A stretch of 64,000 nucleotides of DNA from Sphingomonas sp. (GTDB lineage: Bacteria; Pseudomonadota; Alphaproteobacteria; Sphingomonadales; Sphingomonadaceae): the NCBI RefSeq assembly GCF_013812825.1, contig NZ_JACCSU010000045.1, forward strand, positions 1-64,000, written 5' to 3'. Each line of letters starts with the position of its first letter. Positions within the stretch are counted from its first letter, which is position 1. Made by a program: the position numbers and the translations under genes. A model generated the notes under the pieces. That model did not search any database, was not told where the DNA came from, and worked only from the letters and a program-made list of their open reading frames with translations. Shown one piece after another: positions 1 to 64,000 of the stretch.

Positions 1-856
1 GCCGGATGGCGATCTTCTCCGCCAGCAGCTCGTCGGGCGGAAGCAGCGCCGCCAGCCGGCGAAGCGCGTCGGGCTCGATCATCGCCTCGCGCTCGGCGGC
101 GATCACGCGTTCCAGAGAGGCGAGCGCGCCCGGTTCGATCTCCGGCAGCACCGGCTTGAGGATCGCCCGGTCGAGCATTACCGCGACGGTCGGCGAGGGG
201 TCGGGCATGGCGAGCAGCTTCAACAGCTCGTCGGCGATGCGCTCGCGCGACAAGGCCATCAAATCGTTGGCACGCGCGGCGCAGGCCGCGAGCGCCGCCG
301 GGTCGGGCTCGCCGGCGCCGAAGCGCGCGTGGAAGCGGAAGAATCGCAGGATCCGCAGATGGTCTTCGGCAATTCGGGCGAACGGCTCGCCGATGAATCG
401 CACGCGTCGGGCCTCGAGGTCCTCCAGTCCGCCGAAATAGTCGAAGATCTCGCCGCTGTTGGGGTCGGCGCTGAGCGCGTTCAAGGTGAAATCGCGCCGC
501 GCCGCGTCCTCCTGCCAGTCGTCGGTGTAGGCGATCGTCGCGCGCCGGCCGTCCGTCGATACGTCGCGGCGAAGGCTGGTGACTTCGACCGGCAGGCCGT
601 CGCTGACCGCAGTGACGGTGCCGTGCGCGATCCCGGTCGGGACCACCTTGACTCCGACTTTCTCGAGCCGCTGGACCACTTCCGGGGGGCGGATCCGGGT
701 TGCCAGGTCGATATCGCTGACGGGCAGCCCGAGCAGGTCGTCGCGCACCGCCCCGCCGACGTAGCGGGTCAGACCTTCGTCCGCGCCAAGCGCTTTCAAA
801 AGCCGCTTCATGCCGCGTCGGCGGCGCCATTTGGCGGCATCCAGCTTCAGCTCCAT
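1..856 (-). CDS. cca: CCA tRNA nucleotidyltransferase (3' end cut by window edge)
   Basis: Adds or repairs the 3'-terminal CCA of tRNAs, using CTP and ATP. The minus-strand frame opens at an ATG at 856 and runs off the left edge, so about 285 residues are visible. The N-terminal class II nucleotidyltransferase fold shows the G-G-A-V-R-D loop near residues 34-39, the metal-binding D-x-D at residues 48-50, and the R-R-D-F-T-L-N-A motif near residues 120-127. A tRNA-binding helical region follows with a typical F-x-F-H-A-R-F segment. It overlaps the stop of the upstream CoA pyrophosphatase gene by 10 bases, so the two are probably cotranscribed after the DUF1285 gene. Poly(A) polymerase is the main alternative, but the motif set and compact spacing favour the CCA enzyme common in alphaproteobacteria. 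The C-terminus is not visible. Confidence 0.93.
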   Translation of the reverse strand, partial: MELKLDAAKWRRRRGMKRLLKALGADEGLTRYVGGAVRDDLLGLPVSDIDLATRIRPPEVVQRLEKVGVKVVPTGIAHGTVTAVSDGLPVEVTSLRRDVSTDGRRATIAYTDDWQEDAARRDFTLNALSADPNSGEIFDYFGGLEDLEARRVRFIGEPFARIAEDHLRILRFFRFHARFGAGEPDPAALAACAARANDLMALSRERIADELLKLLAMPDPSPTVAVMLDRAILKPVLPEIEPGALASLERVIAAEREAMIEPDALRRLAALLPPDELLAEKIAIR

Positions 857-1452
857 CGCAGCCTGCGCGAAAGATTGACGAGCATCGCCGCGGTCGCCCC
901 CCAGATGTCCCGGCCGTTCCAGGCGATGCGGTAATAATGGCGCTCGCGGCCCTCGAACAGCATCGCCTGGAGCTGCTGGTTGGCGGGGTCGAGGAGAAAG
1001 GCGAGCGGCGCCTCGAACCAGTCCTCGACTTCCTGCTCATGGGGAGCGAGCGGCAGGTCCGGCGCGACGACTCCGACGACTGGAGTGACGGCAAAGCCGG
1101 TGATCGTTCGATAGGGCTCGAGGGCCGCGATCGGCTCGACCGCTGCCGGCTCCAGCCCAAGCTCCTCCCACGCCTCGCGAAGCGCGGCGGCGGTCGGGTC
1201 TTCGTCCGAGTCGATGCGGCCGCCGGGAAAGGCGACCTGGCCGGCGTGGGTGCGCAGGTCGGCATGGCGGACGGTGAGGATGACTCCCGGTTCGGGCCGG
1301 TCGGTGATGGCGATCAGCACCGCGGCCGGCGCTGGGGACGAGCCCGCCGACCAATCATCGCCGGCGAGAATCGGCTCAAAGGGCGGCGCGCGCAGGGCCT
1401 CTCGCAGCCGGTCGGCCAGCCTGGTCTGGGCCGGAGTCCTCGCGGCCTTCAC
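847..1452 (-). CDS. NUDIX CoA pyrophosphatase (NudL-like)
   Basis: Predicted to hydrolyse CoA or its derivatives to phosphopantetheine and 3',5'-ADP. The protein is about 201 residues. The CoA-pyrophosphatase signature L-R-T-H-A-G-Q-V-A-F-P-G-G (about residues 66-78) runs straight into the Nudix box, which ends in R-E-A-W-E-E-L-G-L near residue 100. The chosen start is a GTG at 1452 that overlaps the stop of the DUF1285 gene (GTGA), a coupling style seen throughout the window. An in-frame GTG at 1491 would add 13 residues but overlaps the upstream gene by 43 bases. Neither start has a clear Shine-Dalgarno sequence. The 3' end overlaps the start of the CCA enzyme gene. Family assignment is firm; substrate is inferred from the signature. 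Confidence 0.9.
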   Translation of the reverse strand: MKAARTPAQTRLADRLREALRAPPFEPILAGDDWSAGSSPAPAAVLIAITDRPEPGVILTVRHADLRTHAGQVAFPGGRIDSDEDPTAAALREAWEELGLEPAAVEPIAALEPYRTITGFAVTPVVGVVAPDLPLAPHEQEVEDWFEAPLAFLLDPANQQLQAMLFEGRERHYYRIAWNGRDIWGATAAMLVNLSRRLRWS

Positions 1453-2018
1453 GAACGTTGGTCCAGCGGGAAGAAGGCGCCGTCGCTCCACACGCCCGGC
1501 GGCTGGTGGCCCTCGGCGAGCGCGATCTCGGCGAGCTCATAAAAGACGGGCCGAGCAAGCTCGGCCTCGAGTCCGTGGCGGACGAGCACTCGCGGGCTCG
1601 GTCCGTGCTCGTCGGGCACCAGCCGCAGCGGGTGGCCGGGCCCGAGGATCACCGCATCGCCGCTGTCGAGGCGAAGCGCGATCTTGCGCTCCTCACCCTC
1701 GCCCTCGCTTTCCATCTCAATCGCCCGGAAGGCGGTCGCCTCGACGTCGACTTCGAGCTTTTCGACCGGAGTGACCAGCATGTGGCGCCCGTCCGGCTCG
1801 CGGCGAAGCACGGTCGAGAACAGCCGCACCATCGCCGGGCGGCGGATCGGATCGCCCTGATGGTACCAGGTCCCGTCGCGCGCGATGCGCATCCCCGAAT
1901 GACCGCAGCGCTCCGGGTCCCACTGGTCGACCGGCGGCAATCGGCGCTCATCGATCAGCGCCTGCAGCTCGGCCAGGCCGAGGCCTCGAAGCTCGATTGG
2001 GGGGCGGCTCTCGGGCAT
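1449..2018 (-). CDS. DUF1285 domain-containing protein
   Basis: A protein of about 189 residues of the DUF1285 family, whose biochemical role is not established. It carries the family's characteristic W-D-P-E-R-C-G segment early on, then G-T-W-Y-H-Q-G-D-P-I-R-R, and later a V-T-P-V-E-K-L segment. It has no signal peptide or membrane segment and should be cytoplasmic. The start is the ATG at 2018, where the conserved sequence begins; the open frame continues upstream only through a palindromic repeat. It heads a minus-strand run of DUF1285, CoA pyrophosphatase and CCA enzyme, joined by overlaps. Its promoter must lie in or next to the repeat at 2031-2102, which separates it from the divergent pteridine reductase-like gene. 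Confidence 0.85.
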   Translation of the reverse strand: MPESRPPIELRGLGLAELQALIDERRLPPVDQWDPERCGHSGMRIARDGTWYHQGDPIRRPAMVRLFSTVLRREPDGRHMLVTPVEKLEVDVEATAFRAIEMESEGEGEERKIALRLDSGDAVILGPGHPLRLVPDEHGPSPRVLVRHGLEAELARPVFYELAEIALAEGHQPPGVWSDGAFFPLDQRS

Positions 2019-2030
2019 GGGCCTCCCTCT

Positions 2031-2102
2031 GTCATTGCGAGCACGGCGAAGCAATCCACGCACAAACTGGATTGCTTCGTCGCAACGCTCCTCGCAAGGA
2101 CG
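2031..2102. repeat. Long palindromic repeat, copy A
   Basis: An imperfect inverted repeat with arms beginning GTCATTGCGAGC and ending CTCGCAAGGAC. The inner arms contain GCAATCCA and TGGATTGC around a short AT-richer loop. It matches the element at 57381-57458 in arm sequence and layout, and resembles the extragenic palindromes common in alphaproteobacterial genomes. It fills almost the whole 88-base space between the divergent starts at 2018 and 2107, and its right end contributes the AAGGACGGAG sequence just before the ATG at 2107. Confidence 0.85.
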
Positions 2103-2106
2103 GAGC

Positions 2107-2868
2107 ATGGATGGACCTCGAACCGCGATCGTCACCGGCGCCGGCAAGCGGGTCGGAGCTAAAATCGCCCGGGCGCTGGTCGCGGATGGCTGGACCGTCC
2201 TCGCCCATGTCCGGCGCGACGGGGATCCGGTCCCGGAAGGGACGGTGAAGGCAGCGGCGGACCTCGCCGATGCGGGGTGCGCGGAAGCCATTTTCGCAGC
2301 CGCCCGGGAGCTGCCGCCGGTTCGCCTGCTGGTCAACAATGCCGCTCGGTTCGAGCGGGACGGGTTCGGCGCGTTCAACGCCGAGGAGTTCGACGCGCAC
2401 CTGACGGTCAATGTCCGAGCGCCGCTGCTCCTGACCGAAGCGTTCGCGGCCGCGCACGACGGCGAGCGCGACGGGCTGATCGTCAACATCCTCGACTCCA
2501 AGCTCGCCGCGCCCAATCCCGATTTCCTCAGCTACACGTTGTCCAAGCAGGCGCTTGCCGGGCTGACCGAGCTGGCGGCCAGGGCGCTTGCCCCCAAGGG
2601 CATCCGGGTCAATGGCCTGGCCCCGTCGCTGATGCTGCGCTCGACCGGCCAGAGCGAGGAGAATTTCGCGGCGATGCAGCGCGCCAACCCGTTGCGCCGG
2701 GGAGTCGAGCCGGGCGACGTGGTCGCTGCGCTGCGCTACCTGATTGCCGCGCCCGCGGTGACCGGACAAGTGCTGACCATCGACGGCGGCCAGCGCTTCT
2801 GGTCGCTCGAGCGCGACGTTCAGTTCCTCTCGCCGTCGGGCGAGGGGCAATGGGTGGAGAAGCAATGA
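2107..2868 (+). CDS. SDR family oxidoreductase, pteridine reductase/FolM-like
   Basis: A short-chain dehydrogenase/reductase of about 253 residues. The Rossmann motif T-G-A-G-K-R-V-G lies near residues 9-16, N-N-A-A-R-F in the middle, and the catalytic Y-T-L-S-K near residue 146. Two points suggest the PTR1/FolM branch, which reduces dihydropterins or dihydrofolate with NADPH. The residue normally occupied by catalytic Ser is Asp (N-I-L-D), as in trypanosomatid PTR1. The next gene is folB, whose start overlaps this stop (ATGA). The ATG at 2107 is preceded by a GGAG contributed by the palindromic repeat. A generic SDR of another substrate is possible, but context and the Asp replacement make pterin reduction the best inference. 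Confidence 0.85.
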   Translation: MDGPRTAIVTGAGKRVGAKIARALVADGWTVLAHVRRDGDPVPEGTVKAAADLADAGCAEAIFAAARELPPVRLLVNNAARFERDGFGAFNAEEFDAHLTVNVRAPLLLTEAFAAAHDGERDGLIVNILDSKLAAPNPDFLSYTLSKQALAGLTELAARALAPKGIRVNGLAPSLMLRSTGQSEENFAAMQRANPLRRGVEPGDVVAALRYLIAAPAVTGQVLTIDGGQRFWSLERDVQFLSPSGEGQWVEKQ

Positions 2869-3272
2869 AGCCCGACGAACCCAGGCTCGATGGCCTCGTC
2901 CCCGATGACTTGCGCGTGCGCTCGAGCCGGATTCTGCTGGATTCGCTCGAGGTGCAGGCCGACATCGGGTTCCACGACTATGAGATCGGCCGGCCGCAGC
3001 GGCTGCTGGTCACCGTCGAGATCTGGCTCGACGACCTCGCTCCGCCGGACGAGGAGGACCCGTCGGCGGCCTGGGACTACGACTATCTGCGCACCGAAGT
3101 GCAGGCGCTGGCCAGCGCCCGGCGCTACAATTTGCAGGAGACTCTGGCGCACGCGATCTACAATCGATTCGCCGCACTGCGCGGGGTCAAGGCACTGCGC
3201 GTCGCGACCGCGAAACCCGACATCTATGCGGAAGCACGCGGGGTGGGGGTCGAAATCGCCTCGTTCATTTGA
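2865..3272 (+). CDS. folB: Dihydroneopterin aldolase
   Basis: Converts 7,8-dihydroneopterin to 6-hydroxymethyl-7,8-dihydropterin and glycolaldehyde in folate synthesis. The protein is about 135 residues. It starts with an N-terminal extension, then the family pattern L-E-V-Q-A-D-I-G-F-H-D-Y-E and a central Y-D-Y-L segment. The C-terminal V-A-T-A-K-P-D-I-Y-A-E-A-R-G-V-G-V-E segment holds the conserved active-site lysine. The ATG at 2865 overlaps the stop of the reductase gene by four bases, so translation is probably coupled and both genes likely serve pterin metabolism. No terminator with a T-run is visible downstream; a short stem (TGCCAC/GTGGCA) follows shortly after the stop. Confidence 0.92.
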   Translation: MKPDEPRLDGLVPDDLRVRSSRILLDSLEVQADIGFHDYEIGRPQRLLVTVEIWLDDLAPPDEEDPSAAWDYDYLRTEVQALASARRYNLQETLAHAIYNRFAALRGVKALRVATAKPDIYAEARGVGVEIASFI

Positions 3273-3473
3273 AACCTGCCACCACTTTGGCGTGGCACCT
3301 TGCGGTTGTGGAACAAAATCGATTGCGCGGCCTTTGAGCGGGTTATAAGGAGGCGCGCTTGCGGCCGATGATATGTTGATACATCGGCAGCTTCAGTCCA
3401 CCAGACGGGGCGCGTGTCCAGACGTCCGGTCTGACCGCTCTACCGGCGGCGTGTCGAGGAGAATTGCGGCTTA

Positions 3474-4139
3474 ATGTCCTACGCTCAACGCAGACAGATG
3501 AGCAGTAATCGGACGGCGGCGATCGTCGTCGTCGCGTTGCTCCACGTGGTGCTCGGTTACGCTCTCATTACTGGACTTGCCTATAATGTCGCCAAGAATG
3601 CGATGGAAGATTTGAAGACCTTCGACGTCGAGGAAGAGCCGCCGCCCCCCGAAGAGCCGCCGCCGCCACCCGAGCAGCCGGACACTCCGCCGCCGCCGCA
3701 GATCGCCGCGCCGCCGCCGCTGGTGCGCACCAACACCGCGCCGCCGATGATCCAGACCACTCCGACCCCGCCGCCGCCAGCGCCGATCGTCCCGGTCTAT
3801 CGGCCGGCGCCACCGGCGCCGCCGCCGCCGCCGCCGCCGGTCAAGCGAGTCGAGGCCAGGAGCGCCGTCGGAAATCTGCAGGGGTTGTTCCGCGACAGCG
3901 ACTATCCGCAGAGCGCGATGGACAGGGAGGAGCAGGGCACCGTGTCGGTCTCTCTTACGATCGGCACGACGGGGCGAGTCACCGGCTGCAACGTAACTTC
4001 GTCGAGCGGCTCAAGAACGCTCGACAGTACGACCTGCCGGATCCTGCAGAGCCGGGCGAAGTTCACCCCGGCGCGCGACAGCAGCGGGAACCCGACGACC
4101 GATTCAGTTTCGCAACGCATCACGTGGCGGCTGCAGTAA
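3474..4139 (+). CDS. Energy transducer TonB
   Basis: Periplasm-spanning TonB protein of 221 residues. It passes energy from the ExbB/ExbD proton channel to TonB-dependent outer-membrane receptors. It has a short cytoplasmic N-terminus and a single membrane anchor at about residues 14-36. An acidic, very proline-rich spacer (about 55-125) has runs of five to seven prolines. A C-terminal TonB domain (about 128-221) contains Y-P-Q-S-A. The CCG-rich spacer makes this stretch strongly repetitive at DNA level. The ATG follows GAGGAG about 11 bases upstream. It leads a cluster with exbB and exbD genes, so a complete TonB system is encoded here. About 200 bases upstream of the start are non-coding and should hold the promoter. 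Confidence 0.93.
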   Translation: MSYAQRRQMSSNRTAAIVVVALLHVVLGYALITGLAYNVAKNAMEDLKTFDVEEEPPPPEEPPPPPEQPDTPPPPQIAAPPPLVRTNTAPPMIQTTPTPPPPAPIVPVYRPAPPAPPPPPPPVKRVEARSAVGNLQGLFRDSDYPQSAMDREEQGTVSVSLTIGTTGRVTGCNVTSSSGSRTLDSTTCRILQSRAKFTPARDSSGNPTTDSVSQRITWRLQ

Positions 4140-4179
4140 CCGCCATGAATGGCACAACCATCGGAGGAAAGTAACGATC

Positions 4180-5004
4180 ATGGCAGCACCAGCACCCGCC
4201 GGCGATAGCCCCTATGGCCTGATGCAGGCTCTCGAGGAGGGCGGCATCATTGCCTGGACCACCTTCGGCATCCTCGTGATCATGTCCCTGGGCACCTTCT
4301 ACATCCTGTTCACCAAGCTCATGCAGCAGCAAAAGATCATGAGCCAGGGGCGGAAAGTGCGAGCCAGCTTCTGGAACTCGCCCAATCTGCGCGAAGCCTC
4401 GACCAAGCTCGAGAAGCGCAGCGCCTATCGAGCGATCGTCGATGACGCGCTGCTCGCCCAGGAGCAGCACGGCAAGCTGACCGACCCGATCGACCAGCAC
4501 GACTGGATGGGCAACAGCCTGGCGCGCAGCCAGGGATCGATCGGTGCGAGGCTCGGCGAAGGCCTCGCCTTCCTCGCGACGGTCGGCTCGACGGCACCGT
4601 TCATCGGCCTGTTCGGCACCGTCGTCGGAATCTACCGCGCGCTGATCAAGATCGGTGCATCGGGACAAGCGTCCATCGACACCGTCGCGGGGCCGGTCGG
4701 CGAAGCGCTGATCATGACCGCGCTGGGCCTGGTCGTCGCGGTTCCGGCGGTGCTTGCCTACAACTGGCTCGTGCGACGCAACAAGTCGATCATGGAGGAT
4801 CTGGCGGCGTTCACCAACGACCTCCACGGCTATTTGATGTCCAACGGCCAAGTGAAACCGAGCATGGCCGGAGTCGCGGACGGCACCCGTGGCACCACGC
4901 CCACGAGAGGCGCCACCACCTCGACTCAGCGGGGCAACGAACCGTTGCGCAGCGACACCCGCAGTGGCACCGAGGCTACGCCGACCGTATCCGACCGAAC
5001 GTAA
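4180..5004 (+). CDS. exbB: MotA/TolQ/ExbB proton channel family protein
   Basis: ExbB-type inner-membrane subunit of 274 residues that forms the proton channel powering TonB. Three membrane segments fit the family: about residues 23-45, 130-152 and 176-198. The conserved G-L-F-G-T-V-V-G-I stretch lies near residues 143-151. A Ser/Thr-rich, probably disordered C-terminal tail (about 228-274) is longer than in enteric ExbB. The gene lies 40 bases after tonB and before the first exbD, the standard order. A TolQ assignment is less likely because the partner is TonB and no TolA, TolB or Pal genes are present here. GGAGG precedes the ATG. Confidence 0.93.
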   Translation: MAAPAPAGDSPYGLMQALEEGGIIAWTTFGILVIMSLGTFYILFTKLMQQQKIMSQGRKVRASFWNSPNLREASTKLEKRSAYRAIVDDALLAQEQHGKLTDPIDQHDWMGNSLARSQGSIGARLGEGLAFLATVGSTAPFIGLFGTVVGIYRALIKIGASGQASIDTVAGPVGEALIMTALGLVVAVPAVLAYNWLVRRNKSIMEDLAAFTNDLHGYLMSNGQVKPSMAGVADGTRGTTPTRGATTSTQRGNEPLRSDTRSGTEATPTVSDRT

Positions 5005-5082
5005 GACAATCGAAGAGCGCCGGCACCGTGTCGGCGCCCTTCGTTCGAACCCGAATGCAACCAGCAGAAGGCGAAACTGGCG

Positions 5083-5574
5083 ATGGCAGTTAGCGTAGGC
5101 CCCGGCGAGGGCGAAGAGATGGAGGCGATGTCCGACATCAACGTCGTGCCGCTGGTCGACGTGATGCTGGTGATGCTGATCATTTTCCTGATCGCCATCC
5201 CAGTCGTGCTGCAGTCGGTGCCGGTCAAGCTGCCCGCAGTGCGCTTTCAGCCGACCACGACCAAGCCCGAGAACGTCAATCTGACCGTCCGTGGCGAGCC
5301 GGACGGTTCATGCGGCGTTTACTGGAACCTGACCAAGGTCGACAGCAAGAATCTGCTCGACCGCGCCGTCAAGAAACTCGAGGACGAGATCGAGCGCCAG
5401 GGCGGGGTCGAGAACATCACCGAAGAGACGATGCCGGAGGCGCATATCCGAGGCGACGTCAATACCCCGTACAAGTGCATCGGCGGGACCATCTACACCA
5501 TGCAGCGCGCGGGCTTCGCGCGGGTCGGCTTCATTTCCGAGCCGCCCGCGGGTGGCGTCACGACGCGCCTGTAG
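5083..5574 (+). CDS. exbD: Biopolymer transporter ExbD (first paralogue)
   Basis: ExbD subunit of 163 residues with a short cytoplasmic N-terminus, one membrane helix at about residues 22-42, and a periplasmic domain. The membrane helix contains the proton-carrying Asp at position 26 in the pattern V-P-L-V-D-V-M-L-V. This copy is the most divergent of the three ExbD proteins here. It is longer, has two cysteines in the periplasmic domain, and its helix begins N-V-V-P instead of N-x-T-P. It sits 78 bases after exbB and 20 bases before the next exbD, so the four genes from tonB to the second exbD look like one operon. Confidence 0.92.
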   Translation: MAVSVGPGEGEEMEAMSDINVVPLVDVMLVMLIIFLIAIPVVLQSVPVKLPAVRFQPTTTKPENVNLTVRGEPDGSCGVYWNLTKVDSKNLLDRAVKKLEDEIERQGGVENITEETMPEAHIRGDVNTPYKCIGGTIYTMQRAGFARVGFISEPPAGGVTTRL

Positions 5575-5594
5575 CCGGATAGGAGCAAGCCGCC

Positions 5595-6026
5595 ATGGCA
5601 ATGCAAACCACCACGGACAACCTCCAGGGCGAGCCGATCATGGACATCAACATGACGCCGCTGATCGACGTCCTGCTGGTGCTGTTGATCATGTTCATCA
5701 TCACCATCCCGATCCAGACCCACGCGGTGAAGCTGGATCTGCCGCAGAACACGAACGATCCGAACCCGCCGCCGGTCGACCCGGTCAAGAACAAGGTCGT
5801 GATCACCCAACCCGGGGCGATCCTGTGGAACGGCACCCCGGTCAGCGCGATGCAGCTGCGCCAGTATCTCGACGTTTCGCAGCAGATGGACCCGGTGCCC
5901 GAGCTTCACCTGCAGCCCGAGCCCGAAGCGCGTTACGAGGTCGTCGACCAGGTGCTGGCAGTCACCAAACAGGCGCGGGTCGAAAAGATGGGCTTCGTCG
6001 GCAACGAGCAATACGCGACTTTCTAA
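5595..6026 (+). CDS. exbD: Biopolymer transporter ExbD (second paralogue)
   Basis: A 143-residue ExbD protein with its single membrane helix at about residues 21-40 and the conserved Asp at position 25 (T-P-L-I-D-V-L-L-V). The periplasmic domain ends V-G-N-E-Q-Y-A-T-F. It follows the first exbD by 20 bases with an AGGAG upstream, so it is probably in the same transcript. It is close to the third exbD at 6146: both share the helix and the stretch I-P-I-Q-T-H-A-V-K almost unchanged. Paired ExbD paralogues after one ExbB occur in other proteobacteria and may form mixed channels; that functional reading is an inference. Confidence 0.92.
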   Translation: MAMQTTTDNLQGEPIMDINMTPLIDVLLVLLIMFIITIPIQTHAVKLDLPQNTNDPNPPPVDPVKNKVVITQPGAILWNGTPVSAMQLRQYLDVSQQMDPVPELHLQPEPEARYEVVDQVLAVTKQARVEKMGFVGNEQYATF

Positions 6027-6082
6027 AACGGGCTTCCGTTTCGCTGATCCGATAGGGCGATCCTCGCGGGCCGCCTTTTTCG
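6026..6082 (+). terminator. Possible terminator after the tonB-exbB-exbD-exbD run
   Basis: A perfect AAACGG/CCGTTT stem with a four-base loop sits at 6026-6041, directly at the exbD stop. About 30 bases later a GGCG...CGCC element leads into TTTTT. The second stem is weak, so termination may be partial. It separates the first two exbD genes from the third. Confidence 0.35.
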
Positions 6083-6113
6083 TTCGAGACTTGTCTTCAG
6101 GAGCGAACCATGA

Positions 6114-6130
6114 GATGATGTAACATCATC
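6114..6130. promoter_or_regulatory. Perfect GATGATG-TAA-CATCATC dyad before the third exbD
   Basis: A 7-bp perfect inverted repeat with a three-base centre, 16 bases before the third exbD ATG and just before its ribosome binding site (GGAGGG). It could be an operator or a small leader hairpin. No regulator is identified. Confidence 0.35.
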
Positions 6131-6145
6131 CTGGAGGGCCGGATC

Positions 6146-6568
6146 ATGCCTGAAGCGCTGCGCTACCGTGAGGAGCCGCTGTTCCTGGACATCAACACCA
6201 CGCCGCTGATCGACGTGCTGCTCGTTCTCCTGATCATGTTCATCATCACGATTCCGATTCAGACCCACGCGGTGAAATTCGATCTTCCAATCGCACCGCC
6301 CGAGAGGGAATATGTGCTCAGTCCCATCAAGAATAAGGTGGTCGTGACGACCGCCGATCAGATCCTGTGGAATGGAATTCCCATCTCGAAGGACGGGCTG
6401 AGCCGCAACCTCCATCTCACTCAGCAAATGAAGCCATCCCCCGAACTCCACCTGCAGCCCGAGGCAAGCGCTCGGTATGAGTTGGTCGACGAGGTTCTCG
6501 CGATCAGTAAGCGAGCGGGCGTGAGCAATATGGGGTTCGTGGGCAACGAAGCGCACGCCAACTTCTAG
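6146..6568 (+). CDS. exbD: Biopolymer transporter ExbD (third paralogue)
   Basis: A 140-residue ExbD protein with a membrane helix at about residues 19-38 and the key Asp at position 23. It is very similar to the second ExbD through the helix and the following segment. The periplasmic part differs more, but keeps the L-H-L-Q-P-E motif and the ending V-G-N-E-A-H. It lies about 120 bases downstream of the second exbD, behind a possible terminator and a 7-bp dyad, so it may have its own control. The pattern is that of a tandem duplication followed by divergence. The start has a good GGAGGG ribosome binding site. Confidence 0.9.
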   Translation: MPEALRYREEPLFLDINTTPLIDVLLVLLIMFIITIPIQTHAVKFDLPIAPPEREYVLSPIKNKVVVTTADQILWNGIPISKDGLSRNLHLTQQMKPSPELHLQPEASARYELVDEVLAISKRAGVSNMGFVGNEAHANF

Positions 6569-6642
6569 CCGATTGGGGGTGGCACGGCCCTGAATCCACC
6601 GCCCTCTGGCGCTTGGGGAATCCTCGTGCCATTGGGCCGCGG

Positions 6643-8001
6643 GTGAGCCAGACCCTTGATTTCGCAGTCGCCATCCTCGCCGCCGGGCAAGGCACGCGAA
6701 TGCGCTCCGACATGCACAAGGTCCTCCATCCGATCGCCGGCCGGCCGCTGCTGCTGCACCTGCTCGACCGGGTCGACGGGCTCGGCGCGCAAAAGCGCGT
6801 GGTGGTCGTCGGCAAGGGCCGCGACCAGGTCGAGGTGGCGCTCAACGGCCGCGACGTCACGGTCGCGCATCAGGCGCAGCAGAAAGGCACTGCGCACGCG
6901 GTCCAGCAGGCGGCCCAGGCGCTCGGCGGCTACGACGGCGCGGTCCTGATCCTCTACGCCGACACGCCGTTCGTCGAAGCGGAGACCTTGAGGAAGATGC
7001 TCGACCGCCTCGACGGCGACGACGGGCCCGGCGTCGTCGTGATGGCCTCGCGGCCGGCCGATCCCAAGACTTACGGCCGGATCATCCTTGGGCAAGGCGA
7101 CCGCATCGCCAAGATGGTCGAGTATCGCGACGCGACCGAGGAGGAGCGCGCCGTCCGCCTGTGCAACAGCGGCATGATGGCGCTTCGTGCGCGCGACCTG
7201 TTCCGCTGGCTGGACAAGGTCGGCAACGACAATGCGGCCGGCGAATATTACCTGCCCGACGTGGTCAACATTGCGGCCGCCGAGGGGCGCGAGGCGGTGG
7301 TCATCGAGGGCGATCCGTATGAGACCGCGGGGGTCAACAGCCGCGCCGAGCTCGCGCATCTCGAGCTCGAATGGCAGCGGCGGCGGCGCGAGCAGGCGCT
7401 CGAGGAAGGAGCGACCCTGATCGATCCCGAAAGCGTCTGGTTCGCCTTCGACACCAAGCTCGGCCGCGACGTGACGGTCGAGCCGCACGTCGTCTTCGGA
7501 CCCCGGGTCGAGGTTGCCGACGGCGCCTATATCAAGGCGTTCAGCCACATCGAGGGCGCGGTGATCGGCGCTCGAGCGAGCGTCGGCCCATTTGCCCGAA
7601 TCCGGCCCGGAAGCCGGCTCGGCCCAGGCTCGCGCATCGGCAATTTCGTCGAGCTCAAGAAGGCGCTGGTGGGCCGCGGCGCCAAGGTCAATCATCTAAG
7701 CTATGTCGGCGACAGCGTCGTCGGCGAGGACGCCAATATCGGCGCCGGCACCATCACCTGCAATTACGACGGGTTCGACAAGCATCAGACGGTGATCGGC
7801 GACGGCGCCTTCATCGGCTCGAACACGGCCCTGGTCGCGCCGGTGACGATCGGCGAGGGTGCGGTGGTCGGAGCCGGCTCGGTGATTACCCAGGACGTCG
7901 CGCCGCACAGCCTCGCGGTCGAGCGCAATGAGCAGAAAGGCATCGCCGGCTGGGCCAAACGCTTCCGTGCAGCCAAGGCCGCCAAGAAAGCCGCCGAATA
8001 A
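6643..8001 (+). CDS. glmU: Bifunctional UDP-GlcNAc pyrophosphorylase / glucosamine-1-phosphate acetyltransferase
   Basis: Makes UDP-N-acetylglucosamine from glucosamine-1-phosphate, acetyl-CoA and UTP, for peptidoglycan and lipopolysaccharide. The protein is 452 residues. The pyrophosphorylase domain begins with L-A-A-G-Q-G-T-R-M near residues 12-20. It is followed by a left-handed beta-helix acetyltransferase domain from about residue 250, with hexapeptide repeats and the segment N-I-G-A-G-T-I-T-C-N-Y-D-G. The likely start is the GTG at 6643, close to the conserved sequence. A TTG at 6613 in frame would add ten residues without homology to the family start. glmS follows after 37 bases, placing two steps of one pathway together. 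Confidence 0.95.
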   Translation: MSQTLDFAVAILAAGQGTRMRSDMHKVLHPIAGRPLLLHLLDRVDGLGAQKRVVVVGKGRDQVEVALNGRDVTVAHQAQQKGTAHAVQQAAQALGGYDGAVLILYADTPFVEAETLRKMLDRLDGDDGPGVVVMASRPADPKTYGRIILGQGDRIAKMVEYRDATEEERAVRLCNSGMMALRARDLFRWLDKVGNDNAAGEYYLPDVVNIAAAEGREAVVIEGDPYETAGVNSRAELAHLELEWQRRRREQALEEGATLIDPESVWFAFDTKLGRDVTVEPHVVFGPRVEVADGAYIKAFSHIEGAVIGARASVGPFARIRPGSRLGPGSRIGNFVELKKALVGRGAKVNHLSYVGDSVVGEDANIGAGTITCNYDGFDKHQTVIGDGAFIGSNTALVAPVTIGEGAVVGAGSVITQDVAPHSLAVERNEQKGIAGWAKRFRAAKAAKKAAE

Positions 8002-8038
8002 CGACTGTCGCCTACACGCTCTAGCAGGACCTTCACTC

Positions 8039-9862
8039 ATGTGCGGAATCGTCGGAATCGTTGGCAAGTCGGATGTCGCTCAGCGGCTGTTCGACGGTTT
8101 GAAGCGGCTCGAATATCGCGGCTATGACTCGGCGGGAATCTGCACGGTCAACGACGGCGGGCTGAAGCGGCGGCGGGCCGAGGGCAAGCTCGAAAATCTG
8201 GCGACGGAACTGTCGCGCGAGCCTCTGGGCGGGACGATCGGGATCGCCCACACGCGCTGGGCGACCCATGGCGCTCCGACGGTCGGCAACGCCCATCCGC
8301 ACATCGCCGGGCCGGTGGCCCTGGTCCACAACGGAATCATCGAGAATTTCAAGCCGCTGCGCGACGAGCTGATCGCCGATGGCCGCGAGTTCGCGTCGGA
8401 AACCGACAGCGAAGTCGTCGCCCATCTCGTCGCGCGCGAGATCGAACGCGGGTCGTCACCCGAGGACTCGGTGGCCACCGTCCTGCCGCGGCTTCACGGC
8501 GCGTTCGCCATCGCCTTCCTGTTCCGCGACCACCCCGACCTGATCATCGGCGCACGGATGGGAGCGCCGCTGACCGTCGGCTATGGGAAGGGGGAGAATT
8601 ACGTCGGCTCGGACGCGCTGGCGCTGGCGCCGCTGACCCAGCGCATTGCCTATCTCGAGGAAGGCGACTGGGTCGCCGCTAGGCACGACCGGGTCGAGAT
8701 CTTCGACCGCGAGAACAAGCCCGTCAAGCGCGAGATCGTCGAGTCCGGAGCCTCGGCCGCGCGGATCGATAAGGGCAATTACCGCCATTACATGCAAAAG
8801 GAGATCTTCGAGCAGCCGATCGTCGTCGCCCAGACCCTGCAAAGCTACGTCCGGCCGTTCGAGGGCGAGGTCGCGCTGCCGACCGGAGAGCTCGATCTGG
8901 CGGCGATCGACCGAGTCACCATCGTCGCTTGCGGCACCAGTTTCTACGCCGGCATGGTCGCCAAATACTGGTTCGAGCAGTTCGCCCGGGTTCCGGTCGA
9001 CATCGATGTGGCATCCGAGTTCCGCTACCGGCAGCCGGTGCTCGAACCGGGCGGGCTGGCGCTGTTCGTCAGCCAGTCGGGCGAAACCGCCGACACGCTC
9101 GCCGCGCTCAGGCATGCGCGATCCGAGCAGCAGCGAATCGCGGTCGTGGTCAATGTCCCGACCAGCTCGATGGCGCGCGAGGCGGACCTGCTGCTGCCGA
9201 CCCACGCTGGTCCCGAGATCGGGGTCGCTTCGACCAAGGCCTTCACGTGCCAGCTGGCGGTGCTCGCGGCGCTGGCCGCGAACCTGGCGCGGGCCAAGAG
9301 CCGGCTGTCGCGCGATGAGGAGAAAACCATCGTCGCCCACCTCCAGCAGGCGCCGGCGGCGATTAACGCGGCGCTCGGCCACGACGACGAGATCGCCGGC
9401 ATGGCGCACCTGATCGCTCCGGCCCGGGACGTGCTCTATTTGGGCCGCGGGCCCGACTATCCGATGGCGCTCGAGGGCGCGCTGAAGCTCAAGGAGATCA
9501 GCTACATTCACGCCGAGGGCTATGCCGCGGGCGAGATGAAGCACGGCCCGATCGCCTTGATCGACGAGGACGTGCCGGTGATCGTCCTGGCGCCGTCCGG
9601 GCCGCTGTTCGAGAAGACCGTCAGCAACATGCAGGAAGTCCGCGCCCGCGGCGGCAAGATCGTCCTGATCAGCGATGCCAGGGGCCTGGCCGAGGCGGGC
9701 GAGGGGACGATGGCGACCATCGAGATGCCCGAAGTCCACCCGCTGATCGCGCCGCTGGTCTATGCGGTGCCGGTGCAGCTGCTCGCCTATCATGTCGCGG
9801 TGCTCAAGGGCACCGACGTCGACCAGCCGCGCAACCTCGCCAAGAGCGTCACGGTCGAGTGA
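8039..9862 (+). CDS. glmS: Glutamine-fructose-6-phosphate aminotransferase (isomerizing)
   Basis: Makes glucosamine-6-phosphate from fructose-6-phosphate and glutamine, the entry step to UDP-GlcNAc. The 607-residue length is normal. The start is the ATG at 8039, because Cys2 must become the N-terminal nucleophile after methionine removal; the protein begins M-C-G-I-V-G-I-V-G. The class II glutamine amidotransferase domain covers about residues 1-220, and two SIS sugar-binding domains fill the rest. The C-terminus D-Q-P-R-N-L-A-K-S-V-T-V-E matches the family end. It lies 37 bases after glmU. No glmS-type ribozyme is visible in that short gap. A 41-residue ORF overlaps the stop by four bases. 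Confidence 0.97.
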   Translation: MCGIVGIVGKSDVAQRLFDGLKRLEYRGYDSAGICTVNDGGLKRRRAEGKLENLATELSREPLGGTIGIAHTRWATHGAPTVGNAHPHIAGPVALVHNGIIENFKPLRDELIADGREFASETDSEVVAHLVAREIERGSSPEDSVATVLPRLHGAFAIAFLFRDHPDLIIGARMGAPLTVGYGKGENYVGSDALALAPLTQRIAYLEEGDWVAARHDRVEIFDRENKPVKREIVESGASAARIDKGNYRHYMQKEIFEQPIVVAQTLQSYVRPFEGEVALPTGELDLAAIDRVTIVACGTSFYAGMVAKYWFEQFARVPVDIDVASEFRYRQPVLEPGGLALFVSQSGETADTLAALRHARSEQQRIAVVVNVPTSSMAREADLLLPTHAGPEIGVASTKAFTCQLAVLAALAANLARAKSRLSRDEEKTIVAHLQQAPAAINAALGHDDEIAGMAHLIAPARDVLYLGRGPDYPMALEGALKLKEISYIHAEGYAAGEMKHGPIALIDEDVPVIVLAPSGPLFEKTVSNMQEVRARGGKIVLISDARGLAEAGEGTMATIEMPEVHPLIAPLVYAVPVQLLAYHVAVLKGTDVDQPRNLAKSVTVE

Positions 9863-9984
9863 AAAGCCTGTGGGAACCGGCGGGCCCGCGCGGTCGGTGC
9901 GGCAAGGCCGCGCTTGCCGGCATGGCGGTCGGTGTTGCGCTAGGCCTGGCGCTGCTGGCGGCGATCCTGATCGGCCTGCTCTAG
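9859..9984 (+). CDS. Hypothetical 41-residue single-pass membrane peptide overlapping glmS
   Basis: A GTG at 9859 overlaps the glmS stop as GTGA and opens a 41-codon frame ending TAG at 9984. The first half is polar and basic. The second half (about residues 18-41) is a continuous stretch of Ala, Gly, Leu, Val and Ile that would make one membrane helix. The GTGA overlap is the same coupling used by confirmed genes in this window. The frame also overlaps the 3' end of the convergent LysR gene by 45 bases. No family is recognised. It could be a chance ORF in GC-rich DNA; conservation next to glmS in related genomes would decide. Confidence 0.45.
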   Translation: MKSLWEPAGPRGRCGKAALAGMAVGVALGLALLAAILIGLL

Positions 9985-10893
9985 GCGCTCGGGCAGCGAG
10001 GCGACGTGGCGCCTCAGGCGTTCGTAGAGGAAATCGATCACCGTGCGGACGCGCGGAGCGTTGCGGACCCGCTCGTGGGTCAAGAGCCAGAAACTCCGGT
10101 CATGGTCCTTGCGCGGCGGCAGGCAGCGGACCAGGTCGGGCTCCGCATCGGCGACGATGCAGGGCAGCACCGCGATCCCGAAGCCGGAGCGGGCTCCCGA
10201 CAGCAGGCCGGTCGACGACGCGTGGTGCATCGCCACCTGGTCCTCGAGCCCGAGGCTTCGCAGCCACGCCTGGTAATGACGCCAAAGGTTGCCGCCGCCG
10301 CCGCCGATGATCGCGTGGTTCCGAAGGTCGTCGGGGCTTTCGGGAACGCCGTTGCGAGCCGCATAGTCACGGCTGCAGTAAAGCGTCCAATCGTCCCGGC
10401 AAAGGCGCCGCCCGACGAGGCCGTTGCCGTCGGCCTGGACGGTGCTTCGGATGGCGATGTCGGCCTCGCCGGCGCCGAGGTCGCGGATCGCCTGTGCGGT
10501 GTCGAGCTCGATCCGGATCTGCGGGTGGAGATCGTGGAGCTCGCGGAGCATCGGCGCGAGCAAGGTGACGGCGAAGATCTCCTCGGTGGTGACCCGCACG
10601 TTGCCGCTCAAATCCCGGCCGCTGGCCAAAGCGGCGCTGTCGAACCTTTGCGCGGCGGCCTCGACCGCCTCGGCGTGGACGAGGAGCTCGGCCCCCTCCG
10701 GAGTCAGCGCGTAACCGGCCTGGCGCCTGTCGAACAAGGTCAGCTTCACCGCCTCCTCGAGGGCGGCGATGCGGCGCGCGACGGTCGTCTGGCTGACCCG
10801 CAGCGAACGGCTGGCGGCGAGCGTGCTTCCGCCGCGCGCGACGCCGAGGAAATAGCGCAAGTCGTTCCAGTCGAGCGGCGGTCGGTTCGGCAT
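9940..10893 (-). CDS. LysR family transcriptional regulator
   Basis: A LysR-type regulator of about 317 residues. An N-terminal winged helix-turn-helix spans about residues 8-65 (from L-D-W-N-D-L-R-Y-F to L-T-L-F-D-R-R). A substrate-binding domain occupies about residues 90-300. The region resembles the LysR branch with R-R-I-A-A-L-E-E in the recognition helix. The start is placed at the ATG at 10893; an in-frame ATG at 10917 would add eight residues and cannot be excluded. Its 3' end overlaps the small ORF after glmS. It is transcribed divergently from the UrcA gene, and LysR proteins often control the divergent neighbour and themselves. Effector and targets are unknown. Confidence 0.9.
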   Translation of the reverse strand: MPNRPPLDWNDLRYFLGVARGGSTLAASRSLRVSQTTVARRIAALEEAVKLTLFDRRQAGYALTPEGAELLVHAEAVEAAAQRFDSAALASGRDLSGNVRVTTEEIFAVTLLAPMLRELHDLHPQIRIELDTAQAIRDLGAGEADIAIRSTVQADGNGLVGRRLCRDDWTLYCSRDYAARNGVPESPDDLRNHAIIGGGGGNLWRHYQAWLRSLGLEDQVAMHHASSTGLLSGARSGFGIAVLPCIVADAEPDLVRCLPPRKDHDRSFWLLTHERVRNAPRVRTVIDFLYERLRRHVASLPERLEQADQDRRQQRQA

Positions 10894-10930
10894 ATTTGCA
10901 GAATCATAGCGCAACATCGTTGCTCACGTA

Positions 10931-10947
10931 AGTTGCAATTTGCGACT
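10931..10947. promoter_or_regulatory. Imperfect palindrome in the LysR/UrcA divergent region
   Basis: AGTTGC-AATTT-GCGACT is a 17-base imperfect palindrome with an AT-rich centre, lying between the divergent lysR and urcA-like genes. It fits the general T-N11-A shape of LysR operators. Binding is an inference from position only. Confidence 0.3.
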
Positions 10948-11015
10948 AAATAAACGGTCGCGCCGGGAAAGCCGGCCCTTTCGAAGCTAACAATGGCTCA
11001 CAGGAGGAAGCGACC

Positions 11016-11357
11016 ATGAAAAAGGCCATCTATATCGCGCTCGCGTCGGCGCTGATCACCACTGCGGCGATCAAGGCCGCGCCGGCGATCGCTCAGGAGC
11101 CCGCAGGGACCGAGACGAACATCAGCCTGGTGCGGACCGGCGACCTCGACCTCAGCAGCGAAGTCGGCCGGCGCAAGCTCGAGCTTCGGCTTGCCCGCGC
11201 CGCGCGCGAAGTTTGCGGAGCCGCGTCCGACGCCGACGTCGAAGGCAAGAATGCGGTGCGCGAATGCCGCGACGAAACCATTGCCAAGGCCCGGGCTCAG
11301 CGCGATTCCCTCATCGCCAGGCGCAATGGAGTGATCGCGGTGGCCGCCGCTCGTTAG
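11016..11357 (+). CDS. UrcA family protein
   Basis: A small exported protein of 113 residues. An N-terminal signal peptide ends near A-P-A-I-A-Q (about residue 27). The UrcA domain follows, with the pattern G-D-L-D-L-S-S-E-V-G-R-R-K-L near the start of the mature part and two cysteines (C-G-A-A and E-C-R-D) likely to form a disulfide. UrcA proteins are widespread in sphingomonads and caulobacters and have no settled function. The gene has a strong AGGAGG ribosome binding site and stands alone, divergent from the LysR gene. Location is periplasmic by inference from the signal peptide. Confidence 0.88.
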   Translation: MKKAIYIALASALITTAAIKAAPAIAQEPAGTETNISLVRTGDLDLSSEVGRRKLELRLARAAREVCGAASDADVEGKNAVRECRDETIAKARAQRDSLIARRNGVIAVAAAR

Positions 11358-11441
11358 AAGAATCCCCATGGAGCGGCGCCTTTTCCCCAGGGGCGCCGTT
11401 CCGCTTGTCCCCGCGCCGCAGCCGCCCTAGCGTCGCTTCCG

Positions 11442-11822
11442 ATGATCGAGGTCCGGGGCGGCTGTCATTGCAACGCGGTGCGGTTCACCGCGACAATCCC
11501 CCAGCCGCCGGTGCCGGCAATCGATTGCAATTGCTCGATCTGCCGGATGACGGGCTTCCTGCACATCATCGTCCCGCACTCGGATTTCGCACTGGAAACC
11601 GGCCAGCACAGTCTGAGCAGCTACCGGTTCGGGACCGGCGCGGCCGAGCATCTGTTCTGCTCGAAGTGCGGCGCAAAGAGCTTCTACCAGCCCCGCTCGC
11701 ATCCCGATTCATGGAGCGTCAACGCGCATTGCCTCGATGAGCCGGTCGAGGTGATCGTCGACTGGTTCGACGGGCAGCACTGGGAAGAGGCGATTAAGGA
11801 CCTTCCGGGGGAAGGTTCATGA
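11442..11822 (+). CDS. GFA family protein (glutathione-dependent formaldehyde-activating-like)
   Basis: A 126-residue zinc-binding protein of the GFA/CENP-V family. Zinc ligands are visible in G-G-C-H-C-N near residue 9, C-N-C-S-I-C-R near residue 30, and the C-S-K-C-G pair near residue 75. Members are annotated as formaldehyde-activating enzymes, but most are of unknown activity. The last codons lie inside a 26-base sequence that is repeated directly downstream (11790-11856), so the C-terminal residues I-K-D-L-P-G-E-G come from duplicated DNA. It is followed by alanine racemase after 117 bases that hold repeat sequence. Confidence 0.88.
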   Translation: MIEVRGGCHCNAVRFTATIPQPPVPAIDCNCSICRMTGFLHIIVPHSDFALETGQHSLSSYRFGTGAAEHLFCSKCGAKSFYQPRSHPDSWSVNAHCLDEPVEVIVDWFDGQHWEEAIKDLPGEGS

Positions 11823-11856
11823 TCGGCTCTGCGATCAAGGACCTTCCGGGGGAAGG
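11790..11856. repeat. 26-bp direct duplication across the GFA gene 3' end
   Basis: The 26 bases at 11790-11815 recur at 11831-11856 with one mismatch (GCGATTAAGG against GCGATCAAGG), a period of 41 bases. The first copy encodes the last residues of the GFA protein; the second is intergenic. Each contains the inverted CCTTCC/GGAAGG pair. Confidence 0.8.
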
Positions 11857-11898
11857 CCAAGAGCTGTCTTTTCCTCTCGGAGCTGAAGTCAAATGGCA

Positions 11899-11927
11899 GT
11901 CCCTCGACAAGCTCGGGACGAACGGGG
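11899..11927. repeat. Dispersed sphingomonad-type intergenic repeat
   Basis: The segment containing CCTCGACAAGCTCGGGACGA contains the inverted pair GTCCC/GGGAC. It resembles a common sphingomonad intergenic repeat that reads R-P-E-L-V-E-G on the opposite strand. The family link comes from memory of such genomes, not from a search. Confidence 0.5.
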
Positions 11928-11939
11928 ATAGCTTCATCG

Positions 11940-12968
11940 ATGCACCGCCCGCTCCGACTGACGCTCGACCGAGCCGCGCTCCAGCACAACTGGCGCTGGC
12001 TCGCGGAGACGGCGGGGACCGCGTGCGGGGCGGCAATCAAGGCCGACGGTTATGGAATCGGCGCTCGCGAGGCGATGGCGGCATTGCACGAAGCCGGCTG
12101 CCGCGATTTTTTCGTATCCAACTGGGCCGAGGCGGCGGAGCTGGGCGATCTGCCGGCGGGTGCGAGCCTCGGCGTGCTGCACGGGGTCGGGCCGGGCGAC
12201 GTCGAGGCCGCGCTGGGCTCGAGCGCGCGCCCGGTGCTCAACAGCGGCGAGCAGGTCGGCCGGTGGAAGGAGATCGCTCCCGGGCGGCCGTGCGACGTGA
12301 TGCTCGACACGGGCATCAACCGGCTCGGGCTGCGCCCGGATGAGACCGGTTGCCTCGACGAGCTGGCGATCGACACGCTGATGAGCCACCTCGCCTGCGC
12401 CGACGAGGACCATCCGCTCAACGCGACACAGCTCGAGCGTTTTCGCGAGGTCGCCGCTGCGGTCCCGGCAACCCGATACAGCCTCGCCAACTCGGCCGGC
12501 ATCTGTCTTGGCCGCGACTATGCGTTCGACCTCGTCCGACCGGGGATCGCGATCTACGGCGGGGTCCCGCGGCGCGAGGCCGAGGGTCATATCCGCCAGG
12601 TTGCTCACGTCGAGGCGCAAATCGTCCAGCGCCGAACCATCCGCGCCGGCGAAAGCTGCGGCTATGGCGCGACGTTCGTCGCCGAGGCCGAGACCGAGGC
12701 GGCGATCCTCAACATCGGCTACGCCGACGGCTATCTGCGCGGCTTCTCCTCCAACGGCAGCGCGTTCGCCGGCGAGCTTGCACTGCCGGTGCTGGGGCGG
12801 GTGTCGATGGATCTGATGGCGGTTCGCTGCGACGCCGCGCCCGACCTCAAGGAAGGCGACTGGGTGGAGGTGGACTACGACCTGCCGACTGCGTCCAGGC
12901 AATCGGGCTTGTCGCAATACGAGCTTCTGACGACGCTAGGCGGCCGCTTCGAGCGGCGCTGGCGATAA
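11940..12968 (+). CDS. alr: Alanine racemase
   Basis: Interconverts L- and D-alanine for peptidoglycan, using pyridoxal phosphate. The protein is 342 residues, slightly short for the family. The PLP-binding lysine is in A-A-I-K-A-D-G-Y-G-I-G near residue 34. The second catalytic tyrosine lies in C-G-Y-G-A-T-F. The G-Y-A-D-G-Y motif and V-S-M-D-L segment are present in the C-terminal domain. It starts at the ATG at 11940, just after the intergenic repeats. The coding region stops at 12968, two bases before another palindromic repeat shared with nth. It stands apart from other wall genes, though dapB lies nearby on the other strand. Confidence 0.94.
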   Translation: MHRPLRLTLDRAALQHNWRWLAETAGTACGAAIKADGYGIGAREAMAALHEAGCRDFFVSNWAEAAELGDLPAGASLGVLHGVGPGDVEAALGSSARPVLNSGEQVGRWKEIAPGRPCDVMLDTGINRLGLRPDETGCLDELAIDTLMSHLACADEDHPLNATQLERFREVAAAVPATRYSLANSAGICLGRDYAFDLVRPGIAIYGGVPRREAEGHIRQVAHVEAQIVQRRTIRAGESCGYGATFVAEAETEAAILNIGYADGYLRGFSSNGSAFAGELALPVLGRVSMDLMAVRCDAAPDLKEGDWVEVDYDLPTASRQSGLSQYELLTTLGGRFERRWR

Positions 12969-12970
12969 GG

Positions 12971-13015
12971 CCCTCACCCCAGCCCTCTCCCGCGCGCGGG
13001 AGAGGGAGCTTGGGG
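12971..13015. repeat. Palindromic repeat between alr and nth
   Basis: The core at 12983-13006 is a perfect 24-base palindrome (CCCTCTCCCGCG and its complement). It is flanked by CCCTCACCCCAG and a GCTTGGGG end. This is a widely seen type of extragenic palindrome in proteobacteria. It could act as a bidirectional terminator for the convergent alr and nth genes, although no T-run follows. The nth reading frame runs through it. Confidence 0.8.
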
Positions 13016-13663
13016 CGCTGAGCCCCTGGGCGGCGGCGTCTTGGGTTTGTAGCGGCAGAGGTCGATCACCGGGCATTTCCAGCACAGCGGCAGCCGCGCC
13101 TTGCAGGTGTAGCGGCCGTGGAGGATCAGCCAGTGGTGCGCGTCGCGGCGGAACGGATGGGGAGTGATCCGGTCGAGCTTGAGCTCCACTTCGAGCGGGT
13201 TCTTGCCGGGAGCGAGGCCGGTGCGGTTGCAGACTCGAAAGATGTGGGTGTCGACCGCGAACGTTTCTTCGCCGAACGCGGTGTTGAGGACGACGTTGGC
13301 GGTCTTGCGGCCGACCCCGGGGAGCTGTTCGAGCTCCTCGCGGCTGCGCGGCACGTCGCCGCCGTGGTCGCGGATCAGGGCCTCGGACAAGGCGATCACG
13401 TTCTTCGCCTTGGTGTTGAACAGTCCGATCGACTTGATCTGCTCGCGCAGCTCATCCTCGCCGAGCGCGACCATCTGCCGGGGAGTGCGGACGCGCTTGA
13501 ACAGGTCGCGGGTGGCGAGGTTGACGCTGACATCGGTCGCCTGGGCCGAGAGCACGACCGCGACCAGCAGCGTGTAGGGGTTGCTATATTCAAGCTCGGT
13601 GGTTGGCGCGGGATTGGTCTCCGCGAGCCGCGAGAAGAATTCGAGAACCTTGGCTTTGTTCAC
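12974..13663 (-). CDS. nth: Endonuclease III
   Basis: DNA glycosylase/AP lyase that removes oxidised pyrimidines. The protein is about 229 residues. The helix-hairpin-helix motif L-P-G-V-G-R-K-T-A-N-V is followed by the catalytic V-D-T-H-I-F-R segment. The C-terminal 4Fe-4S loop has the cysteine pattern C-x6-C-x2-C-x5-C. The start is the GTG at 13663, 11 bases after the dapB stop. After the FeS loop the normal protein should end soon. Here the frame continues through the palindromic repeat, adding about ten residues (P-S-P-A-R-G-R-G-L-G). The gene follows dapB closely and is probably cotranscribed with it. Confidence 0.94.
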   Translation of the reverse strand: MNKAKVLEFFSRLAETNPAPTTELEYSNPYTLLVAVVLSAQATDVSVNLATRDLFKRVRTPRQMVALGEDELREQIKSIGLFNTKAKNVIALSEALIRDHGGDVPRSREELEQLPGVGRKTANVVLNTAFGEETFAVDTHIFRVCNRTGLAPGKNPLEVELKLDRITPHPFRRDAHHWLILHGRYTCKARLPLCWKCPVIDLCRYKPKTPPPRGSAPQAPSPARGRGLG

Positions 13664-13673
13664 CTGGCCGGGT

Positions 13674-14384
13674 TCAAAGGGAATCGATGACGTCGCGCAT
13701 CGAGTAGAGGCCCGCGGGTCGGCCGACGAGGAAGCGCGCGGCGGCGAGCGCCCCGCGGGCGAAGATCGCTCGGCTTTCGGCGCGGTGCGACAGGACCAGC
13801 CGCTCGTCGGGCCCGAGGAACAACACGTCATGGTCGCCGGCGACGGTGCCGCCGCGAAGCGAAGCGAAGCCGACCGACCCTTCGTCGCGCTTGAGGCCGG
13901 TGCCGTCGCGGCCGCGCTCGGCCCTGAGCTCGGTGGCGCGGCCGAGCGCCGCCGCCTGGCCGAGCATGAGCGCGGTTCCCGACGGGGCGTCGGCCTTCAT
14001 GCGATGATGGGCTTCGACGATCTCGACGTCCCACTGCGGGCCAAGCACCGCGGCTGCGCGCTCGACGAGGTCGGCGAGCACGGCAATCCCGAGCGAGGTG
14101 TTGGCGGCGCGCAGAATTGCGATCCGCTCGGCCGCGGCGTCGATCCGGCGGCCGGCCAAGTCGTCGAGACCGGTTGTTCCGACGATGATCGGGACTCCGG
14201 CCGAGACCGCCCGGTCGAGGCTCGACTGGAGCGCCGACGGAGCCGAGAAATCCACCAGCACGTCGCCATGGTCCTGGTCGATCGCGAAGCCCGGATCATC
14301 GGCGGCCGCAGCGGCGATCGCCTCGCCCATCCGCCCTTTTGGCGCGAACAAGGTGATGCGGATCGGCTGCTGGTCGGTGCGCAT
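13674..14384 (-). CDS. dapB: 4-hydroxy-tetrahydrodipicolinate reductase
   Basis: Reduces 4-hydroxy-tetrahydrodipicolinate with NAD(P)H in lysine and diaminopimelate synthesis. The protein is 236 residues, a little short. The nucleotide-binding loop reads A-P-K-G-R-M-G near residue 14, a small departure from the usual G-x-x-G-R-M-G. The central V-G-T-T-G segment is present. The substrate motif E-A-H-H-R-M-K-A-D-A-P-S-G-T-A holds the catalytic His and Lys. It lies ten bases after the DUF72 gene stop and just before nth, so a minus-strand transcript through these genes is likely. Confidence 0.94.
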   Translation of the reverse strand: MRTDQQPIRITLFAPKGRMGEAIAAAAADDPGFAIDQDHGDVLVDFSAPSALQSSLDRAVSAGVPIIVGTTGLDDLAGRRIDAAAERIAILRAANTSLGIAVLADLVERAAAVLGPQWDVEIVEAHHRMKADAPSGTALMLGQAAALGRATELRAERGRDGTGLKRDEGSVGFASLRGGTVAGDHDVLFLGPDERLVLSHRAESRAIFARGALAAARFLVGRPAGLYSMRDVIDSL

Positions 14385-14394
14385 TCGAGGGTGT

Positions 14395-15141
14395 TTAGCG
14401 GAGGCGTTCCTGCAGGGCCAGCGCGGCCGCGGGCGCGCGGATCTTGGCGCCGTTGATCATGAACATGTAGACGTCGCGGCCGGCCTTTTGCCAGCGCCGC
14501 GCGCGCCGGGCGAAGGCGTCCAGCGACGCCTTGTCATAGCCGGTGGGAACCTCCTCGCGCATGCGCTGCAGCCGGGCGTAGGCGAAGGTCGCGGTGTCGG
14601 CCTCGATGCACGGGAACTCGTCGTCGTCGCCGAACACGATCGCGACGTCCCGGGCCCGGCAGAGATCGAAAAAGCGATCGTCGCGGAAGCTGTCGTGACG
14701 TGGTTCGATCACGTGGCGAAGCGGGATTCCGTCGAGCTCGCGGGGCAGCAGCTCGAGGAAGGCGGCGATGTCGTCGCGGTCGAACTTGCGGCGCGCGGCG
14801 AGCATCCACAGGATCGGCCCGAGCTTGGGCCCAAGCGCGTTCAGCCCCTGGGCGAGGAAGTTGCCGATCCCCTCGCCGGCGTCGGCCAGCCGCGGCCGGG
14901 TGACGCAAAAGCGCGAGCCCTTGATCGCGAACTGGAAGCCGTCGGGAACCGCGGCCGCCCAGGCAGCCCAGCTCTTGGGACTCTGGCGGCCGTAGAAGGT
15001 CGCGTTGATCTCGATCGCTCCGAACCTGCTCGCCGCAAACTCGAGCTCCTTCGATTGCGCAAGCTTGGGCGGATAAAAAGTTCCGCGCCACGGCGGGTAG
15101 GTCCACCCGCCGATCCCGATCCGGATCCGCCTTTTCGCGAT
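14395..15141 (-). CDS. DUF72 domain-containing protein with apparent non-standard (ATC) start
   Basis: A protein of about 248 residues in the DUF72 (YecE-like) family, a TIM-barrel fold of unknown reaction. The conserved N-terminus I-R-I-G-I-G-G-W-T-Y-P-P-W-R is intact. No ATG, GTG or TTG occurs in frame between the upstream gene's stop (TGA at 15145-15147, same frame) and this segment. The next in-frame ATG is at 14805, inside the domain. An ATC at 15141 falls exactly where an initiator would give M-A-K-R-R-I-R-I-G-I-G-G-W, with AGGGGG about 8 bases upstream. Options are a rare ATC start, readthrough of the upstream TGA, a mutated start, or a base error. The domain itself shows no internal break. 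Confidence 0.8.
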   Translation of the reverse strand: MAKRRIRIGIGGWTYPPWRGTFYPPKLAQSKELEFAASRFGAIEINATFYGRQSPKSWAAWAAAVPDGFQFAIKGSRFCVTRPRLADAGEGIGNFLAQGLNALGPKLGPILWMLAARRKFDRDDIAAFLELLPRELDGIPLRHVIEPRHDSFRDDRFFDLCRARDVAIVFGDDDEFPCIEADTATFAYARLQRMREEVPTGYDKASLDAFARRARRWQKAGRDVYMFMINGAKIRAPAAALALQERLR

Positions 15142-15144
15142 CGC

Positions 15145-15648
15145 TCAGCCCCCTGCGGCCGGCTTGTCGCTGTTGAACATGTCGGCCGCCACTTTCCAGT
15201 CGGCGCCGACCTTTTTCCAGACGACGAGATATTTTCCGGTATCGTCGATAGTCTGGCCGCCCGGCTTGGCGGTGAATCGATAGGTGCCGCGGTCCAGGGC
15301 CATATCGCCCGCGCTGGAAATCTCGATTCGCTCGGGCTGAAAGGTCAGCGTCGCTTCCGGCATTGCGTTCATCGACTGCCAGTATTGAGCGATCGCCTCC
15401 CGGCCGGTGACGAGCGGCTGGTTGGGCGCCATGACCACCCCATCGTCGGCGTAGAGTTGGGCGATCGCGGCTGAGTCGTTGGCCTTGATCAGCTGAAGCC
15501 AGCGGGCGATATTGTCGCGGATCGCCTGCTCGTCGGCGGCGGTACTGGCTTGCGCGGTCTCGGGCGTGTCGCGGTGCCCGGCCTTGTCGCATGCGGGCAG
15601 CAGCGCCGCCGAAGCGGCCAATATCAGCACATAAGTCCTCTTGATCAT
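15145..15648 (-). CDS. SnoaL-like/DUF4440 lipoprotein
   Basis: A protein of 167 residues with a lipoprotein signal: a basic start (M-I-K-R), hydrophobic core, and lipobox L-L-P-A-C near residue 20. The mature part is a nuclear transport factor 2-like fold of the SnoaL/DUF4440 kind, with A-Q-L-Y-A-D-D-G-V-V-M-A-P and W-K-V-A-A-D-M-F. Such domains bind small ligands or act as auxiliary domains; no reaction can be assigned. The ATG at 15648 has a good GGAGGG ribosome binding site; the frame continues upstream to 15714 without a better start. Its TGA stop is in the same frame as the DUF72 gene that follows. Confidence 0.85.
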   Translation of the reverse strand: MIKRTYVLILAASAALLPACDKAGHRDTPETAQASTAADEQAIRDNIARWLQLIKANDSAAIAQLYADDGVVMAPNQPLVTGREAIAQYWQSMNAMPEATLTFQPERIEISSAGDMALDRGTYRFTAKPGGQTIDDTGKYLVVWKKVGADWKVAADMFNSDKPAAGG

Positions 15649-15746
15649 CGTTCCCTCCGTCGCGTTTGAGGACGCACTGGGAACGCCAGGCGCTCCGGAA
15701 ACCGGATCAATCATCTCCCGGCGAGTCGCACAAGCCGCACTGGACG

Positions 15747-16790
15747 TCAGACGAGGCTCGGGACGAGGATCTTGTGGACCGTGCCGCTCTTCGACGTCGC
15801 CACTTGATGGACGGCGCCGACCTGGGTGACGAAGCGCTCGACCAGCCGCGTGCCAAGGCCGCTTCGCGCTCCGGGCGGCCGCTCCGGAATGCCCGAGCCA
15901 TTGTCCTCGACGATGATCGCGACTCCGTCGGGGCGCGTTTCGGAGCTCACTCGGATGACGCCCCCGGAGCCGTTATTGAAGGCGTGCTTGAGCGAGTTGG
16001 TCACGAGCTCGTTGACGATGATCGACAAATGGATCGCCTTTTCGGTGCTGGCGCTGAGATCGTCGATATCGCATTCGACCTTCACTTCGTCGCGCGACAG
16101 GCCGCGCCTGATCTGCTCGCACAGCTCGCACAGATGATCGCCGAGCCGCACGGTGCCGAGATCTTCGCTTCGAAGCGCGAGTTGCTCGGAGGCCCGCGAC
16201 ACCGCGTTCACCCGGTCGGCGGCGTCGCGGAGCGCCTGGCTGACCTCTGGCAGCTGGGCCCGCTGGGCCTGCAGCATCAGCAGCGCGACCACGGTCTGGT
16301 AATTGTTCTTGGTGCGGTGGTCGATCTCGCGCAGCGCTTGGCTCAGCAGGTCCATCTGCCGCTCCTGCTCGGCGAGCGCGTTCGCCACCTCGCGCTGGTA
16401 GAAGGCAATGACCGCCAGGATCAGCAATTGCGCTCCGGTTGCGAACAGGAATGCGCCCGCCGCTTGCGTCTCGGTCGGCACGAAACTCCCGCGAGGCTCC
16501 ACGACCGCGTACAAGGTGAACAACTGGCCGATCAGCAGGGTCAGCAGGCCGCTTCGCCAGCCGGCGAGCGCGCAGGCGATCACGACCCCGAGAAAAATCA
16601 GCGCATAGGGCGCCTGCTGCCCGAGCAGGGGCTCCAGCGGCATGCGCGCAGCGATCATTGCGACCGCGACCACGACGGCGACGCCGAGCTCGACGAGCAG
16701 CGGCGGGAACCGCCTCTCGAGCCGTTCGGGTAGCCGCGATCGGAAGATCTTCTTGATGACCCCGCCCCTACTCAGATCGCCGCGCAGCAC
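15747..16790 (-). CDS. Sensor histidine kinase (DUF4118 and HisKA_2 type)
   Basis: A membrane sensor kinase of 347 residues. The first 130 residues carry several hydrophobic segments in a DUF4118-like (KdpD-type) membrane domain. A short coiled region follows, then the HisKA_2 phosphoacceptor region with E-I-D-H-R-T-K-N-N near residues 155-163 (His158). The ATPase domain has N-E-L-V-T-N-S-L-K-H-A, D-N-G-S-G-I-P and G-L-G-T-R-L motifs. Kinases of this family in alphaproteobacteria often feed the general stress response through PhyR, but no phyR, nepR or ecfG is in the window. The start is a GTG at 16790, without a clear ribosome binding site. The region upstream is AT-rich and may hold the promoter. 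Confidence 0.9.
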   Translation of the reverse strand: MLRGDLSRGGVIKKIFRSRLPERLERRFPPLLVELGVAVVVAVAMIAARMPLEPLLGQQAPYALIFLGVVIACALAGWRSGLLTLLIGQLFTLYAVVEPRGSFVPTETQAAGAFLFATGAQLLILAVIAFYQREVANALAEQERQMDLLSQALREIDHRTKNNYQTVVALLMLQAQRAQLPEVSQALRDAADRVNAVSRASEQLALRSEDLGTVRLGDHLCELCEQIRRGLSRDEVKVECDIDDLSASTEKAIHLSIIVNELVTNSLKHAFNNGSGGVIRVSSETRPDGVAIIVEDNGSGIPERPPGARSGLGTRLVERFVTQVGAVHQVATSKSGTVHKILVPSLV

Positions 16791-16842
16791 ACGCGCGGCC
16801 TCCCCATAAGCTTCTTATATCATTAAAAAAATCTAACCTCCG

Positions 16843-16998
16843 TCAAGGTTCGCCGTCATCCTCGAACTCGAGCGCCGCGGCAGCCCCGCCGGATAGGTTC
16901 CTGGGCTTGTCCGGAGCGACCGGAACGCCGCCATCGTCGAGGTCCTTGCGCCGGCGTCCGCGACGCTTGCGCTCCTGTGCTTCGGCCCACTCCGCCAT
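16843..16998 (-). CDS. Small hypothetical protein (51 residues)
   Basis: A short minus-strand frame from an ATG at 16998. It encodes a basic N-terminal half rich in Arg and Lys, then V-P-V-A-P-D-K-P and L-S-G-G-A-A-A-A-L-E-F. The ending resembles small uncharacterised proteins I associate with sphingomonads; that resemblance is from memory. It has no signal peptide or membrane segment. The frame stays open upstream to 17118, but that part looks non-coding. It occupies the 348-base space between the histidine kinase and the sirtuin, and no other gene is visible there. Its ribosome binding site is weak. Confidence 0.5.
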   Translation of the reverse strand: MAEWAEAQERKRRGRRRKDLDDGGVPVAPDKPRNLSGGAAAALEFEDDGEP

Positions 16999-17138
16999 TT
17001 GCACGGCGTCCCTGAATGGAAATGGCCGTGGATGCGAGCGGAGTGAGCGGAATGGATCGAGGAACGGCACTGCCGGTCCAATAGCAGAATTGCGCTTCCA
17101 AGTCGCGCGGTTCGGCAAGCTCGGTTAGTGGCGCTGTC

Positions 17139-17882
17139 ATGACTTCACACGGGATTCGCAACATCGTCGTGCTGACCGGCGCCGGGGTGTCGGCGGAAAG
17201 CGGCGTCGCGACCTTCCGCGGGCCCGACGGGCTGTGGGAGGGGCACCGGGTCGAGGATGTCGCGACTCCGCAGGCCTTTGCGCGCGACCCGGCGCTGGTC
17301 CACGCGTTCTACGATGCCCGGCGCGCGAAGCTCGGCACCATCGGACCCAACGCCGCGCACGAGGCTCTCGCGCGACTCGACTGCGAATGGCCCGGCAAGC
17401 TGCTGCTGGTCACCCAGAACGTCGACGACCTGCACGAGCGGGCGGGCTCGAAGCGGCTGCTGCACATGCATGGCGAGCTCAAGCGCGGCTGGTGTCTCGA
17501 GTGCGACGACCGGTTCGAATGGGACGGGGTGATGGGTGAGGGGGCGGTCTGCCCGGCTTGCGCCACGCCAGGCCGGGTGCGACCGGACATCGTCTGGTTC
17601 GGCGAGATGCCGTACGAGATGGAGCGGATCGACGAGGCGCTGCAGCGCTGCGACCTGTTCGTGTCGATCGGCACTTCGGGCGCCGTCTATCCGGCCGCGG
17701 GCTTCGTCCAGACCGCGCGCTACTGCGGCGCCCGGACGCTCGAGCTCAACCTCGAGCCGAGCTTGGCCAGCTTCCTGTTCGACGAAAGCCGCACCGGCCG
17801 CGCCGGGGAGCTGGTGCCGGTGTGGGTTGAGGAACTTCTATCCGGTGCTCACTCCGCCCACTCGAGCCCGATGTCGCGGTAG
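17139..17882 (+). CDS. cobB: NAD-dependent protein deacylase (sirtuin, class III type)
   Basis: Sirtuin of 247 residues that removes acyl groups from lysines using NAD. It shows the G-A-G-V-S-A-E-S-G-V motif near residue 14, T-Q-N-V-D-D-L-H, and the catalytic H-M-H-G-E. Four zinc cysteines lie in C-L-E-C and C-P-A-C. The segment F-Y-D-A-R-R contains the Tyr-x-x-Arg pair that marks class III sirtuins such as SIRT5 and E. coli CobB, so removal of succinyl as well as acetyl groups is likely. The 3' end overlaps the convergent era gene by 34 bases. It is probably a single-gene transcript. Confidence 0.93.
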   Translation: MTSHGIRNIVVLTGAGVSAESGVATFRGPDGLWEGHRVEDVATPQAFARDPALVHAFYDARRAKLGTIGPNAAHEALARLDCEWPGKLLLVTQNVDDLHERAGSKRLLHMHGELKRGWCLECDDRFEWDGVMGEGAVCPACATPGRVRPDIVWFGEMPYEMERIDEALQRCDLFVSIGTSGAVYPAAGFVQTARYCGARTLELNLEPSLASFLFDESRTGRAGELVPVWVEELLSGAHSAHSSPMSR

Positions 17883-18742
17883 AGCGAGCGGTCTTCGTCC
17901 CAGCGCGGGTTGACCTTGACGTGCAGGAACAGATGGACCTTGCGGCCGAGGTGCTCGGCGATGGCTTCGCGCGCCGCCTGGCCGATGCTCTTCAGGCGCG
18001 TTCCGCCCTTGCCGAGCACGATCGCCTTCTGGCTGTCGCGGTCGACCAGAATCTGCTGGTGGATGACGGTCGAGCCGTCCTTGCGATCCTCCCATTTTTC
18101 GGTCGCGACGACCGATGAATAGGGCAGCTCGGCGTGCAGCTGCCCGTAGATCTGCTCGCGGGTCAATTCGGCGGCGACCATCCGCTCGGTGGCGTCGCTC
18201 AGCTGGTCGGCGGGGAAGTGCCACGGCGCTTCGGGCATCGCATCGGCGAGCGCGCGCTTGAGGTCGGCGACTCCATCGCCGGTGGTGGCCGAAACCATGA
18301 ACAATTGCCGCGGATTGAGCCGCTCGGAAAGCTGCGCCGCGAGAGCGAGCAGATCCTCCTTGGGCGCGATGTCGACCTTGTTGAGGGCGATCATCAGCGG
18401 CTGCGAATGACCTTCGACGCCGGCGAGCATCGCCTCGACCCGCTCGCCGAGCCGGGCCGCGGCGTCGATCACCAGCAGCACCAGATCGGCGTCCTCGGCT
18501 CCGGCCCAGGCGGCGGCGACCATTGCCCGGTCGAGCCGGCGGCGCGGAGCGAAGATGCCCGGCGTATCGACGAGCAGGATCTGCGCCTCGTCCTCGATCG
18601 CGATTCCCATCAGCCGCGCTCGCGTGGTCTGCGCCTTGGCGCTGACGATTGCGACCTTCTGACCGACCAGCGCATTGACCAGCGTCGACTTGCCGGCGTT
18701 GGGAGCGCCGATCACCGCGACGAAACCGCAGCGGGTGGTCAT
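17849..18742 (-). CDS. era: GTPase Era
   Basis: Essential GTPase that binds 16S rRNA and assists small-subunit maturation. The protein is 297 residues. The P-loop G-A-P-N-A-G-K-S-T lies at residues 12-20, followed by D-T-P-G-I, N-K-V-D and S-A-T-T-G motifs of the G domain. A C-terminal KH domain carries the G-K-G-G-T-R-L-K-S-I-G signature. The ATG at 18742 overlaps the rnc stop as ATGA. The order lepB-rnc-era is the usual proteobacterial arrangement and links rRNA processing with ribosome assembly. Its 3' end overlaps the convergent sirtuin gene. Confidence 0.97.
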   Translation of the reverse strand: MTTRCGFVAVIGAPNAGKSTLVNALVGQKVAIVSAKAQTTRARLMGIAIEDEAQILLVDTPGIFAPRRRLDRAMVAAAWAGAEDADLVLLVIDAAARLGERVEAMLAGVEGHSQPLMIALNKVDIAPKEDLLALAAQLSERLNPRQLFMVSATTGDGVADLKRALADAMPEAPWHFPADQLSDATERMVAAELTREQIYGQLHAELPYSSVVATEKWEDRKDGSTVIHQQILVDRDSQKAIVLGKGGTRLKSIGQAAREAIAEHLGRKVHLFLHVKVNPRWDEDRSLYRDIGLEWAE

Positions 18743-19401
18743 GCCAGCTGCTCCAGCAGAGCGGTCGCGGCGGCGGTTTCGGCTTCGTGCTTGCTCGAAC
18801 CTTCGCCGTCGGCCTCGCCATAGCCCTTGACCGAGGCTCGAACCGTGAAGCGGGGCGCATGCGGCGGGCCGGTGCGCTCGATCACCTTGTAGGTCGGCGG
18901 CTTGCGGCCATGCCCCTCGGCCCATTCGTGCAGCAGCGACTTGGGATGCCGGGGCGCGCTCGATTGCGAATCGACGATCGGCGCCCACGCGCGGCGAATG
19001 AAGCTGCGAGCGGCATTGACGCCGCCTTCGAGGTAAAGCGCGCCGATCAGCCCTTCGGTCACGTCGCCGAGGATGTTGTCGCTCTGGGACCCGCCGTCGT
19101 CCCACGCCTGCTTGCCCAGCCGCAGATAATCGACGAGCCCGAGATCGCGGGCGACCAGCGCGCACTGGGCCCGCGAGACCAGATTGGTGAAGCGGTGCGA
19201 GAGCAAGCCCTCGGGCTCGCTTGGAAACAGCTCGCTCAGCCATTCGGCCATGACCAGGCCGAGCACGCGGTCGCCGAGGAACTCGAGGCGCTGGTAATGG
19301 TCGCGGCCGAAGCTGGGGTGAGTCAGCGCCCGCTCGAACAGTGCAAGGTCGTTGGGCTGGTGGCCGAGCTTGTCGCGGACGAAGGTCGCGAGATCGCTCA
19401 T
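18739..19401 (-). CDS. rnc: Ribonuclease III
   Basis: Double-strand-specific RNase that processes rRNA and other structured RNAs. The protein is 220 residues. The catalytic signature L-E-F-L-G-D-R-V-L-G-L-V lies at residues 39-50, and the second acidic cluster is in D-N-I-L-G-D-V-T-E. A C-terminal double-stranded RNA-binding domain spans about residues 150-220, ending with the S-S-K-H-E-A-E-T-A-A-A segment. The ATG at 19401 overlaps the lepB stop (ATGA), and the gene's own stop overlaps the era start in the same way, so the three genes are tightly coupled. Confidence 0.97.
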   Translation of the reverse strand: MSDLATFVRDKLGHQPNDLALFERALTHPSFGRDHYQRLEFLGDRVLGLVMAEWLSELFPSEPEGLLSHRFTNLVSRAQCALVARDLGLVDYLRLGKQAWDDGGSQSDNILGDVTEGLIGALYLEGGVNAARSFIRRAWAPIVDSQSSAPRHPKSLLHEWAEGHGRKPPTYKVIERTGPPHAPRFTVRASVKGYGEADGEGSSKHEAETAAATALLEQLA

Positions 19402-20249
19402 TCGGGATCGCCGGTATAGCCGTTGCCGATGCGGCTGCCGCGAAGCGCGGTAAACCAGGTCCATGGCTTGAGGTAGGAGGCGCTGCCGTCGGTCGACCAG
19501 AAGGTGACGAGCCCCCGGCCGACCAGGTTCTCGATGGGAACCAGGCCGATGCCGCCTTCGGCCGGGGTGAAGCGGCTGTCGAGGCTGTCGTCGCGGTTGT
19601 CGCCCATCAGGAAAATATGGCCTGGCGGGACTTTCAGCGACGCAAAATCGTCGGCTCGGGGATTTTCGACCTGGTCGAGCACCGTGTAGCTGGGACCGCC
19701 GGGGAGGGTCTCGCGATAGGCGGGATACAGGCAATAGCTGCGGCCGTCGCCGCGAGTGATGACGAACGGGCGGGCCGGAGGCACCACCTTGCACGGGCTG
19801 TTGGGGGAGATCGGCATCGCGAACGGCCGCAGCGATTGGCGGGACAGCGCCCGGCCGTTGAGGATCAGCATCCCGCCCCGGGCCTCGATGGTGTCGCCGG
19901 GAATGGCGATGACACGCTTGACGAAATCCATTTCGGCGCCGGGCGGCCGGAACACCGCGACGTCGCCGCGCTCGGGGAGTTTCGCCAGCACTCGCCCGTC
20001 GAAAGAGGGGAAGGTGAACGGGAAGCTGTAGCGCGAATAGCCGTACGGCCATTTGGCGACGAACAGATAATCGCCGACATAGAGGGTGGGGATCATCGAT
20101 CCGGTCGGGATGCTGAACGGAGCGACCAGGAAGCTGCGGATCGCCCAAGCCGCCAGAGCGAGGATCAGCAGGAAGCGCAGCAGGCCGCCGTCACGGCCTT
20201 TGGCGCCGCGCTCGGCCCGGGTTCGCGATCTAGGGCGGGTCCAGGACAT
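19398..20249 (-). CDS. lepB: Signal peptidase I
   Basis: Cleaves signal peptides of exported proteins at the outer face of the inner membrane. The protein is about 283 residues. One N-terminal membrane segment lies at about residues 22-42. The catalytic serine is in I-P-T-G-S-M-I-P-T-L (Ser51), and the general-base lysine in D-F-V-K-R-V-I-A-I-P-G-D (Lys111). The box G-D-N-R-D-D-S-L-D-S-R and the segment near I-G-L-V-P are present. The ATG at 20249 is preferred; the frame extends to 20300 but the extra residues look unrelated. It heads the lepB-rnc-era operon and diverges from pgi. Confidence 0.96.
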   Translation of the reverse strand: MSWTRPRSRTRAERGAKGRDGGLLRFLLILALAAWAIRSFLVAPFSIPTGSMIPTLYVGDYLFVAKWPYGYSRYSFPFTFPSFDGRVLAKLPERGDVAVFRPPGAEMDFVKRVIAIPGDTIEARGGMLILNGRALSRQSLRPFAMPISPNSPCKVVPPARPFVITRGDGRSYCLYPAYRETLPGGPSYTVLDQVENPRADDFASLKVPPGHIFLMGDNRDDSLDSRFTPAEGGIGLVPIENLVGRGLVTFWSTDGSASYLKPWTWFTALRGSRIGNGYTGDPE

Positions 20250-20330
20250 GAGCCGGTGCTTCTTTCGGGCGGACGCGTAACCGTCAAGCGGGGGTGGCAA
20301 TATGAGGGCCGCCGATTATGAGGCGCTTGC

Positions 20331-21827
20331 ATGGCGGGCAAGCAGTGGCAGGCGATCGACTCACATGGCGCCCGGCGCCTCGATGAGCTGTTCAAGGCCG
20401 AGCCCGACCGCTTGAGCCGGCTGAGCTTCGAAGTCGCCGGAATCTATTTCGACTGGTCGAAGACCCACCTCGATACGGAGCTGGTCGAGACGTTTGCCGC
20501 ACTAAGCGAAAAGCAGGGGTTCGCGGCCGCTCGCGAGGCGTTGTTCGCCGGCGGGATCGTCAACCCGAGCGAGGGCCAGCCGGCCGAACATGTCGCCGAG
20601 CGCGGCAATGGCGCTCCCGATGCGGTGGATCTGGCGAGCGCCCGCCGGCAGCGGATGCGCGCCTTGATCGACGCGATCGAGGGCGGGGCGTTCGGCGACG
20701 TCACCGGAGTGCTGCACATCGGCATCGGCGGATCGGTGCTTGGGCCGGCACTGCTGGTCGACGCGCTCGGCCGGCGGAGCGTCGGCTACAAGGTCAAATT
20801 CCTGTCCAACATCGACGGCGAGGCGTTCGACGAGGCGGTCGGCGACCTCGACCCGGCGACGACCCTGGTCGTGGCCGCATCGAAGACCTTTACCACCACC
20901 GAGACCCTGGCCAACATGGGCGCCGCGCTGCGCTGGCTGGCCGCGGCCGGGGTCGAGGACCCGCACGGGCGGCTGATCGCGGTGACCGCCAGGCCCGAAG
21001 CGGCGGTCGAGGCGGGCATCGACGAGACCCGCGTGCTGCAGTTCGCGCCGGGCGTCGGCGGGCGCTACTCGCTGTGGAGCTCGGTCGGAGTGTCGGCCGC
21101 GCTCGCGCTGGGCTGGGACATGTTCGAGGAGCTGCTCGAAGGCGCGGCCGAGATGGACCGCCATTTCCGCTTTGCGGAAGCCGCGCAGAACGTGCCGCTG
21201 GTCGCGGCGTTCGCCGACCGCCTTTACGCGCGCCAGGGCTGCCAGACGCGCGCCGTGTTTGCCTACGACGAGCGGCTGCGGCTGCTGCCCGCCTATCTCC
21301 AGCAGCTGGAGATGGAATCGAACGGCAAGTCGGTGACCGCCGACGGCAAGCCGTTCGGCCAGGCCAGCGCGCCCGTCACCTGGGGCGGCACCGGGACCGA
21401 TGCTCAGCACGCGGTGTTCCAGCTGCTCCACCAGGGGACGGTGAGGGTGCCGGCCGAGTTCGTCGCCGCCGCGGAGGCCGACCATTCGCAGGCCGACGAG
21501 CATCACCGGCTGCTGCTGCTCAACGCATTCGCTCAGGGCGCGGCGCTGATGCACGGGCGGGCGAGCGACGATCCGCAACGCAGCTACCCGGGCGACCGGC
21601 CGAGCTCGACGGTGCTGCTCGAGCGGCTCGACGCCCGGTCGCTGGGCGCGCTGATCGCTTTTTACGAGCACCGGACGTTTGCCAACGCGGTGCTGCTGGG
21701 AATCAACCCGTTCGATCAGTTCGGAGTCGAGCTCGGCAAACAAATCGCGCGCGAGCTCGGCGAGGGCACGGACGAGGCTACGCTCGATCCATCGACCCGG
21801 GCGCTGATGGAAAGAGCGGGCGTCTGA
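20331..21827 (+). CDS. pgi: Glucose-6-phosphate isomerase
   Basis: Interconverts glucose-6-phosphate and fructose-6-phosphate. The protein is 498 residues. Signature segments include G-I-G-G-S-V-L-G-P near residue 131, the S-K-T-F-T-T-T-E-T phosphate-binding loop, and a C-terminal G-I-N-P-F-D-Q-F-G-V-E-L-G-K containing the conserved lysine. It begins a plus-strand run in which each stop overlaps the next start: pgi, gor, the PYROXD2-like oxidoreductase and then the CoA transferase. Its product feeds the glmS step encoded earlier in the window. Divergent from lepB with about 80 bases between the starts. Confidence 0.96.
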   Translation: MAGKQWQAIDSHGARRLDELFKAEPDRLSRLSFEVAGIYFDWSKTHLDTELVETFAALSEKQGFAAAREALFAGGIVNPSEGQPAEHVAERGNGAPDAVDLASARRQRMRALIDAIEGGAFGDVTGVLHIGIGGSVLGPALLVDALGRRSVGYKVKFLSNIDGEAFDEAVGDLDPATTLVVAASKTFTTTETLANMGAALRWLAAAGVEDPHGRLIAVTARPEAAVEAGIDETRVLQFAPGVGGRYSLWSSVGVSAALALGWDMFEELLEGAAEMDRHFRFAEAAQNVPLVAAFADRLYARQGCQTRAVFAYDERLRLLPAYLQQLEMESNGKSVTADGKPFGQASAPVTWGGTGTDAQHAVFQLLHQGTVRVPAEFVAAAEADHSQADEHHRLLLLNAFAQGAALMHGRASDDPQRSYPGDRPSSTVLLERLDARSLGALIAFYEHRTFANAVLLGINPFDQFGVELGKQIARELGEGTDEATLDPSTRALMERAGV

Positions 21828-23167
21828 TGGCGGATTACGACCTGTTCGTGATCGGCGCCGGGTCGGGCGGGGTGCGCGCGGCGCGGGTCGCGGCGGCGCA
21901 CGGCGCCAAGGTGGGAATCGCCGAGGAGCATAAGGTCGGCGGAACCTGCGTGGTGCGCGGCTGCATCCCAAAGAAGCTGCTGGTCTACGGAGCGCATTTC
22001 GCCGAGGACATCGACGACGCGGCGATGTTCGGCTGGGACGTTCCGGAGAAGCGCTTCGACTGGGCGGTGCTGAGGGACAATGTGCTCGCCGAAGTGGCGC
22101 GGCTGGAAGGCGCCTACACCGACACGCTGACCAACCACGACGTCGAAATCTTCCATGAGAGAGCGGAGCTTGCGGGGCCCAGCTCGGTCCGCCTCGCCTC
22201 GGGTCGGACGGTCAGCGCCGGCAAGATCCTGATCGCCACCGGCGCCCGCCCGCTGATGCCCGAGATCCCGGGGATCGAGCATGCGATCAGCTCGAACGAA
22301 GTGTTCCACCTCGAGAAATTGCCCAGGCGCATCGTCATCGTCGGAGGCGGCTATATCGCCAACGAATTCGCCGGCATCTTTCACCAGTTCGGATGCCAGG
22401 TGACGCTGGTCAACCGAAGCGACGTCATCCTGCGTGGCTACGACCAGCAAATCGTCGACCGGCTGCTGCAGATCTCGATCAAGAAGGGCATCCACTTCGA
22501 GTTCAACGCGACGTTCGAACGGATCGAGGCCAAGGCCGACGGCAGCCGAAGTTCGACCATGACCGGGTGCGAGGACCTGGAATCCGACCAGGTGCTGTTC
22601 GCGGTCGGGCGGCGCCCCAACGTCGAAGGGCTCGGTTGCGATGCGGCCGGTGTTGCCGTCGGCGAAAAGGGCGAGATCAAGGTCGATGACGACAATTGCA
22701 CGTCCGTGCCGTCGATCTTCGCGGTCGGCGATGTCACCAACCGGGTGCAGCTGACACCGGTGGCGATCCGGGAGGGGCAGGCGTTCGCCGACACCCATTT
22801 CGGCGGCAAGCCGACGCTGGTCGATTACGGCTGCATCCCATCGGCGGTGTTCAGCCATCCGCCGCTCGCCGCCGTCGGAATGACGGAAGGGCAGGCGCGC
22901 AACAAGCTCGGCTCGGTCAAGGCCTATATTTCGGACTTCCGGCCGCTGAAGAATGTGCTCGCCGGCCGCAACGAGCGCTCGCTCTACAAGCTGGTGGTCG
23001 ACGGCCACAACGACCGCATCGTCGGAGTGCACATGATCGGCCCCGACGCGCCGGAAATCCTGCAGGCGGCGGCGATCGCCGTGAAGGCCAGGCTCAAGAA
23101 GTCGGACTTCGACTCGGTGGTCGCGCTCCACCCGACAATGGCCGAAGAATTGGTGCTGATGCGCTGA
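21827..23167 (+). CDS. gor: Glutathione-disulfide reductase
   Basis: FAD enzyme that reduces glutathione disulfide with NADPH. The protein is 446 residues. The FAD motif G-A-G-S-G-G lies near residue 10. The redox pair is in G-G-T-C-V-V-R-G-C-I-P-K-K (Cys41 and Cys46). The NADPH-binding motif is G-G-G-Y-I-A-N-E-F, and the dimer-interface end is H-P-T-M-A-E-E-L, with the catalytic His-Glu pair. The spacing C-x4-C with V-V-R is that of glutathione reductase and not of lipoamide dehydrogenase. The ATG overlaps the pgi stop by one base, and its own stop overlaps the next start. Coupling with pgi links it to NADPH supply, by inference. Confidence 0.95.
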   Translation: MADYDLFVIGAGSGGVRAARVAAAHGAKVGIAEEHKVGGTCVVRGCIPKKLLVYGAHFAEDIDDAAMFGWDVPEKRFDWAVLRDNVLAEVARLEGAYTDTLTNHDVEIFHERAELAGPSSVRLASGRTVSAGKILIATGARPLMPEIPGIEHAISSNEVFHLEKLPRRIVIVGGGYIANEFAGIFHQFGCQVTLVNRSDVILRGYDQQIVDRLLQISIKKGIHFEFNATFERIEAKADGSRSSTMTGCEDLESDQVLFAVGRRPNVEGLGCDAAGVAVGEKGEIKVDDDNCTSVPSIFAVGDVTNRVQLTPVAIREGQAFADTHFGGKPTLVDYGCIPSAVFSHPPLAAVGMTEGQARNKLGSVKAYISDFRPLKNVLAGRNERSLYKLVVDGHNDRIVGVHMIGPDAPEILQAAAIAVKARLKKSDFDSVVALHPTMAEELVLMR

Positions 23168-24777
23168 TGCCGGCTTCCGACACGCATGACGCGATCATCA
23201 TCGGCGCCGGCCACAACGGCCTGACCTGCGCCTTCTACCTCGCCAAAAAGGGGTTGAAGGTCGCGGTGCTCGAGCGTGCGACGACGGTCGGCGGAGCCGC
23301 GGTCACCGACGAGTTCCTGCCCGGATACCGCAACTCGGCGGCGGCCTACACGGTGAGCCTGCTCAACCCGAAGGTCATTCGCGACATGGCGCTCGAGCGG
23401 CACGGGCTGAAGGTGGTGCTGCGCAAGACCGACAATTTCCTGCCCGGCGACGGCGACTATCTGCTGTCAGGCCGGCGCGGGCTGACGCGCAAGGAACTGG
23501 TTCGGCACGCCAAGGGCGACGGCGAGGCATACGACCGCTATCTCGCCGAGCTCGGGACGGTGGTGCCGCTGCTCCGCAAGTGGGTCCTGCGCGCTCCGCC
23601 GGAGATCGGCGGCGGGGTCGGCGGGCTTCCAAAGATGCTGCAGCTGGCGCGCGACCTCGTTGGCCTGTCGCTGGCCGACAAGCGCATCCTCCACGACTAT
23701 GCGACCCGAAGCGCCGGCGACATCCTCGACCGGCATTTCAACGGCGACCTGGCCAAGGCCCTGTTCGGCTTTGATGGAGTGGTCGGGAATTTCGCCTCGC
23801 CCTACGCTCCGGGCACCGCTTACGTCCTGCTCCACCATCTGTTCGGCGAGGCGGCCGGAGTGCCGGGAGCGTGGGGCCATGCGATCGGCGGCATGGGATC
23901 GATCACCCAGGCGATGGCACACGCGGCGCGCGAGGCGGGCGCCGACATTCTGCTCAACACTCCGGTCGAGGAAGTGATCGTCGAGCGCGACGGCAAAGGG
24001 GGCCGAGCGGCCGGAGTCGTCGCGGGCGGGCGCGCGTGGCGAGCCAAGCAGATCGTCGCCGGGGTCAATCCCAAGCTGCTGTTCGACCGGATGGTGCCGA
24101 GCGGTGCGATCGAGCCCGAGGTCGAGCGGCGGATGCACAACTGGAAGTGCGAAAGCGCGACCTTCCGGATGAACGTCGCTTTGTCCGAGCTGCCGAAGTT
24201 CACGGTGCTTCCCAAGCGCGGCAACCATCTGACCGCCGGGATCATCATCGCGCCGAGCCTTGCCTACATGGATCGGGCGTTCATCGACGCGAGCCGCGAC
24301 GGCTGGGCGAAGCAGCCGATCATCGAGATGCTGATCCCGAGCACCCTCGACCCGAGCCTGGCGCCGAAGGGCAAGCATGTCGCGTCGCTGTTCTGCCAGC
24401 ATTTCCGCTTCGACCTCGGGCCCGGCCGGAGCTGGGACCATGAGCGCGAGGCGGCGGCCGACTCGATCATCGCCACCATCGATGCGCATGCGCCCGGGTT
24501 CGGCAAATCGGTGCTCGGGCGGCAGATCCATTCGCCGCTCGACCTTGAGCGCCGCTTCGGCCTGACCGGCGGCGACATCTTCCACGGCAAGATGGGGCTC
24601 GACCAATTGTTCAGCGCCCGGCCGATGGTCGGCGCCGCCGACTATCGGATGCCCTTGAAGGGCCTTTACCTGTGCGGATCCGGCGCTCACCCGGGCGGCG
24701 GAGTCACCGGGGCGCCGGGGCATAATGCGGCGCGCGCGGTGCTCGCCGACCGCCGGCCCTGGAAGCGCGGGCATTGA
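23167..24777 (+). CDS. Phytoene desaturase-family NAD(P)/FAD oxidoreductase (PYROXD2-like)
   Basis: A flavoprotein of 536 residues. The N-terminal dinucleotide-binding motif I-I-G-A-G-H-N-G-L lies near residues 11-19, and a C-terminal FAD-binding segment reads G-L-Y-L-C-G-S-G-A-H-P-G-G-G-V. The family covers carotenoid desaturases, but this branch, with H-N-G-L at the start, is closer to PYROXD2-like proteins of unknown substrate. No carotenoid genes are nearby, so carotenoid synthesis is not supported by context. Start and stop overlap gor and adjoin the CoA transferase. The reaction is unassigned. Confidence 0.88.
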   Translation: MPASDTHDAIIIGAGHNGLTCAFYLAKKGLKVAVLERATTVGGAAVTDEFLPGYRNSAAAYTVSLLNPKVIRDMALERHGLKVVLRKTDNFLPGDGDYLLSGRRGLTRKELVRHAKGDGEAYDRYLAELGTVVPLLRKWVLRAPPEIGGGVGGLPKMLQLARDLVGLSLADKRILHDYATRSAGDILDRHFNGDLAKALFGFDGVVGNFASPYAPGTAYVLLHHLFGEAAGVPGAWGHAIGGMGSITQAMAHAAREAGADILLNTPVEEVIVERDGKGGRAAGVVAGGRAWRAKQIVAGVNPKLLFDRMVPSGAIEPEVERRMHNWKCESATFRMNVALSELPKFTVLPKRGNHLTAGIIIAPSLAYMDRAFIDASRDGWAKQPIIEMLIPSTLDPSLAPKGKHVASLFCQHFRFDLGPGRSWDHEREAAADSIIATIDAHAPGFGKSVLGRQIHSPLDLERRFGLTGGDIFHGKMGLDQLFSARPMVGAADYRMPLKGLYLCGSGAHPGGGVTGAPGHNAARAVLADRRPWKRGH

Positions 24778-24779
24778 GC

Positions 24780-25991
24780 ATGCCGCAACGCGAGACAAGG
24801 CCGCTGACCGGTATCCGGGTGCTCGACCTCAGCCGGGTGCTCGCCGGGCCGTGGTGCACGCAATTGCTCGGCGACCTCGGCGCCGACGTGATCAAGATCG
24901 AGCGGCCGGGGGCGGGCGACGACACGCGCCACTGGGGCCCGCCGTGGCACGGCGAGGGGGACCAGCGCGTCGCCGCCTATTTCCTCTCGGCCAATCGCGG
25001 CAAGCGCTCGGCGGCGATCGACTTCGCGACGCAGGAGGGCGCCGAGCTTGTCCGGCGGCTGGCCGGGCAGTGCGACGTGGTGGTGGAAAATTTCAAGGTC
25101 GGCGGACTCGCCCGGTTCGGGCTCGACGGCGCATCCCTGCGTGCCGCCAACCCGAAGCTGATCGTCGCCTCGATCACCGGCTTCGGCCAGGACGGCCCCT
25201 ACGCGAACCGCGCCGGGTACGACTTCATCATCCAGGCGATGGGCGGGATGATGAGCGTCACCGGCCATCCCGACGGCGAGCCCGGCGGCGGGCCGATGCG
25301 GGCCGGGGTCGCGATCGCGGATTTGTTCACCGGTATGTACGCCTGCGTCGCGATCCTCGCCGCGCTCCACAGGCGCGAGAAGACGGGCGAGGGCGCGCAT
25401 ATCGACATGGCGCTGTTCGACGCGCAGCTGGCGATGCTCGCCAACCAGGCCTCGAACGCGCTGGTCTCGGGCGACGAGCCGCCGCGGCAGGGCAACACCC
25501 ACCCGAACATCGTCCCGTACCAGCCGTTCGAAGCCGCCGACCGGCCGCTCATCATCGCCGTTGGCAACGATCGCCAGTTCGCCCGGCTCGCGCAGATGTG
25601 CGGCCATCCGGAATGGGCCGGCGACGAGCGCTTCGCGACCAACGGCGCGCGGGTCGCCAACCGCGGCGAGATCGTCCGGCTGGTCGCCCAATGCATTGCA
25701 GGCAAGCCCGCGGCGGAATGGTTCGAGAAGCTCGATGCCGCCGGGATACCGGCCGGGCCGATCAACCGCGTCGGCCAGGCTCTGGCCGACGTCCAGGCGC
25801 AGCACCGGGCGATGGTGAGAACGATCGGCGGAGTGCCGATGGTCGGCTCGCCGGTGCGGATCGACGGCGAGCGCTGCGATTCCGATCGGCCGCCGCCGGC
25901 GCTGGGCGAGCATAGCGAAGAGGTGCTGCGCGAGCTTGGAGTGAAGGATGAGGATCTGGAGCGCCTCAAAGCCGACGGCATCGTCGCCTAG
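24780..25991 (+). CDS. CaiB/BaiF family CoA transferase
   Basis: A class III CoA transferase of 403 residues that would move CoA between carboxylic acids. The N-terminal L-D-L-S-R-V-L-A-G-P-W segment, the V-V-E-N-F-K motif near residue 102, and the catalytic aspartate in A-G-Y-D-F-I-I-Q-A (Asp148) are all in place. The ATG at 24780 follows the preceding stop; a TTG two codons earlier is also in frame. The specific substrate cannot be read from the sequence. It ends the pgi run and converges on the XpaC gene with only three bases between the stops. Confidence 0.9.
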   Translation: MPQRETRPLTGIRVLDLSRVLAGPWCTQLLGDLGADVIKIERPGAGDDTRHWGPPWHGEGDQRVAAYFLSANRGKRSAAIDFATQEGAELVRRLAGQCDVVVENFKVGGLARFGLDGASLRAANPKLIVASITGFGQDGPYANRAGYDFIIQAMGGMMSVTGHPDGEPGGGPMRAGVAIADLFTGMYACVAILAALHRREKTGEGAHIDMALFDAQLAMLANQASNALVSGDEPPRQGNTHPNIVPYQPFEAADRPLIIAVGNDRQFARLAQMCGHPEWAGDERFATNGARVANRGEIVRLVAQCIAGKPAAEWFEKLDAAGIPAGPINRVGQALADVQAQHRAMVRTIGGVPMVGSPVRIDGERCDSDRPPPALGEHSEEVLRELGVKDEDLERLKADGIVA

Positions 25992-25994
25992 GCT

Positions 25995-26789
25995 CTATTG
26001 GTCGATCCGCTCCTCGCCGTAGCGCGACTTGATGAAGCGGCCCTGGGTCTCGAACGCGATCATATCGGAGCGGGCGAGCTTTTCGGAGATTTCGGCGAGC
26101 GCCGCCCGCCCGGCGGACAGCCCCTCGACCAGCCGCTCGTCGACGCTGATTCCTTCGCCATCGCGCTCGCCACGATAGGCGTGCGGGACCTGGGCATAGC
26201 GTTCGATCAGCCCCGGCAGGTGCAGCGACATCAGCCGCCGGGCGTCCTGCGCATTGGGGTCGAGCGCATCGACCCGCTCAAGGGTCTGGCGAAGCGAGGG
26301 GAGCGCGGCGCTGATCGAGTCGAGCTCGGCTTGGGCGGGTGCGGGCAGGGCGGCGCGGCTCCGGTAGATGTACGAGTCGAAACGCTGGACCATCTCGCCG
26401 TTGGGAAGGTCGGCGGGCGGAGCGGCGGCGCTGCGCTCCGGAGTGGGCATGACCGTAAGCATCGCCGCGATCCCGATCGCGAGGCCAACCGCGGCCAAAA
26501 AGCCGAACATTCCGATTCCGGTCGGAAGGATCAGCCCGATGACGATCGTGACGATGCTGATGGCGCCGATGGCGACGCCGATCTGGATGGTCCTGCGCTT
26601 GAGACTTTCGTTGAGGCGCTGGCGTTCACGCCGCGCCGCTTCGCGCGCCGGCCCGTCGCGCAGCGACTCCTGCTGCATCACCCGGTCCGCGCGGGTCAGG
26701 GTCTTGTTGACCCGCGCCGCGCTCGTCACCGCCTCGTCCATGCCCTCGCGGGCGCGAGCGACGATCGCATTGAGGGACTCGACGCTCAT
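25995..26789 (-). CDS. XpaC-like (5-bromo-4-chloroindolyl phosphate hydrolysis family) membrane protein
   Basis: A protein of 264 residues with an N-terminal helical, charged region and two adjoining hydrophobic segments at about residues 68-110. A C-terminal soluble helical region follows. It resembles the XpaC family, whose name comes from an old phenotype and not from a known enzyme activity. The gene follows the TelA-like gene with an ATGA overlap, and XpaC-TelA pairs recur in many bacteria, so the two products probably act together at the membrane. The ATG at 26789 is the start. The role may relate to stress or envelope integrity; the sequence does not show which. Confidence 0.75.
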   Translation of the reverse strand: MSVESLNAIVARAREGMDEAVTSAARVNKTLTRADRVMQQESLRDGPAREAARRERQRLNESLKRRTIQIGVAIGAISIVTIVIGLILPTGIGMFGFLAAVGLAIGIAAMLTVMPTPERSAAAPPADLPNGEMVQRFDSYIYRSRAALPAPAQAELDSISAALPSLRQTLERVDALDPNAQDARRLMSLHLPGLIERYAQVPHAYRGERDGEGISVDERLVEGLSAGRAALAEISEKLARSDMIAFETQGRFIKSRYGEERIDQ

Positions 26790-28018
26790 TTTGTCTCGAT
26801 TGCGGTAAACGGCGAGGATTCGGCCGGCCCCTTGATCCGGGCCTGCTCGACGCCTTCGGCGCGGGCGATATAGCCTTTCGATTTCTCGACCTCGGTCGAG
26901 AGCGTCTCGACCGTCTGCTTCATGTTGCCGAGCGCTTCCAGCTTGAAGCGGTCGATCTGGTCCATCGTCTCGTAGATGTTCTGGAACGCGCGTTGCAGGG
27001 TCTCCAGCGGGATGGTGGAAGACGCCGCCTGCTCGTGGATCGACCCGGTCTGGGTGCGCAGCATTTCGCCGGTCGAATCGATCATCCCGGCGGTGGTCGT
27101 GTTGAGCGCTCCGATCTGCTCGAGCACCAGGCGCTGGTTGGTCATCGCCTGGGCGACCGTGACCGCGGTTCGAAGCGCCGAGACGGTGGTGGTCGAGGCC
27201 CGGTCGACGCCCTTGACCAGCTCGACATTGTTCTTCTTGACCAGGTCGAGCGCCAGATAGCCCTGGACGGTGACCGCCATCTGGGTGAGCAGGTCGGTGG
27301 TCCGCTGGCGGGTGTAGAACAAAGCGGTTTCGCGGATCGCCTTGGCCTTGGCGGGCTCGGTCGCATCGAGTTCGTTGGCCTTGTCCTCGAGGCTCTTGTC
27401 GAGACTCCGCGAGATGTGGATCATCTGCTCGAGCTTGTGCATCGTCTTCCACAGGCCGGCGCGCTCGGTGTCGATCGCGGCATTGTCCATCAGCAGCTCG
27501 TCCTTGCCCGAGGCAAGGCGGGCGAGGATCGCCGAGATGTGACTTTGGCTCGACTTGTAGCTGTCGAAATAGTTGCGCAGCCGGTTGCCCCACGGGATGA
27601 TCCCGAACAGCTTCTTCTTCTGCATCAGCTTGCCGTGCCGCGCCGGGTCGAGGTCCTCGACGGTTCGGCGAAGCTCGGTCAGGTCGGCGCCGATGCCGGT
27701 GTCGGCGTCGATCGCCCGCACCGGCCGGTCGAGGAAACGGTTGGACGCGCCCGCCGCCTCGGCGATCTCCTTGCGCCCCATCGCCGTCAGAGCATCCACC
27801 TTCTTGCCGAAATCGGGGCTGTTGCTGTCGAGCGCCGCCAGCTCGTCGACGAACTGAGCGACCTTCTTGTCGAGCTCGCTGACTTCATCGCTCTTGAGCG
27901 GGACCAGGCCCGACGCCTCGGCGGTCGCGATCGGCTGCAGGGCTTCGGGCGGGTCGAGCTTGAGCTTGGTCGCCGTCGCGGTCTCGGCGGCTGGAGCGGT
28001 CCCTGGTTCGGTCGCCAT
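26786..28018 (-). CDS. Toxic anion resistance protein, TelA family
   Basis: A TelA/KlaA-type protein of about 410 residues, mostly long alpha helices with no signal peptide or membrane segment. Recognisable parts are K-L-F-G-I-I-P-W-G-N-R-L near residue 146 and the later helices with Q-R-T-T-D-L-L-T-Q-M and T-V-S-A-L-R-T-A. The family was linked to tellurite resistance, though chromosomal copies are usually of unclear role. The ATG at 28018 has AGAGG about ten bases upstream; an ATG eight codons earlier lacks one. It is the first gene of the TelA-XpaC pair and lies back to back with the Tad genes. Confidence 0.9.
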   Translation of the reverse strand: MATEPGTAPAAETATATKLKLDPPEALQPIATAEASGLVPLKSDEVSELDKKVAQFVDELAALDSNSPDFGKKVDALTAMGRKEIAEAAGASNRFLDRPVRAIDADTGIGADLTELRRTVEDLDPARHGKLMQKKKLFGIIPWGNRLRNYFDSYKSSQSHISAILARLASGKDELLMDNAAIDTERAGLWKTMHKLEQMIHISRSLDKSLEDKANELDATEPAKAKAIRETALFYTRQRTTDLLTQMAVTVQGYLALDLVKKNNVELVKGVDRASTTTVSALRTAVTVAQAMTNQRLVLEQIGALNTTTAGMIDSTGEMLRTQTGSIHEQAASSTIPLETLQRAFQNIYETMDQIDRFKLEALGNMKQTVETLSTEVEKSKGYIARAEGVEQARIKGPAESSPFTAIETK

Positions 28019-28118
28019 CTTCAAATCCCTCTCAATGCCCATCGCGGGCTTCGCGGCCCTCTAGCGCATCGCAGGGCGACGGGGAACGGCTGACCCAATG
28101 CCGCGCCAGAGGATGTAA

Positions 28119-28140
28119 CTGTATTATAGGTGCAATACAG
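28119..28140. promoter_or_regulatory. Inverted repeat CTGTATT-N8-AATACAG
   Basis: A perfect 7-bp inverted repeat with an 8-base spacer in an AT-rich patch between the divergent telA-like and tadG-like genes. It is suited to a dimeric repressor or activator. Which gene it controls, and by what protein, is not shown. Confidence 0.35.
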
Positions 28141-28184
28141 GCGTTCGCAAGTAGTCGGAGCCCGCGATCAATGGTGAACGCGAG

Positions 28185-28192
28185 TTAACCAT
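28185..28192. promoter_or_regulatory. Possible CtrA half site (TTAACCAT)
   Basis: TTAACCAT is the CtrA half-site octamer known from alphaproteobacteria. It lies 76 bases before the first Tad gene. Pilus genes are frequent CtrA targets, so the position is sensible, but an 8-base match alone is weak evidence. Confidence 0.35.
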
Positions 28193-28267
28193 GTGCCTGA
28201 ACCCTTCACTCACCCTGTCGGCGCTAGATACTGCCGTCATGCGCATCGACTGGCTGGGGACAACCCG

Positions 28268-29554
28268 ATGATTGCTTTCCTGAGGAGCCTGTGGCGCGAC
28301 CGGCGCGGCAACGCGCTGGTGATCGCTGCCGCCGCGCTGCCGCTGGTCCTGGGATCGGCCGGGCTCGCCAGCGACACGATCGAGTGGGCGCTGTGGAAAC
28401 GGCAGCTTCAGCGTGCCGCGGATTCGGCCGCGATGGCCGGCGTCTATTCCATCATTCAGCTGGAAGGAGCCAATAGCGGCGTCCAGGACGCCGTTACTCG
28501 GGACCTTCAGGTCAACTCGCACGTCGGGATCACGACGACCAAGAACGTCACGAGCTCTCCGAGCGTCGGCGCCTACACCAGCGACCCCAATGCGGTCCGG
28601 GTGGCGCTTTCGGTGCAGAAGTCGCTCAGCTTCTCCTCGCTGTTCCTGCCGACCGCCCCGACGATCAGCGTCAGCGCGACGGCCACGGTGGTTCCGAGCG
28701 GCCAATATTGCGTCATCAGTCTCGAGGAGATGGCGGTCACCGGAATCAACGCGACCGGCAGCACCAGCCTTAACCTCGGCTGCGGAATGATCACCAATTC
28801 AACCTCGATGAACGCGGCGGTCGCGACCGGTGCCTCGACGGTGGTCGCGAGCCCCGTCGCCGCCGTCGGCGGGATTCCGGCGAGCAACAATTGGGGCAGC
28901 GGGACGACGCTTCAGCCCTTCACGGTGGCGCAGGAAGATCCGTTCAATAATCCGGCTCGAACTGTCAACCCGCCAACCGGTCAGAGCTGCAACGGCAACC
29001 ATAATATCCCGAACAACTCGACCGGCACGCTCGGCACCAGCGCCACCAGCGTCACCTGCGTCGGAAACCTGAACATCGCCGGCACCGCGACGTTGAGAGG
29101 TACGATCTATGTCGATGGCGGCAGTGTATCGATCGGCACCCAGGCGAATGTCACCTGCGACGAATGCACGATCGTGCTCACCAACAGCGATCCGTCCCCA
29201 ACCGCGACAATCGGCAACTTCAGAGTCACCGGCTCGCCCCAGATGCACTGGACCGCGCCGCGGTCGGGTGATTTCGAGGGCATCCTAATCTACCAGGACC
29301 GCCGTGCAATCGACGGCACCGGCACCAATTACGACAATGTTCTGACCGGCAGCAGCACCTCCTATTTCGAAGGCGCGTTCTACTTCCCGCAGCAGGATCT
29401 CGAGTTCAGCGGCAACACCGGCATGAACACCAATTGCCTGCAGCTGGTGAGCCGCCGAGTGACCTTCACCGGCAACAGCGGGATTTCCAACAGCTGCCCG
29501 ACTGGCTCGGGCGCCCAGAGCTTCGCGGGCAAGCGCATCAGGCTCGTCGAATGA
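28268..29554 (+). CDS. TadG-like pilus assembly protein
   Basis: A protein of 428 residues with an N-terminal TadE/TadG signature. The basic segment W-R-D-R-R-G-N-A-L leads into a hydrophobic helix at about residues 18-40, then a coiled region with A-D-S-A-A-M-A-G. The rest is Ser/Thr/Asn/Gly-rich beta-type sequence, with repeated N-I-x-G and V-x-G turns that suggest an extracytoplasmic beta-helix. Several cysteines may form disulfides. It should sit in the inner membrane with its bulk outside and act with the two following TadE-like proteins. The ATG at 28268 is used because the conserved helix starts ten residues later. The next gene overlaps its stop. Confidence 0.85.
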   Translation: MIAFLRSLWRDRRGNALVIAAAALPLVLGSAGLASDTIEWALWKRQLQRAADSAAMAGVYSIIQLEGANSGVQDAVTRDLQVNSHVGITTTKNVTSSPSVGAYTSDPNAVRVALSVQKSLSFSSLFLPTAPTISVSATATVVPSGQYCVISLEEMAVTGINATGSTSLNLGCGMITNSTSMNAAVATGASTVVASPVAAVGGIPASNNWGSGTTLQPFTVAQEDPFNNPARTVNPPTGQSCNGNHNIPNNSTGTLGTSATSVTCVGNLNIAGTATLRGTIYVDGGSVSIGTQANVTCDECTIVLTNSDPSPTATIGNFRVTGSPQMHWTAPRSGDFEGILIYQDRRAIDGTGTNYDNVLTGSSTSYFEGAFYFPQQDLEFSGNTGMNTNCLQLVSRRVTFTGNSGISNSCPTGSGAQSFAGKRIRLVE

Positions 29555-30012
29555 TCCGCTTCGTCCGTTCCCTCGCCCGCGACGAGCGCGGCGCGTCGAT
29601 CATCGAGATGGCGATGGTGACGCCGGTCCTTGCGACCCTGCTCGTCGGGATGGTCGACATCAGCCGAGCGTATTCGGCCAAGCTGCAGCTCGAGCAGGCC
29701 GCCCAGCGATCGATCGAGAAGGTGCAGCAATACCGCACGACGACCAGCACTTACTCGACGCTCCGGGCCGAGGCGGCGACCGCTGCCGGCGTCAACGCAA
29801 CCGATGTCACCGTCGATTACTGGCTCGAATGCAACGGCGTGCGGTCGAGCAATTATGAGACCAATTGCGCGAGCGGTCAGAACTATGCGCGCTACATCAG
29901 CGTTTCGATCAACAAGAAGTTCTCGCCGATGTTTGGGACTCGGTTCTTCCCGGGCGCCAACGCCGACGGCACCTACACGATCAACGCCGAAGCAGGCTTG
30001 CGCACGCAATGA
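29551..30012 (+). CDS. TadE-family pilus assembly protein
   Basis: A 153-residue TadE-like minor pseudopilin. The N-terminus R-D-E-R-G-A-S-I-I-E-M-A-M-V contains the typical G-A/S-x-x-x-E motif before a hydrophobic helix at about residues 16-38. A small extracytoplasmic domain with two cysteines follows. The ATG overlaps the stop of the TadG-like gene (ATGA), and the third Tad gene overlaps this stop in the same way. The prepilin peptidase and the TadA, TadB and TadC export machinery are not in this window, so the products depend on genes elsewhere. Confidence 0.88.
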   Translation: MIRFVRSLARDERGASIIEMAMVTPVLATLLVGMVDISRAYSAKLQLEQAAQRSIEKVQQYRTTTSTYSTLRAEAATAAGVNATDVTVDYWLECNGVRSSNYETNCASGQNYARYISVSINKKFSPMFGTRFFPGANADGTYTINAEAGLRTQ

Positions 30013-30419
30013 CCAGGTCCATTCTTCTTATGCGCAACCGGCAAGGCCTTCGGCGCAACCAGCGGGGAGCGGCGGCGATCGAGTTCGCGATCGCGGTCCC
30101 GGTGCTGGTCCTGCTGATCTACGGCATTTTCCGCCTCGGGCTCCTGTACCAGGCCAATGCCGGGATGCAGCACGCGCTTGGCGAAGGGGCACGGCTGGCG
30201 ACGCTCTATCCGACACCGACCGACTCGCAGATTACGACGAGAATGAACGCCAAGCTGTTCGGCCAGGGCTACGGGGCCTTCACCGTTGCCGCGCCGGTGA
30301 CCAATACCACTTCCAAGACGCTCACCATCACCTACACGACGCCGATGGATTTCCTGCTGGTGCCCGGGCCGACGGTGACCCTGACTCGAAGCAAGGTCGT
30401 CTACCTGCCCGTCACCTGA
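30009..30419 (+). CDS. TadE-family pilus assembly protein
   Basis: A 136-residue TadE-like protein. The segment R-R-N-Q-R-G-A-A-A-I-E-F-A-I-A-V-P near residues 15-31 is the classic TadE prepilin-like signature with Glu five residues after the cleavage-type glycine. A hydrophobic helix and a short extracytoplasmic domain follow. Start overlaps the previous gene's stop (ATGA). It ends the Tad trio and converges on the enoyl-CoA hydratase gene with six bases between the stops. Confidence 0.9.
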   Translation: MTRSILLMRNRQGLRRNQRGAAAIEFAIAVPVLVLLIYGIFRLGLLYQANAGMQHALGEGARLATLYPTPTDSQITTRMNAKLFGQGYGAFTVAAPVTNTTSKTLTITYTTPMDFLLVPGPTVTLTRSKVVYLPVT

Positions 30420-30425
30420 TGCGGA

Positions 30426-31211
30426 TCAGCCGAGGCCGGTGAAGTCGGCCTTCCGCTTTTCGAAGAACGCCGTGATCGCCTCCTTGACCTCGGCCGACTG
30501 CAGCCGCTCCGAAAAGTGGCCGTTTTCGAGCTCGAAGCGCTCGAGCATCTCGTCGCGGCTGCCGTGGCGAAGCAGCTTCTGGGTCAGTCGAAGCGCCTCG
30601 GCCGGCTTGGCGAGCAGCGCAGCGACCGTTTCCGACACGGCCTGGTCGAGCCCGCCTGTCGGCACGACCCTCGTAACCAGCCCCCATTCGACCGCTTCCT
30701 CGGGCCCGAACGGCTCGGCCAGCAGCAGATAGCGGGCGGCCCGGCGGCGGCCGGCCAGGCTCGGCAGCAGCAACGAACTCGCCGCCTCCGGAACCAGCCC
30801 CAGGTCGACGAAGGGCAGCGAAAAGCGCGTCCCTTCCTCGGCCAGCACGAAGTCGCAGTGGAGCAGCACGGTGGTGCCGATGCCGATCGCGTTGCCGTGG
30901 ACCGCTGCGATCACCGGCAGCTCGTTGACGGCGAGCGCCCGAAGCAGGCGCCAGACGGCAATCTCGTCCCCGTCCCCTGGGCCGTCCCGCGGCATTGCGG
31001 CGAGAAAATCGGCAAGGTCGTTACCGGCGGTGAAATCCTCGCCTTCGCCGCGCAGAGTGATCAGCCGAAGCGACGGATCCTGCTGCGCCTGGCCGATCGC
31101 GTCCGCCAGCGCCGAGTACATGGCGACGGTGATCGCATTGCGCCGCTCGGGCCGGACCAAGGTGACGGCGAGCACTCCGCCGCCGCTCTCGATCCACACA
31201 TGCTCGCTCAT
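30426..31211 (-). CDS. Enoyl-CoA hydratase/isomerase family protein
   Basis: A crotonase-fold protein of 261 residues. It shows the oxyanion-hole segments G-E-G-E-D-F-T-A-G-N-D-L near residue 55 and H-G-N-A-I-G-I-G-T-T near residue 104, followed by the second-helix stretch V-D-L-G-L-V-P-E. The glutamate in V-P-E-A matches one catalytic position of the family; the first catalytic Glu position is occupied by I-G, so the exact reaction (hydration, isomerisation or other) is uncertain. The ATG at 31211 gives a normal family length. It stands alone, divergent from the transaldolase-like gene. Confidence 0.88.
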   Translation of the reverse strand: MSEHVWIESGGGVLAVTLVRPERRNAITVAMYSALADAIGQAQQDPSLRLITLRGEGEDFTAGNDLADFLAAMPRDGPGDGDEIAVWRLLRALAVNELPVIAAVHGNAIGIGTTVLLHCDFVLAEEGTRFSLPFVDLGLVPEAASSLLLPSLAGRRRAARYLLLAEPFGPEEAVEWGLVTRVVPTGGLDQAVSETVAALLAKPAEALRLTQKLLRHGSRDEMLERFELENGHFSERLQSAEVKEAITAFFEKRKADFTGLG

Positions 31212-31312
31212 CCCTGTCGCTCCATCGCAAATCAGACAGGCGAATCGGATGACGGATTGCCCGCCAGCGGCTATTGCCCGCCAAAGCCACGCAGCCAAGG
31301 GCCAGCCGACGC

Positions 31313-31963
31313 ATGAAATTCTTCGCCGACACCGCCGAAATCTCCGAAATCCGTGACCTGGCCGCCACGGGGCTGCTCGACGGGGTGACCACCAATCCGT
31401 CGCTGGTTCATAAGTCGGGACGCGATTTCATCGAGGTATTGAAGGACATCGCCGAAGTCTGCCCAGGGCCGGTCTCGGCCGAAGTCGTCGGGCTCGACTA
31501 TGATTCGATGATGCGCGAAGCCGAAGTGCTTCGGAAGGTCGCCAAGAACATCGCCATCAAGGTGCCGCTGACGCCCGACGGCCTCAAAGCGTGCAAGGCG
31601 CTGACCGGCGACGGGACGATGGTCAACGTCACCCTGTGCTTCTCGGCCGCCCAGGCGCTAGTCGCGGCCAAGGCCGGCGCGAGCTTCATCTCGCCGTTCG
31701 TCGGCCGCCACGACGACGTCGGCTTCGACGGCATGCAATTGATCGCCGACATCCGAATGATCTACGACAATTACGATTTTGCGACCGAAATCCTGGTCGC
31801 CAGCGTGCGTCACCCGATCCACGTCGTCGAGGCGGCCAAGCTCGGCGCCGACGTGATGACCGCGCCCCCCAAGATCATCCATCAATTGTTCAAGCACCCG
31901 CTGACCGACGCCGGCATCGCCGGCTTCCTCAAGGACTGGCAGGCGAGCGGGCAGAAGATTTGA
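31313..31963 (+). CDS. Transaldolase/fructose-6-phosphate aldolase (small TalB-like type)
   Basis: A TIM-barrel aldolase of 216 residues, the size of the short transaldolase/FSA subfamily. It opens [10 protein letters not shown] and has T-T-N-P-S-L near residue 29. The Schiff-base lysine sits in I-K-V-P-L-T, and S-P-F-V-G-R follows in the centre. Enzymes of this type either transfer dihydroxyacetone in the pentose phosphate pathway or cleave fructose-6-phosphate; sequence motifs alone do not settle which. The ATG at 31313 is at the family start. It is followed about 100 bases later by the TPR protein gene. Confidence 0.9.
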
Positions 31964-32060
31964 GCGGGGCGTCATTGACACGGACGCAAGCGAACAATTG
32001 CGGCTGATTTGCGCGACTCAGCGCGGTTGATTTATCAATGACCGGGGGGAGGTCCTGACC

Positions 32061-33692
32061 ATGAACGCACTGATCATCGCTTCTGCGATCGCACTCGCCG
32101 CGCCGCACGAAGGCGATCACGATCACGGTCCCCGGCTCGGACAGGTTTCCTTCCAATCGACCTGCAATGCGACCGCGCAGGCGCAGCTGGTAACGGGCCT
32201 CGGCTGGCTCCACTCGTTCGAATATGCATCGGCGGAGCAGGCGTTCGCCGCCGCCGCCGAGGCCGATCCGACCTGCGCGATCGCCCATTGGGGCGTCGCC
32301 ATGAGCAATTACCACCCATTGTGGGCCGCTCCGACGCCCGCGGAGCTGGAGAAAGCCGGTGCGGCTCTTGCCAAGGCGCGGGCGCTCGGAGCGCGAAGCA
32401 AGCGCGAGCAGGATTACATCGCCGCGCTCGATACCTTCTACCGCGATGCCGCGACGGTCGATCACAAGACCAGGACGCTCGCCTATCTGGCGGCGCTCGA
32501 CCGATTGTCGAAGCGTTATCCCGACGACCGCGAAGCCGCTCTGTTTCACGCCTTGCAGTTGATCGCGGCCGGCATGATGGATCAGGATCCGACCTATGCC
32601 CGGGAAAAGGAAGCGGCGGCGATCCTGAACCGGATCCTGCCCGATGCGCCGAACCACCCGGGGGTCGCGCATTACCTGATCCACGGCTTCGATTATCCCG
32701 CGCTGGCCCGCCTAGGGCTCGAAGCGGCGCGGCGCTATGCGAGCATCGCGCCGGCCTCCGCGCATGCGCAGCACATGCCTTCGCATATTTTCACCCGGCT
32801 GGGCCTGTGGGAAGAAATGATCCGTTCGAACGTGGCCGCGGACGCAGCCGGACGCGCGTACGCGAGGTCGAAAGGCATGGCCGGCGAGTGGGACCAGCGG
32901 CTGCACGCAATGGACTATCTCGCCTACGGCTATTTGCAGACCGGGCAGGACCGCGAAGCCGAGCGCGTTCTCGCTGAGCTCAACGCGATCAAGACCGTCG
33001 AACCGCCCGTCTTCACCGTCGGCTACGCGGCAACCGCGATCCCGGCGCGCCTGGTGCTCGAGCGGCGTCGCTGGAAAGAAGCCGCGTCGCTCGAGTTGCA
33101 CGAGAACGTCCGCGGCTACGCGCCGCTCGACAGTTTCGCATGGGGCAAGGCGCACATCTACTTCGCCCGAGCGGTCGGGGCCGCGCGCAGTGGCAATCCC
33201 ACTCTTGCGCGCCGCGAGGTCGCCGAGCTCGGCAAGGTCGAGCAGGCGCTCGTCATCCCTCCCGGCACCTATGACTGGCGCACGCAGGTGGCGATCGAGC
33301 GCCAGGTTGCCGACGCCTGGCTCGCCTTTGCCGAGGGCCGCAAAGACGACGCGCTCAAGGCGATGCGAGCGGCCGCCGATCTCGACGATTCGACCGAGAA
33401 GCATCCGGTGACGCCGGGGGCCGTGCTTCCGGCCAGGGAGCAGCTCGGTGACTTGCTCCTCGAGCTTGGCCGGCCGGCCGAGGCGATGCGCGAATTCGAA
33501 GCCTCGATGGCGCGAGCGCCGCGTCGCCTGGCGGCACTGTACGGGGCGGCTCGGGCGGCGAAGCTGGCCGGCAACATGAGCCACGCGAGCCGCTATTACG
33601 CCGCGTTGCTCGAGGTCGCCGGCAAGGGCGACGGCACTCGCGTGGAGCTGCGCGAGGCGAAGGCGCATGCGACTCAACATGAGCCGAGGTAA
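32061..33692 (+). CDS. Tetratricopeptide repeat protein, exported
   Basis: A protein of 543 residues with a short signal-like N-terminus (about residues 1-14) and then H-E-G-D-H-D-H-G, a histidine- and acid-rich stretch that could bind metal. The remainder is helical with TPR-type repeats, for example around F-E-Y-A-S-A-E-Q-A-F near residue 53 and E-L-G-R-P-A-E-A-M-R-E-F near residue 470. TPR domains usually mediate protein contacts; partners are unknown. The ATG has a strong GGGGAGG ribosome binding site. It is likely a single-gene unit. Confidence 0.85.
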   Translation: MNALIIASAIALAAPHEGDHDHGPRLGQVSFQSTCNATAQAQLVTGLGWLHSFEYASAEQAFAAAAEADPTCAIAHWGVAMSNYHPLWAAPTPAELEKAGAALAKARALGARSKREQDYIAALDTFYRDAATVDHKTRTLAYLAALDRLSKRYPDDREAALFHALQLIAAGMMDQDPTYAREKEAAAILNRILPDAPNHPGVAHYLIHGFDYPALARLGLEAARRYASIAPASAHAQHMPSHIFTRLGLWEEMIRSNVAADAAGRAYARSKGMAGEWDQRLHAMDYLAYGYLQTGQDREAERVLAELNAIKTVEPPVFTVGYAATAIPARLVLERRRWKEAASLELHENVRGYAPLDSFAWGKAHIYFARAVGAARSGNPTLARREVAELGKVEQALVIPPGTYDWRTQVAIERQVADAWLAFAEGRKDDALKAMRAAADLDDSTEKHPVTPGAVLPAREQLGDLLLELGRPAEAMREFEASMARAPRRLAALYGAARAAKLAGNMSHASRYYAALLEVAGKGDGTRVELREAKAHATQHEPR

Positions 33693-33755
33693 GCGCTCAA
33701 TCGCTCACCGGCCGGGGTTGTAGGAAATTAACCGCCGGCGGGTTACACTTGCCGC

Positions 33756-34343
33756 ATGGGACGGGTGATCCAGTTCGAGGAGCGGGCGGTCGCGCACCTG
33801 CGCGAACGGCTCGGGGTCATCGAGGAAGCCAACCAGGATCTGATCGCTTTCGCGCGCGGACATTCGGGCGCGGTGTCCGCGATCCATGCGGCGGTGCTCG
33901 CGGCACTGGAGGCCGACAGCATCGAGGCGCTGCTCCACGTCGTCACCCAGGAATGGCCGCTGATCCTCGGAATCGACGCGGTCGCCTTGTCTTTGATCGT
34001 CGGCGAGCAGGGTTTTCGCTCCGACGGCAACGGGGTGCAGCTGGTCGAGCCGCAAATCCTCGCCCGAGCCATCGACCAGGTCGACGGGGTCGAAATGCGC
34101 ACCGTCGAGCGCGGCCATCCGCTGTTCGGTCCGGCCTGCGACCTGATTCGCGCCGAGGCCCTGATCCGAATCGACTGTGAGCCGCCCCTGCCCCGCGGCC
34201 TGATCGCGCTCGGCCAACGCACCGAGCAGAGCCTCGATGCCCGCCACGGCTCGGAATTGCTGATGTTCCTTGGCCGCAGCCTTGGCGCTATGCTGCGCCG
34301 GTGGCTGACCGACCCCCGCCCAACCAACTCAGCGACGAGCTGA
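33756..34343 (+). CDS. DUF484 family protein
   Basis: A 195-residue protein of the DUF484 family. It begins with an N-terminal helix (E-R-A-V-A-H-L-R-E-R-L) followed by a GAF-like domain. The ending L-G-R-S-L-G-A-M-L-R-R-W-L is typical. DUF484 genes very often precede xerC, as here, and the xerC start overlaps this gene by 43 bases. The function is unknown; the steady link to XerC suggests a role connected to chromosome dimer resolution or its control, which is an inference. Confidence 0.88.
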   Translation: MGRVIQFEERAVAHLRERLGVIEEANQDLIAFARGHSGAVSAIHAAVLAALEADSIEALLHVVTQEWPLILGIDAVALSLIVGEQGFRSDGNGVQLVEPQILARAIDQVDGVEMRTVERGHPLFGPACDLIRAEALIRIDCEPPLPRGLIALGQRTEQSLDARHGSELLMFLGRSLGAMLRRWLTDPRPTNSATS

Positions 34344-35254
34344 GGGAGCACGACCCGGCGCCGGCGCTGGCCGAGCGCTGGGGCAGCTATCTCCGGCATG
34401 ACCGGCGGCGATCGCCGCACACCGTGCGCGCCTATGTCGCCACCGCCCACCGCTTCATCCACTTCCTCGGCCGCCACCGAGGCGAGCAGATCGGCCGATT
34501 CGCGCTCTTGGCGCTCAACGCATCCGACCTTCGCGCCTTTCTCGCCGACCGCCGCTCAAGCGGCCTTGGAGCGTCGTCCGCGGCGCGCGAGCTGTCGGCG
34601 GTGCGCGCATTCCTGAACTATGCGGCCGAGCAGCTGGGCGAGACCGCGCAGCTGCCCCGCACCCGCGCCCCGAAGCGGCCGCGGACCCTGCCGCGGCCGG
34701 CCTCGCCAGAGGACGCGATGGGGCTGGCCCACGACGCGGCGGGAGGAGCCTCGGCCGAGTGGATCGGAGCCCGCGACCTGGCGATCCTGCTGCTGCTTTA
34801 TGGCGCCGGACTGCGCGTCGCCGAAGCGCTGTCGCTCACCGCTCGGGTGCTGCCGGTCGGACCGTCGATCCGGGTGATCGGCAAGCGCTCCAAGTCGCGA
34901 GTCGTGCCGATCGTTCCCGCGGTCGCGCAGGCGATCGAGGACTATGCGCGCCAATGCCCGTTCCCGCTGCGCGGCGAGACGCCCTTGTTCGTTGGCGCCC
35001 GCGGCGGCCGGTTGAACGGCGATCTGGTGCGACGGGCGGTGCGCTGCGCGCGCCAGCGCCTGGGGCTCCCCGACAGCCTGACCCCGCACGCATTGCGCCA
35101 CAGCTTCGCGACTCATTTGCTGGCCCGCGGTGCGGACCTTCGAGCGCTCCAGGAGCTGCTCGGCCATGCGAGCCTGTCGTCGACCCAGATCTACACCGCG
35201 GTCGACGCGGCGCGACTGCTCGACGTCTACCGCCACGCCCACCCGCGAGCTTGA
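34301..35254 (+). CDS. xerC: Tyrosine recombinase XerC
   Basis: Site-specific recombinase of 317 residues that with XerD resolves chromosome dimers at dif. It has an N-terminal SAM-like core-binding domain (about residues 25-115) and a C-terminal catalytic domain. Catalytic residues are visible: Arg in G-A-G-L-R-V-A-E, Lys in K-S-R, His and Arg in H-A-L-R-H-S-F, His in L-L-G-H-A, and the nucleophilic Tyr in Q-I-Y-T-A-V. The start is the GTG at 34301 inside the DUF484 gene. XerC is preferred to an integrase because of the DUF484 neighbour and the lack of any mobile-element genes. Confidence 0.93.
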   Translation: MADRPPPNQLSDELREHDPAPALAERWGSYLRHDRRRSPHTVRAYVATAHRFIHFLGRHRGEQIGRFALLALNASDLRAFLADRRSSGLGASSAARELSAVRAFLNYAAEQLGETAQLPRTRAPKRPRTLPRPASPEDAMGLAHDAAGGASAEWIGARDLAILLLLYGAGLRVAEALSLTARVLPVGPSIRVIGKRSKSRVVPIVPAVAQAIEDYARQCPFPLRGETPLFVGARGGRLNGDLVRRAVRCARQRLGLPDSLTPHALRHSFATHLLARGADLRALQELLGHASLSSTQIYTAVDAARLLDVYRHAHPRA

Positions 35255-35259
35255 TCGGT

Positions 35260-36003
35260 CTAGATCCCCGGCAGCTGCCGAGCGATCGGTGCCCAGGTGC
35301 CGGTGCCGACCAAAGCGAGGCTGATGACGACCGAGGCGGCAACCACGCCGAAGCCGAGCCATGTCGCCGGATGGATTCGGCCGGTGCTTCGGCGGTCCCA
35401 CAGCATCAACGGCACGAACAGAGCGAGGCCGAGCATCATCTGGAAGGCGAAACCGGCGAAGATTGGAGGAGCGATCGGAAGGCGGCCGATTGCCGGCCCG
35501 GCGACCACGGCGATGGCGGCGCCGAGCATCGCCCTCTTGTGCCACTGCGCCTGTCTGCGACGCTCCCACCCGGTCCAGACGAGAACCACATAGGGCGGGA
35601 TTGCCGAAAGCGGCACCGCGGTCCAGTTGAGTGGGTCGGTGAACGGCGGCTGGTTCGCCCGCTCCACCTGCCAGACGCCGATCAGATACATCATCGGCAC
35701 GATCAGCAGCGCCAGCAGCATCGACGCCTTGCCGAGCTTCATGTGGATGTCGGTCCGGCCGTTGGCGACGAGCTGCGTCTGGGCGACGAACACCAGCATC
35801 CACAAGGTGAACAAGGCGCCGTGCAGAATCACTCCCGGCGTCAGCGTCGGGTTCGGCCGCGGATAGGATGGGACGATGTCGCGCAAGTAGAAGCTGGGCG
35901 CGAAGCCGAGGAACGCCAGGGCGACCAGGAACAGCGCCATCCGCGAATAGAAGCGGCGCTCGGCCGACAATTGCTCGGCTCGTGGTGAAGTGACGGTTGC
36001 CAA
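35260..36003 (-). CDS. Hypothetical multi-pass membrane protein
   Basis: A protein of 247 residues with about six to seven hydrophobic segments spread over its length. It begins A-T-V-T-S-P-R after the initiator. I do not recognise a named family with confidence. The start is judged to be the TTG at 36003, because GGAGGAAG lies about eight bases upstream and no ATG or GTG occurs nearby in frame; a further TTG at 36021 would be upstream of that ribosome binding site. It is convergent with xerC, with five bases between the stops. A transporter or sensor role is possible, but nothing in the sequence decides. Confidence 0.75.
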   Translation of the reverse strand: MATVTSPRAEQLSAERRFYSRMALFLVALAFLGFAPSFYLRDIVPSYPRPNPTLTPGVILHGALFTLWMLVFVAQTQLVANGRTDIHMKLGKASMLLALLIVPMMYLIGVWQVERANQPPFTDPLNWTAVPLSAIPPYVVLVWTGWERRRQAQWHKRAMLGAAIAVVAGPAIGRLPIAPPIFAGFAFQMMLGLALFVPLMLWDRRSTGRIHPATWLGFGVVAASVVISLALVGTGTWAPIARQLPGI

Positions 36004-36210
36004 GGCTCTTCCTCCCCCCAAGGAATGGCTGACGAATGTCGAAGTCCTAGCGCGAAATGGCGGCCGTGCAAGCCTCGGGCCGCTTCATTTTCACCGGCTG
36101 GCGCGGGTCAGGCCCCGTGCTATGGGAAGCGCAGGCGCCAGTGCGGATGGAGGGCTGATGCGACCGTTTGGAATGCTGCCGGCGGCCGACTACCGCTTGC
36201 GGAATCCCGC

Positions 36211-37503
36211 TTGAGCGAGCGGGCCGAAGCCAGCGTCGCACAGCCGGTGCAAGGGCGCAGGTCCTATTGGGTCCTGCTCTCGCTGGTTCTCGGGCTCGGT
36301 TTAGGGGCGGGGGCGGCGAGGCTCGGCGACGGCATCCGCGAGCCGATGCTGCAGGCTTCCGGGCTGGTCGGTGGGCTGTGGCTGAACGCGCTCAAGATGA
36401 CGGTCATTCCACTGGTCGTGGCGCTGCTGGTGGTCGGGATCGCGAAGGGCGCCGAGGCCGCTCGGGCAGGCCGAATCGCCGGACGTTCGGTGATGTGGAT
36501 CGTGATCGTCTGCACCGCCTCGGCGATCTTCGGGATGCTGATGATCCAGCTGCTCACCGGCCTCTTCCCGCTGCCGCAAGCAGCCGCTCAGGCGCTGCAG
36601 GCCGGACTCGCCGGCCTCGATCAGGGCGCGGCGGCGCCACAGATGCCCGGGATCGCCGATTTCATGCGCGGCATCATCCCGGACAATGTCATCGCGGCCG
36701 CGTCCAACGGCGACGTGCTGCCGCTGGTGGTTTTCACGCTTTTCTTCGCGCTCGCCATCACCCGCATCGGCCAGCAGGGCCGCCGGGCGCTGCTCGCTTT
36801 GTTCGAGGCAATTTCCGACGCCCTGCTGGTCATCATCGGCTGGGTGCTGTGGATCGCGCCGGTCGGAGTGTTCGCTCTGTCCTTCACGGTCGGGGCAAGC
36901 GCCGGGGGCGCCGCGTTCGCCGGAGTCCTCCATTATATTGTCCTGGTTTCGGCGATTGGCATTGCGGTGACCCTCGTCGGCTACCCGATCGCGATCCTCG
37001 CCGGCCGGATCGGCCTTGGCACCTTCGCCAAGTCGATGATCGCTCCGCAGAGCGTCGCCATCTCGACCCGGTCGTCACTGGCGTCCCTGCCGGCGATGCT
37101 CGCCGCGGCGCGGCTGATGGGAATCCGCGAGCGGGTCGCCGACGTCACCTTGCCGATTGCCGTCGCCTTGTTCCGAGGCACTGGTCCGGCAATGAACGTC
37201 GCGGTCGCTTTCTACGTCGCCCACTGGCTCGGCTACGAGCCGAGCATCGGTCAGGTGATCGCGGCGACCGCTGTTGGCGCGGTGATGAGCTACGCGGCCA
37301 TCAGCCTGCCGGGCGAGATCACCTTCATCAGCTCGATCGCTCCGATCGCCATGGCGCTGGGAGTGCCGATCGCACCACTCGCTTTGCTCGTCGCGGTGGA
37401 GATGATCCCCGATATCGTCCGAACGCTGGGCAACGTCACGCTCGATGTCGCGGTGACTGCGGCGGTCGATCGGTCGACCGGCGACGAGGCGCCCGAAGCC
37501 TGA
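36211..37503 (+). CDS. Dicarboxylate/amino acid:cation symporter
   Basis: A secondary transporter of the DAACS (GltP/DctA) family of about 430 residues with eight or so membrane segments. The family serine-rich hairpin appears as S-T-R-S-S-L-A-S-L-P, and the substrate/sodium site as F-R-G-T-G-P-A-M-N-V-A-V. It should import C4-dicarboxylates or acidic amino acids with protons or sodium. The start is uncertain: the TTG at 36211 gives a normal length but lacks a clear ribosome binding site, and a GTG at 36247 is an alternative. The frame stays open upstream to 36025 without family-like sequence. It may be monocistronic. Confidence 0.88.
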   Translation: MSERAEASVAQPVQGRRSYWVLLSLVLGLGLGAGAARLGDGIREPMLQASGLVGGLWLNALKMTVIPLVVALLVVGIAKGAEAARAGRIAGRSVMWIVIVCTASAIFGMLMIQLLTGLFPLPQAAAQALQAGLAGLDQGAAAPQMPGIADFMRGIIPDNVIAAASNGDVLPLVVFTLFFALAITRIGQQGRRALLALFEAISDALLVIIGWVLWIAPVGVFALSFTVGASAGGAAFAGVLHYIVLVSAIGIAVTLVGYPIAILAGRIGLGTFAKSMIAPQSVAISTRSSLASLPAMLAAARLMGIRERVADVTLPIAVALFRGTGPAMNVAVAFYVAHWLGYEPSIGQVIAATAVGAVMSYAAISLPGEITFISSIAPIAMALGVPIAPLALLVAVEMIPDIVRTLGNVTLDVAVTAAVDRSTGDEAPEA

Positions 37504-37686
37504 ACGCCGGCTGACCGCCGTTCGTCGATTCGGCGGCCAGCAAGCGGCGTTCGTCGCTGCGGCGCACGATCGCCGAACCTTGCCGCGCGCTGGTCGAGGG
37601 GCAGCGGAATTCCGGACCGCGACCGGCTAGCGGGAAATTGCGACGCGAGATCTTCAATCCCCCAGAGGGTCCGCGCCGCGATTTTG

Positions 37687-37692
37687 AAGGAG
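37687..37692 (+). promoter_or_regulatory. AAGGAG ribosome binding site for the 31-codon ORF
   Basis: A full AAGGAG lies seven bases before the ATG at 37700. This is near-ideal spacing and is the main reason to take the tiny ORF seriously. Confidence 0.6.
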
Positions 37693-37699
37693 CGTGACG

Positions 37700-37795
37700 A
37701 TGAAGATCTTGACGATGCTGGCAGCGACGATCGTTTCGGCGATCCTGCTGCTGCCGACGGTCGCCCAGGCCGAATTGTCGGGCTTGATGGTCTGA
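37700..37795 (+). CDS. Putative exported 31-residue peptide
   Basis: An ATG at 37700 with AAGGAG seven bases upstream opens a 31-codon frame ending TGA at 37795. The first 24 residues form a complete signal peptide: M-K start, hydrophobic core with I-V-S-A-I-L-L-L, and a V-A-Q-A cleavage site. Only seven residues, E-L-S-G-L-M-V, would remain after cleavage. A strong hairpin follows at 37820-37851. The neighbours on the other strand are a LytTR response regulator and its sensor kinase. It may be a real short peptide, a leader, or the stub of a decayed secreted-protein gene. The roughly 196 bases between the symporter and this ORF hold no other gene that I can see. Confidence 0.45.
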   Translation: MKILTMLAATIVSAILLLPTVAQAELSGLMV

Positions 37796-37819
37796 GCATC
37801 AGTGCGGCCCGACCCGAAG

Positions 37820-37851
37820 CGCCCGGCTGCCTTGCCCCAGGCGGCCGGGCG
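37820..37851. terminator. Strong hairpin, possible bidirectional terminator
   Basis: CGCCCGGCTGCC and GGCGGCCGGGCG form a 12-bp stem with one G-T wobble and an 8-base loop. It lies between the convergent small peptide ORF and the LytTR regulator gene. No long T-run follows on either strand, so termination may need Rho or be partial. Confidence 0.5.
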
Positions 37852-37857
37852 TAACAT

Positions 37858-38610
37858 TTACCGCCCGGCGATGCTTCGGACGCGATCCGAATAAAGCCGG
37901 CCGACCGGCTGCTCGCCGCCGTCGGCGAGACGCGCGATCCAGCGGCCCGACTGGTTGCGGGTGAAGCCGGCGATGAAGTCCCGTCGAACGATCGCCGAGC
38001 GGTGCAGGCGCACGAACAGCTCGGGATCGAGACCTTCCTCGAGCGCCGTCATCGAATGGTGGATCAGCCAGCTTCGGCGGCCGACGTGCAGCCGCATGTA
38101 ATCGCGCTCGGCCGACACCCGGTCGACGTCGCGCGCAGCGATTCGCACCAGGCCGGTCAGGTCCGAGGCCCAGAACTCGTCGAGCCATTGCGAAGTCTTC
38201 GAGGGCGTCCGGCCCGGCTCCTCGCGGCGTTGCCGGACATAGGCGCGGGCTCGGCCGAGCGCGCGCTCGAGCCGCTCCGGATCGACCGGCTTCATCAGAT
38301 AGTCGACTGCCGCGACCTCGAACGCGGCGACCGCGAACTGGTCGAAGGCGGTCACGAACACGACCGCAGGAGAGCTGTTGGGACCGGCGATGGCGCGGGC
38401 GACGTCGATCCCGTCAAGCCCGGGCATGGCGATGTCGAGCAAAAGCACGTCGGGCTCGAGCGCCTGGGCCATCCGGACGGCGCTTTCGCCGTCGCTCGCG
38501 GTGCCGACGAGGTCGATCCCCGAGCATTTGGCGAGCAGCAACTGAAGACGCTCGGCTGCGAGCGGCTCGTCGTCTGCGATCAATATCCTTAGCTCGGCCT
38601 CGTCACCCAT
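37858..38610 (-). CDS. LytTR-family response regulator
   Basis: A 250-residue regulator with a CheY-like receiver domain (about residues 8-120) and a C-terminal LytTR DNA-binding domain (about 145-250). The receiver has the acidic pair in A-D-D-E, the phosphorylatable Asp in L-L-L-D-I-A-M-P-G, and the conserved Lys in M-K-P-V. The LytTR part includes A-E-R-D-Y-M-R-L-H and L-F-V-R-L-H-R-S-A-I-V. It overlaps the sensor kinase gene by eight bases, so the two form a two-component system. LytTR regulators often control exported products or cell-surface functions and bind paired sites; no such repeats were confidently located here. Confidence 0.93.
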   Translation of the reverse strand: MGDEAELRILIADDEPLAAERLQLLLAKCSGIDLVGTASDGESAVRMAQALEPDVLLLDIAMPGLDGIDVARAIAGPNSSPAVVFVTAFDQFAVAAFEVAAVDYLMKPVDPERLERALGRARAYVRQRREEPGRTPSKTSQWLDEFWASDLTGLVRIAARDVDRVSAERDYMRLHVGRRSWLIHHSMTALEEGLDPELFVRLHRSAIVRRDFIAGFTRNQSGRWIARLADGGEQPVGRLYSDRVRSIAGR

Positions 38611-39844
38611 CGGCCCGATCCAACGGCAGCGTCATCACCACACGATAGCCGCCACCGTCGATCGGCCCAAACTCGCACTGCGCGGCCTCGCCGAACCGCG
38701 CCCGCAGGCGCTCGCAGACATTGCCCAGGCCAACCCCGGTGCCTTCGGGCGTGTCGTCGCGCTGCCGCGCCGATTTGTGATTGCCGCTGTTGCTGATCTC
38801 GACCACGAAACGCCCTGGCCCGGCCTCGCGCGCGACGATCCGGAGCACCACCTTGTCGCGCGTCGGCGAGACTCCGTACTTGATCGCGTTCTCGACCACC
38901 GGCTGCAGGACCAGCGCCGGCAGAAGCGCGCTCTCGAGCTCCCGCGGAACGTCGATCTCGACCTTGAGCCGCCGCGGAAAGCGCACCCGCTCGATGTCCA
39001 GGTAGAGGCGCTGGAGGGCGATCTCCTCGGCCAAGGTGACGTCGGCGGAAGGGTCGAGCGACAGGCTCGAGCGGAAGAAGGTCGACAACTTGAGGATCAT
39101 CTCCTCGGCTTCCTGCGGCCGCCCGGACATGACCAGCGACGACAGGGAATTAAGCGTGTTGAACAGGAAATGCGGGTTGACCTGGTAGCGCAGCGCCCGG
39201 ACCTGCGCGGCTCGGGCGGCGCTTTCGGCTTCGGTGACTCGCCGTTGGGCGCCGAGCGCCTGCGCCTGCGAGAGCATGGCGATGTAGAAGGCGCTCCACG
39301 CGGCAAAGAAAAAGAACCAGGTGACCGTGGAATCGGCTGCGACCCGGAACTGGAACCAGGGCTGCAGCTCGCCGATCCTCGGGAAGGTCAGGACCAGCGG
39401 CTCCTGGCCATCTCGCTCGACCCGCATCATGTTGCCGGTTTCGGTGATGGAGTAGCCCTCGCGCGACGTGAAGCGCAGCTCGTCCTGCGGTTTTTCCAGA
39501 TAGCGGTCGACCGCGATCAGCACCGCCGCCTGAACGGCGGCGGCGAGAAAGGATGCGACCACTCCGACGAGGATCAACCGCCGCAAATTCTCGCGGCGGG
39601 CAAACAGCTTGATCGCGCTGTAGACGACGAAGGTCAGCACGATGCCGATGATCAGCGTGAACGACCGGTTGAACAGGATCGTCCCCGGGTCGGGGCTGAG
39701 GAAAGACCGCGCGACGACGGTCACATAATAGACCAGCCAGAAGCCGAGGATGGACTTGAGCGCCAGCGGCCAGTCCGCGAATCGCGAACCCGCAGCGCGG
39801 CGCGGCAGGACTCGGGCGGCCGAGATTTCTGAATGATTGTTCAT
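38603..39844 (-). CDS. LytS-like sensor histidine kinase
   Basis: A membrane kinase of 413 residues. About four hydrophobic segments occupy the first 120 residues, followed by an extracytoplasmic region of about 75 residues and another membrane segment near residue 185. The cytoplasmic His_kinase domain has the phosphoacceptor segment R-Y-Q-V-N-P-H-F-L-F-N-T-L-N-S-L, and the ATPase domain shows V-V-E-N-A-I-K-Y-G and G-V-G-L-G-N-V motifs. Such kinases pair with LytTR regulators, as here, with the regulator gene overlapping the stop. The extracytoplasmic loop could sense an external ligand; none is identified. It diverges from the small acidic protein gene. Confidence 0.92.
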   Translation of the reverse strand: MNNHSEISAARVLPRRAAGSRFADWPLALKSILGFWLVYYVTVVARSFLSPDPGTILFNRSFTLIIGIVLTFVVYSAIKLFARRENLRRLILVGVVASFLAAAVQAAVLIAVDRYLEKPQDELRFTSREGYSITETGNMMRVERDGQEPLVLTFPRIGELQPWFQFRVAADSTVTWFFFFAAWSAFYIAMLSQAQALGAQRRVTEAESAARAAQVRALRYQVNPHFLFNTLNSLSSLVMSGRPQEAEEMILKLSTFFRSSLSLDPSADVTLAEEIALQRLYLDIERVRFPRRLKVEIDVPRELESALLPALVLQPVVENAIKYGVSPTRDKVVLRIVAREAGPGRFVVEISNSGNHKSARQRDDTPEGTGVGLGNVCERLRARFGEAAQCEFGPIDGGGYRVVMTLPLDRADG

Positions 39845-39985
39845 CTAACTCTATCTGGCCATCGGCAGTCGCGAAAGCAATCGGCCACCGGTCGTTTGGC
39901 AGAAGCACAACGCTCCTCCGTCGAAAGCGGCGCGGAACGGCCATGCCGCGCCCTCGTTGACGCCTCGCAGGCAGGAGTGAAAAAG

Positions 39986-40201
39986 ATGAATGGCGAACAG
40001 AAGAAAGACGTGTCGCCCGCGCCGGTGTTTTCGGACGACCCCGAACACGAGCTGGAACAAGAACTGCGCGAAAATCCGCACAACCTCGACAAGAAGGCCG
40101 ACGTCGGCAGCGACGAGTCGATGGACGCCTCCGATCCGCCCGCGGCTGCGCAGCCTGGCCAGAGTGACGACCCAGTCCCGTCGTCCAGTTTTCCCGAATA
40201 A
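39986..40201 (+). CDS. Small acidic hypothetical protein (71 residues)
   Basis: A short protein with strong acidic character, containing F-S-D-D-P-E-H-E-L-E-Q-E-L near residue 15 and a Ser/Pro-rich end. No signal peptide, membrane segment or known domain is apparent, and it is probably disordered. The ATG at 39986 follows AGGAG about ten bases upstream, which supports translation; the frame also extends upstream to 39833 without a ribosome binding site. It is divergent from the LytS-like kinase. Its function is unknown. Confidence 0.65.
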   Translation: MNGEQKKDVSPAPVFSDDPEHELEQELRENPHNLDKKADVGSDESMDASDPPAAAQPGQSDDPVPSSSFPE

Positions 40202-40331
40202 GTTGCGGGACCGAAATAAAACTCGCCGCGTTGCAAATAATCAACAGTGGCGACTTTAACCGACATCGTGTGAAGATTTCATGTTGCCGTGGAGTCTCCC
40301 CTCTGATTCAAGCTGAACGGGGGGTGGGACC

Positions 40332-40339
40332 ATGGTTAA
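40332..40339. promoter_or_regulatory. Possible CtrA half site (ATGGTTAA, complement TTAACCAT)
   Basis: The reverse complement of the CtrA octamer lies 57 bases before the ATG at 40396. It is the same 8-mer as the site before the Tad genes at 28185. The match is short and binding is unproven. Confidence 0.3.
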
Positions 40340-40395
40340 TCAATACGCAACACAAACCGCCGCATGATCCCGCCTAGACGAAAGGAGTCGGGTTC

Positions 40396-40947
40396 ATGAT
40401 TACGCGGACGAGTCAGCCGGCCAGCGGGGCAATGCTGATCTCCGAAATGAAGGAGTTCGCAAGCTTCTCCAAAGCGACGCAGCGCTACATTCGGCGCTCG
40501 CTCGATGTGGCGTACGGCCGCCGTGATCCGATCGAGTGCTGGGCTCGCGATGAAGGCGAAGCCGCTTCGATCCGTGCCCAGGGACGGCTGTACAAGCAGC
40601 TCGACCACATGCGCCTCCAGGTTCCCGACGACAGCGGACTCGACATGATCGAGCCGTTCATCGGCATGCTGATCACGGTTTCCGCGTTCGATCTCGGCCA
40701 GGACCGGCTGCCGCATTTTGCTTCCTATCGGTTCCTTTACGAGCGGCTGATCGGCGCTTCGGCCCGGCCCTGGCTGCCCTCGGCCTTCTGCTCGGCCGCG
40801 GCGCTGCCGCATCTTCACCCCGACCGCCGGCGAGTCCTGCTGCAGTCGATCAGCGAAAGCGCGGCAACCGCCCCCGGCTGGTCGAATCGCGAGCCGGTGT
40901 TCTGGCCGGAGTGGGTCGAGAAGGTCGACGCCATCGCGGCGGCTTAA
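40396..40947 (+). CDS. Hypothetical protein (183 residues)
   Basis: A cytoplasmic-looking protein with no signal peptide or clear membrane segment. Recognisable features are an N-terminal helix M-K-E-F-A-S-F-S-K-A and a basic Y-I-R-R-S-L-D segment. A conserved-looking C-W-A-R-D-E-G and several tryptophans and aromatics (W-S-N-R-E-P-V-F-W-P-E-W) follow. No family is recognised. The ATG at 40396 has AAGGAG ten bases upstream. The 194 bases before it hold no gene but include a possible CtrA half site. It converges on the HAD-like gene, with the two stops overlapping. Confidence 0.8.
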   Translation: MITRTSQPASGAMLISEMKEFASFSKATQRYIRRSLDVAYGRRDPIECWARDEGEAASIRAQGRLYKQLDHMRLQVPDDSGLDMIEPFIGMLITVSAFDLGQDRLPHFASYRFLYERLIGASARPWLPSAFCSAAALPHLHPDRRRVLLQSISESAATAPGWSNREPVFWPEWVEKVDAIAAA

Positions 40948-41438
40948 GCTGCCGCCTTCACCGACGGAAAAATCTTCGCCAGCTGGCTGAGGCTGTCCTC
41001 GGCGCTCTTGTGATGGACGAATACCACGCCCTCCGCCTCGTATGAGGAGCGGTGGTTTTCGCGGTCGTCGACCAGCACGTCGCCCGGCTCCATGTGCCGG
41101 TGCTTGTCGCGGGCCATGCAGGTGATGATCGGAACGCCCGGGAAATGCTCGGCCGCCCATCGGACCTTTTGCGGGGCCGCCCAGTTCCCGAGCGGCAAGC
41201 CGGTCAGGATGGTCGGCTTCAAATGCTCGACCCCATCGAACAGCCGGCGGGCGTCGGGCATTTCGGGGAGCGATCCGTAGAAATTGCGGGCGTTGGCGAT
41301 TCGCTTCCAGAACTCCCGCTTGCCGTCGCGTTCCTCGAATTCGGCGGGGGTCATCCCGAGCAGCGCCTTGGCGCCGGCGTCGAAATCGGCGAGCACTCCG
41401 TCGCAGTCGAGGAACAGGCGCGGTTGACCTTTGCGCAT
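40944..41438 (-). CDS. HAD-superfamily 5'-nucleotidase-like protein (NT5C type)
   Basis: A 164-residue HAD phosphatase. The nucleophile motif is F-L-D-C-D-G-V-L-A-D-F-D near residues 9-20, motif II is I-L-T-G-L-P, and the C-terminal acidic pair is in L-V-D-D-R-E-N. The small size and motif style fit the NT5C family of deoxyribonucleotidase-like proteins. It starts directly after the stop of the next upstream gene (TAG then ATG on the minus strand), so the two are cotranscribed. That partner resembles proteins from RNA-repair systems, which suggests, but does not prove, a role in RNA or nucleotide end-healing. Confidence 0.85.
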   Translation of the reverse strand: MRKGQPRLFLDCDGVLADFDAGAKALLGMTPAEFEERDGKREFWKRIANARNFYGSLPEMPDARRLFDGVEHLKPTILTGLPLGNWAAPQKVRWAAEHFPGVPIITCMARDKHRHMEPGDVLVDDRENHRSSYEAEGVVFVHHKSAEDSLSQLAKIFPSVKAAA

Positions 41439-41816
41439 CTAGAAGCGGGCCGGCTCGAGCTCGATCGGGATCGGCGCCTCGATGTGCTCCCAGCCACGGT
41501 CGCGAAGCACGTCGTTGCTTTCGCGCGCCTTGCGCCCGGGACCCAAGGACCAGGTGATGTGGTAGGTCGAGCCGTCTGGCCGATCGGTCGTGCCGTCCAG
41601 CTCGACCACCAGGCATTCGAGGCTGTGATTGTCGTCGGCACGCCCGATCACCCGGGCTTCGGGCTTGCGCGGCAGCGGCGTCTGGGGGGCCGCTCCGACC
41701 CGCAGCGTGACATGGTCGGCGATCACATCATCGTAGCGTGGCGGAAAGCGCTCGAGCAGCCGTTCGCGCTCATCGCGCGGCAGCTTCCAGCCGGTGACGG
41801 TGCCGGGTTTGGCCAT
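41439..41816 (-). CDS. Hypothetical protein, possible RNA-repair-associated domain
   Basis: A 125-residue soluble protein with G-W-K-L-P-R-D-E-R-E-R-L near its start and the segment D-V-I-A-D-H-V-T-L near residue 31. A single H-V-T-L-type motif is reminiscent of phosphoesterase or 'Swiss army knife' RNA-repair proteins that travel with HAD nucleotidases. That link is from memory of the families, and no second H-x-T/S motif of the 2H class is obvious; Y-H-I-T-W near residue 85 is a weak candidate. It adjoins the NT5C-like gene without any gap. Confidence 0.65.
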   Translation of the reverse strand: MAKPGTVTGWKLPRDERERLLERFPPRYDDVIADHVTLRVGAAPQTPLPRKPEARVIGRADDNHSLECLVVELDGTTDRPDGSTYHITWSLGPGRKARESNDVLRDRGWEHIEAPIPIELEPARF

Positions 41817-41841
41817 TCAGCAGTGACGCGGAATGAGCGGA

Positions 41842-43236
41842 TCAGTTCCTTGCGCCGAGCCGCTCGACCAGTTCGGCGGCGAATTCGCTCAGCGAATCGT
41901 CGCGCGCTCCCATGATCAGGATCCGGTCGCCGTCGCGCGCCTCGGCAACCAGGGCGTCGCCGATCGCCGCGCGTTCGGGGATGTGCTCGGCGTGGCGATC
42001 CTTGGCCCGGACAGCCTCGGCGAGCCAGTCCGATCCGCGCGCTCGCTCGACCGTGCCGCCGTGATAGACCGGGTCGGGCAGGTACAGCCGGTCGTCGGAC
42101 GCCATTCCGCGGACGAAGCTGTGGGCGAGCTCGTTGCCCATCTTCGCCAACGGGCCCCAGCCGTGCGGCTGGAACAGGATCAGCAGCCGCCCCGGCTGGG
42201 CGCGCATCGTTGCCAGGGTGGCGTCGATCTTGTCCGGGTTATGGGCGAAATCGTCGATCACCGTCACTCCGGCCGCGCTGCCGACCCTTTCGAGCCGCCG
42301 AGTCAACCCTTCGAACCGGGCCAGCGCGGCGGCTCCGTCGGCCAGCGGCACACCGAGCGCCCGGGTCGCGGCGAGCGCCGCCAGCGCGTTGGACGCGTTG
42401 TGGCGGCCGGGAATCGCCAGCCGGACCTCGTGGCGCTCGCCCTCGGCCTCGACAGCGAACGTCGCACCGTCGGCCAGCAGCTCGAGCTGCTTGCCCATCA
42501 GCCCCGCGCCGGGGCTGTCGAAACCGTAGCCGACGCATTTGTCGCTTCTGACCAGGTCGGCGAGCGCTCGGGTTTCGGGATCGTCGAGATTGAGCACTGC
42601 CTTGCGCGCCGTGCTGAGGAAGCCGGCGAACATTGCGCGCAGCTCGGCCATTTCCTTGTGATCGAGGCTGATGTTGGTCAGCACCGCGACCTCGGGCGTG
42701 TAGAGCCCGATCGAGCCGTCGCTTTCGTCGACCTCGCTGATGAATAGTTCGGGGTCGCCGACCAGGGCGCTGGCGAAGGGCGCCGAGCTGGTCGCGAAAT
42801 TCTTCATCACCGCGCCGTTCATCACCGTCGGCTGGCGGTGACAGGCGTGGAGGATCCAGCCGATCATTCCGGTCACGGTCGACTTTCCGCTGGTGCCGCC
42901 GACCGCGACGCTGCGCTGAGCGCCGTTGAGCAGCCGGGCGAGGAATTGCGGCCGGGTCAGGTGCGCAAGCCCGAGCTCGCGGGCGCGGACGACGTCCGGG
43001 ACGGTGTCCTCGACCGCCGCCGAAGTGACCAGGGTCATCCCCGGCTGGAGCCCCGAGCCGTCCTGCGGGAACAAGGATATTCCGAGCGAGCGCAGATAAG
43101 CGAACTTGGGTGCGACCCGGCCCGCATCGAGCGCCCGGTCGGAGCCGGCGACGCGGCCGCCCCAGGCTCGAAGGATGCAGGCGAGGGGCAGCATGCCGCT
43201 TCCGCCGATGCCGCAGAAGAAGGTGGAATCATTCAT
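41842..43236 (-). CDS. mpl: Mur ligase family protein (Mpl-like)
   Basis: A Mur ligase of 464 residues. The N-terminal loop reads C-G-I-G-G-S-G-M, the ATP-binding motif V-G-G-T-S-G-K-S-T-V-T near residue 118, followed by H-N-x-x-N-A-L-A-A-type sequence (G-R-H-N-A-S-N-A-L-A-A-L) and a C-terminal domain with D-D-F-A-H-N-P. It most resembles Mpl, which re-attaches recycled murein tripeptide to UDP-MurNAc, though MurC is a close relative. No other mur genes are next to it, as they would be for murC, and the divergent neighbour is an LD-carboxypeptidase, another recycling enzyme. Both points favour Mpl. Confidence 0.85.
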   Translation of the reverse strand: MNDSTFFCGIGGSGMLPLACILRAWGGRVAGSDRALDAGRVAPKFAYLRSLGISLFPQDGSGLQPGMTLVTSAAVEDTVPDVVRARELGLAHLTRPQFLARLLNGAQRSVAVGGTSGKSTVTGMIGWILHACHRQPTVMNGAVMKNFATSSAPFASALVGDPELFISEVDESDGSIGLYTPEVAVLTNISLDHKEMAELRAMFAGFLSTARKAVLNLDDPETRALADLVRSDKCVGYGFDSPGAGLMGKQLELLADGATFAVEAEGERHEVRLAIPGRHNASNALAALAATRALGVPLADGAAALARFEGLTRRLERVGSAAGVTVIDDFAHNPDKIDATLATMRAQPGRLLILFQPHGWGPLAKMGNELAHSFVRGMASDDRLYLPDPVYHGGTVERARGSDWLAEAVRAKDRHAEHIPERAAIGDALVAEARDGDRILIMGARDDSLSEFAAELVERLGARN

Positions 43237-43283
43237 CGGCGGTGCCCTATTGAACGCGGGCCGACATGACAAATGGGGGCCCA

Positions 43284-44096
43284 ATGAAGATCGCCGTGGT
43301 CGCTCCAAGCAACACGTTGCAGCGCGAGGCGGCCGAGCGGGTGCAGGCGATCGCCGACCGCCGCGGCGACTGTGAACTGGTTTTCCATGCGCAGTGCTTC
43401 CTGTCGGACGGGCATTTCGCCGGAGCGGACGGCCAGCGCCTGGCCGCTTTGCGCGAGGTGATGGCCGACCCGTCAGTCGATGCCATGTGGTTCGCACGCG
43501 GCGGCTACGGCTCGAACCGGATCGCCGAGGCTGCCTTGGCCGACCTGCCGCAAGCGGCCGCCTCCAAGCTCTATCTGGGCTATAGCGACTCAGGCTTCCT
43601 TCTCGCCGGCTTCCATCGCGCCGGGCTGAAGGTCGCGCACGGGCCGATGCCGCGGGACATCTTGCGCGACGGCGGCGAGGCCGCGGTGTCCCGATCGCTC
43701 GACTGGCTGGTGCGGCGCGACCGCTCGGCGCTCGAGCCGGACATCCAGGCTCCGGCGTTCGCGTTCAACCTGACGGTGCTGTCGTGCCTGCTCGGGACTC
43801 CGCTCGAGCTGGACCTGGCGGGAGCGGAGCTGCTGCTCGAGGAGGTCAGCGAGCACCATTACCGGATCGACCGCGCGATGTTCCACGTGACCGCCAGCGC
43901 CAATGTCCGAGCTGTCGCCCGGATTCGCCTCGGCCGGGTCGGCGATATCCTCGCCAACGACCCCGTGTGGGGCGGCGACGAGCTGGCGATCGTCGAGGAT
44001 TGGTGCGCCCGATCCGGCATCGCTTTCGGCGGCCGCGCGGACATCGGCCACGACGCGGCTAACCGGGTGGTTCCGTTCGGGGGCGAAATAAGCTGA
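43284..44096 (+). CDS. LD-carboxypeptidase (S66 family)
   Basis: A serine peptidase of about 270 residues that trims the terminal D-alanine from murein tetrapeptides in the cytoplasm (LdcA type). The N-terminus M-K-I-A-V-V-A-P-S is followed by the G-G-Y-G-S-N-R region. The nucleophile lies in L-G-Y-S-D-S-G-F near residue 100, with later Glu (L-L-E-E-V) and His (D-I-G-H-D-A-A-N) of the triad. The ATG at 43284 has GGGGG just upstream; an ATG six codons earlier at 43266 is also possible. It is divergent from the Mpl-like gene, and the pair would act in one recycling pathway. Confidence 0.9.
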   Translation: MKIAVVAPSNTLQREAAERVQAIADRRGDCELVFHAQCFLSDGHFAGADGQRLAALREVMADPSVDAMWFARGGYGSNRIAEAALADLPQAAASKLYLGYSDSGFLLAGFHRAGLKVAHGPMPRDILRDGGEAAVSRSLDWLVRRDRSALEPDIQAPAFAFNLTVLSCLLGTPLELDLAGAELLLEEVSEHHYRIDRAMFHVTASANVRAVARIRLGRVGDILANDPVWGGDELAIVEDWCARSGIAFGGRADIGHDAANRVVPFGGEIS

Positions 44097-44171
44097 TCTT
44101 CAGGTGTGGAATCCATTGCAAAGGGGCCGCCTTTGCGCTCTACAAAAGCGGACAACAACAGGAGGGCGCTC

Positions 44172-44435
44172 ATGGCGAAATCAGGCAGGACAGCAGGGGG
44201 CGGATTGGCACGCCCGGTTCAACCTTCACCGGAACTCGGGGCGATCACGGGCAATGATCCGCTGCCGCGCAGCCAGGTGGTTTCCAAGGTATGGGATCAC
44301 ATTCGCAAGAACAACCTGCAAAACCCGCAAAACAAAAGAGAAATTGTAGCGGACGACAAGCTCCGGAAGGTCTTCGGCAAGGACCGCTGCAGCATGTTCG
44401 AGATGAACAAGCATCTCTCGAGGCATCTGAAATAG
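44172..44435 (+). CDS. SWIB/MDM2 domain-containing protein
   Basis: A small protein of 87 residues. The SWIB fold fills the C-terminal two thirds, with L-P-R-S-Q-V-V-S-K-V-W-D-H-I near residue 30, the N-N-L-Q-N-P-Q-N-K-R segment, and F-G-K-D-R-C-S-M-F-E-M. In eukaryotes SWIB domains occur in chromatin remodelling complexes; bacterial copies are small and are found in chlamydiae and some alphaproteobacteria, where a nucleoid or topoisomerase link has been suggested. The ATG follows a strong AGGAGG. A rho-independent terminator ends the transcript. Confidence 0.9.
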   Translation: MAKSGRTAGGGLARPVQPSPELGAITGNDPLPRSQVVSKVWDHIRKNNLQNPQNKREIVADDKLRKVFGKDRCSMFEMNKHLSRHLK

Positions 44436-44459
44436 GCCGGCTCCAGGGCTAGTCGACCG

Positions 44460-44489
44460 GGGGATCCGCGCGAGCGGGTCCCCTTTTTT
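44460..44489 (+). terminator. Rho-independent terminator after the SWIB gene
   Basis: GGGGATCCGC and GCGGGTCCCC form a 10-bp stem with a G-T wobble and a 4-base loop, followed directly by TTTTTTC. It sits about 25 bases after the SWIB stop. Confidence 0.9.
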
Positions 44490-44517
44490 CATGTGCCGCA
44501 GAGGGCGAATCGCCTCT

Positions 44518-45237
44518 CTAGCGGCACAGGCCACCGCCGATCCTGCCGCGTTCCGCCTGGTCAAGGTGCAGATGATCGGCGTGGGCGGCGTTGTAGTCCG
44601 GCGACAGCACCGTTGCGAACAGGCGACAGGAGCCATCTCGGACTTCGCGCAGGAAACGCCCTTCCGGGCCGCTCGAGCGCCAGTCCCGAACGACGCTCAC
44701 TTGGGTGCCGTCGGTCAGGCGGAAGCCGATGATGTCGAGCGCGTCGGCGGTCGCATGTTCGCTGAACTCGCCCTCCAGGCGCCCGTACAATCGTCGGCAC
44801 GAGTAGCTTCCCGAATGATCGATGATCGCCGCTCTCCGGCCGAAATGGCGGCGCGCCGCGGGTTGCAGGACGTCGCGCTCGAACAGGACCAGCGTGGCGG
44901 CGACCGGGCAGCTGGTGACCAGTCCGGCGGGAACGAACGCGACCGTCCGGCCTTCGTCGCCCAGGCGCATCCCGTCGGCATAGCCGCAGTCGGCGCCGCT
45001 GCTTTTCGGAGGCGCGGGGAGATCGCCGACTCCGGCTTGAGCGAGGAGGGCGCGGCACTGGGCCGGCTGGTCGCCGAGCGCGGCCAGTTTGCGCACCGTG
45101 AACAGCCCCACCGGATCGCCGAGGCGCAGCTCGGTCCACGGGAAGTCCTGCGGGTGGCGGCGCACATACTCGCGTCCGTAAAGGTACCCGGCGGCGACCA
45201 AGATCAGGAACAGCAGCCACCACAAAGCGGTTCGCAT
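44518..45237 (-). CDS. Extensin family protein (extensin-like C-terminal domain)
   Basis: A 239-residue protein with an N-terminal signal anchor (about residues 3-20) and a C-terminal extensin_2-type domain. The domain shows Q-C-R-A-L-L near residue 60, C-G-Y-A-D-G-M, S-E-H-A-T-A-D-A-L-D-I-I-G-F near residue 165 and H-A-D-H-L-H-L-D near the end, with several conserved cysteines. The H-A-x-x-x-A-x-D and H-x-D-H-x-H pattern is like that of metal-dependent VanY/LAS peptidases, so a wall-related hydrolase role is plausible. It is coupled to the upstream NUDIX gene, whose stop touches this ATG. Confidence 0.85.
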   Translation of the reverse strand: MRTALWWLLFLILVAAGYLYGREYVRRHPQDFPWTELRLGDPVGLFTVRKLAALGDQPAQCRALLAQAGVGDLPAPPKSSGADCGYADGMRLGDEGRTVAFVPAGLVTSCPVAATLVLFERDVLQPAARRHFGRRAAIIDHSGSYSCRRLYGRLEGEFSEHATADALDIIGFRLTDGTQVSVVRDWRSSGPEGRFLREVRDGSCRLFATVLSPDYNAAHADHLHLDQAERGRIGGGLCR

Positions 45238-45983
45238 CAGCCGCGCCAGAGGTCGTCGAGCTTTTCGCGGGTCACCGGGTAGCCGAGGTCGCCGGGGATG
45301 GTGATGAACCGTTCCCCGCCATGCTCCTCGACCCACGGCGTAATCGGATCGATCGGGTGCGCCAGCGCATCGGCGCGCATCGCCGCGAAGCTGTCGTGCC
45401 CGGCCAGGCGCTCGAGGTTGCGGCGGGTCGGGAAAATCAGCCGCGCATCCCCGCTGCACTCGCGCTCGAGCGCCTCGGCCGCAGTCAGCCAGAAGGCGCC
45501 GCTGCATTCGGTGGTGATGACGGACGGCTGCCACTCTCCGGCTGGAGCGGCGGCGATGAAGAACAAGGTGTCGAAGCGCCGGGTGACGTGGAAATTGGGC
45601 AGCCAGCGGGCAAGCGGAGTCAGCGATTCGAGATCGAGCTCCAGGCCGCTCTTGCCAAGCAGCTCGCCGAACGGTCGGTCGGCGACCAGTGCGCGCTGCA
45701 AGGCGAGGGTGTCGGCGCACGAGGGCAGGGGCGCGATCCCGACCGTGACCGCGGTCTCCTCGAGGGTTTCGCGGATTGCCGCAACCCGGGCGCCGCCGTC
45801 GGCAAGACCGAAGCGCCCGGCAAGTTCGCGGTCGGCGTCGTCGATTCGGCCGCCGGGAAACACCAGGGCGCCGCCGGCGAAGGCCATGCCGCTGGCTCGC
45901 TCGACCATCAGCAGCTCGGGCGGCCCGCGGTCGCGGTCGCGGACCAAGACCAGGGTCGCCGCGGGGATCGGCTCGTCGCTCAT
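45237..45983 (-). CDS. NUDIX hydrolase (NUDT19-like)
   Basis: A 248-residue Nudix protein. The N-terminal strand region has A-A-T-L-V-L-V-R-D-R. The Nudix box is split by an insertion: F-P-G-G-R-I-D-D near residue 43, and then R-E-T-L-E-E-T-A near residue 72. This interrupted box is typical of NUDT19-type CoA diphosphatases, so CoA or acyl-CoA is a possible substrate. It is the first gene of a two-gene minus-strand unit with the extensin-like gene. The promoter should lie in the 100 bases before it, which also contain the terminator of the next minus-strand gene. Confidence 0.88.
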   Translation of the reverse strand: MSDEPIPAATLVLVRDRDRGPPELLMVERASGMAFAGGALVFPGGRIDDADRELAGRFGLADGGARVAAIRETLEETAVTVGIAPLPSCADTLALQRALVADRPFGELLGKSGLELDLESLTPLARWLPNFHVTRRFDTLFFIAAAPAGEWQPSVITTECSGAFWLTAAEALERECSGDARLIFPTRRNLERLAGHDSFAAMRADALAHPIDPITPWVEEHGGERFITIPGDLGYPVTREKLDDLWRG

Positions 45984-46020
45984 CGCGCCCGCCGCCTAGG
46001 CCAGCGGTGGGCAAAGAAAA

Positions 46021-46059
46021 AGGCCGCCGGCGCCCTTTGAGGGGGGCCGCCGGCGGCCT
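46021..46059 (-). terminator. Rho-independent terminator of the small lipoprotein gene
   Basis: AGGCCGCCGGCG and CGCCGGCGGCCT form a perfect 12-bp stem with a 15-base loop. Read on the minus strand it is followed by TTTTTCTTT (46012-46020), so it terminates the lipoprotein transcript about 23 bases after its stop. Confidence 0.88.
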
Positions 46060-46082
46060 GCGTTCGGCAAGGGCCGGCGTGC

Positions 46083-46370
46083 CTACATGCCGTTGACGGC
46101 CTGATCCACTTCAGCCCGGTTGCCGGCGTTGACGTCGGCGTCGTCGATCGCTTCCTCGCGCCGCTCGCCTTCCTCGCGAAGCTGATCGGCCTGGTTGCCG
46201 AGCGCTTCGGCCTCCGCGTCGCCCGCATTGGCCGCGAGCGCGTCGAGATTTTCGGCTTGGTTCTCCATATTCTCCTGGACGTTCTCGCCCAGCGTGTCGT
46301 CGCCCTGGCCGCCGCAGCCGGCGAGCGCGATCGAGGTCGCGCCGACCAGCGCGAATGCGAATTTCTTCAT
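46083..46370 (-). CDS. Small acidic lipoprotein
   Basis: A 95-residue protein with a clear lipoprotein signal: M-K-K start, hydrophobic core and lipobox A-L-A-G-C near residue 19. The mature part is acidic and helical, rich in Glu, Asn, Asp and Ala, with the pattern E-N-V-Q-E-N-M-E-N-Q-A-E-N-L that looks like a coiled coil. No enzyme motif is present. The ATG has AAAGGGA upstream. It has its own terminator and forms a single-gene unit. It should be anchored in the inner or outer membrane; the residue after Cys is Gly, which does not act as an inner-membrane retention signal. Confidence 0.85.
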   Translation of the reverse strand: MKKFAFALVGATSIALAGCGGQGDDTLGENVQENMENQAENLDALAANAGDAEAEALGNQADQLREEGERREEAIDDADVNAGNRAEVDQAVNGM

Positions 46371-46478
46371 TCAAGATCCCTTTCGGTTCGGCTGTTGCCG
46401 GGGTCGGGCATAACAGCAGCAATGGTGCAAATTCCAGTGCCTGGATTCGGTTCCTCGCGGGGATCGACCGGCCCAACC

Positions 46479-46507
46479 TTGAGAATTCGGGGCAAAACGC
46501 CTATTTA
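46479..46507 (+). promoter_or_regulatory. Sigma70-like promoter of ssrA
   Basis: TTGAGA at 46479-46484 and TATTTA at 46502-46507 are separated by exactly 17 bases, five of six and four of six matches to the consensus hexamers. Transcription would start near 46514, just before the acceptor-piece sequence. Confidence 0.7.
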
Positions 46508-46513
46508 GGACGG

Positions 46514-46814
46514 GCCGGGGCGACCCGGCTATGTCGGTAGAATGTTAGGTGGAATAGGCATTTCGGACCCGGGGGGCAGTACCCCGGCGCCTCCACCATC
46601 AGCCCCCGCATGGGGACCCCATCAAAGTAGTACTTTGATGGGACCCGGCGCGGGGGTTGCTGATGGGGGCGAAATAGGATCGACGAGTGCAGTAAAGGCC
46701 TGATTGCCGGCCGGCCTGAATGAGCCGTAAAACCGTTCATAACCACAAGTGCCAACGATAACGAGGCGCTCGCAATTGCTGCGTAACTGACGGCCTAACG
46801 GTCTGAAGTTACAA
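46514..46814 (+). ncRNA. ssrA: Transfer-messenger RNA, circularly permuted two-piece form
   Basis: Rescues stalled ribosomes by trans-translation with SmpB. The gene is in the permuted alphaproteobacterial order. First comes the acceptor piece, ending GCCTCCACCA at 46598 after a 6-bp T-arm-like stem (46569-46574 with 46582-46587). Then comes an intervening segment, 46599-46664, that folds on itself. The coding piece begins GGGGGCG at 46665, and GGGGGC pairs with GCCTCC to close the acceptor stem. The tag reading frame resumes at GCC 46751 and encodes A-N-D-N-E-A-L-A-I-A-A, stopping at TAA 46784-46786. A GTAACT/AGTTAC stem (46783-46812) closes the end. Exact 5' and 3' ends are estimates. Confidence 0.92.
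46599..46664 (+). other. Intervening segment of the permuted tmRNA
   Basis: The segment removed when the precursor is cut into two RNAs. TCAGC (46599-46603) pairs with GCTGA (46659-46663), CCCCGC with GCGGGG inside it, and a 12-bp perfect hairpin (CCCATCAAAGTA with TACTTTGATGGG) forms the centre at 46618-46642. This holds the two mature ends together. Confidence 0.85.
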
Positions 46815-46830
46815 TGACAAAAGCGCGGTC

Positions 46831-46940
46831 GGACCCCACCGGGCAACAGAAGGGGATTCCAGCGGCCTCCGAGGGAGCCGGGCAACAGAATCCCTCGGAC
46901 TTTCCAAACAAGCGCGAGGCACCGGGCAACAGAAGCCTCC
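46831..46940. repeat. Array of three hairpins with an invariant loop
   Basis: Three stem-loops follow one another. Stems are CCCC/GGGG (46834-46837 with 46852-46855), CCGAGGGA/TCCCTCGG (46869-46876 with 46891-46898) and GAGGC/GCCTC (46916-46920 with 46935-46939). Each has a 14-base loop whose last 13 bases are identical: CCGGGCAACAGAA. Stems share no sequence but all pair perfectly. The array lies between ssrA (plus strand) and the 3' end of mscL (minus strand), where the loop would read TTCTGTTGCCCGG in the mscL 3' untranslated region. This stretch holds no protein gene. Confidence 0.85.
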
Positions 46941-46948
46941 TACTTCCC

Positions 46949-47374
46949 TTATTTCTGGCGCCTGAGCTCGTCGCGGATTTCGGTGAGCAGTTCGGCTTCG
47001 CTCGGGCCCCCTGGTGCATCGGCGCCGCGGCCGCTCAGCCGGTTGGCCCAGCGGATCAAGAGGAAGATCACGAAAGCGAGGATCAGGAAGTTGATCAGCA
47101 CCGTGGTGAACTGCCCCCAGCCGATCACCGCGACCCCGGCTCGCTTGAGGTCGGCGTAGCTGGTGAGGCTGCCCGAGTAGCTGTCCGGCACCGCGCCGAT
47201 CACCGTGAAGTAGCTGGCGAAATCGAGCCCGCCGAAGATTGCTCCGACCACCGGCATGATGATGTCGTCGGTCAGGCTGGCGACGATGGTCGCGAACGCC
47301 GCGCCGATGATCACCGCGACGGCGAGGTCGAGGACGTTGCCCCGGGCGACAAAATCGCGAAATTCCCTGAGCAT
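46949..47374 (-). CDS. mscL: Large-conductance mechanosensitive channel
   Basis: Pore protein of 141 residues that opens under membrane tension and protects against osmotic down-shock. The N-terminal amphipathic helix (L-R-E-F-R-D-F-V-A-R-G-N) leads into TM1 with the pore-lining V-A-V-I-I-G-A-A-F. A periplasmic loop follows, then TM2 (about residues 82-106) and a cytoplasmic helix ending L-L-T-E-I-R-D-E-L. The ATG at 47374 has GGGAGA upstream; a GTG one codon earlier is in frame. Its 3' untranslated region would contain the three-hairpin array. It diverges from the LemA gene. Confidence 0.95.
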   Translation of the reverse strand: MLREFRDFVARGNVLDLAVAVIIGAAFATIVASLTDDIIMPVVGAIFGGLDFASYFTVIGAVPDSYSGSLTSYADLKRAGVAVIGWGQFTTVLINFLILAFVIFLLIRWANRLSGRGADAPGGPSEAELLTEIRDELRRQK

Positions 47375-47482
47375 CACTCGTCTCCCATGTGCCGCTGCAT
47401 CCTAGCCGCGTTGCGGCTGATTGAAAGCGGCGACTCGCCGCTCTACTTATCCCCGCCACAGGATGTGATCAGGGGACTTGAG

Positions 47483-48097
47483 ATGACCGCACTTCGTCGC
47501 CGCTCCGTACTAGCCAGGACGGGGTTGCTTGCGCCGCTCGCCGCGTTGAGCCTTGCCGGCTGCGGTCTCAACAGCGTCCCGACCGCCGAAGAGCAGGTCA
47601 ACGCCGCCTGGGGCAATGTCCAGAGCGAATATCAGCGGCGCGCCGACCTGATCCCCAACCTCGTCCGGACGGTCGAGCGCTATGCGGACCAGGAGCGCGA
47701 GGTGCTCACCGAGGTGACCAACGCGCGCGCTCGAGCGAGCAGCATCCAGCTGAACGCCGAGGATCTCGACGATCCCGCCAGGGTCCGCCAGTTCAACGAA
47801 GCTCAGACGCAGCTCGGAAGTTCGCTCGGGCGGCTGCTGGCGACGTTCGAGGCTTATCCGGACCTCAAGTCGAACCAGAATTTCCTGACTCTGCAGAGCC
47901 AGCTCGAGGGGACGGAGAATTCGATCCTCGTCTCGCGGCGCGACTATAATGAGACGGTGCGGCAGTACAACACGACCATCCGCACCTTCCCCGACGCGAT
48001 CGGCGCCAAGGTCTTCTACGGAGCCAAGCCCAAGGTCCCGTTCGAGGCGGCGGCCGGGTCGCAGACCGCGCCGACGGTCGACTTCAACGCCAGCTGA
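47483..48097 (+). CDS. LemA family lipoprotein
   Basis: A protein of 204 residues with a lipoprotein-type signal (lipobox S-L-A-G-C near residue 27) and a helical LemA domain. The domain contains A-W-G-N-V-Q-S-E-Y-Q-R-R-A-D-L-I-P-N-L-V near residues 42-61 and R-R-D-Y-N-E-T-V-R-Q-Y-N. LemA genes are often found with TPM-domain genes, as here, and the set may form a membrane complex; its role is unknown. The ATG at 47483 is preceded by AGGGGA. The next gene begins two bases after the stop. Confidence 0.92.
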   Translation: MTALRRRSVLARTGLLAPLAALSLAGCGLNSVPTAEEQVNAAWGNVQSEYQRRADLIPNLVRTVERYADQEREVLTEVTNARARASSIQLNAEDLDDPARVRQFNEAQTQLGSSLGRLLATFEAYPDLKSNQNFLTLQSQLEGTENSILVSRRDYNETVRQYNTTIRTFPDAIGAKVFYGAKPKVPFEAAAGSQTAPTVDFNAS

Positions 48098-48098
48098 G

Positions 48099-48935
48099 GT
48101 GACGCGCCTCCTCGCCGTCCTGTGGCTGGCGCTGATTGCGCTGGCCACGCCCGCCGCGGCGCAGACCTTTCCGCAGCTGACCGGGCGAGTGGTCGACCAG
48201 GCGAACCTGCTTCGGCCGGAGCAGGAGCTCGACCTGACCAGCAAGTCGGCGGCGCTCGAGGCGCAGACCGGCCGGCAGTTGGTGGTCGCGACCGTCAACA
48301 GCCTCGAGGGGCGGACCATCGAGGACTATGGCTACCGGCTTGGCCGGCACTGGCAAATCGGCGACGAAAAGCGCGACGACGGCGTGCTGCTGCTGGTCGC
48401 TCCGAACGAGAAGAAGGTGCGCATCGAGACCGGCTATGGCGCCCGGGTGTTCCTAACCGACGCGGTGTCGAGCGTGATCATCCGCGAATCGATCCTGCCG
48501 CGCTTCAAGGCCGGCGACATGGGCGGCGGGATCATCGCCGGGGCCGACCAGATCATCAAGATGATGAGCCTGTCGCCGCAGGAGGCCCAACGCCAGGCGG
48601 GCGCGGCGGAACGGCGCGAGAGGGAGCGCGACAACGCCGGGTCCGGCCTGTTCCCGGTCATCTTCTGGATGATGATCGCGCTGTTCGTCCTGCTGTCGAT
48701 GTTCCGGCGCGCTTCGGGCAGGCGCTATCGGCGCCGCAAGGGCGGCAAGGGCGGCATCGATCCGTGGATCGTGCTGTGGGGCCTGAGCGAGCTGAGCCAG
48801 GCCTCGCGGCGCGGGCGCGGCGGCTGGGGCGGCGGCGGAGGCTTCGGCGGCTTTGGCGGGGGAGGCGGCGGCTTCGGCGGATTTTCCGGCGGCGGCGGCT
48901 CGTTCGGCGGCGGTGGAGCGTCGGGAGGGTGGTGA
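48099..48935 (+). CDS. TPM domain-containing protein (YgcG-like), glycine-rich C-terminus
   Basis: A protein of 278 residues with a cleavable signal peptide (about residues 1-22, ending A-A-A-Q). A TPM domain (about 30-150) contains V-V-D-Q-A-N-L-L and I-E-T-G-Y-G-A-R-V-F. One membrane segment lies near residues 188-205, and a Gly/Phe-rich tail (about 235-278) is made of G-G-F-G-G-F-type repeats and is common in this family. The TPM domain faces the periplasm by inference. The GTG start at 48099 lies just after the LemA stop. The following TPM gene overlaps this stop. Confidence 0.9.
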   Translation: MTRLLAVLWLALIALATPAAAQTFPQLTGRVVDQANLLRPEQELDLTSKSAALEAQTGRQLVVATVNSLEGRTIEDYGYRLGRHWQIGDEKRDDGVLLLVAPNEKKVRIETGYGARVFLTDAVSSVIIRESILPRFKAGDMGGGIIAGADQIIKMMSLSPQEAQRQAGAAERRERERDNAGSGLFPVIFWMMIALFVLLSMFRRASGRRYRRRKGGKGGIDPWIVLWGLSELSQASRRGRGGWGGGGGFGGFGGGGGGFGGFSGGGGSFGGGGASGGW

Positions 48936-49609
48936 TGGAGCGCCTCAGCGAATCCGACCACGCCAAGGTCAGCGCAGCGATCGCCGCGGCGGAGCGCGCA
49001 AGCGACGGGGAGATCGTCGCAGTCGCGACCGACCTCAGCGATTCCTACCACGACGTCGCTCTCCACTGGGCGGTGCTGGTCCTGATCGCGACTCTGGCGA
49101 TCTTCGCCGCGGCGCCGGCGCTGCTGCAGTGGTGGTTCGACCTGTTCCTGGGCGGCTGGCGGCCCGAGCCGACGCTCGGCGAATTGCTGCTGCTTCTGCT
49201 GGTGCTGGCGGTCGCCAAATTCACCGTCGCGCTGCTGCTTCTCAAATCCATGCCGCTGCGTCTCGCGCTGACGCCCGCTGCGACCAAGACTCGACGCGTG
49301 CGGCGGCGGGCAATTGCCACCTTCAAGGCGGGCGCCGAGCGCCGGACGATCGGCCGCACCGGGATCCTCATCTATCTGTCGATGGGCGAGCACCGGGCGG
49401 AGATCGTCGGCGACGAGGCGATCACCAGGGTGACGACGCCCGAGACCTGGGGCGAGGCGATGGCCGCGCTGCTCGTCGAAGTGAAGGCGGGCCGGCCGGT
49501 GGACGGGATCGTCGCCGCCGTGGAACGCGTCGGAGCGGTGCTCAGGGAGCATTTCCCGCGCTCGTCGACCGACACCAACGAAATCCCCGACAAGCTGATC
49601 GAGCTGTGA
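48935..49609 (+). CDS. TPM domain-containing membrane protein
   Basis: A 224-residue protein with two membrane segments at about residues 43-62 and 80-105, in front of or between parts of a TPM-like domain. The N-terminal part has I-A-A-A-E-R-A-S-D-G-E-I-V-A-V-A, and the C-terminal part ends with a soluble region of about 110 residues with V-R-R-R-A-I and I-L-I-Y-L-S-M-G-E. It is the third member of a LemA-TPM-TPM run joined by one- to two-base gaps or overlaps, suggesting one complex. The stop overlaps the start of a NUDIX gene (GTGA). Confidence 0.87.
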   Translation: MERLSESDHAKVSAAIAAAERASDGEIVAVATDLSDSYHDVALHWAVLVLIATLAIFAAAPALLQWWFDLFLGGWRPEPTLGELLLLLLVLAVAKFTVALLLLKSMPLRLALTPAATKTRRVRRRAIATFKAGAERRTIGRTGILIYLSMGEHRAEIVGDEAITRVTTPETWGEAMAALLVEVKAGRPVDGIVAAVERVGAVLREHFPRSSTDTNEIPDKLIEL

Positions 49610-50121
49610 GCGAAGCCGCCGCCGACGAAGCCGAGGTGATGTGGGAGGGCGAATTCGTCCGCGCGCTCAAGCTCGGCCGGTGGGAATATGCGAGCCGGGT
49701 CGGCGATGTCCGAGCCGTCGTCATCCTCGCCGAATATGACGGCAAGATGATCCTGATCGACCAGCCGCGGATCGCGGTCGGAGGGCGCTGCCTGGAGGTG
49801 CCGGCCGGCTTGGTCGGAGACGAGGACCCGGACGCGACCGTCGAGGACACGGCGGTCAAGGAGCTCGAGGAGGAAACGGGCTTTACCGCCGAGCGCGTCG
49901 AGCGGCTCGGCGACTTCCACGCGTCGCCGGGAATGCTGTCGGAAAGCTTCACCCTGGTGCGGGCGCACGCAGTCACCCGCTCGGGCGAGGGCGGCGGCAC
50001 CGAGCACGAGGATATCAAGGTCCACCTGGTCGCGCGCCGCGACATTCCAGCCTTCGTCGAGGACAAGCGCGCCGAGGGATTTGCGATCGACGTCAAGCTT
50101 CTGCTTTTCCTGAATTTCTGA
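49606..50121 (+). CDS. NUDIX hydrolase (ADP-ribose pyrophosphatase-like)
   Basis: A 171-residue Nudix protein. The N-terminal beta strands (Y-A-S-R-V-G-D-V-R-A-V-V-I-L-A) are followed by the R-I-A-V-G-G-R-C-L-E-V-P-A-G-L-V-G segment and the Nudix box ending A-V-K-E-L-E-E-E-T-G-F near residue 87. This arrangement, with E-V-P-A-G just before the box, is characteristic of ADP-ribose pyrophosphatases. The first position of the box helix is Ala in place of Arg, so activity should be tested. The GTG start overlaps the upstream stop. The gene ends the LemA-TPM run. Confidence 0.88.
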   Translation: MSEAAADEAEVMWEGEFVRALKLGRWEYASRVGDVRAVVILAEYDGKMILIDQPRIAVGGRCLEVPAGLVGDEDPDATVEDTAVKELEEETGFTAERVERLGDFHASPGMLSESFTLVRAHAVTRSGEGGGTEHEDIKVHLVARRDIPAFVEDKRAEGFAIDVKLLLFLNF

Positions 50122-50244
50122 TCGCGGCCCGTCACCGCAGGTTCAGTCGCGGCGGACTATCGCCGGTTCGTCGAACTTCGGCTTGCGACCCGCGCGATGT
50201 TCGTTACGGGTCGCGCCACAAATGTGGATGAACGAGGAATTTTA

Positions 50245-52434
50245 ATGAAACGGATGATGCTGGCCGGGACGGCCATGACGATGCTTGCCGGCTGCGCGAC
50301 TGCGGACCGCCCAATGCCGGTCACCGCGGCGGCGGCCGTGCCGGCCGAAGCGGCGGCCGTGCCGCAGGCTCCGGCTATTCCAGTGCCGAACAATGTGCTG
50401 CTGGCCGACTGGACTGGCCCATACGAGGGCGTTCCGCCGTGGCACCTGGTCAAGCCCGAGCTGTTCCCGCAAGCCTTCCAATTCGGGATCGATGAGCGTC
50501 AGCGGGAAGTTCTCGCCATCGCCAACAACCCGGCTGCGCCGACGTTCGAGAATACCGTCGAGGGGCTGGAACGCTCCGGCGAGCGGCTGGACCGCGTCGA
50601 GGCCGTGTTCGGAGTCATGACCAGCAACACGACGACTCCGGCCTACCAGGCGCTCGAGAAGGAGTGGTCGCCCAAGCTCTCGGCCGCGTCCGACGAGATC
50701 ATCCTCAACCCCGCCTTGTTCCAGCGGGTGAAGACGCTTTACGACAACAAGGCGTCGCTCGGGCTCGACGCCAAGCAGGACCGGCTGCTGACCCGCCTCT
50801 ACGACAGCTTCGTTCGCCGCGGCGCCAACCTCAACGAGCAGCAGAAGAAGCAGCTTTCCACCTACAACCAGGAACTGGCGACTCTGTTCGCGACCTTCTC
50901 GGAGCGGGTGCTTGCCGATGAAAGCACCTACATCGACGCGACGGCCGCCGAGCTGAAAGGCGTGCCCGAGGACGTCAAGGCGTCGCTGGCCGCCGCCGCC
51001 AAGGAACGCGGCCGGCCCGCCGGGACCTTCTCGATCAAAAACACGCGTTCGGCGGTCGATCCCGTGCTGACCTTCGCCGACAACCGAAAGCTGCGCGAAA
51101 AGGTGTGGCGGGCGTTCGTCAACCGCGGTGACAACGGCGGCTCCAGCGACACCAACGAGCTCATCGCCAAGATCGTCAAGCTCCGCGCCGACCGCGCGAA
51201 GCTGCTCGGCTTCAAGCATCATGCCGAGTGGCGGATGCAGGACACGATGGCCAAGAACCCGGAGCGGGCTCTGGAGCTGATGAACCGGGTGTGGCCCGCG
51301 GCCGTCGCCCGCGTGAAGGAAGAGGTTCGCGACCAGCAGGCGACAGCGCGCAAGCTTGGCCATCGGATCACGATCGAGCCCTGGGACTACCGCTATTACC
51401 AGGAGAAGGTGAGGAAGGAGCGCTTCGACCTCAGCCAGGACGAGATCAAACCCTATTTCGCGCTCGACAACATGGTCGAGGCGATGTTCTGGTCCGCGGG
51501 CCGGCTCTACGACCTGGGCTTCAAGGAAAACACCGGGACCGTCCCCGTCTTCCACCCGGACGTCCGCACCTTCGAGGTGACGGACACCCGTAATGGCGAG
51601 GTCGTCGGCCTGTTCTACCTCGACAATTTCGCTCGCGAGGGCAAGCGCTCGGGCGCCTGGATGACCACCTATCGAAGCCGGGCGGGATTGCTCGGCGACA
51701 AGATCGTGCTCGCGTCCAACAACAACAATTTCAACAAGAGCGAGCCCGGCAAGCCGGTTCTGATCAGCCTCGACGATGCCGAGACGCTGTTCCACGAGTT
51801 CGGTCACGCGATCCATTACTTGCTGGTCGACGTGAAATATCCGAGCCTCGGCGGCTCGCAGCGCGATTTCGTCGAATATCCCAGCCAGGTGAACGAGAAT
51901 TGGCTGCTGACCCCGCCGGTGCTGCAGCGCTTCGCCAAGCATCACCAGACCGGCCAGCCGATGCCGCAGAGCCTGGTCGACAAGATCCAGAAGGCGCAGA
52001 CCTTCAACCAGGGCTTTGCGACCGTCGAATATCTGGCCGCCGCGCTGGTCGACATGATGCTCCACATGGACCCGAACGGGGTGATCAATCCCGACGCGTT
52101 CGAAAAGGCCGCGCTGGCCAAGATCGGAATGCCCAAGGAGATCGTCCTCCGGCACCGCTTGCCGCACTTCAATCACCTGTTCTCGTCCGACGCCTATTCG
52201 GCCGGTTATTATTCCTACCTGTGGTCCGAGACGATGGACGCCGACACCTGGGCGGCGTTCGAGGAGGCCGGCGACCCGTTCCACAAGCCGACCGCCGACC
52301 GATTCCGCCAGTATCTGCTTTCGACCGGCAACGAGACGGACCGGGCGGAAGCGTACCGCCAGTTCCGCGGCCGCGACCCCGACGTCAACGCCCTGCTCCG
52401 CAAGCGCGGCTTTCCAGTCGGCGGTGATCAATAG
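50245..52434 (+). CDS. M3 family metallopeptidase (Dcp-like), lipoprotein form
   Basis: A zinc peptidase of 729 residues. The N-terminus is a lipoprotein signal (M-K-R-M-M start, lipobox M-L-A-G-C near residue 16), so the enzyme should be periplasmic and membrane-anchored. An Ala/Pro-rich linker follows, then the all-helical M3 domain with the zinc motif H-E-F-G-H at residues 517-521. The partner Glu and later conserved C-terminal segments are in place. It resembles peptidyl-dipeptidase Dcp, which removes C-terminal dipeptides. The ATG at 50245 has GAGGAA upstream. It probably forms a transcript with the metallophosphoesterase gene. Confidence 0.93.
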   Translation: MKRMMLAGTAMTMLAGCATADRPMPVTAAAAVPAEAAAVPQAPAIPVPNNVLLADWTGPYEGVPPWHLVKPELFPQAFQFGIDERQREVLAIANNPAAPTFENTVEGLERSGERLDRVEAVFGVMTSNTTTPAYQALEKEWSPKLSAASDEIILNPALFQRVKTLYDNKASLGLDAKQDRLLTRLYDSFVRRGANLNEQQKKQLSTYNQELATLFATFSERVLADESTYIDATAAELKGVPEDVKASLAAAAKERGRPAGTFSIKNTRSAVDPVLTFADNRKLREKVWRAFVNRGDNGGSSDTNELIAKIVKLRADRAKLLGFKHHAEWRMQDTMAKNPERALELMNRVWPAAVARVKEEVRDQQATARKLGHRITIEPWDYRYYQEKVRKERFDLSQDEIKPYFALDNMVEAMFWSAGRLYDLGFKENTGTVPVFHPDVRTFEVTDTRNGEVVGLFYLDNFAREGKRSGAWMTTYRSRAGLLGDKIVLASNNNNFNKSEPGKPVLISLDDAETLFHEFGHAIHYLLVDVKYPSLGGSQRDFVEYPSQVNENWLLTPPVLQRFAKHHQTGQPMPQSLVDKIQKAQTFNQGFATVEYLAAALVDMMLHMDPNGVINPDAFEKAALAKIGMPKEIVLRHRLPHFNHLFSSDAYSAGYYSYLWSETMDADTWAAFEEAGDPFHKPTADRFRQYLLSTGNETDRAEAYRQFRGRDPDVNALLRKRGFPVGGDQ

Positions 52435-52469
52435 CGTGAACCCGGCGAGCCGAGGCGCGTTCTTTCGCC

Positions 52470-53321
52470 ATGGCTCGCCTGCTTCATCTCTCGGACCTGC
52501 ACTTCGGCGCCCACGACCCGCGGCTGGTCGAGGCGGTCGAGCAACGCATCCACGAGGAAAAGCCCGACCTGGTCGTGATCAGCGGCGACTTTACCCAGCG
52601 TGCGCGCACCGAGCAGTTCCGCGAGGCGTGCCAATTCCTCGATCGGCTGCGCGAGGCCGGGCATGACGTGCTCGGGGTGCCCGGCAACCACGACGTCCCG
52701 CTGTATGACGTGCTGCGGCGTTTCTTGTCGCCGCTGACCCGTTACAAGCGCTTCATCGACGACGAGCTGTGCCCGATGCACGAGCTTCGCGGAGCGACCG
52801 TGCTGGGCATCAACACCGCGCGCTCGCTGACGTTCAAGGACGGCAACATCAGCCACGAGCAGATGCGGTTCATCCGCGACACGTTCGAGCGCACCGATGC
52901 AAAGGCGATGCGGATCCTGGTCACCCACCACCCGCTGTTCGCGCTTCCGGTCGGCGATGGGCCCGAGCTTGGCAAGGCGATCGGCAGGCAGGAGCTGGCG
53001 CTCGACGCGATCGCCGACTGCGGGGTCGACCTGCTTCTCGCCGGCCACAACCACCGAGCGTCGGCGCACAATGCGCGCGACCTGGCGACCCGCGCCGGAT
53101 CGTCGCTGGTCATCCAGGCGGGCACTGCAACCTCGGTCCGGCTGCGCGACGAGGAGCAAAGCTTCAACGAGATCGACATCGACGGCGAGAACGTCACCCT
53201 GACGGTCCAGTCGTGGGCCGGCGACAAGTTCGCGTCGGGCGATGCGCAGCGCTTCGTGCGCGAAGGCGACCATTGGCGGATCGCCGGCGCCGAGCTCAAG
53301 GTCGAACAAACCGCGCACTGA
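52470..53321 (+). CDS. Metallophosphoesterase
   Basis: A 283-residue calcineurin-like phosphoesterase. The metal-binding motifs occur in order: L-S-D-L-H-F-G near residues 7-13, S-G-D-F-T-Q-R near residue 38, G-N-H-D near residue 72, T-H-H-P-L in the middle and G-H-N-H-R near residue 193. The C-terminal region is beta-rich. The class includes cyclic-nucleotide phosphodiesterases and lipid A precursor hydrolases such as LpxH; this length and motif set do not decide. It lies 35 bases after the M3 peptidase gene and 39 bases before nadC. Confidence 0.92.
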   Translation: MARLLHLSDLHFGAHDPRLVEAVEQRIHEEKPDLVVISGDFTQRARTEQFREACQFLDRLREAGHDVLGVPGNHDVPLYDVLRRFLSPLTRYKRFIDDELCPMHELRGATVLGINTARSLTFKDGNISHEQMRFIRDTFERTDAKAMRILVTHHPLFALPVGDGPELGKAIGRQELALDAIADCGVDLLLAGHNHRASAHNARDLATRAGSSLVIQAGTATSVRLRDEEQSFNEIDIDGENVTLTVQSWAGDKFASGDAQRFVREGDHWRIAGAELKVEQTAH

Positions 53322-53360
53322 GCTTGTCGGCACGAACGCCGCTCGCCTACACGCCCTTCG

Positions 53361-54212
53361 ATGGACAGCTCGTTCGACATCGACGATTTCGTCGCCCGCG
53401 TGTTGGCCGAGGATCTCGGCGAAGGTGGCGACGTCACCTCGAACGCCACCATTGCCGAGGACGCAAGATTCAGCGCCGTCATCAATTGCCGCGAAGCAAT
53501 AGTTGTCGCCGGACTCGAGATTGCAGCCGCGTTCTTCCGGGCGCTCGACCGCGATGTTCGGGTCGACACGCTGGCCAGGGACGGCGACCGGGCACGGGCC
53601 GGAGCCGAGCTGATCCGGCTCGATGGGAATGCGCGGGCGATGCTGGCGGCCGAGCGGTCGGCGCTGAACACGCTGCAGCATCTGTCGGGGATCGCCACCC
53701 TCACGCGCCGCTATGTCGATGCCATCGCCGGCACCGGGGCGGTCCTGCTCGATACGCGCAAGACCCTTCCGGGCCTGCGAGTGCTCGACAAATATGCGGC
53801 CCGGATGGGCGGCGCCCAGAACCACCGGATGCGGCTCGACGACGGCATCCTGATCAAGGACAACCATGTCGCGCTGTGCGGCGGAGTCGCCGAAGCGGTG
53901 CGCTCCGCGAAGGCGGCGGACGTCGGTTTGCCGGTGCAGGTCGAGGTCGACCGGATCGACCAGATCGAACCCGCGCTCGCCGCCGGCGCCGACCGGCTGC
54001 TGCTCGACAACATGGATCCGGATCGCCTTCGCCGCGCGGTCGCGATGGTCGCCGGGCGGGTTCCGCTCGAGGCTTCGGGCGGAGTCGATCTCGACACCAT
54101 CCGCGGCATTGCCGAGACCGGTGTCGACTATATCTCGCTCGGCCGCATCACCCAGTCGGCGCCCGCGGTCGACATCGGACTCGATTATTCGCTCGCCGAG
54201 CACGCCCAGTAG
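53361..54212 (+). CDS. nadC: Nicotinate-nucleotide diphosphorylase (carboxylating)
   Basis: Makes nicotinate mononucleotide from quinolinate and PRPP in NAD synthesis. The protein is 283 residues, normal for the family. Visible motifs are E-D-L-G-E-G-G-D-V-T-S near residue 15, the D-T-R-K-T-L-P-G-L-R segment near residue 132 with the substrate-binding Arg and Lys, and H-R-M-R-L-D-D-G-I-L-I-K-D-N-H. The C-terminal part has L-E-A-S-G-G-V-D-L. nadA and nadB are not in the window. The gene is followed by the nitronate monooxygenase-like gene after about 80 bases. Confidence 0.96.
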   Translation: MDSSFDIDDFVARVLAEDLGEGGDVTSNATIAEDARFSAVINCREAIVVAGLEIAAAFFRALDRDVRVDTLARDGDRARAGAELIRLDGNARAMLAAERSALNTLQHLSGIATLTRRYVDAIAGTGAVLLDTRKTLPGLRVLDKYAARMGGAQNHRMRLDDGILIKDNHVALCGGVAEAVRSAKAADVGLPVQVEVDRIDQIEPALAAGADRLLLDNMDPDRLRRAVAMVAGRVPLEASGGVDLDTIRGIAETGVDYISLGRITQSAPAVDIGLDYSLAEHAQ

Positions 54213-54290
54213 CGACCGCCCGCAACATGGATTTATTTAGCATCTGCCGCGTTGGACATTATATGGCGCCGAGGATTTAGGAGACTCCGT

Positions 54291-55697
54291 TTGTTCAAGG
54301 GCATCCAGCCCATCCTTTATGGCGGGCGCGAGGTCTGGCCGCTGGTCGAGGGCGGCAAGGGCGTCAGCGCCACCAATCACGCGAGCTCGGGTGCCTGGGC
54401 GGCGGCGGGCGGCGTCGGCACGGTCTCGGCGGTCAACGCCGACAGCTACGACCCCGAAGGCCGCATCATCCCCCAGGTCTATCACGGCATGACCCGCCGC
54501 GAGCGGCACGAGGAATTGATCCAGTACGGCATCGACGGCGCGGTCGCGCAGGTCGAGCGCGCCTATGAGATCGCCGACGGCAAGGGCGCCATCAACATCA
54601 ACGTCTTGTGGGAAATGGGCGGAGCCCAGCGAATCCTGCATGGTGTCCTGGAGCGCACTCGCGGCAAGGTGGCGGGCGTCACCTGCGGCGCCGGAATGCC
54701 ATACAAATTGTCCGAGATCGCCGCCTCCTACGGCGTCTATTACCTGCCGATCATCAGCTCGGGCCGGGCGTTTCGAGCGTTGTGGAAGCGGGCCTATTCC
54801 AAGGCGGCGGAGTGGCTCGGGGCGGTGGTCTACGAGGACCCGTGGCTGGCCGGCGGGCACAACGGCCTGTCGAACGCGGAGGACCCGCGCAAACCCCAGG
54901 ACCCGTACCCGCGCGTCAAGGAGTTGCGCGAGACGATGCGCGAAGGCGGAATCCCCGACACGCTGCCGATCGTCATGGCCGGCGGCGTGTGGCGGCTCGA
55001 CGAATGGGAAAACTGGATCGACAATCCCGAGCTCGGGCAGATCGTCTTCCAGTTCGGAACCCGCCCGCTGCTGACCCAGGAGAGCCCCATCCCGCCGGGC
55101 TGGAAGGCGCGGCTGATGACGCTGGAGGAGGGCGACATCCTGCTCCACCGCTTCAGTCCGACCGGCTTCTACTCATCGGCGGTGCGCACCCCGTTCCTGC
55201 GCAACCTAGAGGCGCGCAGCGAGCGTCAGATCGCGTTCACCAAAGAGCCGCTGGGCGACCACGCGTTCGAGCTCGACGTCGGGATCGGCACCAAGAAGGG
55301 CTATTGGGTCACCAAGGGCGATTTGCAGCACGCGCGCGAGTGGCATGCGGCCGGCTTGACCGAGGCGCTCAAGACGCCCGACGAGACTCTGGTGTTCGTC
55401 ACTCCCGAGGAGAAGAAGACCATCCGCCGCGACCAGGCCGAATGCATGGGCTGCCTGTCGCAATGCGCCTTTTCCTCTTGGGCGGACAATGAGAAGAACA
55501 GCACCGGCCGCCTCGCCGACCCGCGCAGCTTCTGCATCCAGAAGACGCTTCAGGACATCGCCCACGGCGGGCCCGTCGACAAGAATTTGATGTTCGCCGG
55601 CCACTCCGCCTTCCGGTTCAAGAGCGACCCGTTCTACTCCAACGGCTTCGTTCCGACGGTGAAGCAACTGGTCGATCGAATCCTGACGGGAGCGTGA
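54291..55697 (+). CDS. Nitronate monooxygenase-like protein
   Basis: A flavin-dependent TIM-barrel protein of 468 residues, longer than the usual 330-380 for nitronate monooxygenase. The barrel part has G-V-T-C-G-A-G-M-P near residue 145 and V-M-A-G-G-V-W near residue 230. A C-terminal extension holds four cysteines in C-M-G-C-L-S-Q-C and a later S-F-C, which could bind a metal or an iron-sulfur cluster. The start is the TTG at 54291 (GGAG eight bases upstream); an in-frame TTG at 54252 would add 13 residues. Enoyl reductase FabK is a distant relative, so the exact substrate is open. The next gene overlaps its stop. Confidence 0.88.
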   Translation: MFKGIQPILYGGREVWPLVEGGKGVSATNHASSGAWAAAGGVGTVSAVNADSYDPEGRIIPQVYHGMTRRERHEELIQYGIDGAVAQVERAYEIADGKGAININVLWEMGGAQRILHGVLERTRGKVAGVTCGAGMPYKLSEIAASYGVYYLPIISSGRAFRALWKRAYSKAAEWLGAVVYEDPWLAGGHNGLSNAEDPRKPQDPYPRVKELRETMREGGIPDTLPIVMAGGVWRLDEWENWIDNPELGQIVFQFGTRPLLTQESPIPPGWKARLMTLEEGDILLHRFSPTGFYSSAVRTPFLRNLEARSERQIAFTKEPLGDHAFELDVGIGTKKGYWVTKGDLQHAREWHAAGLTEALKTPDETLVFVTPEEKKTIRRDQAECMGCLSQCAFSSWADNEKNSTGRLADPRSFCIQKTLQDIAHGGPVDKNLMFAGHSAFRFKSDPFYSNGFVPTVKQLVDRILTGA

Positions 55698-56173
55698 TGC
55701 TTAAGCGGGGGCTGTTCGCGGCAGTATTGGTGGCGCTGGCGCTGCCTGCCGCGGCGCAGGACAAGCAGCCGCCGTACTGGGCGTCCATCGCCAGCGGCGA
55801 GGCCATGATGCGCACCGGGCCGGGCAAGAATTATCCGGGCATCTGGCTCTACAAGCGCCGCGACCTGCCGGTGCGGGTCGTCAAGACCTATCCCAATTGG
55901 CGGATGATCGAGGACCCCGACGGCGCGCGGGGCTGGATGCTGGTGACTCTGCTCAGCGACCAGCGCACCGCGATCGTCAAGCCGGGCGAGTCGCGGTCGA
56001 TCCACCTCGAGCCGAACGAGCGCAGTCGGGTGCGCTACCGGGCCGAGCACGGAGTGGTGGGGCGGATCGACCGGTGCGCAAACGGCTGGTGCCGGATCCG
56101 GATCGGCAAGCGCGAAGGCTTCATTCGAACGGCCGACGTCTGGGGCGTCGCCGAGCGCGAGGTGGTGGACTAA
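55697..56173 (+). CDS. SH3 domain-containing exported protein
   Basis: A 158-residue protein with a signal peptide (about residues 1-20, ending L-P-A-A-A-Q). Two bacterial SH3-like halves follow: the first around W-A-S-I-A-S-G-E-A-M-M-R-T-G-P-G near residue 29, the second near R-Y-R-A-E-H-G-V-V-G-R-I. Such domains usually bind peptidoglycan. It is coupled to the upstream gene (ATG shares a base with the stop) and converges on the thiolase gene with overlapping stops. No catalytic domain is present. Confidence 0.88.
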   Translation: MLKRGLFAAVLVALALPAAAQDKQPPYWASIASGEAMMRTGPGKNYPGIWLYKRRDLPVRVVKTYPNWRMIEDPDGARGWMLVTLLSDQRTAIVKPGESRSIHLEPNERSRVRYRAEHGVVGRIDRCANGWCRIRIGKREGFIRTADVWGVAEREVVD

Positions 56174-57363
56174 ACCAGCTCCACCGCCACGGCGGTCGCT
56201 TCGCCGCCGCCGATGCACAGGCTCGCGACTCCGCGCTTGCCGCCGGTCTGCTTGAGCGCGTTGACCAGAGTGACCAGGATTCGGGTGCCGCTGGCGCCGA
56301 TCGGGTGGCCGAGCGCGGTCGCGCCGCCGTGGATGTTGATCTTCTCGTGCGGGATACCGAGGTCTTTCATCGCGAACATGGCGACGCAAGCGAACGCCTC
56401 GTTGACTTCCCACAGGTCGACGTCGCCGGTCTTCCAGCCCGCCTTGGCGAGCACTTTCTCGATGGCGCCGATCGGGGCGGTCGTAAACTTCGCCGGTTCC
56501 TGAGCGTGGGCGGCGGTGGCGACGATCCGGGCGACCGGCTCGAGGCCCTTGTCGCGGGCGGTGGATTCGCGGGTGAGGACGACCGCGGCGGCGCCGTCGG
56601 AAATCGACGAGGAAGTCGCGGCGGTGATCGTGCCCTCCTTCGAGAAGGCGGGCTTCAGCTGAGGGATCTTGTCCGGACGGCCACGGCCGGGAGCCTCGTC
56701 GGTGTCGACGATGGTCTCGCCCTTGCGGCCGGTGATGGTCACCGGGACGATTTCGTCGCCGAAGCCGCCATTGTCGACCGCATCCTTGGCCCGGCGCAGG
56801 CTCTCGATCGCATATTCGTCCATCTGCTCGCGGGTCAGCTGATATTCGTCGGCGGTGCACTGGGCGAAGCTGCCCATCGCGCGGCCTTGCTCATAGGCGT
56901 CCTCGAGCCCGTCGAGGAACATGTGGTCGTAGGCGGTGTCGTGGCCGATGCGCGCGCCCGAGCGGTGCTTCTTGAGCAGATAGGGCGCGTTGGTCATCGA
57001 TTCCATGCCGCCGGCGATGATGAAGTCGGCGTTGCCCGCGGTCAGCGCCTCGTCGCCCATGATCACCGTCTGCATGCCCGACCCGCACACCTTGTTGACG
57101 GTGGTCGCCTGGACCGAGGTCGGAAGCCCGGCCTTGATCGCCGCCTGGCGCGCCGGCGCCTGGCCGAGCCCGGCGGGAAGCACGCAGCCCATGTAGATGC
57201 GGTCGATCGCGTCGCCCGCGACTCCCGCACGCTCGATCGCCGCCTTGACCGCGGTCGCTCCGAGATCGGTTGCCGAGGCGTCGGCAAGAGCGCCCTGCAT
57301 CGCGCCCATCGGAGTGCGGGCGTAGGACAGGATGACGGTCGGGTCCGATGCTTGAGTGGCCAT
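56170..57363 (-). CDS. Acetyl-CoA C-acetyltransferase (thiolase)
   Basis: Thiolase of 397 residues. The nucleophilic Cys lies in N-K-V-C-G-S-G-M near residue 92, the second motif is N-E-A-F-A, and the C-terminal G-G-A-T-A-L-G-H-P-I-G-A-S-G and C-I-G-G-G motifs hold the catalytic His and second Cys. It can make acetoacetyl-CoA from two acetyl-CoA or run in reverse, and with the neighbouring leucine-catabolism genes the degradative direction is plausible. The ATG at 57363 lies 17 bases from palindromic repeat copy B, which fills the space to the divergent acyl-CoA dehydrogenase gene. Confidence 0.94.
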   Translation of the reverse strand: MATQASDPTVILSYARTPMGAMQGALADASATDLGATAVKAAIERAGVAGDAIDRIYMGCVLPAGLGQAPARQAAIKAGLPTSVQATTVNKVCGSGMQTVIMGDEALTAGNADFIIAGGMESMTNAPYLLKKHRSGARIGHDTAYDHMFLDGLEDAYEQGRAMGSFAQCTADEYQLTREQMDEYAIESLRRAKDAVDNGGFGDEIVPVTITGRKGETIVDTDEAPGRGRPDKIPQLKPAFSKEGTITAATSSSISDGAAAVVLTRESTARDKGLEPVARIVATAAHAQEPAKFTTAPIGAIEKVLAKAGWKTGDVDLWEVNEAFACVAMFAMKDLGIPHEKINIHGGATALGHPIGASGTRILVTLVNALKQTGGKRGVASLCIGGGEATAVAVELV

Positions 57364-57380
57364 GGTCAAAGCTCCTTGTT

Positions 57381-57458
57381 CGTCATTGCGAGCGGAGCGA
57401 AGCAATCCATTTCCTTGCTCGGCTGGATTGCCGCGTCGCTGCGCTCCTCGCAATGACG
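57381..57458. repeat. Long palindromic repeat, copy B
   Basis: An inverted repeat with arms CGTCATTGCGAGCG and CGCTCCTCGCAATGACG and inner GCAATCCA/TGGATTGC. It shares arms and layout with the copy at 2031-2102. It lies between the divergent thiolase and isovaleryl-CoA dehydrogenase genes, 17 bases from the thiolase start. Confidence 0.88.
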
Positions 57459-57545
57459 GGTTCGGGATGCACATAGTGCCGCGGTGCGCCTTGTCCAAGG
57501 CTCGGGCGCAATGCTAGCGGCTTTGACCGACAGGAGAGCCCCACG

Positions 57546-58709
57546 ATGTCCGATCCCGGCCTCGACTTCGACCTCGGCGAGATGGGCGAGGCGATCCGCG
57601 ACACGACGCGGCGCTTCGCGGCCGACAAGATCGCCCCGATCGCCGCCGAGATCGACGAGAAGGACGAATTCCCGCGCCATTTGTGGCCGCAGATGGGCGA
57701 GCTCGGGCTGCACGGCATCACGGTCGAGGAGGAATGGGGCGGGCTCGGGCTCGGCTATCTCGAGCATGTCGTTGCCCAGGAGGAAGTGGCCCGGGCCTCG
57801 GCTTCGGTCGGCCTCAGCTACGGCGCCCACTCCAACCTGTGCGTCAACCAGATCCGCCGCTGGGGCAACGATGAGCAGAAGCGCAAATATCTGCCCAGGC
57901 TGATCAGCGGCGAGCATGTCGGCTCGCTGGCGATGAGCGAGGCCGGCGCCGGGTCGGATGTCATCGGGATGAAACTGAAGGCCGAGAAAAGCGGCAACGG
58001 CTACCGGCTCAACGGCACCAAATTCTGGATCACCAACGGCTCCGACGCCGATGTCCTGGTGGTCTACGCCAAGACCGGGCCCGGGGGCGGCAACCCCAGC
58101 AAAGGCATCACCACCTTCCTGATCGAAAAAGGCATGGACGGGTTCTCGACCGGCCAGAGCGTCGACAAGCTGGGCATGCGCGGGTCACCGACCAGCGAAC
58201 TGGTGTTCGACGACTGCTTCGTTCCTCCCGAGAACGTGATGGGCGAGGAGAACGGCGGCGCGAAGGTGCTGATGAGCGGGCTCGATTACGAGCGCACGGT
58301 GCTCGCCGGGATCCAGATCGGGATCATGCAGGCGTGCCTCGACGTCGTGCTGCCTTATGTCCGCGAGCGCAAGCAGTTCGGCCAGCCGATCGGCAGCTTC
58401 CAGCTGATGCAGGCCAAGATCGCCGACATGTACGTCGCGCTGAATTCGGCTCGGGCCTATGTCTACCAGGTCGCCCGGGCGTGCGACGCAGGGCGAACGA
58501 CGCGCTTCGACGCTGCCGGGGCGATCCTTCTGGCGAGCGAGAACGCGGTCAAGGTCGCGGGCGAAGCGATCCAGGCGCTGGGCGGGGCCGGCTATACCAA
58601 GGACTGGCCGGTCGAGCGCTATTTCCGCGACGCCAAGCTGCTCGATATCGGCGCCGGCACCAACGAGATCCGGCGAATGCTGATCGGCCGCGAATTGATC
58701 GGGGCATGA
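57546..58709 (+). CDS. Acyl-CoA dehydrogenase, isovaleryl-CoA dehydrogenase type
   Basis: Flavoenzyme of 387 residues. The catalytic Glu is in [11 protein letters not shown] near residue 249, the position that marks isovaleryl-CoA dehydrogenases; most other acyl-CoA dehydrogenases have Glu later in the chain. FAD-binding and substrate segments such as [10 protein letters not shown] near residue 131 and the Q-A-L-G-G-A-G-Y motif are present. It starts the leucine-degradation cluster with the following carboxylase beta gene, whose ATG overlaps its stop (ATGA). A good ribosome binding site (AGGAGAG) precedes the start. Confidence 0.94.
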
Positions 58710-60307
58710 GCGCGCCGCGGATCGACACCAAGGTCTCCCTCGACGGCGAGGAGTTCAAGGCGCGCGCCAAGCATAATCGCTCGCTCGCCGAGAAGCTTCG
58801 CGCCGACGTTGCCCGGGCGGCGCTCGGCGGGACCCAGAAGCACCGCGACCGCCATGCCGAGCGCGGCAAATTGCTTCCTCGGACTCGCGTCGAGCGGCTG
58901 CTGGACCCGGGCTCGCCGTTCCTCGAGATCGGCCAGCTCGCGGCGTTCGACCTGTACGACGGCGAAGTGCCGGGCGCGGGGATGATCGCCGGCATCGGCC
59001 GGGTCGCGGGCCGGCAGGCGATGATCGTCGCCAACGACGCAACGGTCAAAGGCGGCACCTATTATCCGCTGACGGTCAAGAAGCATCTGCGGGCTCAGGA
59101 GATCGCCGAGGCCAACCGGCTGCCGTGCATCTATCTGGTCGACTCCGGCGGCGCCAATCTGCCGCACCAGGCCGAGGTGTTCCCCGACCGCGACCATTTC
59201 GGGCGGATCTTCTTCAACCAGGCCAACATGAGCGCCAAGGGCATCGCCCAGATCGCCTGCGTGATGGGCAGCTGCACCGCCGGCGGCGCCTACGTGCCGG
59301 CGATGAGCGACGAGAGCGTCATCGTCCGCAACCAGGGCACGATCTTCCTCGCCGGGCCGCCGCTGGTGAAAGCCGCGACCGGCGAGGAAATCTCGAGCGA
59401 GGACCTCGGCGGCGGTGACCTGCATGCGCGCAAATCGGGGGTCGTCGACCATCTCGCCGATAACGACGAGCATGCGCTGACCATCGTCCGCGACATCGTC
59501 TCGCACCTCGGCTCGGAACGTGGCGCCGAGATCGAGGCGCGCGAGCCGCGCCCGCCGCTGCACGCCGCCGAGGAGCTGTACGGGCTGATCCCGGAGGACG
59601 TTCGCGAGCCCTATGACGTGCGCGAGCTGATCGCTCGGCTGGTCGACGGGTCCGAACTGCACGAGTTCAAGCCCTTGTTCGGCTCGACCCTGATCACGGG
59701 GTTCGCCCACATCTGGGGGATTCCGGTCGCGATCCTCGCCAACAACGGCGTCCTGTTCTCCGAAAGCGCGGTCAAGGGCGCGCATTTCATCGAGCTCGCC
59801 TGCCAGCGTCGGATCCCGCTGCTGTTCCTGCAGAACATCTCGGGCTTCATGGTCGGCGGCAAATATGAGGCGGAGGGCATCGCCAAGCATGGCGCCAAGC
59901 TGGTCACCGCGGTGGCGACCGCGCAGGTGCCCAAGATCACGGTCCTGATCGGCGGCAGCTTCGGCGCCGGCAATTACGGAATGGCCGGACGCGCCTACAG
60001 CCCGCGCTTCCTGTTCACCTGGCCCAACAGCCGGATCAGCGTGATGGGCGGCGAGCAGGCGGCCTCGGTGCTCGCCACCGTCCACCGCGACGCCGACAAA
60101 TGGACGCCCGAACAGGCCGAGGCCTTCAAGGCTCCGATCCGCGAGGATTACGAGGCGCAGGGCAACCCCTGGCACGCGACCTCGCGGCTGTGGGACGACG
60201 GCATCATCGATCCAGTCCAGACCCGCGACGTCCTTGGCCTGGCGTTCGCCGCCTGCCTCAACGCGCCGATCCCCGAGCGCGCGCAGTTCGGCGTGTTCCG
60301 GATGTGA
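58706..60307 (+). CDS. Methylcrotonoyl-CoA carboxylase beta subunit (acyl-CoA carboxyltransferase)
   Basis: Carboxyltransferase of 533 residues. The N-terminal part has the R-x-R-I-E-R-L-L-D-P-type segment ([13 protein letters not shown]), the centre shows G-G-A-N-L-P-H-Q and C-T-A-G-G-A-Y-V-P, and the C-terminal half [12 protein letters not shown]. Next to isovaleryl-CoA dehydrogenase, methylcrotonoyl-CoA is the likely substrate in leucine breakdown. The biotin-containing alpha subunit is not in the window; the next gene is unrelated TlyA. The start overlaps the upstream stop. Confidence 0.93.
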
Positions 60308-61042
60308 ATGGCGAAGGTACGGGCCGACCAGTTGCTCGTCGCTCGAGGGCTGGCTGACAGCCGGACCCGGGCGCAGGCTTTGATCCTCGCCGGGAGCGTG
60401 TTTTCCGGTGACCGGCGCGTCGCCAAGGCCGGCGACCTGCTCGCCGAGGACGCACCGCTGGAGGTCAAGGGCCGCGATCATCCGTGGGTGTCGCGGGGCG
60501 GGGTCAAGCTCGACCACGGGGTGACGCATTTCGGCTTCGACGTCGCCGGTGCGGTGGCGCTCGATATCGGCTCGTCGACCGGCGGCTTCACCGACGTGCT
60601 CCTGAGCCGCGGCGCGGCCAAGGTTTATGCGGTCGACGTCGGCACCAACCAGCTGGCCTGGAAGCTTCGCCAGGACCCGCGGGTGGTGGTCCACGAGCAG
60701 GTCAACGCGCGCTACCTCGACGAGTCGGTCGTCCCGGAGCCGGTCGATGTGGTCGTTTGCGACGCCAGCTTTATCGGGCTGTCCAAGGTGCTTGGCCCCG
60801 CGCTCGGGCTCGCCAGGCCGGGCGCCAGGCTGGTGGCGCTGGTCAAGCCTCAGTTCGAGGCGGGGCGAGAGGAAGTCGGCAAGGGCGGGGTGGTGCGCGA
60901 CCAAAATGTCCGCCGCCGCGTTTGCGACCAGGCGGCGGACTGGGTCGCGTCGCAGGGCTGGACCGTGCTCGGCATCGCCGAGAGCCCGATCACCGGGCCC
61001 GAAGGCAATGTCGAATATCTCCTCGGCGCGGTGAAAGACTAA
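60308..61042 (+). CDS. tlyA: TlyA family rRNA (cytidine-2'-O)-methyltransferase
   Basis: A 244-residue protein with an N-terminal S4 RNA-binding domain (about residues 5-65) and a C-terminal FtsJ-like methyltransferase domain. The SAM-binding loop is D-I-G-S-S-T-G-G-F-T-D near residue 87, and the catalytic segments include V-C-D-A-S-F-I and V-K-P-Q-F-E. TlyA adds 2'-O-methyl groups to cytidines in 16S and in some species 23S rRNA, and some homologues were first named haemolysins. The ATG directly follows the carboxylase stop. It separates two catabolic genes from the small downstream genes. Confidence 0.92.
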   Translation: MAKVRADQLLVARGLADSRTRAQALILAGSVFSGDRRVAKAGDLLAEDAPLEVKGRDHPWVSRGGVKLDHGVTHFGFDVAGAVALDIGSSTGGFTDVLLSRGAAKVYAVDVGTNQLAWKLRQDPRVVVHEQVNARYLDESVVPEPVDVVVCDASFIGLSKVLGPALGLARPGARLVALVKPQFEAGREEVGKGGVVRDQNVRRRVCDQAADWVASQGWTVLGIAESPITGPEGNVEYLLGAVKD

Positions 61043-61133
61043 CCCGCGTTTCAAGGCGAGGGGGCACTGGCGGTTGCGGCCCCGGCACCCTATCTGGCGC
61101 GCAACGGGACGATCATCCCGAGGGAGACCAGTG

Positions 61134-61454
61134 ATGCAGTCCGAGAACCGCCTGTTCGACGACCTGGTGAAGATGGTGAACGGCGTCGCCGGCACCATGG
61201 CCGGGGCCGGCCGCGAAGCCGAGGGCGCGATGCGCGAGCGGATGCGCGAGTGGATCGGCGGCGTGGATTTCGTCGGCCGCGACGAGTTCGAGGCGGTCAA
61301 AGCGATGGCCGCCGCGGCGCGTGACGAGAATGAGATCCTCAAAAGCCGGATCGCCGCGCTCGAGGCCAAGGTCGCCGGGCCGGCGGCCGGGACCGCCAAG
61401 GCCAGGCGCGGGCCCGGTCCGGGCGCGAAACCGAAACCGGAGGCTCGGCCCTGA
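61134..61454 (+). CDS. ubiK: UbiK family accessory factor
   Basis: A 106-residue helical protein of the UbiK (BMFP) family, which assists ubiquinone synthesis with the UbiJ complex and binds lipids. The N-terminus has N-R-L-F-D-D-L-V-K-M-V-N-G-V, and the middle and C-terminal half form a coiled-coil region (A-A-A-R-D-E-N-E-I-L-K-S-R-I-A-A-L-E) followed by a basic, proline-rich tail. The ATG at 61134 begins a family-like N-terminus. The stop TGA overlaps the CTG start proposed for the next gene (CTGA). No other ubiquinone genes are nearby. Confidence 0.88.
   Translation: MQSENRLFDDLVKMVNGVAGTMAGAGREAEGAMRERMREWIGGVDFVGRDEFEAVKAMAAAARDENEILKSRIAALEAKVAGPAAGTAKARRGPGPGAKPKPEARP
61439..61443 (+). 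promoter_or_regulatory. GGAGG ribosome binding site for the YbjN gene
   Basis: A perfect GGAGG lies seven bases before the CTG at 61451. It supports translation from this non-standard start, because no ATG, GTG or TTG occurs near it in frame. Confidence 0.7.
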
Positions 61455-61969
61455 GCGAGACCGACGAGCAGGAAGAGCGCGACGAGCGCGACGATGGGGC
61501 TCCGATCGAGGTACTCGAGCAGTATTTCGACGCCCGCGGCTGGGCGTGCGAGCGCTCGGGGGAAGGGGAGATCGTCGCCTCGGCGACCGGCAGCTGGGCG
61601 CAATATGAGCTTCGCGGCGTCTGGCGCCCCGAGGACCAGGTGCTGCAGTTCCTCGCTTTCCCCGACATCAAGGTCGCGGTCGAAAAGCGCGCCGCGATCT
61701 ACGAGGCCCTGGGGCTGATCAACGAGCAATTGTGGCTCGGCCATTTCGAGATGTGGTCGGGCTCCGGGCTGATCGTCTTCCGTCACGCGACCATCCTCGA
61801 CGCGCGCGAAGGCGACGGCCTCAGCCTCGAGCAGGCCGAAGCCATCACCGAGGCCGCAATGGAGGAATGCGAGCGCTTCTACCCGGTGTTCCAGTTCGTC
61901 CTGTGGGGCGGGAAATCGCCGGGCGAGGCGATCGCCGCAGCGCTGATCGACACGCATGGGGAAGCCTGA
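61451..61969 (+). CDS. YbjN domain-containing protein with a CTG start
   Basis: A protein of 172 residues of the YbjN family (type III secretion chaperone-like fold, role unclear, linked to stress or motility in enterics). Conserved sequence such as V-L-E-Q-Y-F-D-A-R-G-W near residue 20 starts soon after CTG 61451. Back to the previous in-frame stop at 61331 there is no ATG, GTG or TTG, and the first such codon downstream is a GTG at 61640, inside the domain. CTG with GGAGG seven bases upstream, overlapping the ubiK stop as CTGA, is the best start. Its stop overlaps the proC gene. Confidence 0.87.
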   Translation: MSETDEQEERDERDDGAPIEVLEQYFDARGWACERSGEGEIVASATGSWAQYELRGVWRPEDQVLQFLAFPDIKVAVEKRAAIYEALGLINEQLWLGHFEMWSGSGLIVFRHATILDAREGDGLSLEQAEAITEAAMEECERFYPVFQFVLWGGKSPGEAIAAALIDTHGEA

Positions 61970-62783
61970 CGTGGTCGCCCTTCCCACCCCCAGCTGGTTC
62001 GTCGGCTGCGGCAACATGGCCGGGGCGATGGTCGAAGGCTGGCGCTCGGGCGGAGTCGATTTGTCGGGTGCGGTCGCGATCCGGCCGAGCGGCGAGCCGG
62101 TCGAAGGCGTTCGGACCGTGAAATCGATGGGTGAAGCTGGCGAGCCGCCGAAGCTCGCCGTCCTCGGCTTCAAGCCCCAGAAGCTCGACGAGGTCGCGCC
62201 CGAGTTCGCCCGGCTGCTGACCGAGGAGACCGTGGTCGTGTCCATCCTCGCTGGAGTCGAGGCGGCGACCCTGCGCACCCGCTTCCTGCGGGCCCGCTCG
62301 ATTGTCCGCGCGGCGCCCAATTTGCCCGTCTCGATCCGCCGCGGAGTGATCGCGCTCTACAGCGACGACGCCGAGGATTCGCTGCGTACGCAGCTGTCCG
62401 AGCTTGCGGCGATGCTCGGCTATGCGGTGTGGACGAACAGCGAAGCGACGTTGGCGGCGATCGGCTCGGTCGCCGGGGCTGGCCCCGCCTATGCCGCGCG
62501 CTTCATCGCCGCGCTCGCCAAGGCCGGACAGCGGCGCGGGCTGCCGGATTCACTGGCCGCCACGATCGCGCTCGAGACCGTGCTCGGGACCGCCTGGCTC
62601 GGCGCGGCGAGCCGCGAGCCGATGGACGGGATCGCCCGCCGCGTCGCCAGCCCGAACGGCACCACCGAGGCCGGGCTTGCCGTCCTCGATCCGCATCTCG
62701 ACAATCTGATTGCCGCGACCATCGACGCCGCCGCCCGTCGCAGCGCCGAGCTCGCCGAGGAAGCCGCCGACCGGTCGAGTTGA
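61956..62783 (+). CDS. proC: Pyrroline-5-carboxylate reductase
   Basis: Last step of proline synthesis: reduces pyrroline-5-carboxylate with NAD(P)H. The protein is 275 residues. The N-terminal nucleotide-binding motif F-V-G-C-G-N-M-A-G-A-M lies near residue 15. The R-A-A-P-N-L-P segment and G-S-V-A-G-A-G-P-A-Y near residue 168 are the family signatures, and the C-terminal S-P-N-G-T-T-E-A-G-L matches the usual end of the domain. The ATG at 61956 overlaps the YbjN gene by 14 bases; a GTG at 61971 is an alternative with a better ribosome binding site (GGGGAAG). Confidence 0.93.
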   Translation: MGKPDVVALPTPSWFVGCGNMAGAMVEGWRSGGVDLSGAVAIRPSGEPVEGVRTVKSMGEAGEPPKLAVLGFKPQKLDEVAPEFARLLTEETVVVSILAGVEAATLRTRFLRARSIVRAAPNLPVSIRRGVIALYSDDAEDSLRTQLSELAAMLGYAVWTNSEATLAAIGSVAGAGPAYAARFIAALAKAGQRRGLPDSLAATIALETVLGTAWLGAASREPMDGIARRVASPNGTTEAGLAVLDPHLDNLIAATIDAAARRSAELAEEAADRSS

Positions 62784-62831
62784 TTCCACCTGACCGCTGT
62801 CTTACGCCGCTTGGCTCAACAGGGAATTTGC

Positions 62832-63722
62832 ATGGCCGAGCAGCGCAGCTTCGACGATCGCGACGGGTGGATCTGGTTCGACGGCAAGCTCGTCCCTTGG
62901 CGCGAGGCCAATGCCCATGTCCTGACCCACGCACTGCATTACGCGAGCAGCGTGTTCGAGGGCCAGCGGGCGTACAACGGCGAGATCTTCAAGCTCAACG
63001 AGCACAGCCGGAGGCTGCACGAGAGCGCGAAAATCCTCGGCTTCGAGATCCCGTGGAGCGTCGCTGAGGTGGACTCGGCGTGCAAGGAAGTCCTCAAGGC
63101 CAACAAGCTGGTCGACGCCTATATGCGTCCGGTCGCCTGGCGCGGATCGGAGCAGATGGGGGTGACCGCCCGCGGCACCAAGCCGCATCTCGCCATCGCC
63201 GCTTGGGAATGGGGCAAATATTTCGACCCGGCCTTGGCCGAGAACGGCATCCGCCTCGACATTGCGCGTTATCGCCGCCCCGCGCCCTACACCGCCCCGG
63301 TCCATTCGAAGGCCGCCGGGCTGTACATGATCTGCACTCTGTCGCGGCAGCAGGCGGAAAGCCGCGGCTTCGACGACGCATTGATGCTCGACTGGCGCGG
63401 CCAGGTGGCCGAGGCGACCGGCGCCAATGTGTTTTTCGTCCGCGACGGGGCGCTTCACACTCCGAGCCCCGACTGCTTCCTCGACGGGATCACCCGGCGC
63501 ACGGTGATGGACCTTGCCCGGAACCGCGGAGTCGAGGTGGTCGAGCGGGCGATCTGGCCCGAGGAGCTCGAGAGCTTCGAGCAGATGTTCCTGACCGGAA
63601 GCGCCGCCGAAGTGACGTTCGTGCAGTCGGCGGGCCCGTGGAGCTTCGCGGTCGGCGACCTGTCGCGTGCACTTGCCCGGGATTACGACGACACGGTCAA
63701 CGGGCGCATTGCAAACAGCTGA
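62832..63722 (+). CDS. ilvE: Branched-chain amino acid aminotransferase
   Basis: PLP-dependent class IV transaminase of 296 residues, interconverting Leu, Ile and Val with their 2-oxo acids. The family start W-I-W-F-D-G-K-L-V-P-W is near residue 14, followed by H-A-L-H-Y-A-S-S-V-F-E-G. The PLP lysine lies in P-V-H-S-K-A-A-G-L-Y-M near residue 160. The E-A-T-G-A-N-V-F segment and the ending F-L-T-G-S-A-A-E-V-T near residue 257 are typical. The ATG at 62832 has AGGGAA upstream. A link to the leucine genes nearby is suggestive but not proven. The tRNA gene follows after 76 bases. Confidence 0.93.
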   Translation: MAEQRSFDDRDGWIWFDGKLVPWREANAHVLTHALHYASSVFEGQRAYNGEIFKLNEHSRRLHESAKILGFEIPWSVAEVDSACKEVLKANKLVDAYMRPVAWRGSEQMGVTARGTKPHLAIAAWEWGKYFDPALAENGIRLDIARYRRPAPYTAPVHSKAAGLYMICTLSRQQAESRGFDDALMLDWRGQVAEATGANVFFVRDGALHTPSPDCFLDGITRRTVMDLARNRGVEVVERAIWPEELESFEQMFLTGSAAEVTFVQSAGPWSFAVGDLSRALARDYDDTVNGRIANS

Positions 63723-63798
63723 CGGGCACCACCAGCCCTTTTCTCATCGCTTTCCGAGGGTATAAGCGCCATCTCTCCCGCATGACGGGCTCGCCTGC

Positions 63799-63873
63799 TG
63801 GGGCGTCGCCAAGTGGTAAGGCACCGGTTTTTGGTACCGGCATTCGCAGGTTCGAATCCTGCCGCCCCAGCCA
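63799..63873 (+). tRNA. tRNA-Gln (anticodon TTG)
   Basis: A complete tRNA fold: acceptor arms TGGGGCG and CGCCCCA, a D-arm around GCCAAGTGGTAAGGC, anticodon stem CCGGT/ACCGG with loop TTTTGGT (anticodon TTG, reading CAA), and a T-arm GCAGGTTCGAATCCTGC. The discriminator base is G and CCA is encoded at 63871-63873. Confidence 0.97.
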
Positions 63874-63929
63874 GTACTTCGCTCGATTTCAGCTTCCCCT
63901 TTGCAGGACGGGACCTCTAGCTGTGGTGA

Positions 63930-64000
63930 TCAGAGCGTCGCGGCCTTCATTGCTGAAACAAACTCAACCACTCGTTTACAAGGTTCAGTTTCCAAGGTTA
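63930..64000 (-). CDS. Possible 3' end of a gene entering from the right edge
   Basis: On the minus strand, a reading frame runs in from the window edge to a TGA at 63930-63932. The visible residues end R-V-V-E-F-V-S-A-M-K-A-A-T-L. Only about 23 codons are visible, so the call is tentative. The stretch is clearly lower in GC than the rest of the window and lies directly after tRNA-Gln. Confidence 0.35.
   Translation of the reverse strand, partial: TLETEPCKRVVEFVSAMKAATL

Follow-up and report, generated by a model that had tools for sequence, protein, structure and literature searches.

Background

tmRNA is the RNA that rescues stuck ribosomes. Among its described forms, the two-piece tmRNAs are closest to the gene reported here. 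For Caulobacter, a modelling paper from 2005 (PMC1168896) describes a coding chain (chain A) that is 213 nt long, carries pk1, pk2 and, as the last, pk3, has a helix 8 of four pairs and lacks a pk4; the same paper cites a finding that tmRNA pseudoknots are functionally interchangeable. Pseudoknot numbering differs between authors, since PMC3985003 gives two-piece tmRNA PK1 and PK2 only while PMC1168896 has pk1 to pk3. The former source also cites the processing of the two-piece RNA and trans-translation in Caulobacter, and for S. meliloti PMC2245857 reports tmRNA pieces of 204 and 82 nt from a Northern blot. In Zymomonas, the confirmed sRNA Zms13 now carries the annotation tmRNA (PMC6970203). 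Within the open-access literature searched, as far as the accessible parts of its papers extend (PMC1168896, PMC3985003, PMC2704228, PMC10117765, PMC2245857, PMC10085705, PMC4131195, PMC4741004, PMC8632094, PMC6970203, PMC7566282 and PMC11915505 among them), we found no account of a duplicated terminal pseudoknot in sphingomonad tmRNA.

Here we analyse a repeat array in a stretch of 64,000 nucleotides of a Sphingomonas sp. contig (the window). We give its location, covariation-based structure, strand, copy number and lineage distribution in the genomes sampled, and read it with high confidence as the 3' terminal tmRNA pseudoknot (pk3), tandemly duplicated in the sphingomonad lineage, plus a degenerate third copy; from this we infer the capping and pk2 roles discussed at the end.

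Results

The initial annotation of the window had singled out three adjacent hairpins with different, perfectly paired stems whose 14-nt loops share an exact 13-mer. Our scan of all 64,000 nt agrees: CCGGGCAACAGAA starts at 46839, 46878 and 46922 on the + strand, and these three array copies are the only exact ones among five matches with up to two mismatches, where 1.62 were expected and five were reached in 4 of 100 shuffles. Three exact 13-mers inside 110 bases rule out a chance origin of the array. In the whole assembly (2.45 Mb, 96% complete), CNGGCAACAGAA, which is the 13-mer core with one free base, occurs three times and always at the array; copies elsewhere outside hairpins, which the annotation had named as contrary evidence, were not seen. 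A mobile or dispersed repeat is ruled out as well, the motif being confined to ssrA in the assembly. The stems differ as had been described (CCCC/GGGG, TCCGAGGGA/TCCCTCGGA and GAGGC/GCCTC, with a 14-nt loop inside each), but the middle one has 9 bp instead of 8. The shared core is likewise real, although the four bases with which the loop of every copy begins (NCCG) are not fixed loop; copies 1 and 2 use them as the 3' strand of a covarying helix. Energy folding alone is uninformative here because a pseudoknot is invisible to nested folding: z was -0.59, -2.66 and -0.94 for copies 1, 2 and 3, only copy 2 being unusually stable, and for a 136-nt region it was -0.52 on the plus strand and +0.53 on the minus strand.

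The array consists of the 3' end of a known RNA and of further copies of that end. The annotation had correctly placed it after ssrA on the plus strand, but a named RNA family, of which it knew none, does fit, and its view of the array as the best candidate for something undescribed did not hold up against Rfam. The alpha_tmRNA model (RF01849) matches a permuted gene for a two-piece tmRNA at 46475..46860 (+) with 204.4 bits (E 1.1e-57; gathering threshold 50) over model positions 1-355, the whole model. The conserved 3' motif of alpha_tmRNA, ACCuGGCAACAGAA, is present, and the end of the consensus, ...AGgcACCuGGCAACAGAAacCuc, falls on copy 1 in the alignment, with copy 1 inside the match. The array thus belongs to tmRNA, and this placement removes a candidate 'unknown RNA'. 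ARAGORN calls a tmRNA* at 46504-46877 with the tag ANDNEALAIAA, and Rfam tmRNA_permuted (RF04321) matches the tRNA domain and the tag in the window with 122.7 bits. The permuted order, a CCA-ended acceptor piece and then the coding piece with the tag, is found both by ARAGORN and in the RF01849 alignment. The acceptor piece, encoded first, takes 46504..46598 (+; start per ARAGORN, CCA end at 46596-46598). The coding piece from its start through the tag takes 46665..46786 (+), with the tag at 46751-46786 and the stop TAA at 46784-46786. Around the stop codon, at 46783..46812 (+), GTAAC (46783-46787) faces GTTAC (46808-46812) and encloses GGCC/GGTC, a putative helix-5-like helix found by eye. 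The one promoter-like site returned by a promoter scan, at 46787-46815, lies inside ssrA and is taken as chance.

A palindrome, CCATCAAAGT-N3-ACTTTGATGG, lies at 46619-46641, in the intervening sequence that separates the acceptor piece from the coding piece. There are four such sites in the genome including the one in ssrA, and a fifth with one mismatch. The palindrome occurs in 4 of 18 congeners and in 0 of 12 genomes taken from the order's other families, and a looser form was found in no other ssrA among 141 family genes. It may be a small palindromic repeat of the dispersed kind that has inserted into ssrA.

The four bases that open the loop of copies 1 and 2 pair with four upstream bases, which makes each of these copies an H-type pseudoknot with helices S1 and S2. 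Copy 1 occupies 46826..46855 (+), on the evidence of its sequence and of covariation across the copy-1 sequences of the family; S1 is formed by CGGT (46826-46829) and ACCG (46838-46841), L1 is at 46830-46833, S2 is formed by CCCC (46834-46837) and GGGG (46852-46855), and the loop GGCAACAGAA is at 46842-46851. A linker, ATTCCAG (46856..46862, +), which is common in the family and the genus, leads to copy 2 at 46863..46899 (+; again from sequence and covariation), where S1 is CGGC (46863-46866) with GCCG (46877-46880), L1 is the single base 46867, S2 is TCCGAGGGA (46868-46876) with TCCCTCGGA (46891-46899), the same ten-base loop is at 46881-46890, and CTTT follows. Between the two copies S1 differs in one pair, changed on both sides (CGGT/ACCG against CGGC/GCCG). 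A functional unit has a 4-bp S1 and an S2 of roughly 3-9 bp, and its A-rich, nearly invariant loop connects the 3' strand of S1 to that of S2. Since the S1 helix covaries, the fixed part is GCAACAGAA and not the 13-mer. Copies 1 and 2 are most likely the counterpart of the terminal pseudoknot, pk3 in the 2005 Caulobacter numbering, with which they agree in lying at the 3' terminus of the chain, an agreement in place rather than residue by residue. The true coding piece probably runs past copy 2, to about 46905; if the mature 3' end lies there, both knots would be in the mature RNA. Because the Rfam match omits the second terminal pseudoknot here, the 3' ends of sphingomonad ssrA genes may be annotated too short.

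The comparison of stems across species covers 141 ssrA genes of the window's family called by ARAGORN (of 143 with an RF01849 match, among 149 genomes searched), 29 called of 30 in a first set from other families of the order, and 85 called of 100 from the class, that is, Alphaproteobacteria outside the order (105 genomes outside the window's family matched, of which five were not taken in). With the geometry of S2 fixed as symmetric about the 14 nt of NCCN plus the loop, S2 reached at least 4 bp in 78/141 sequences of family copy 1, where it is short, in 139/140 of copy 2 and 12/20 of copy 3, and in 24/29 first copies of the order and 65/82 of the class; controls in which the 3' sides were dealt among sequences gave 12%, 32%, 17%, 45% and 40%, respectively. 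When only sequences with an S2 of at least 3 bp were considered, all four S1 pairs were present in 110/110 family copies 1 (shuffled mean 88), 139/139 family copies 2 (shuffled mean 53), 65/65 class first copies (32.5 by chance) and 25/25 order first copies (12.9 by chance), the S1 register being the best of ten offsets in data and control alike. The second copies of the order, with four pairs in 3 of 4 against 3.0 by chance, give no support alone. Counting all rows, with no S2 filter and the register chosen by Watson-Crick pairs alone, paired S1 cells numbered 564/564 in copy 1, 559/560 in copy 2, 408/424 in single copies and 37/88 in third and fourth copies.

Changes in S1 were mapped by simple parsimony on a FastTree tree of a single gene, ssrA, built from 255 sequences as far as the tag end. 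For copy 2 there were 48 type changes, with 68 pair changes on both sides against 3 on one side; the corresponding pair changes were 12 against 1 for copy 1 and 30 against 3 for single copies. When copies 1 and 2 of the same genome are compared, S1 has one or more pairs changed on both sides in 73/108 cases, and the inner three pairs of S2 show such a change in 106/108. In 60 copy-2 rows of the commonest spacing (83/139 sequences, yielding 59 distinct ones plus the window, whose row is one base off register in S1), 99.2% of cells were paired and 10/11 pairs had changed on both sides; 0/500 shuffles were as high on four of five measures, and 6/500 on the number of further pair types. The 38 single-copy rows, distinct sequences from the 63/85 with the commonest spacing, had 99.5% of cells paired and 9/11 pairs changed on both sides, with 0/500 shuffles as high on all five measures. 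Slid registers paired 45-53% of cells in the former and 46-56% in the latter. The compensatory changes that the initial annotation suggested looking for are thus present, and its argument from a fixed core with changing stems, namely that structure and loop are both constrained, is borne out, S1 and S2 covarying around a nearly invariant loop.

Wobble pairs give the strand. Over S1 plus the first four pairs of S2 in copies 1, copies 2 and single copies, the plus strand has 134 G-U cells against 5 A-C cells, and because the former far exceed the latter, the folded RNA is the plus, or tmRNA, strand. This bears on the minus-strand reading, in which the array is an mscL 3' UTR element or an independent small RNA, and on the sponge RNA and 3'UTR-derived small RNA that the annotation had listed among the possibilities. 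The mscL gene (46949..47377, minus strand; named from the initial annotation and the sequence) is a convergent neighbour and not part of the feature, and it ends about 10 bases past copy 3, converging on ssrA, as such an element would have it. Among 190 tmRNA loci, each 3 kb or longer and in part from genomes that appear twice, however, 92 have an MscL-like gene on the 5' side of ssrA in the same orientation. In 6 loci, the window's own accounting for four, it is 3' and convergent at a distance of up to 500 bases; in two it lies about 3 kb away on the 3' side, and in 90 none was found. The motif stays with ssrA in these relatives. The convergent 3' position of mscL in the window, against its mostly 5' same-strand position in relatives, is a local rearrangement. 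The wobble bias and the locus comparison lead us to reject a sponge RNA or mscL 3' UTR, and any minus-strand element is highly improbable.

Copies were counted within 300 nt of the tag stop, at up to one mismatch to the loop. In the window's family, ssrA has one copy in 1, two in 120, three in 18 and four in 2 of 141 genes, so that 140/141 have two or more; the sole single-copy genome (G117) has a weak RF01849 match of 97.6 bits. Six further family genomes have two copies (5) or three (1), and in the genus the tandem is found in 59/61 genomes and in 47/47 good ones. The class outside the order has no copy in 3, one in 81 and two in 1 of 85 genes, the three zeros being an exact motif followed by the contig end, a motif with 2 mismatches and an apparent false tmRNA call. 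For the other families of the order, 60 genomes had a match, of which 57 were counted (one was not taken in and two were not called): one copy was found in 48/57 and two in 9/57. The two-copy genomes make up 4/8, 3/7, 1/2 and 1/1 of their families, and three other families have 0/4, 0/19 and 0/16. Because eight of the nine two-copy members share, by eye, spacing and linker style with the window's family, we infer that the duplication may be older than that family.

Other arrangements were also observed. Some family members (L065, L021, L026) carry extra copies in roughly 70-94-nt tandem repeats 3' of ssrA. Two motif copies follow ssrA in L111, a Paracoccaceae MAG, and in L116, where the tags are unlike the sphingomonad type; these are perhaps independent duplications. 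In two more members of the order families that include two-copy genomes (G278, G266) the stems of the second knot are, by eye, apparently kept and the loop replaced, which makes them possible natural loop mutants. A contig scan for two spaced motifs gave at least 117 stretches; many of the matches listed are from Sphingomonas, Sphingopyxis, Novosphingobium, Sphingobium and others, and as the matches listed also span unrelated phyla (Clostridia, Bacteroidetes, others), with chance matches expected from 20 fixed bases and 31 gap lengths, we use the scan for named examples only.

The tandem pseudoknot accounts for two of the three hairpins only. Copy 3 is a hairpin at 46916..46939 (+), with GAGGC (46916-46920) and GCCTC (46935-46939) around an ACCGGGCAACAGAA loop and no S1 partner: in the window it has 1 of 4 S1 pairs and does not form two interleaved helices. 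Third copies had all four S1 pairs in 5/13 against 4.2 by chance, which leaves their S1 unsupported; elsewhere in the family they are mostly without S1, and some lie inside roughly 94-nt repeats. An intact third loop at the equivalent place was found in one other genome of the genus (G362). Among 30 other congener loci, three (L444, L445, L462) have third-copy-like stretches with a damaged loop. The congener L466 seems, by eye, to have lost the third-copy loop, and a 2-mismatch match in L453 is taken as chance. Because the second helix is missing and the copy is damaged in some congeners, copy 3 is best read as a relic, probably a degenerating duplicate that would lie outside the mature RNA.

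In the single copies of class and order, loop columns 4 to 10 (seven of ten) are identical in 106/106 and one more column in 105/106, although picking the rows at up to one mismatch inflates this invariance somewhat. Relatives thus do conserve the loop, a point on which the initial annotation had staked its reading. This is a puzzle, as tmRNA pseudoknots are cited as interchangeable and yet the loop is almost unchanged across the sampled members of the class while the helices turn over. The loop may be a sequence-specific site for a ribosomal protein, SmpB, a nuclease or the ribosome, in which case the duplication would double the sites and the knot would be their scaffold. S1 and S2 change freely around the loop, and it is not obvious why a simple knot should need so exact a sequence in its A-rich loop; loop triples with S1 could also fix the sequence, however. 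In G278 and G266, moreover, the loop of the second copy is changed although its stems seem, by eye, to be kept, which suggests that a gene can do without two intact loops. We entertain such a site tentatively. It is doubtful that the alpha terminal knot shows the near-invariant nine-base loop to a specific ribosome-rescue partner and that sphingomonads duplicated it into a two-site version, with the stems drifting and the site fixed. Lineages with one copy, two copies or a changed second loop are natural experiments on loop function.

The hairpins could also be a transcription terminator or processing signal of ssrA that is not in the mature RNA. A short pyrimidine run (such as ACTTT or ACCTT) often comes after the second copy in the family and after single copies; copy 1 differs in this. 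An intrinsic-terminator scan of 46350-47050 found 0 against 1.0 expected in shuffles, a scan that takes loops of 3-8 only and is blind to 14-nt loops. Termination needs neither an interleaved S1 nor an invariant loop, and the published Caulobacter chain (PMC1168896) contains pk3. We consider a signal of this kind unlikely.

Discussion

For the duplicated terminal pseudoknot, which is our preferred reading, the most likely arrangement is a compact, stacked cap that both knots build at the 3' terminus of the coding chain, the A-rich loop being placed in the S1 groove. Its role would be to protect the exposed end against exonucleases and to hold the chain against the stalled ribosome. The second knot would also fill the place of pk2, which, judged by eye from the spacing, is apparently missing in the window. 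In the class, S1 of 54/85 single copies starts 10-19 nt after the stop. Many alphas thus also leave no room for pk2 and yet have one knot, so a duplicate is not a necessary consequence of losing pk2.

The permuted model of Rfam, tmRNA_permuted (RF04321), omits the protruding 5' and 3' terminal regions according to PMC11915505, and for this reason it cannot see the repeated knot. The one-piece tmRNA of cyanobacteria (PMC1168896) resembles the present gene in having two smaller tandem pseudoknots, pk4a and pk4b, where one is expected; it differs in that these stand at the position of pk4, in a one-piece RNA and in another lineage, and we claim no shared origin. The alpha two-piece tmRNA of RF01849 (Caulobacter, Sinorhizobium) is alike in its permuted order, CCA-ended acceptor, tag, terminal ACC(u/g)GGCAACAGAA and 3' terminal pseudoknot. 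Compared to that RNA, the window's family nearly always doubles the terminal knot, and the window adds a degenerate third and seems, by eye, to lack pk2. One bacterial family has thus enlarged its two-piece tmRNA by a second terminal pseudoknot.
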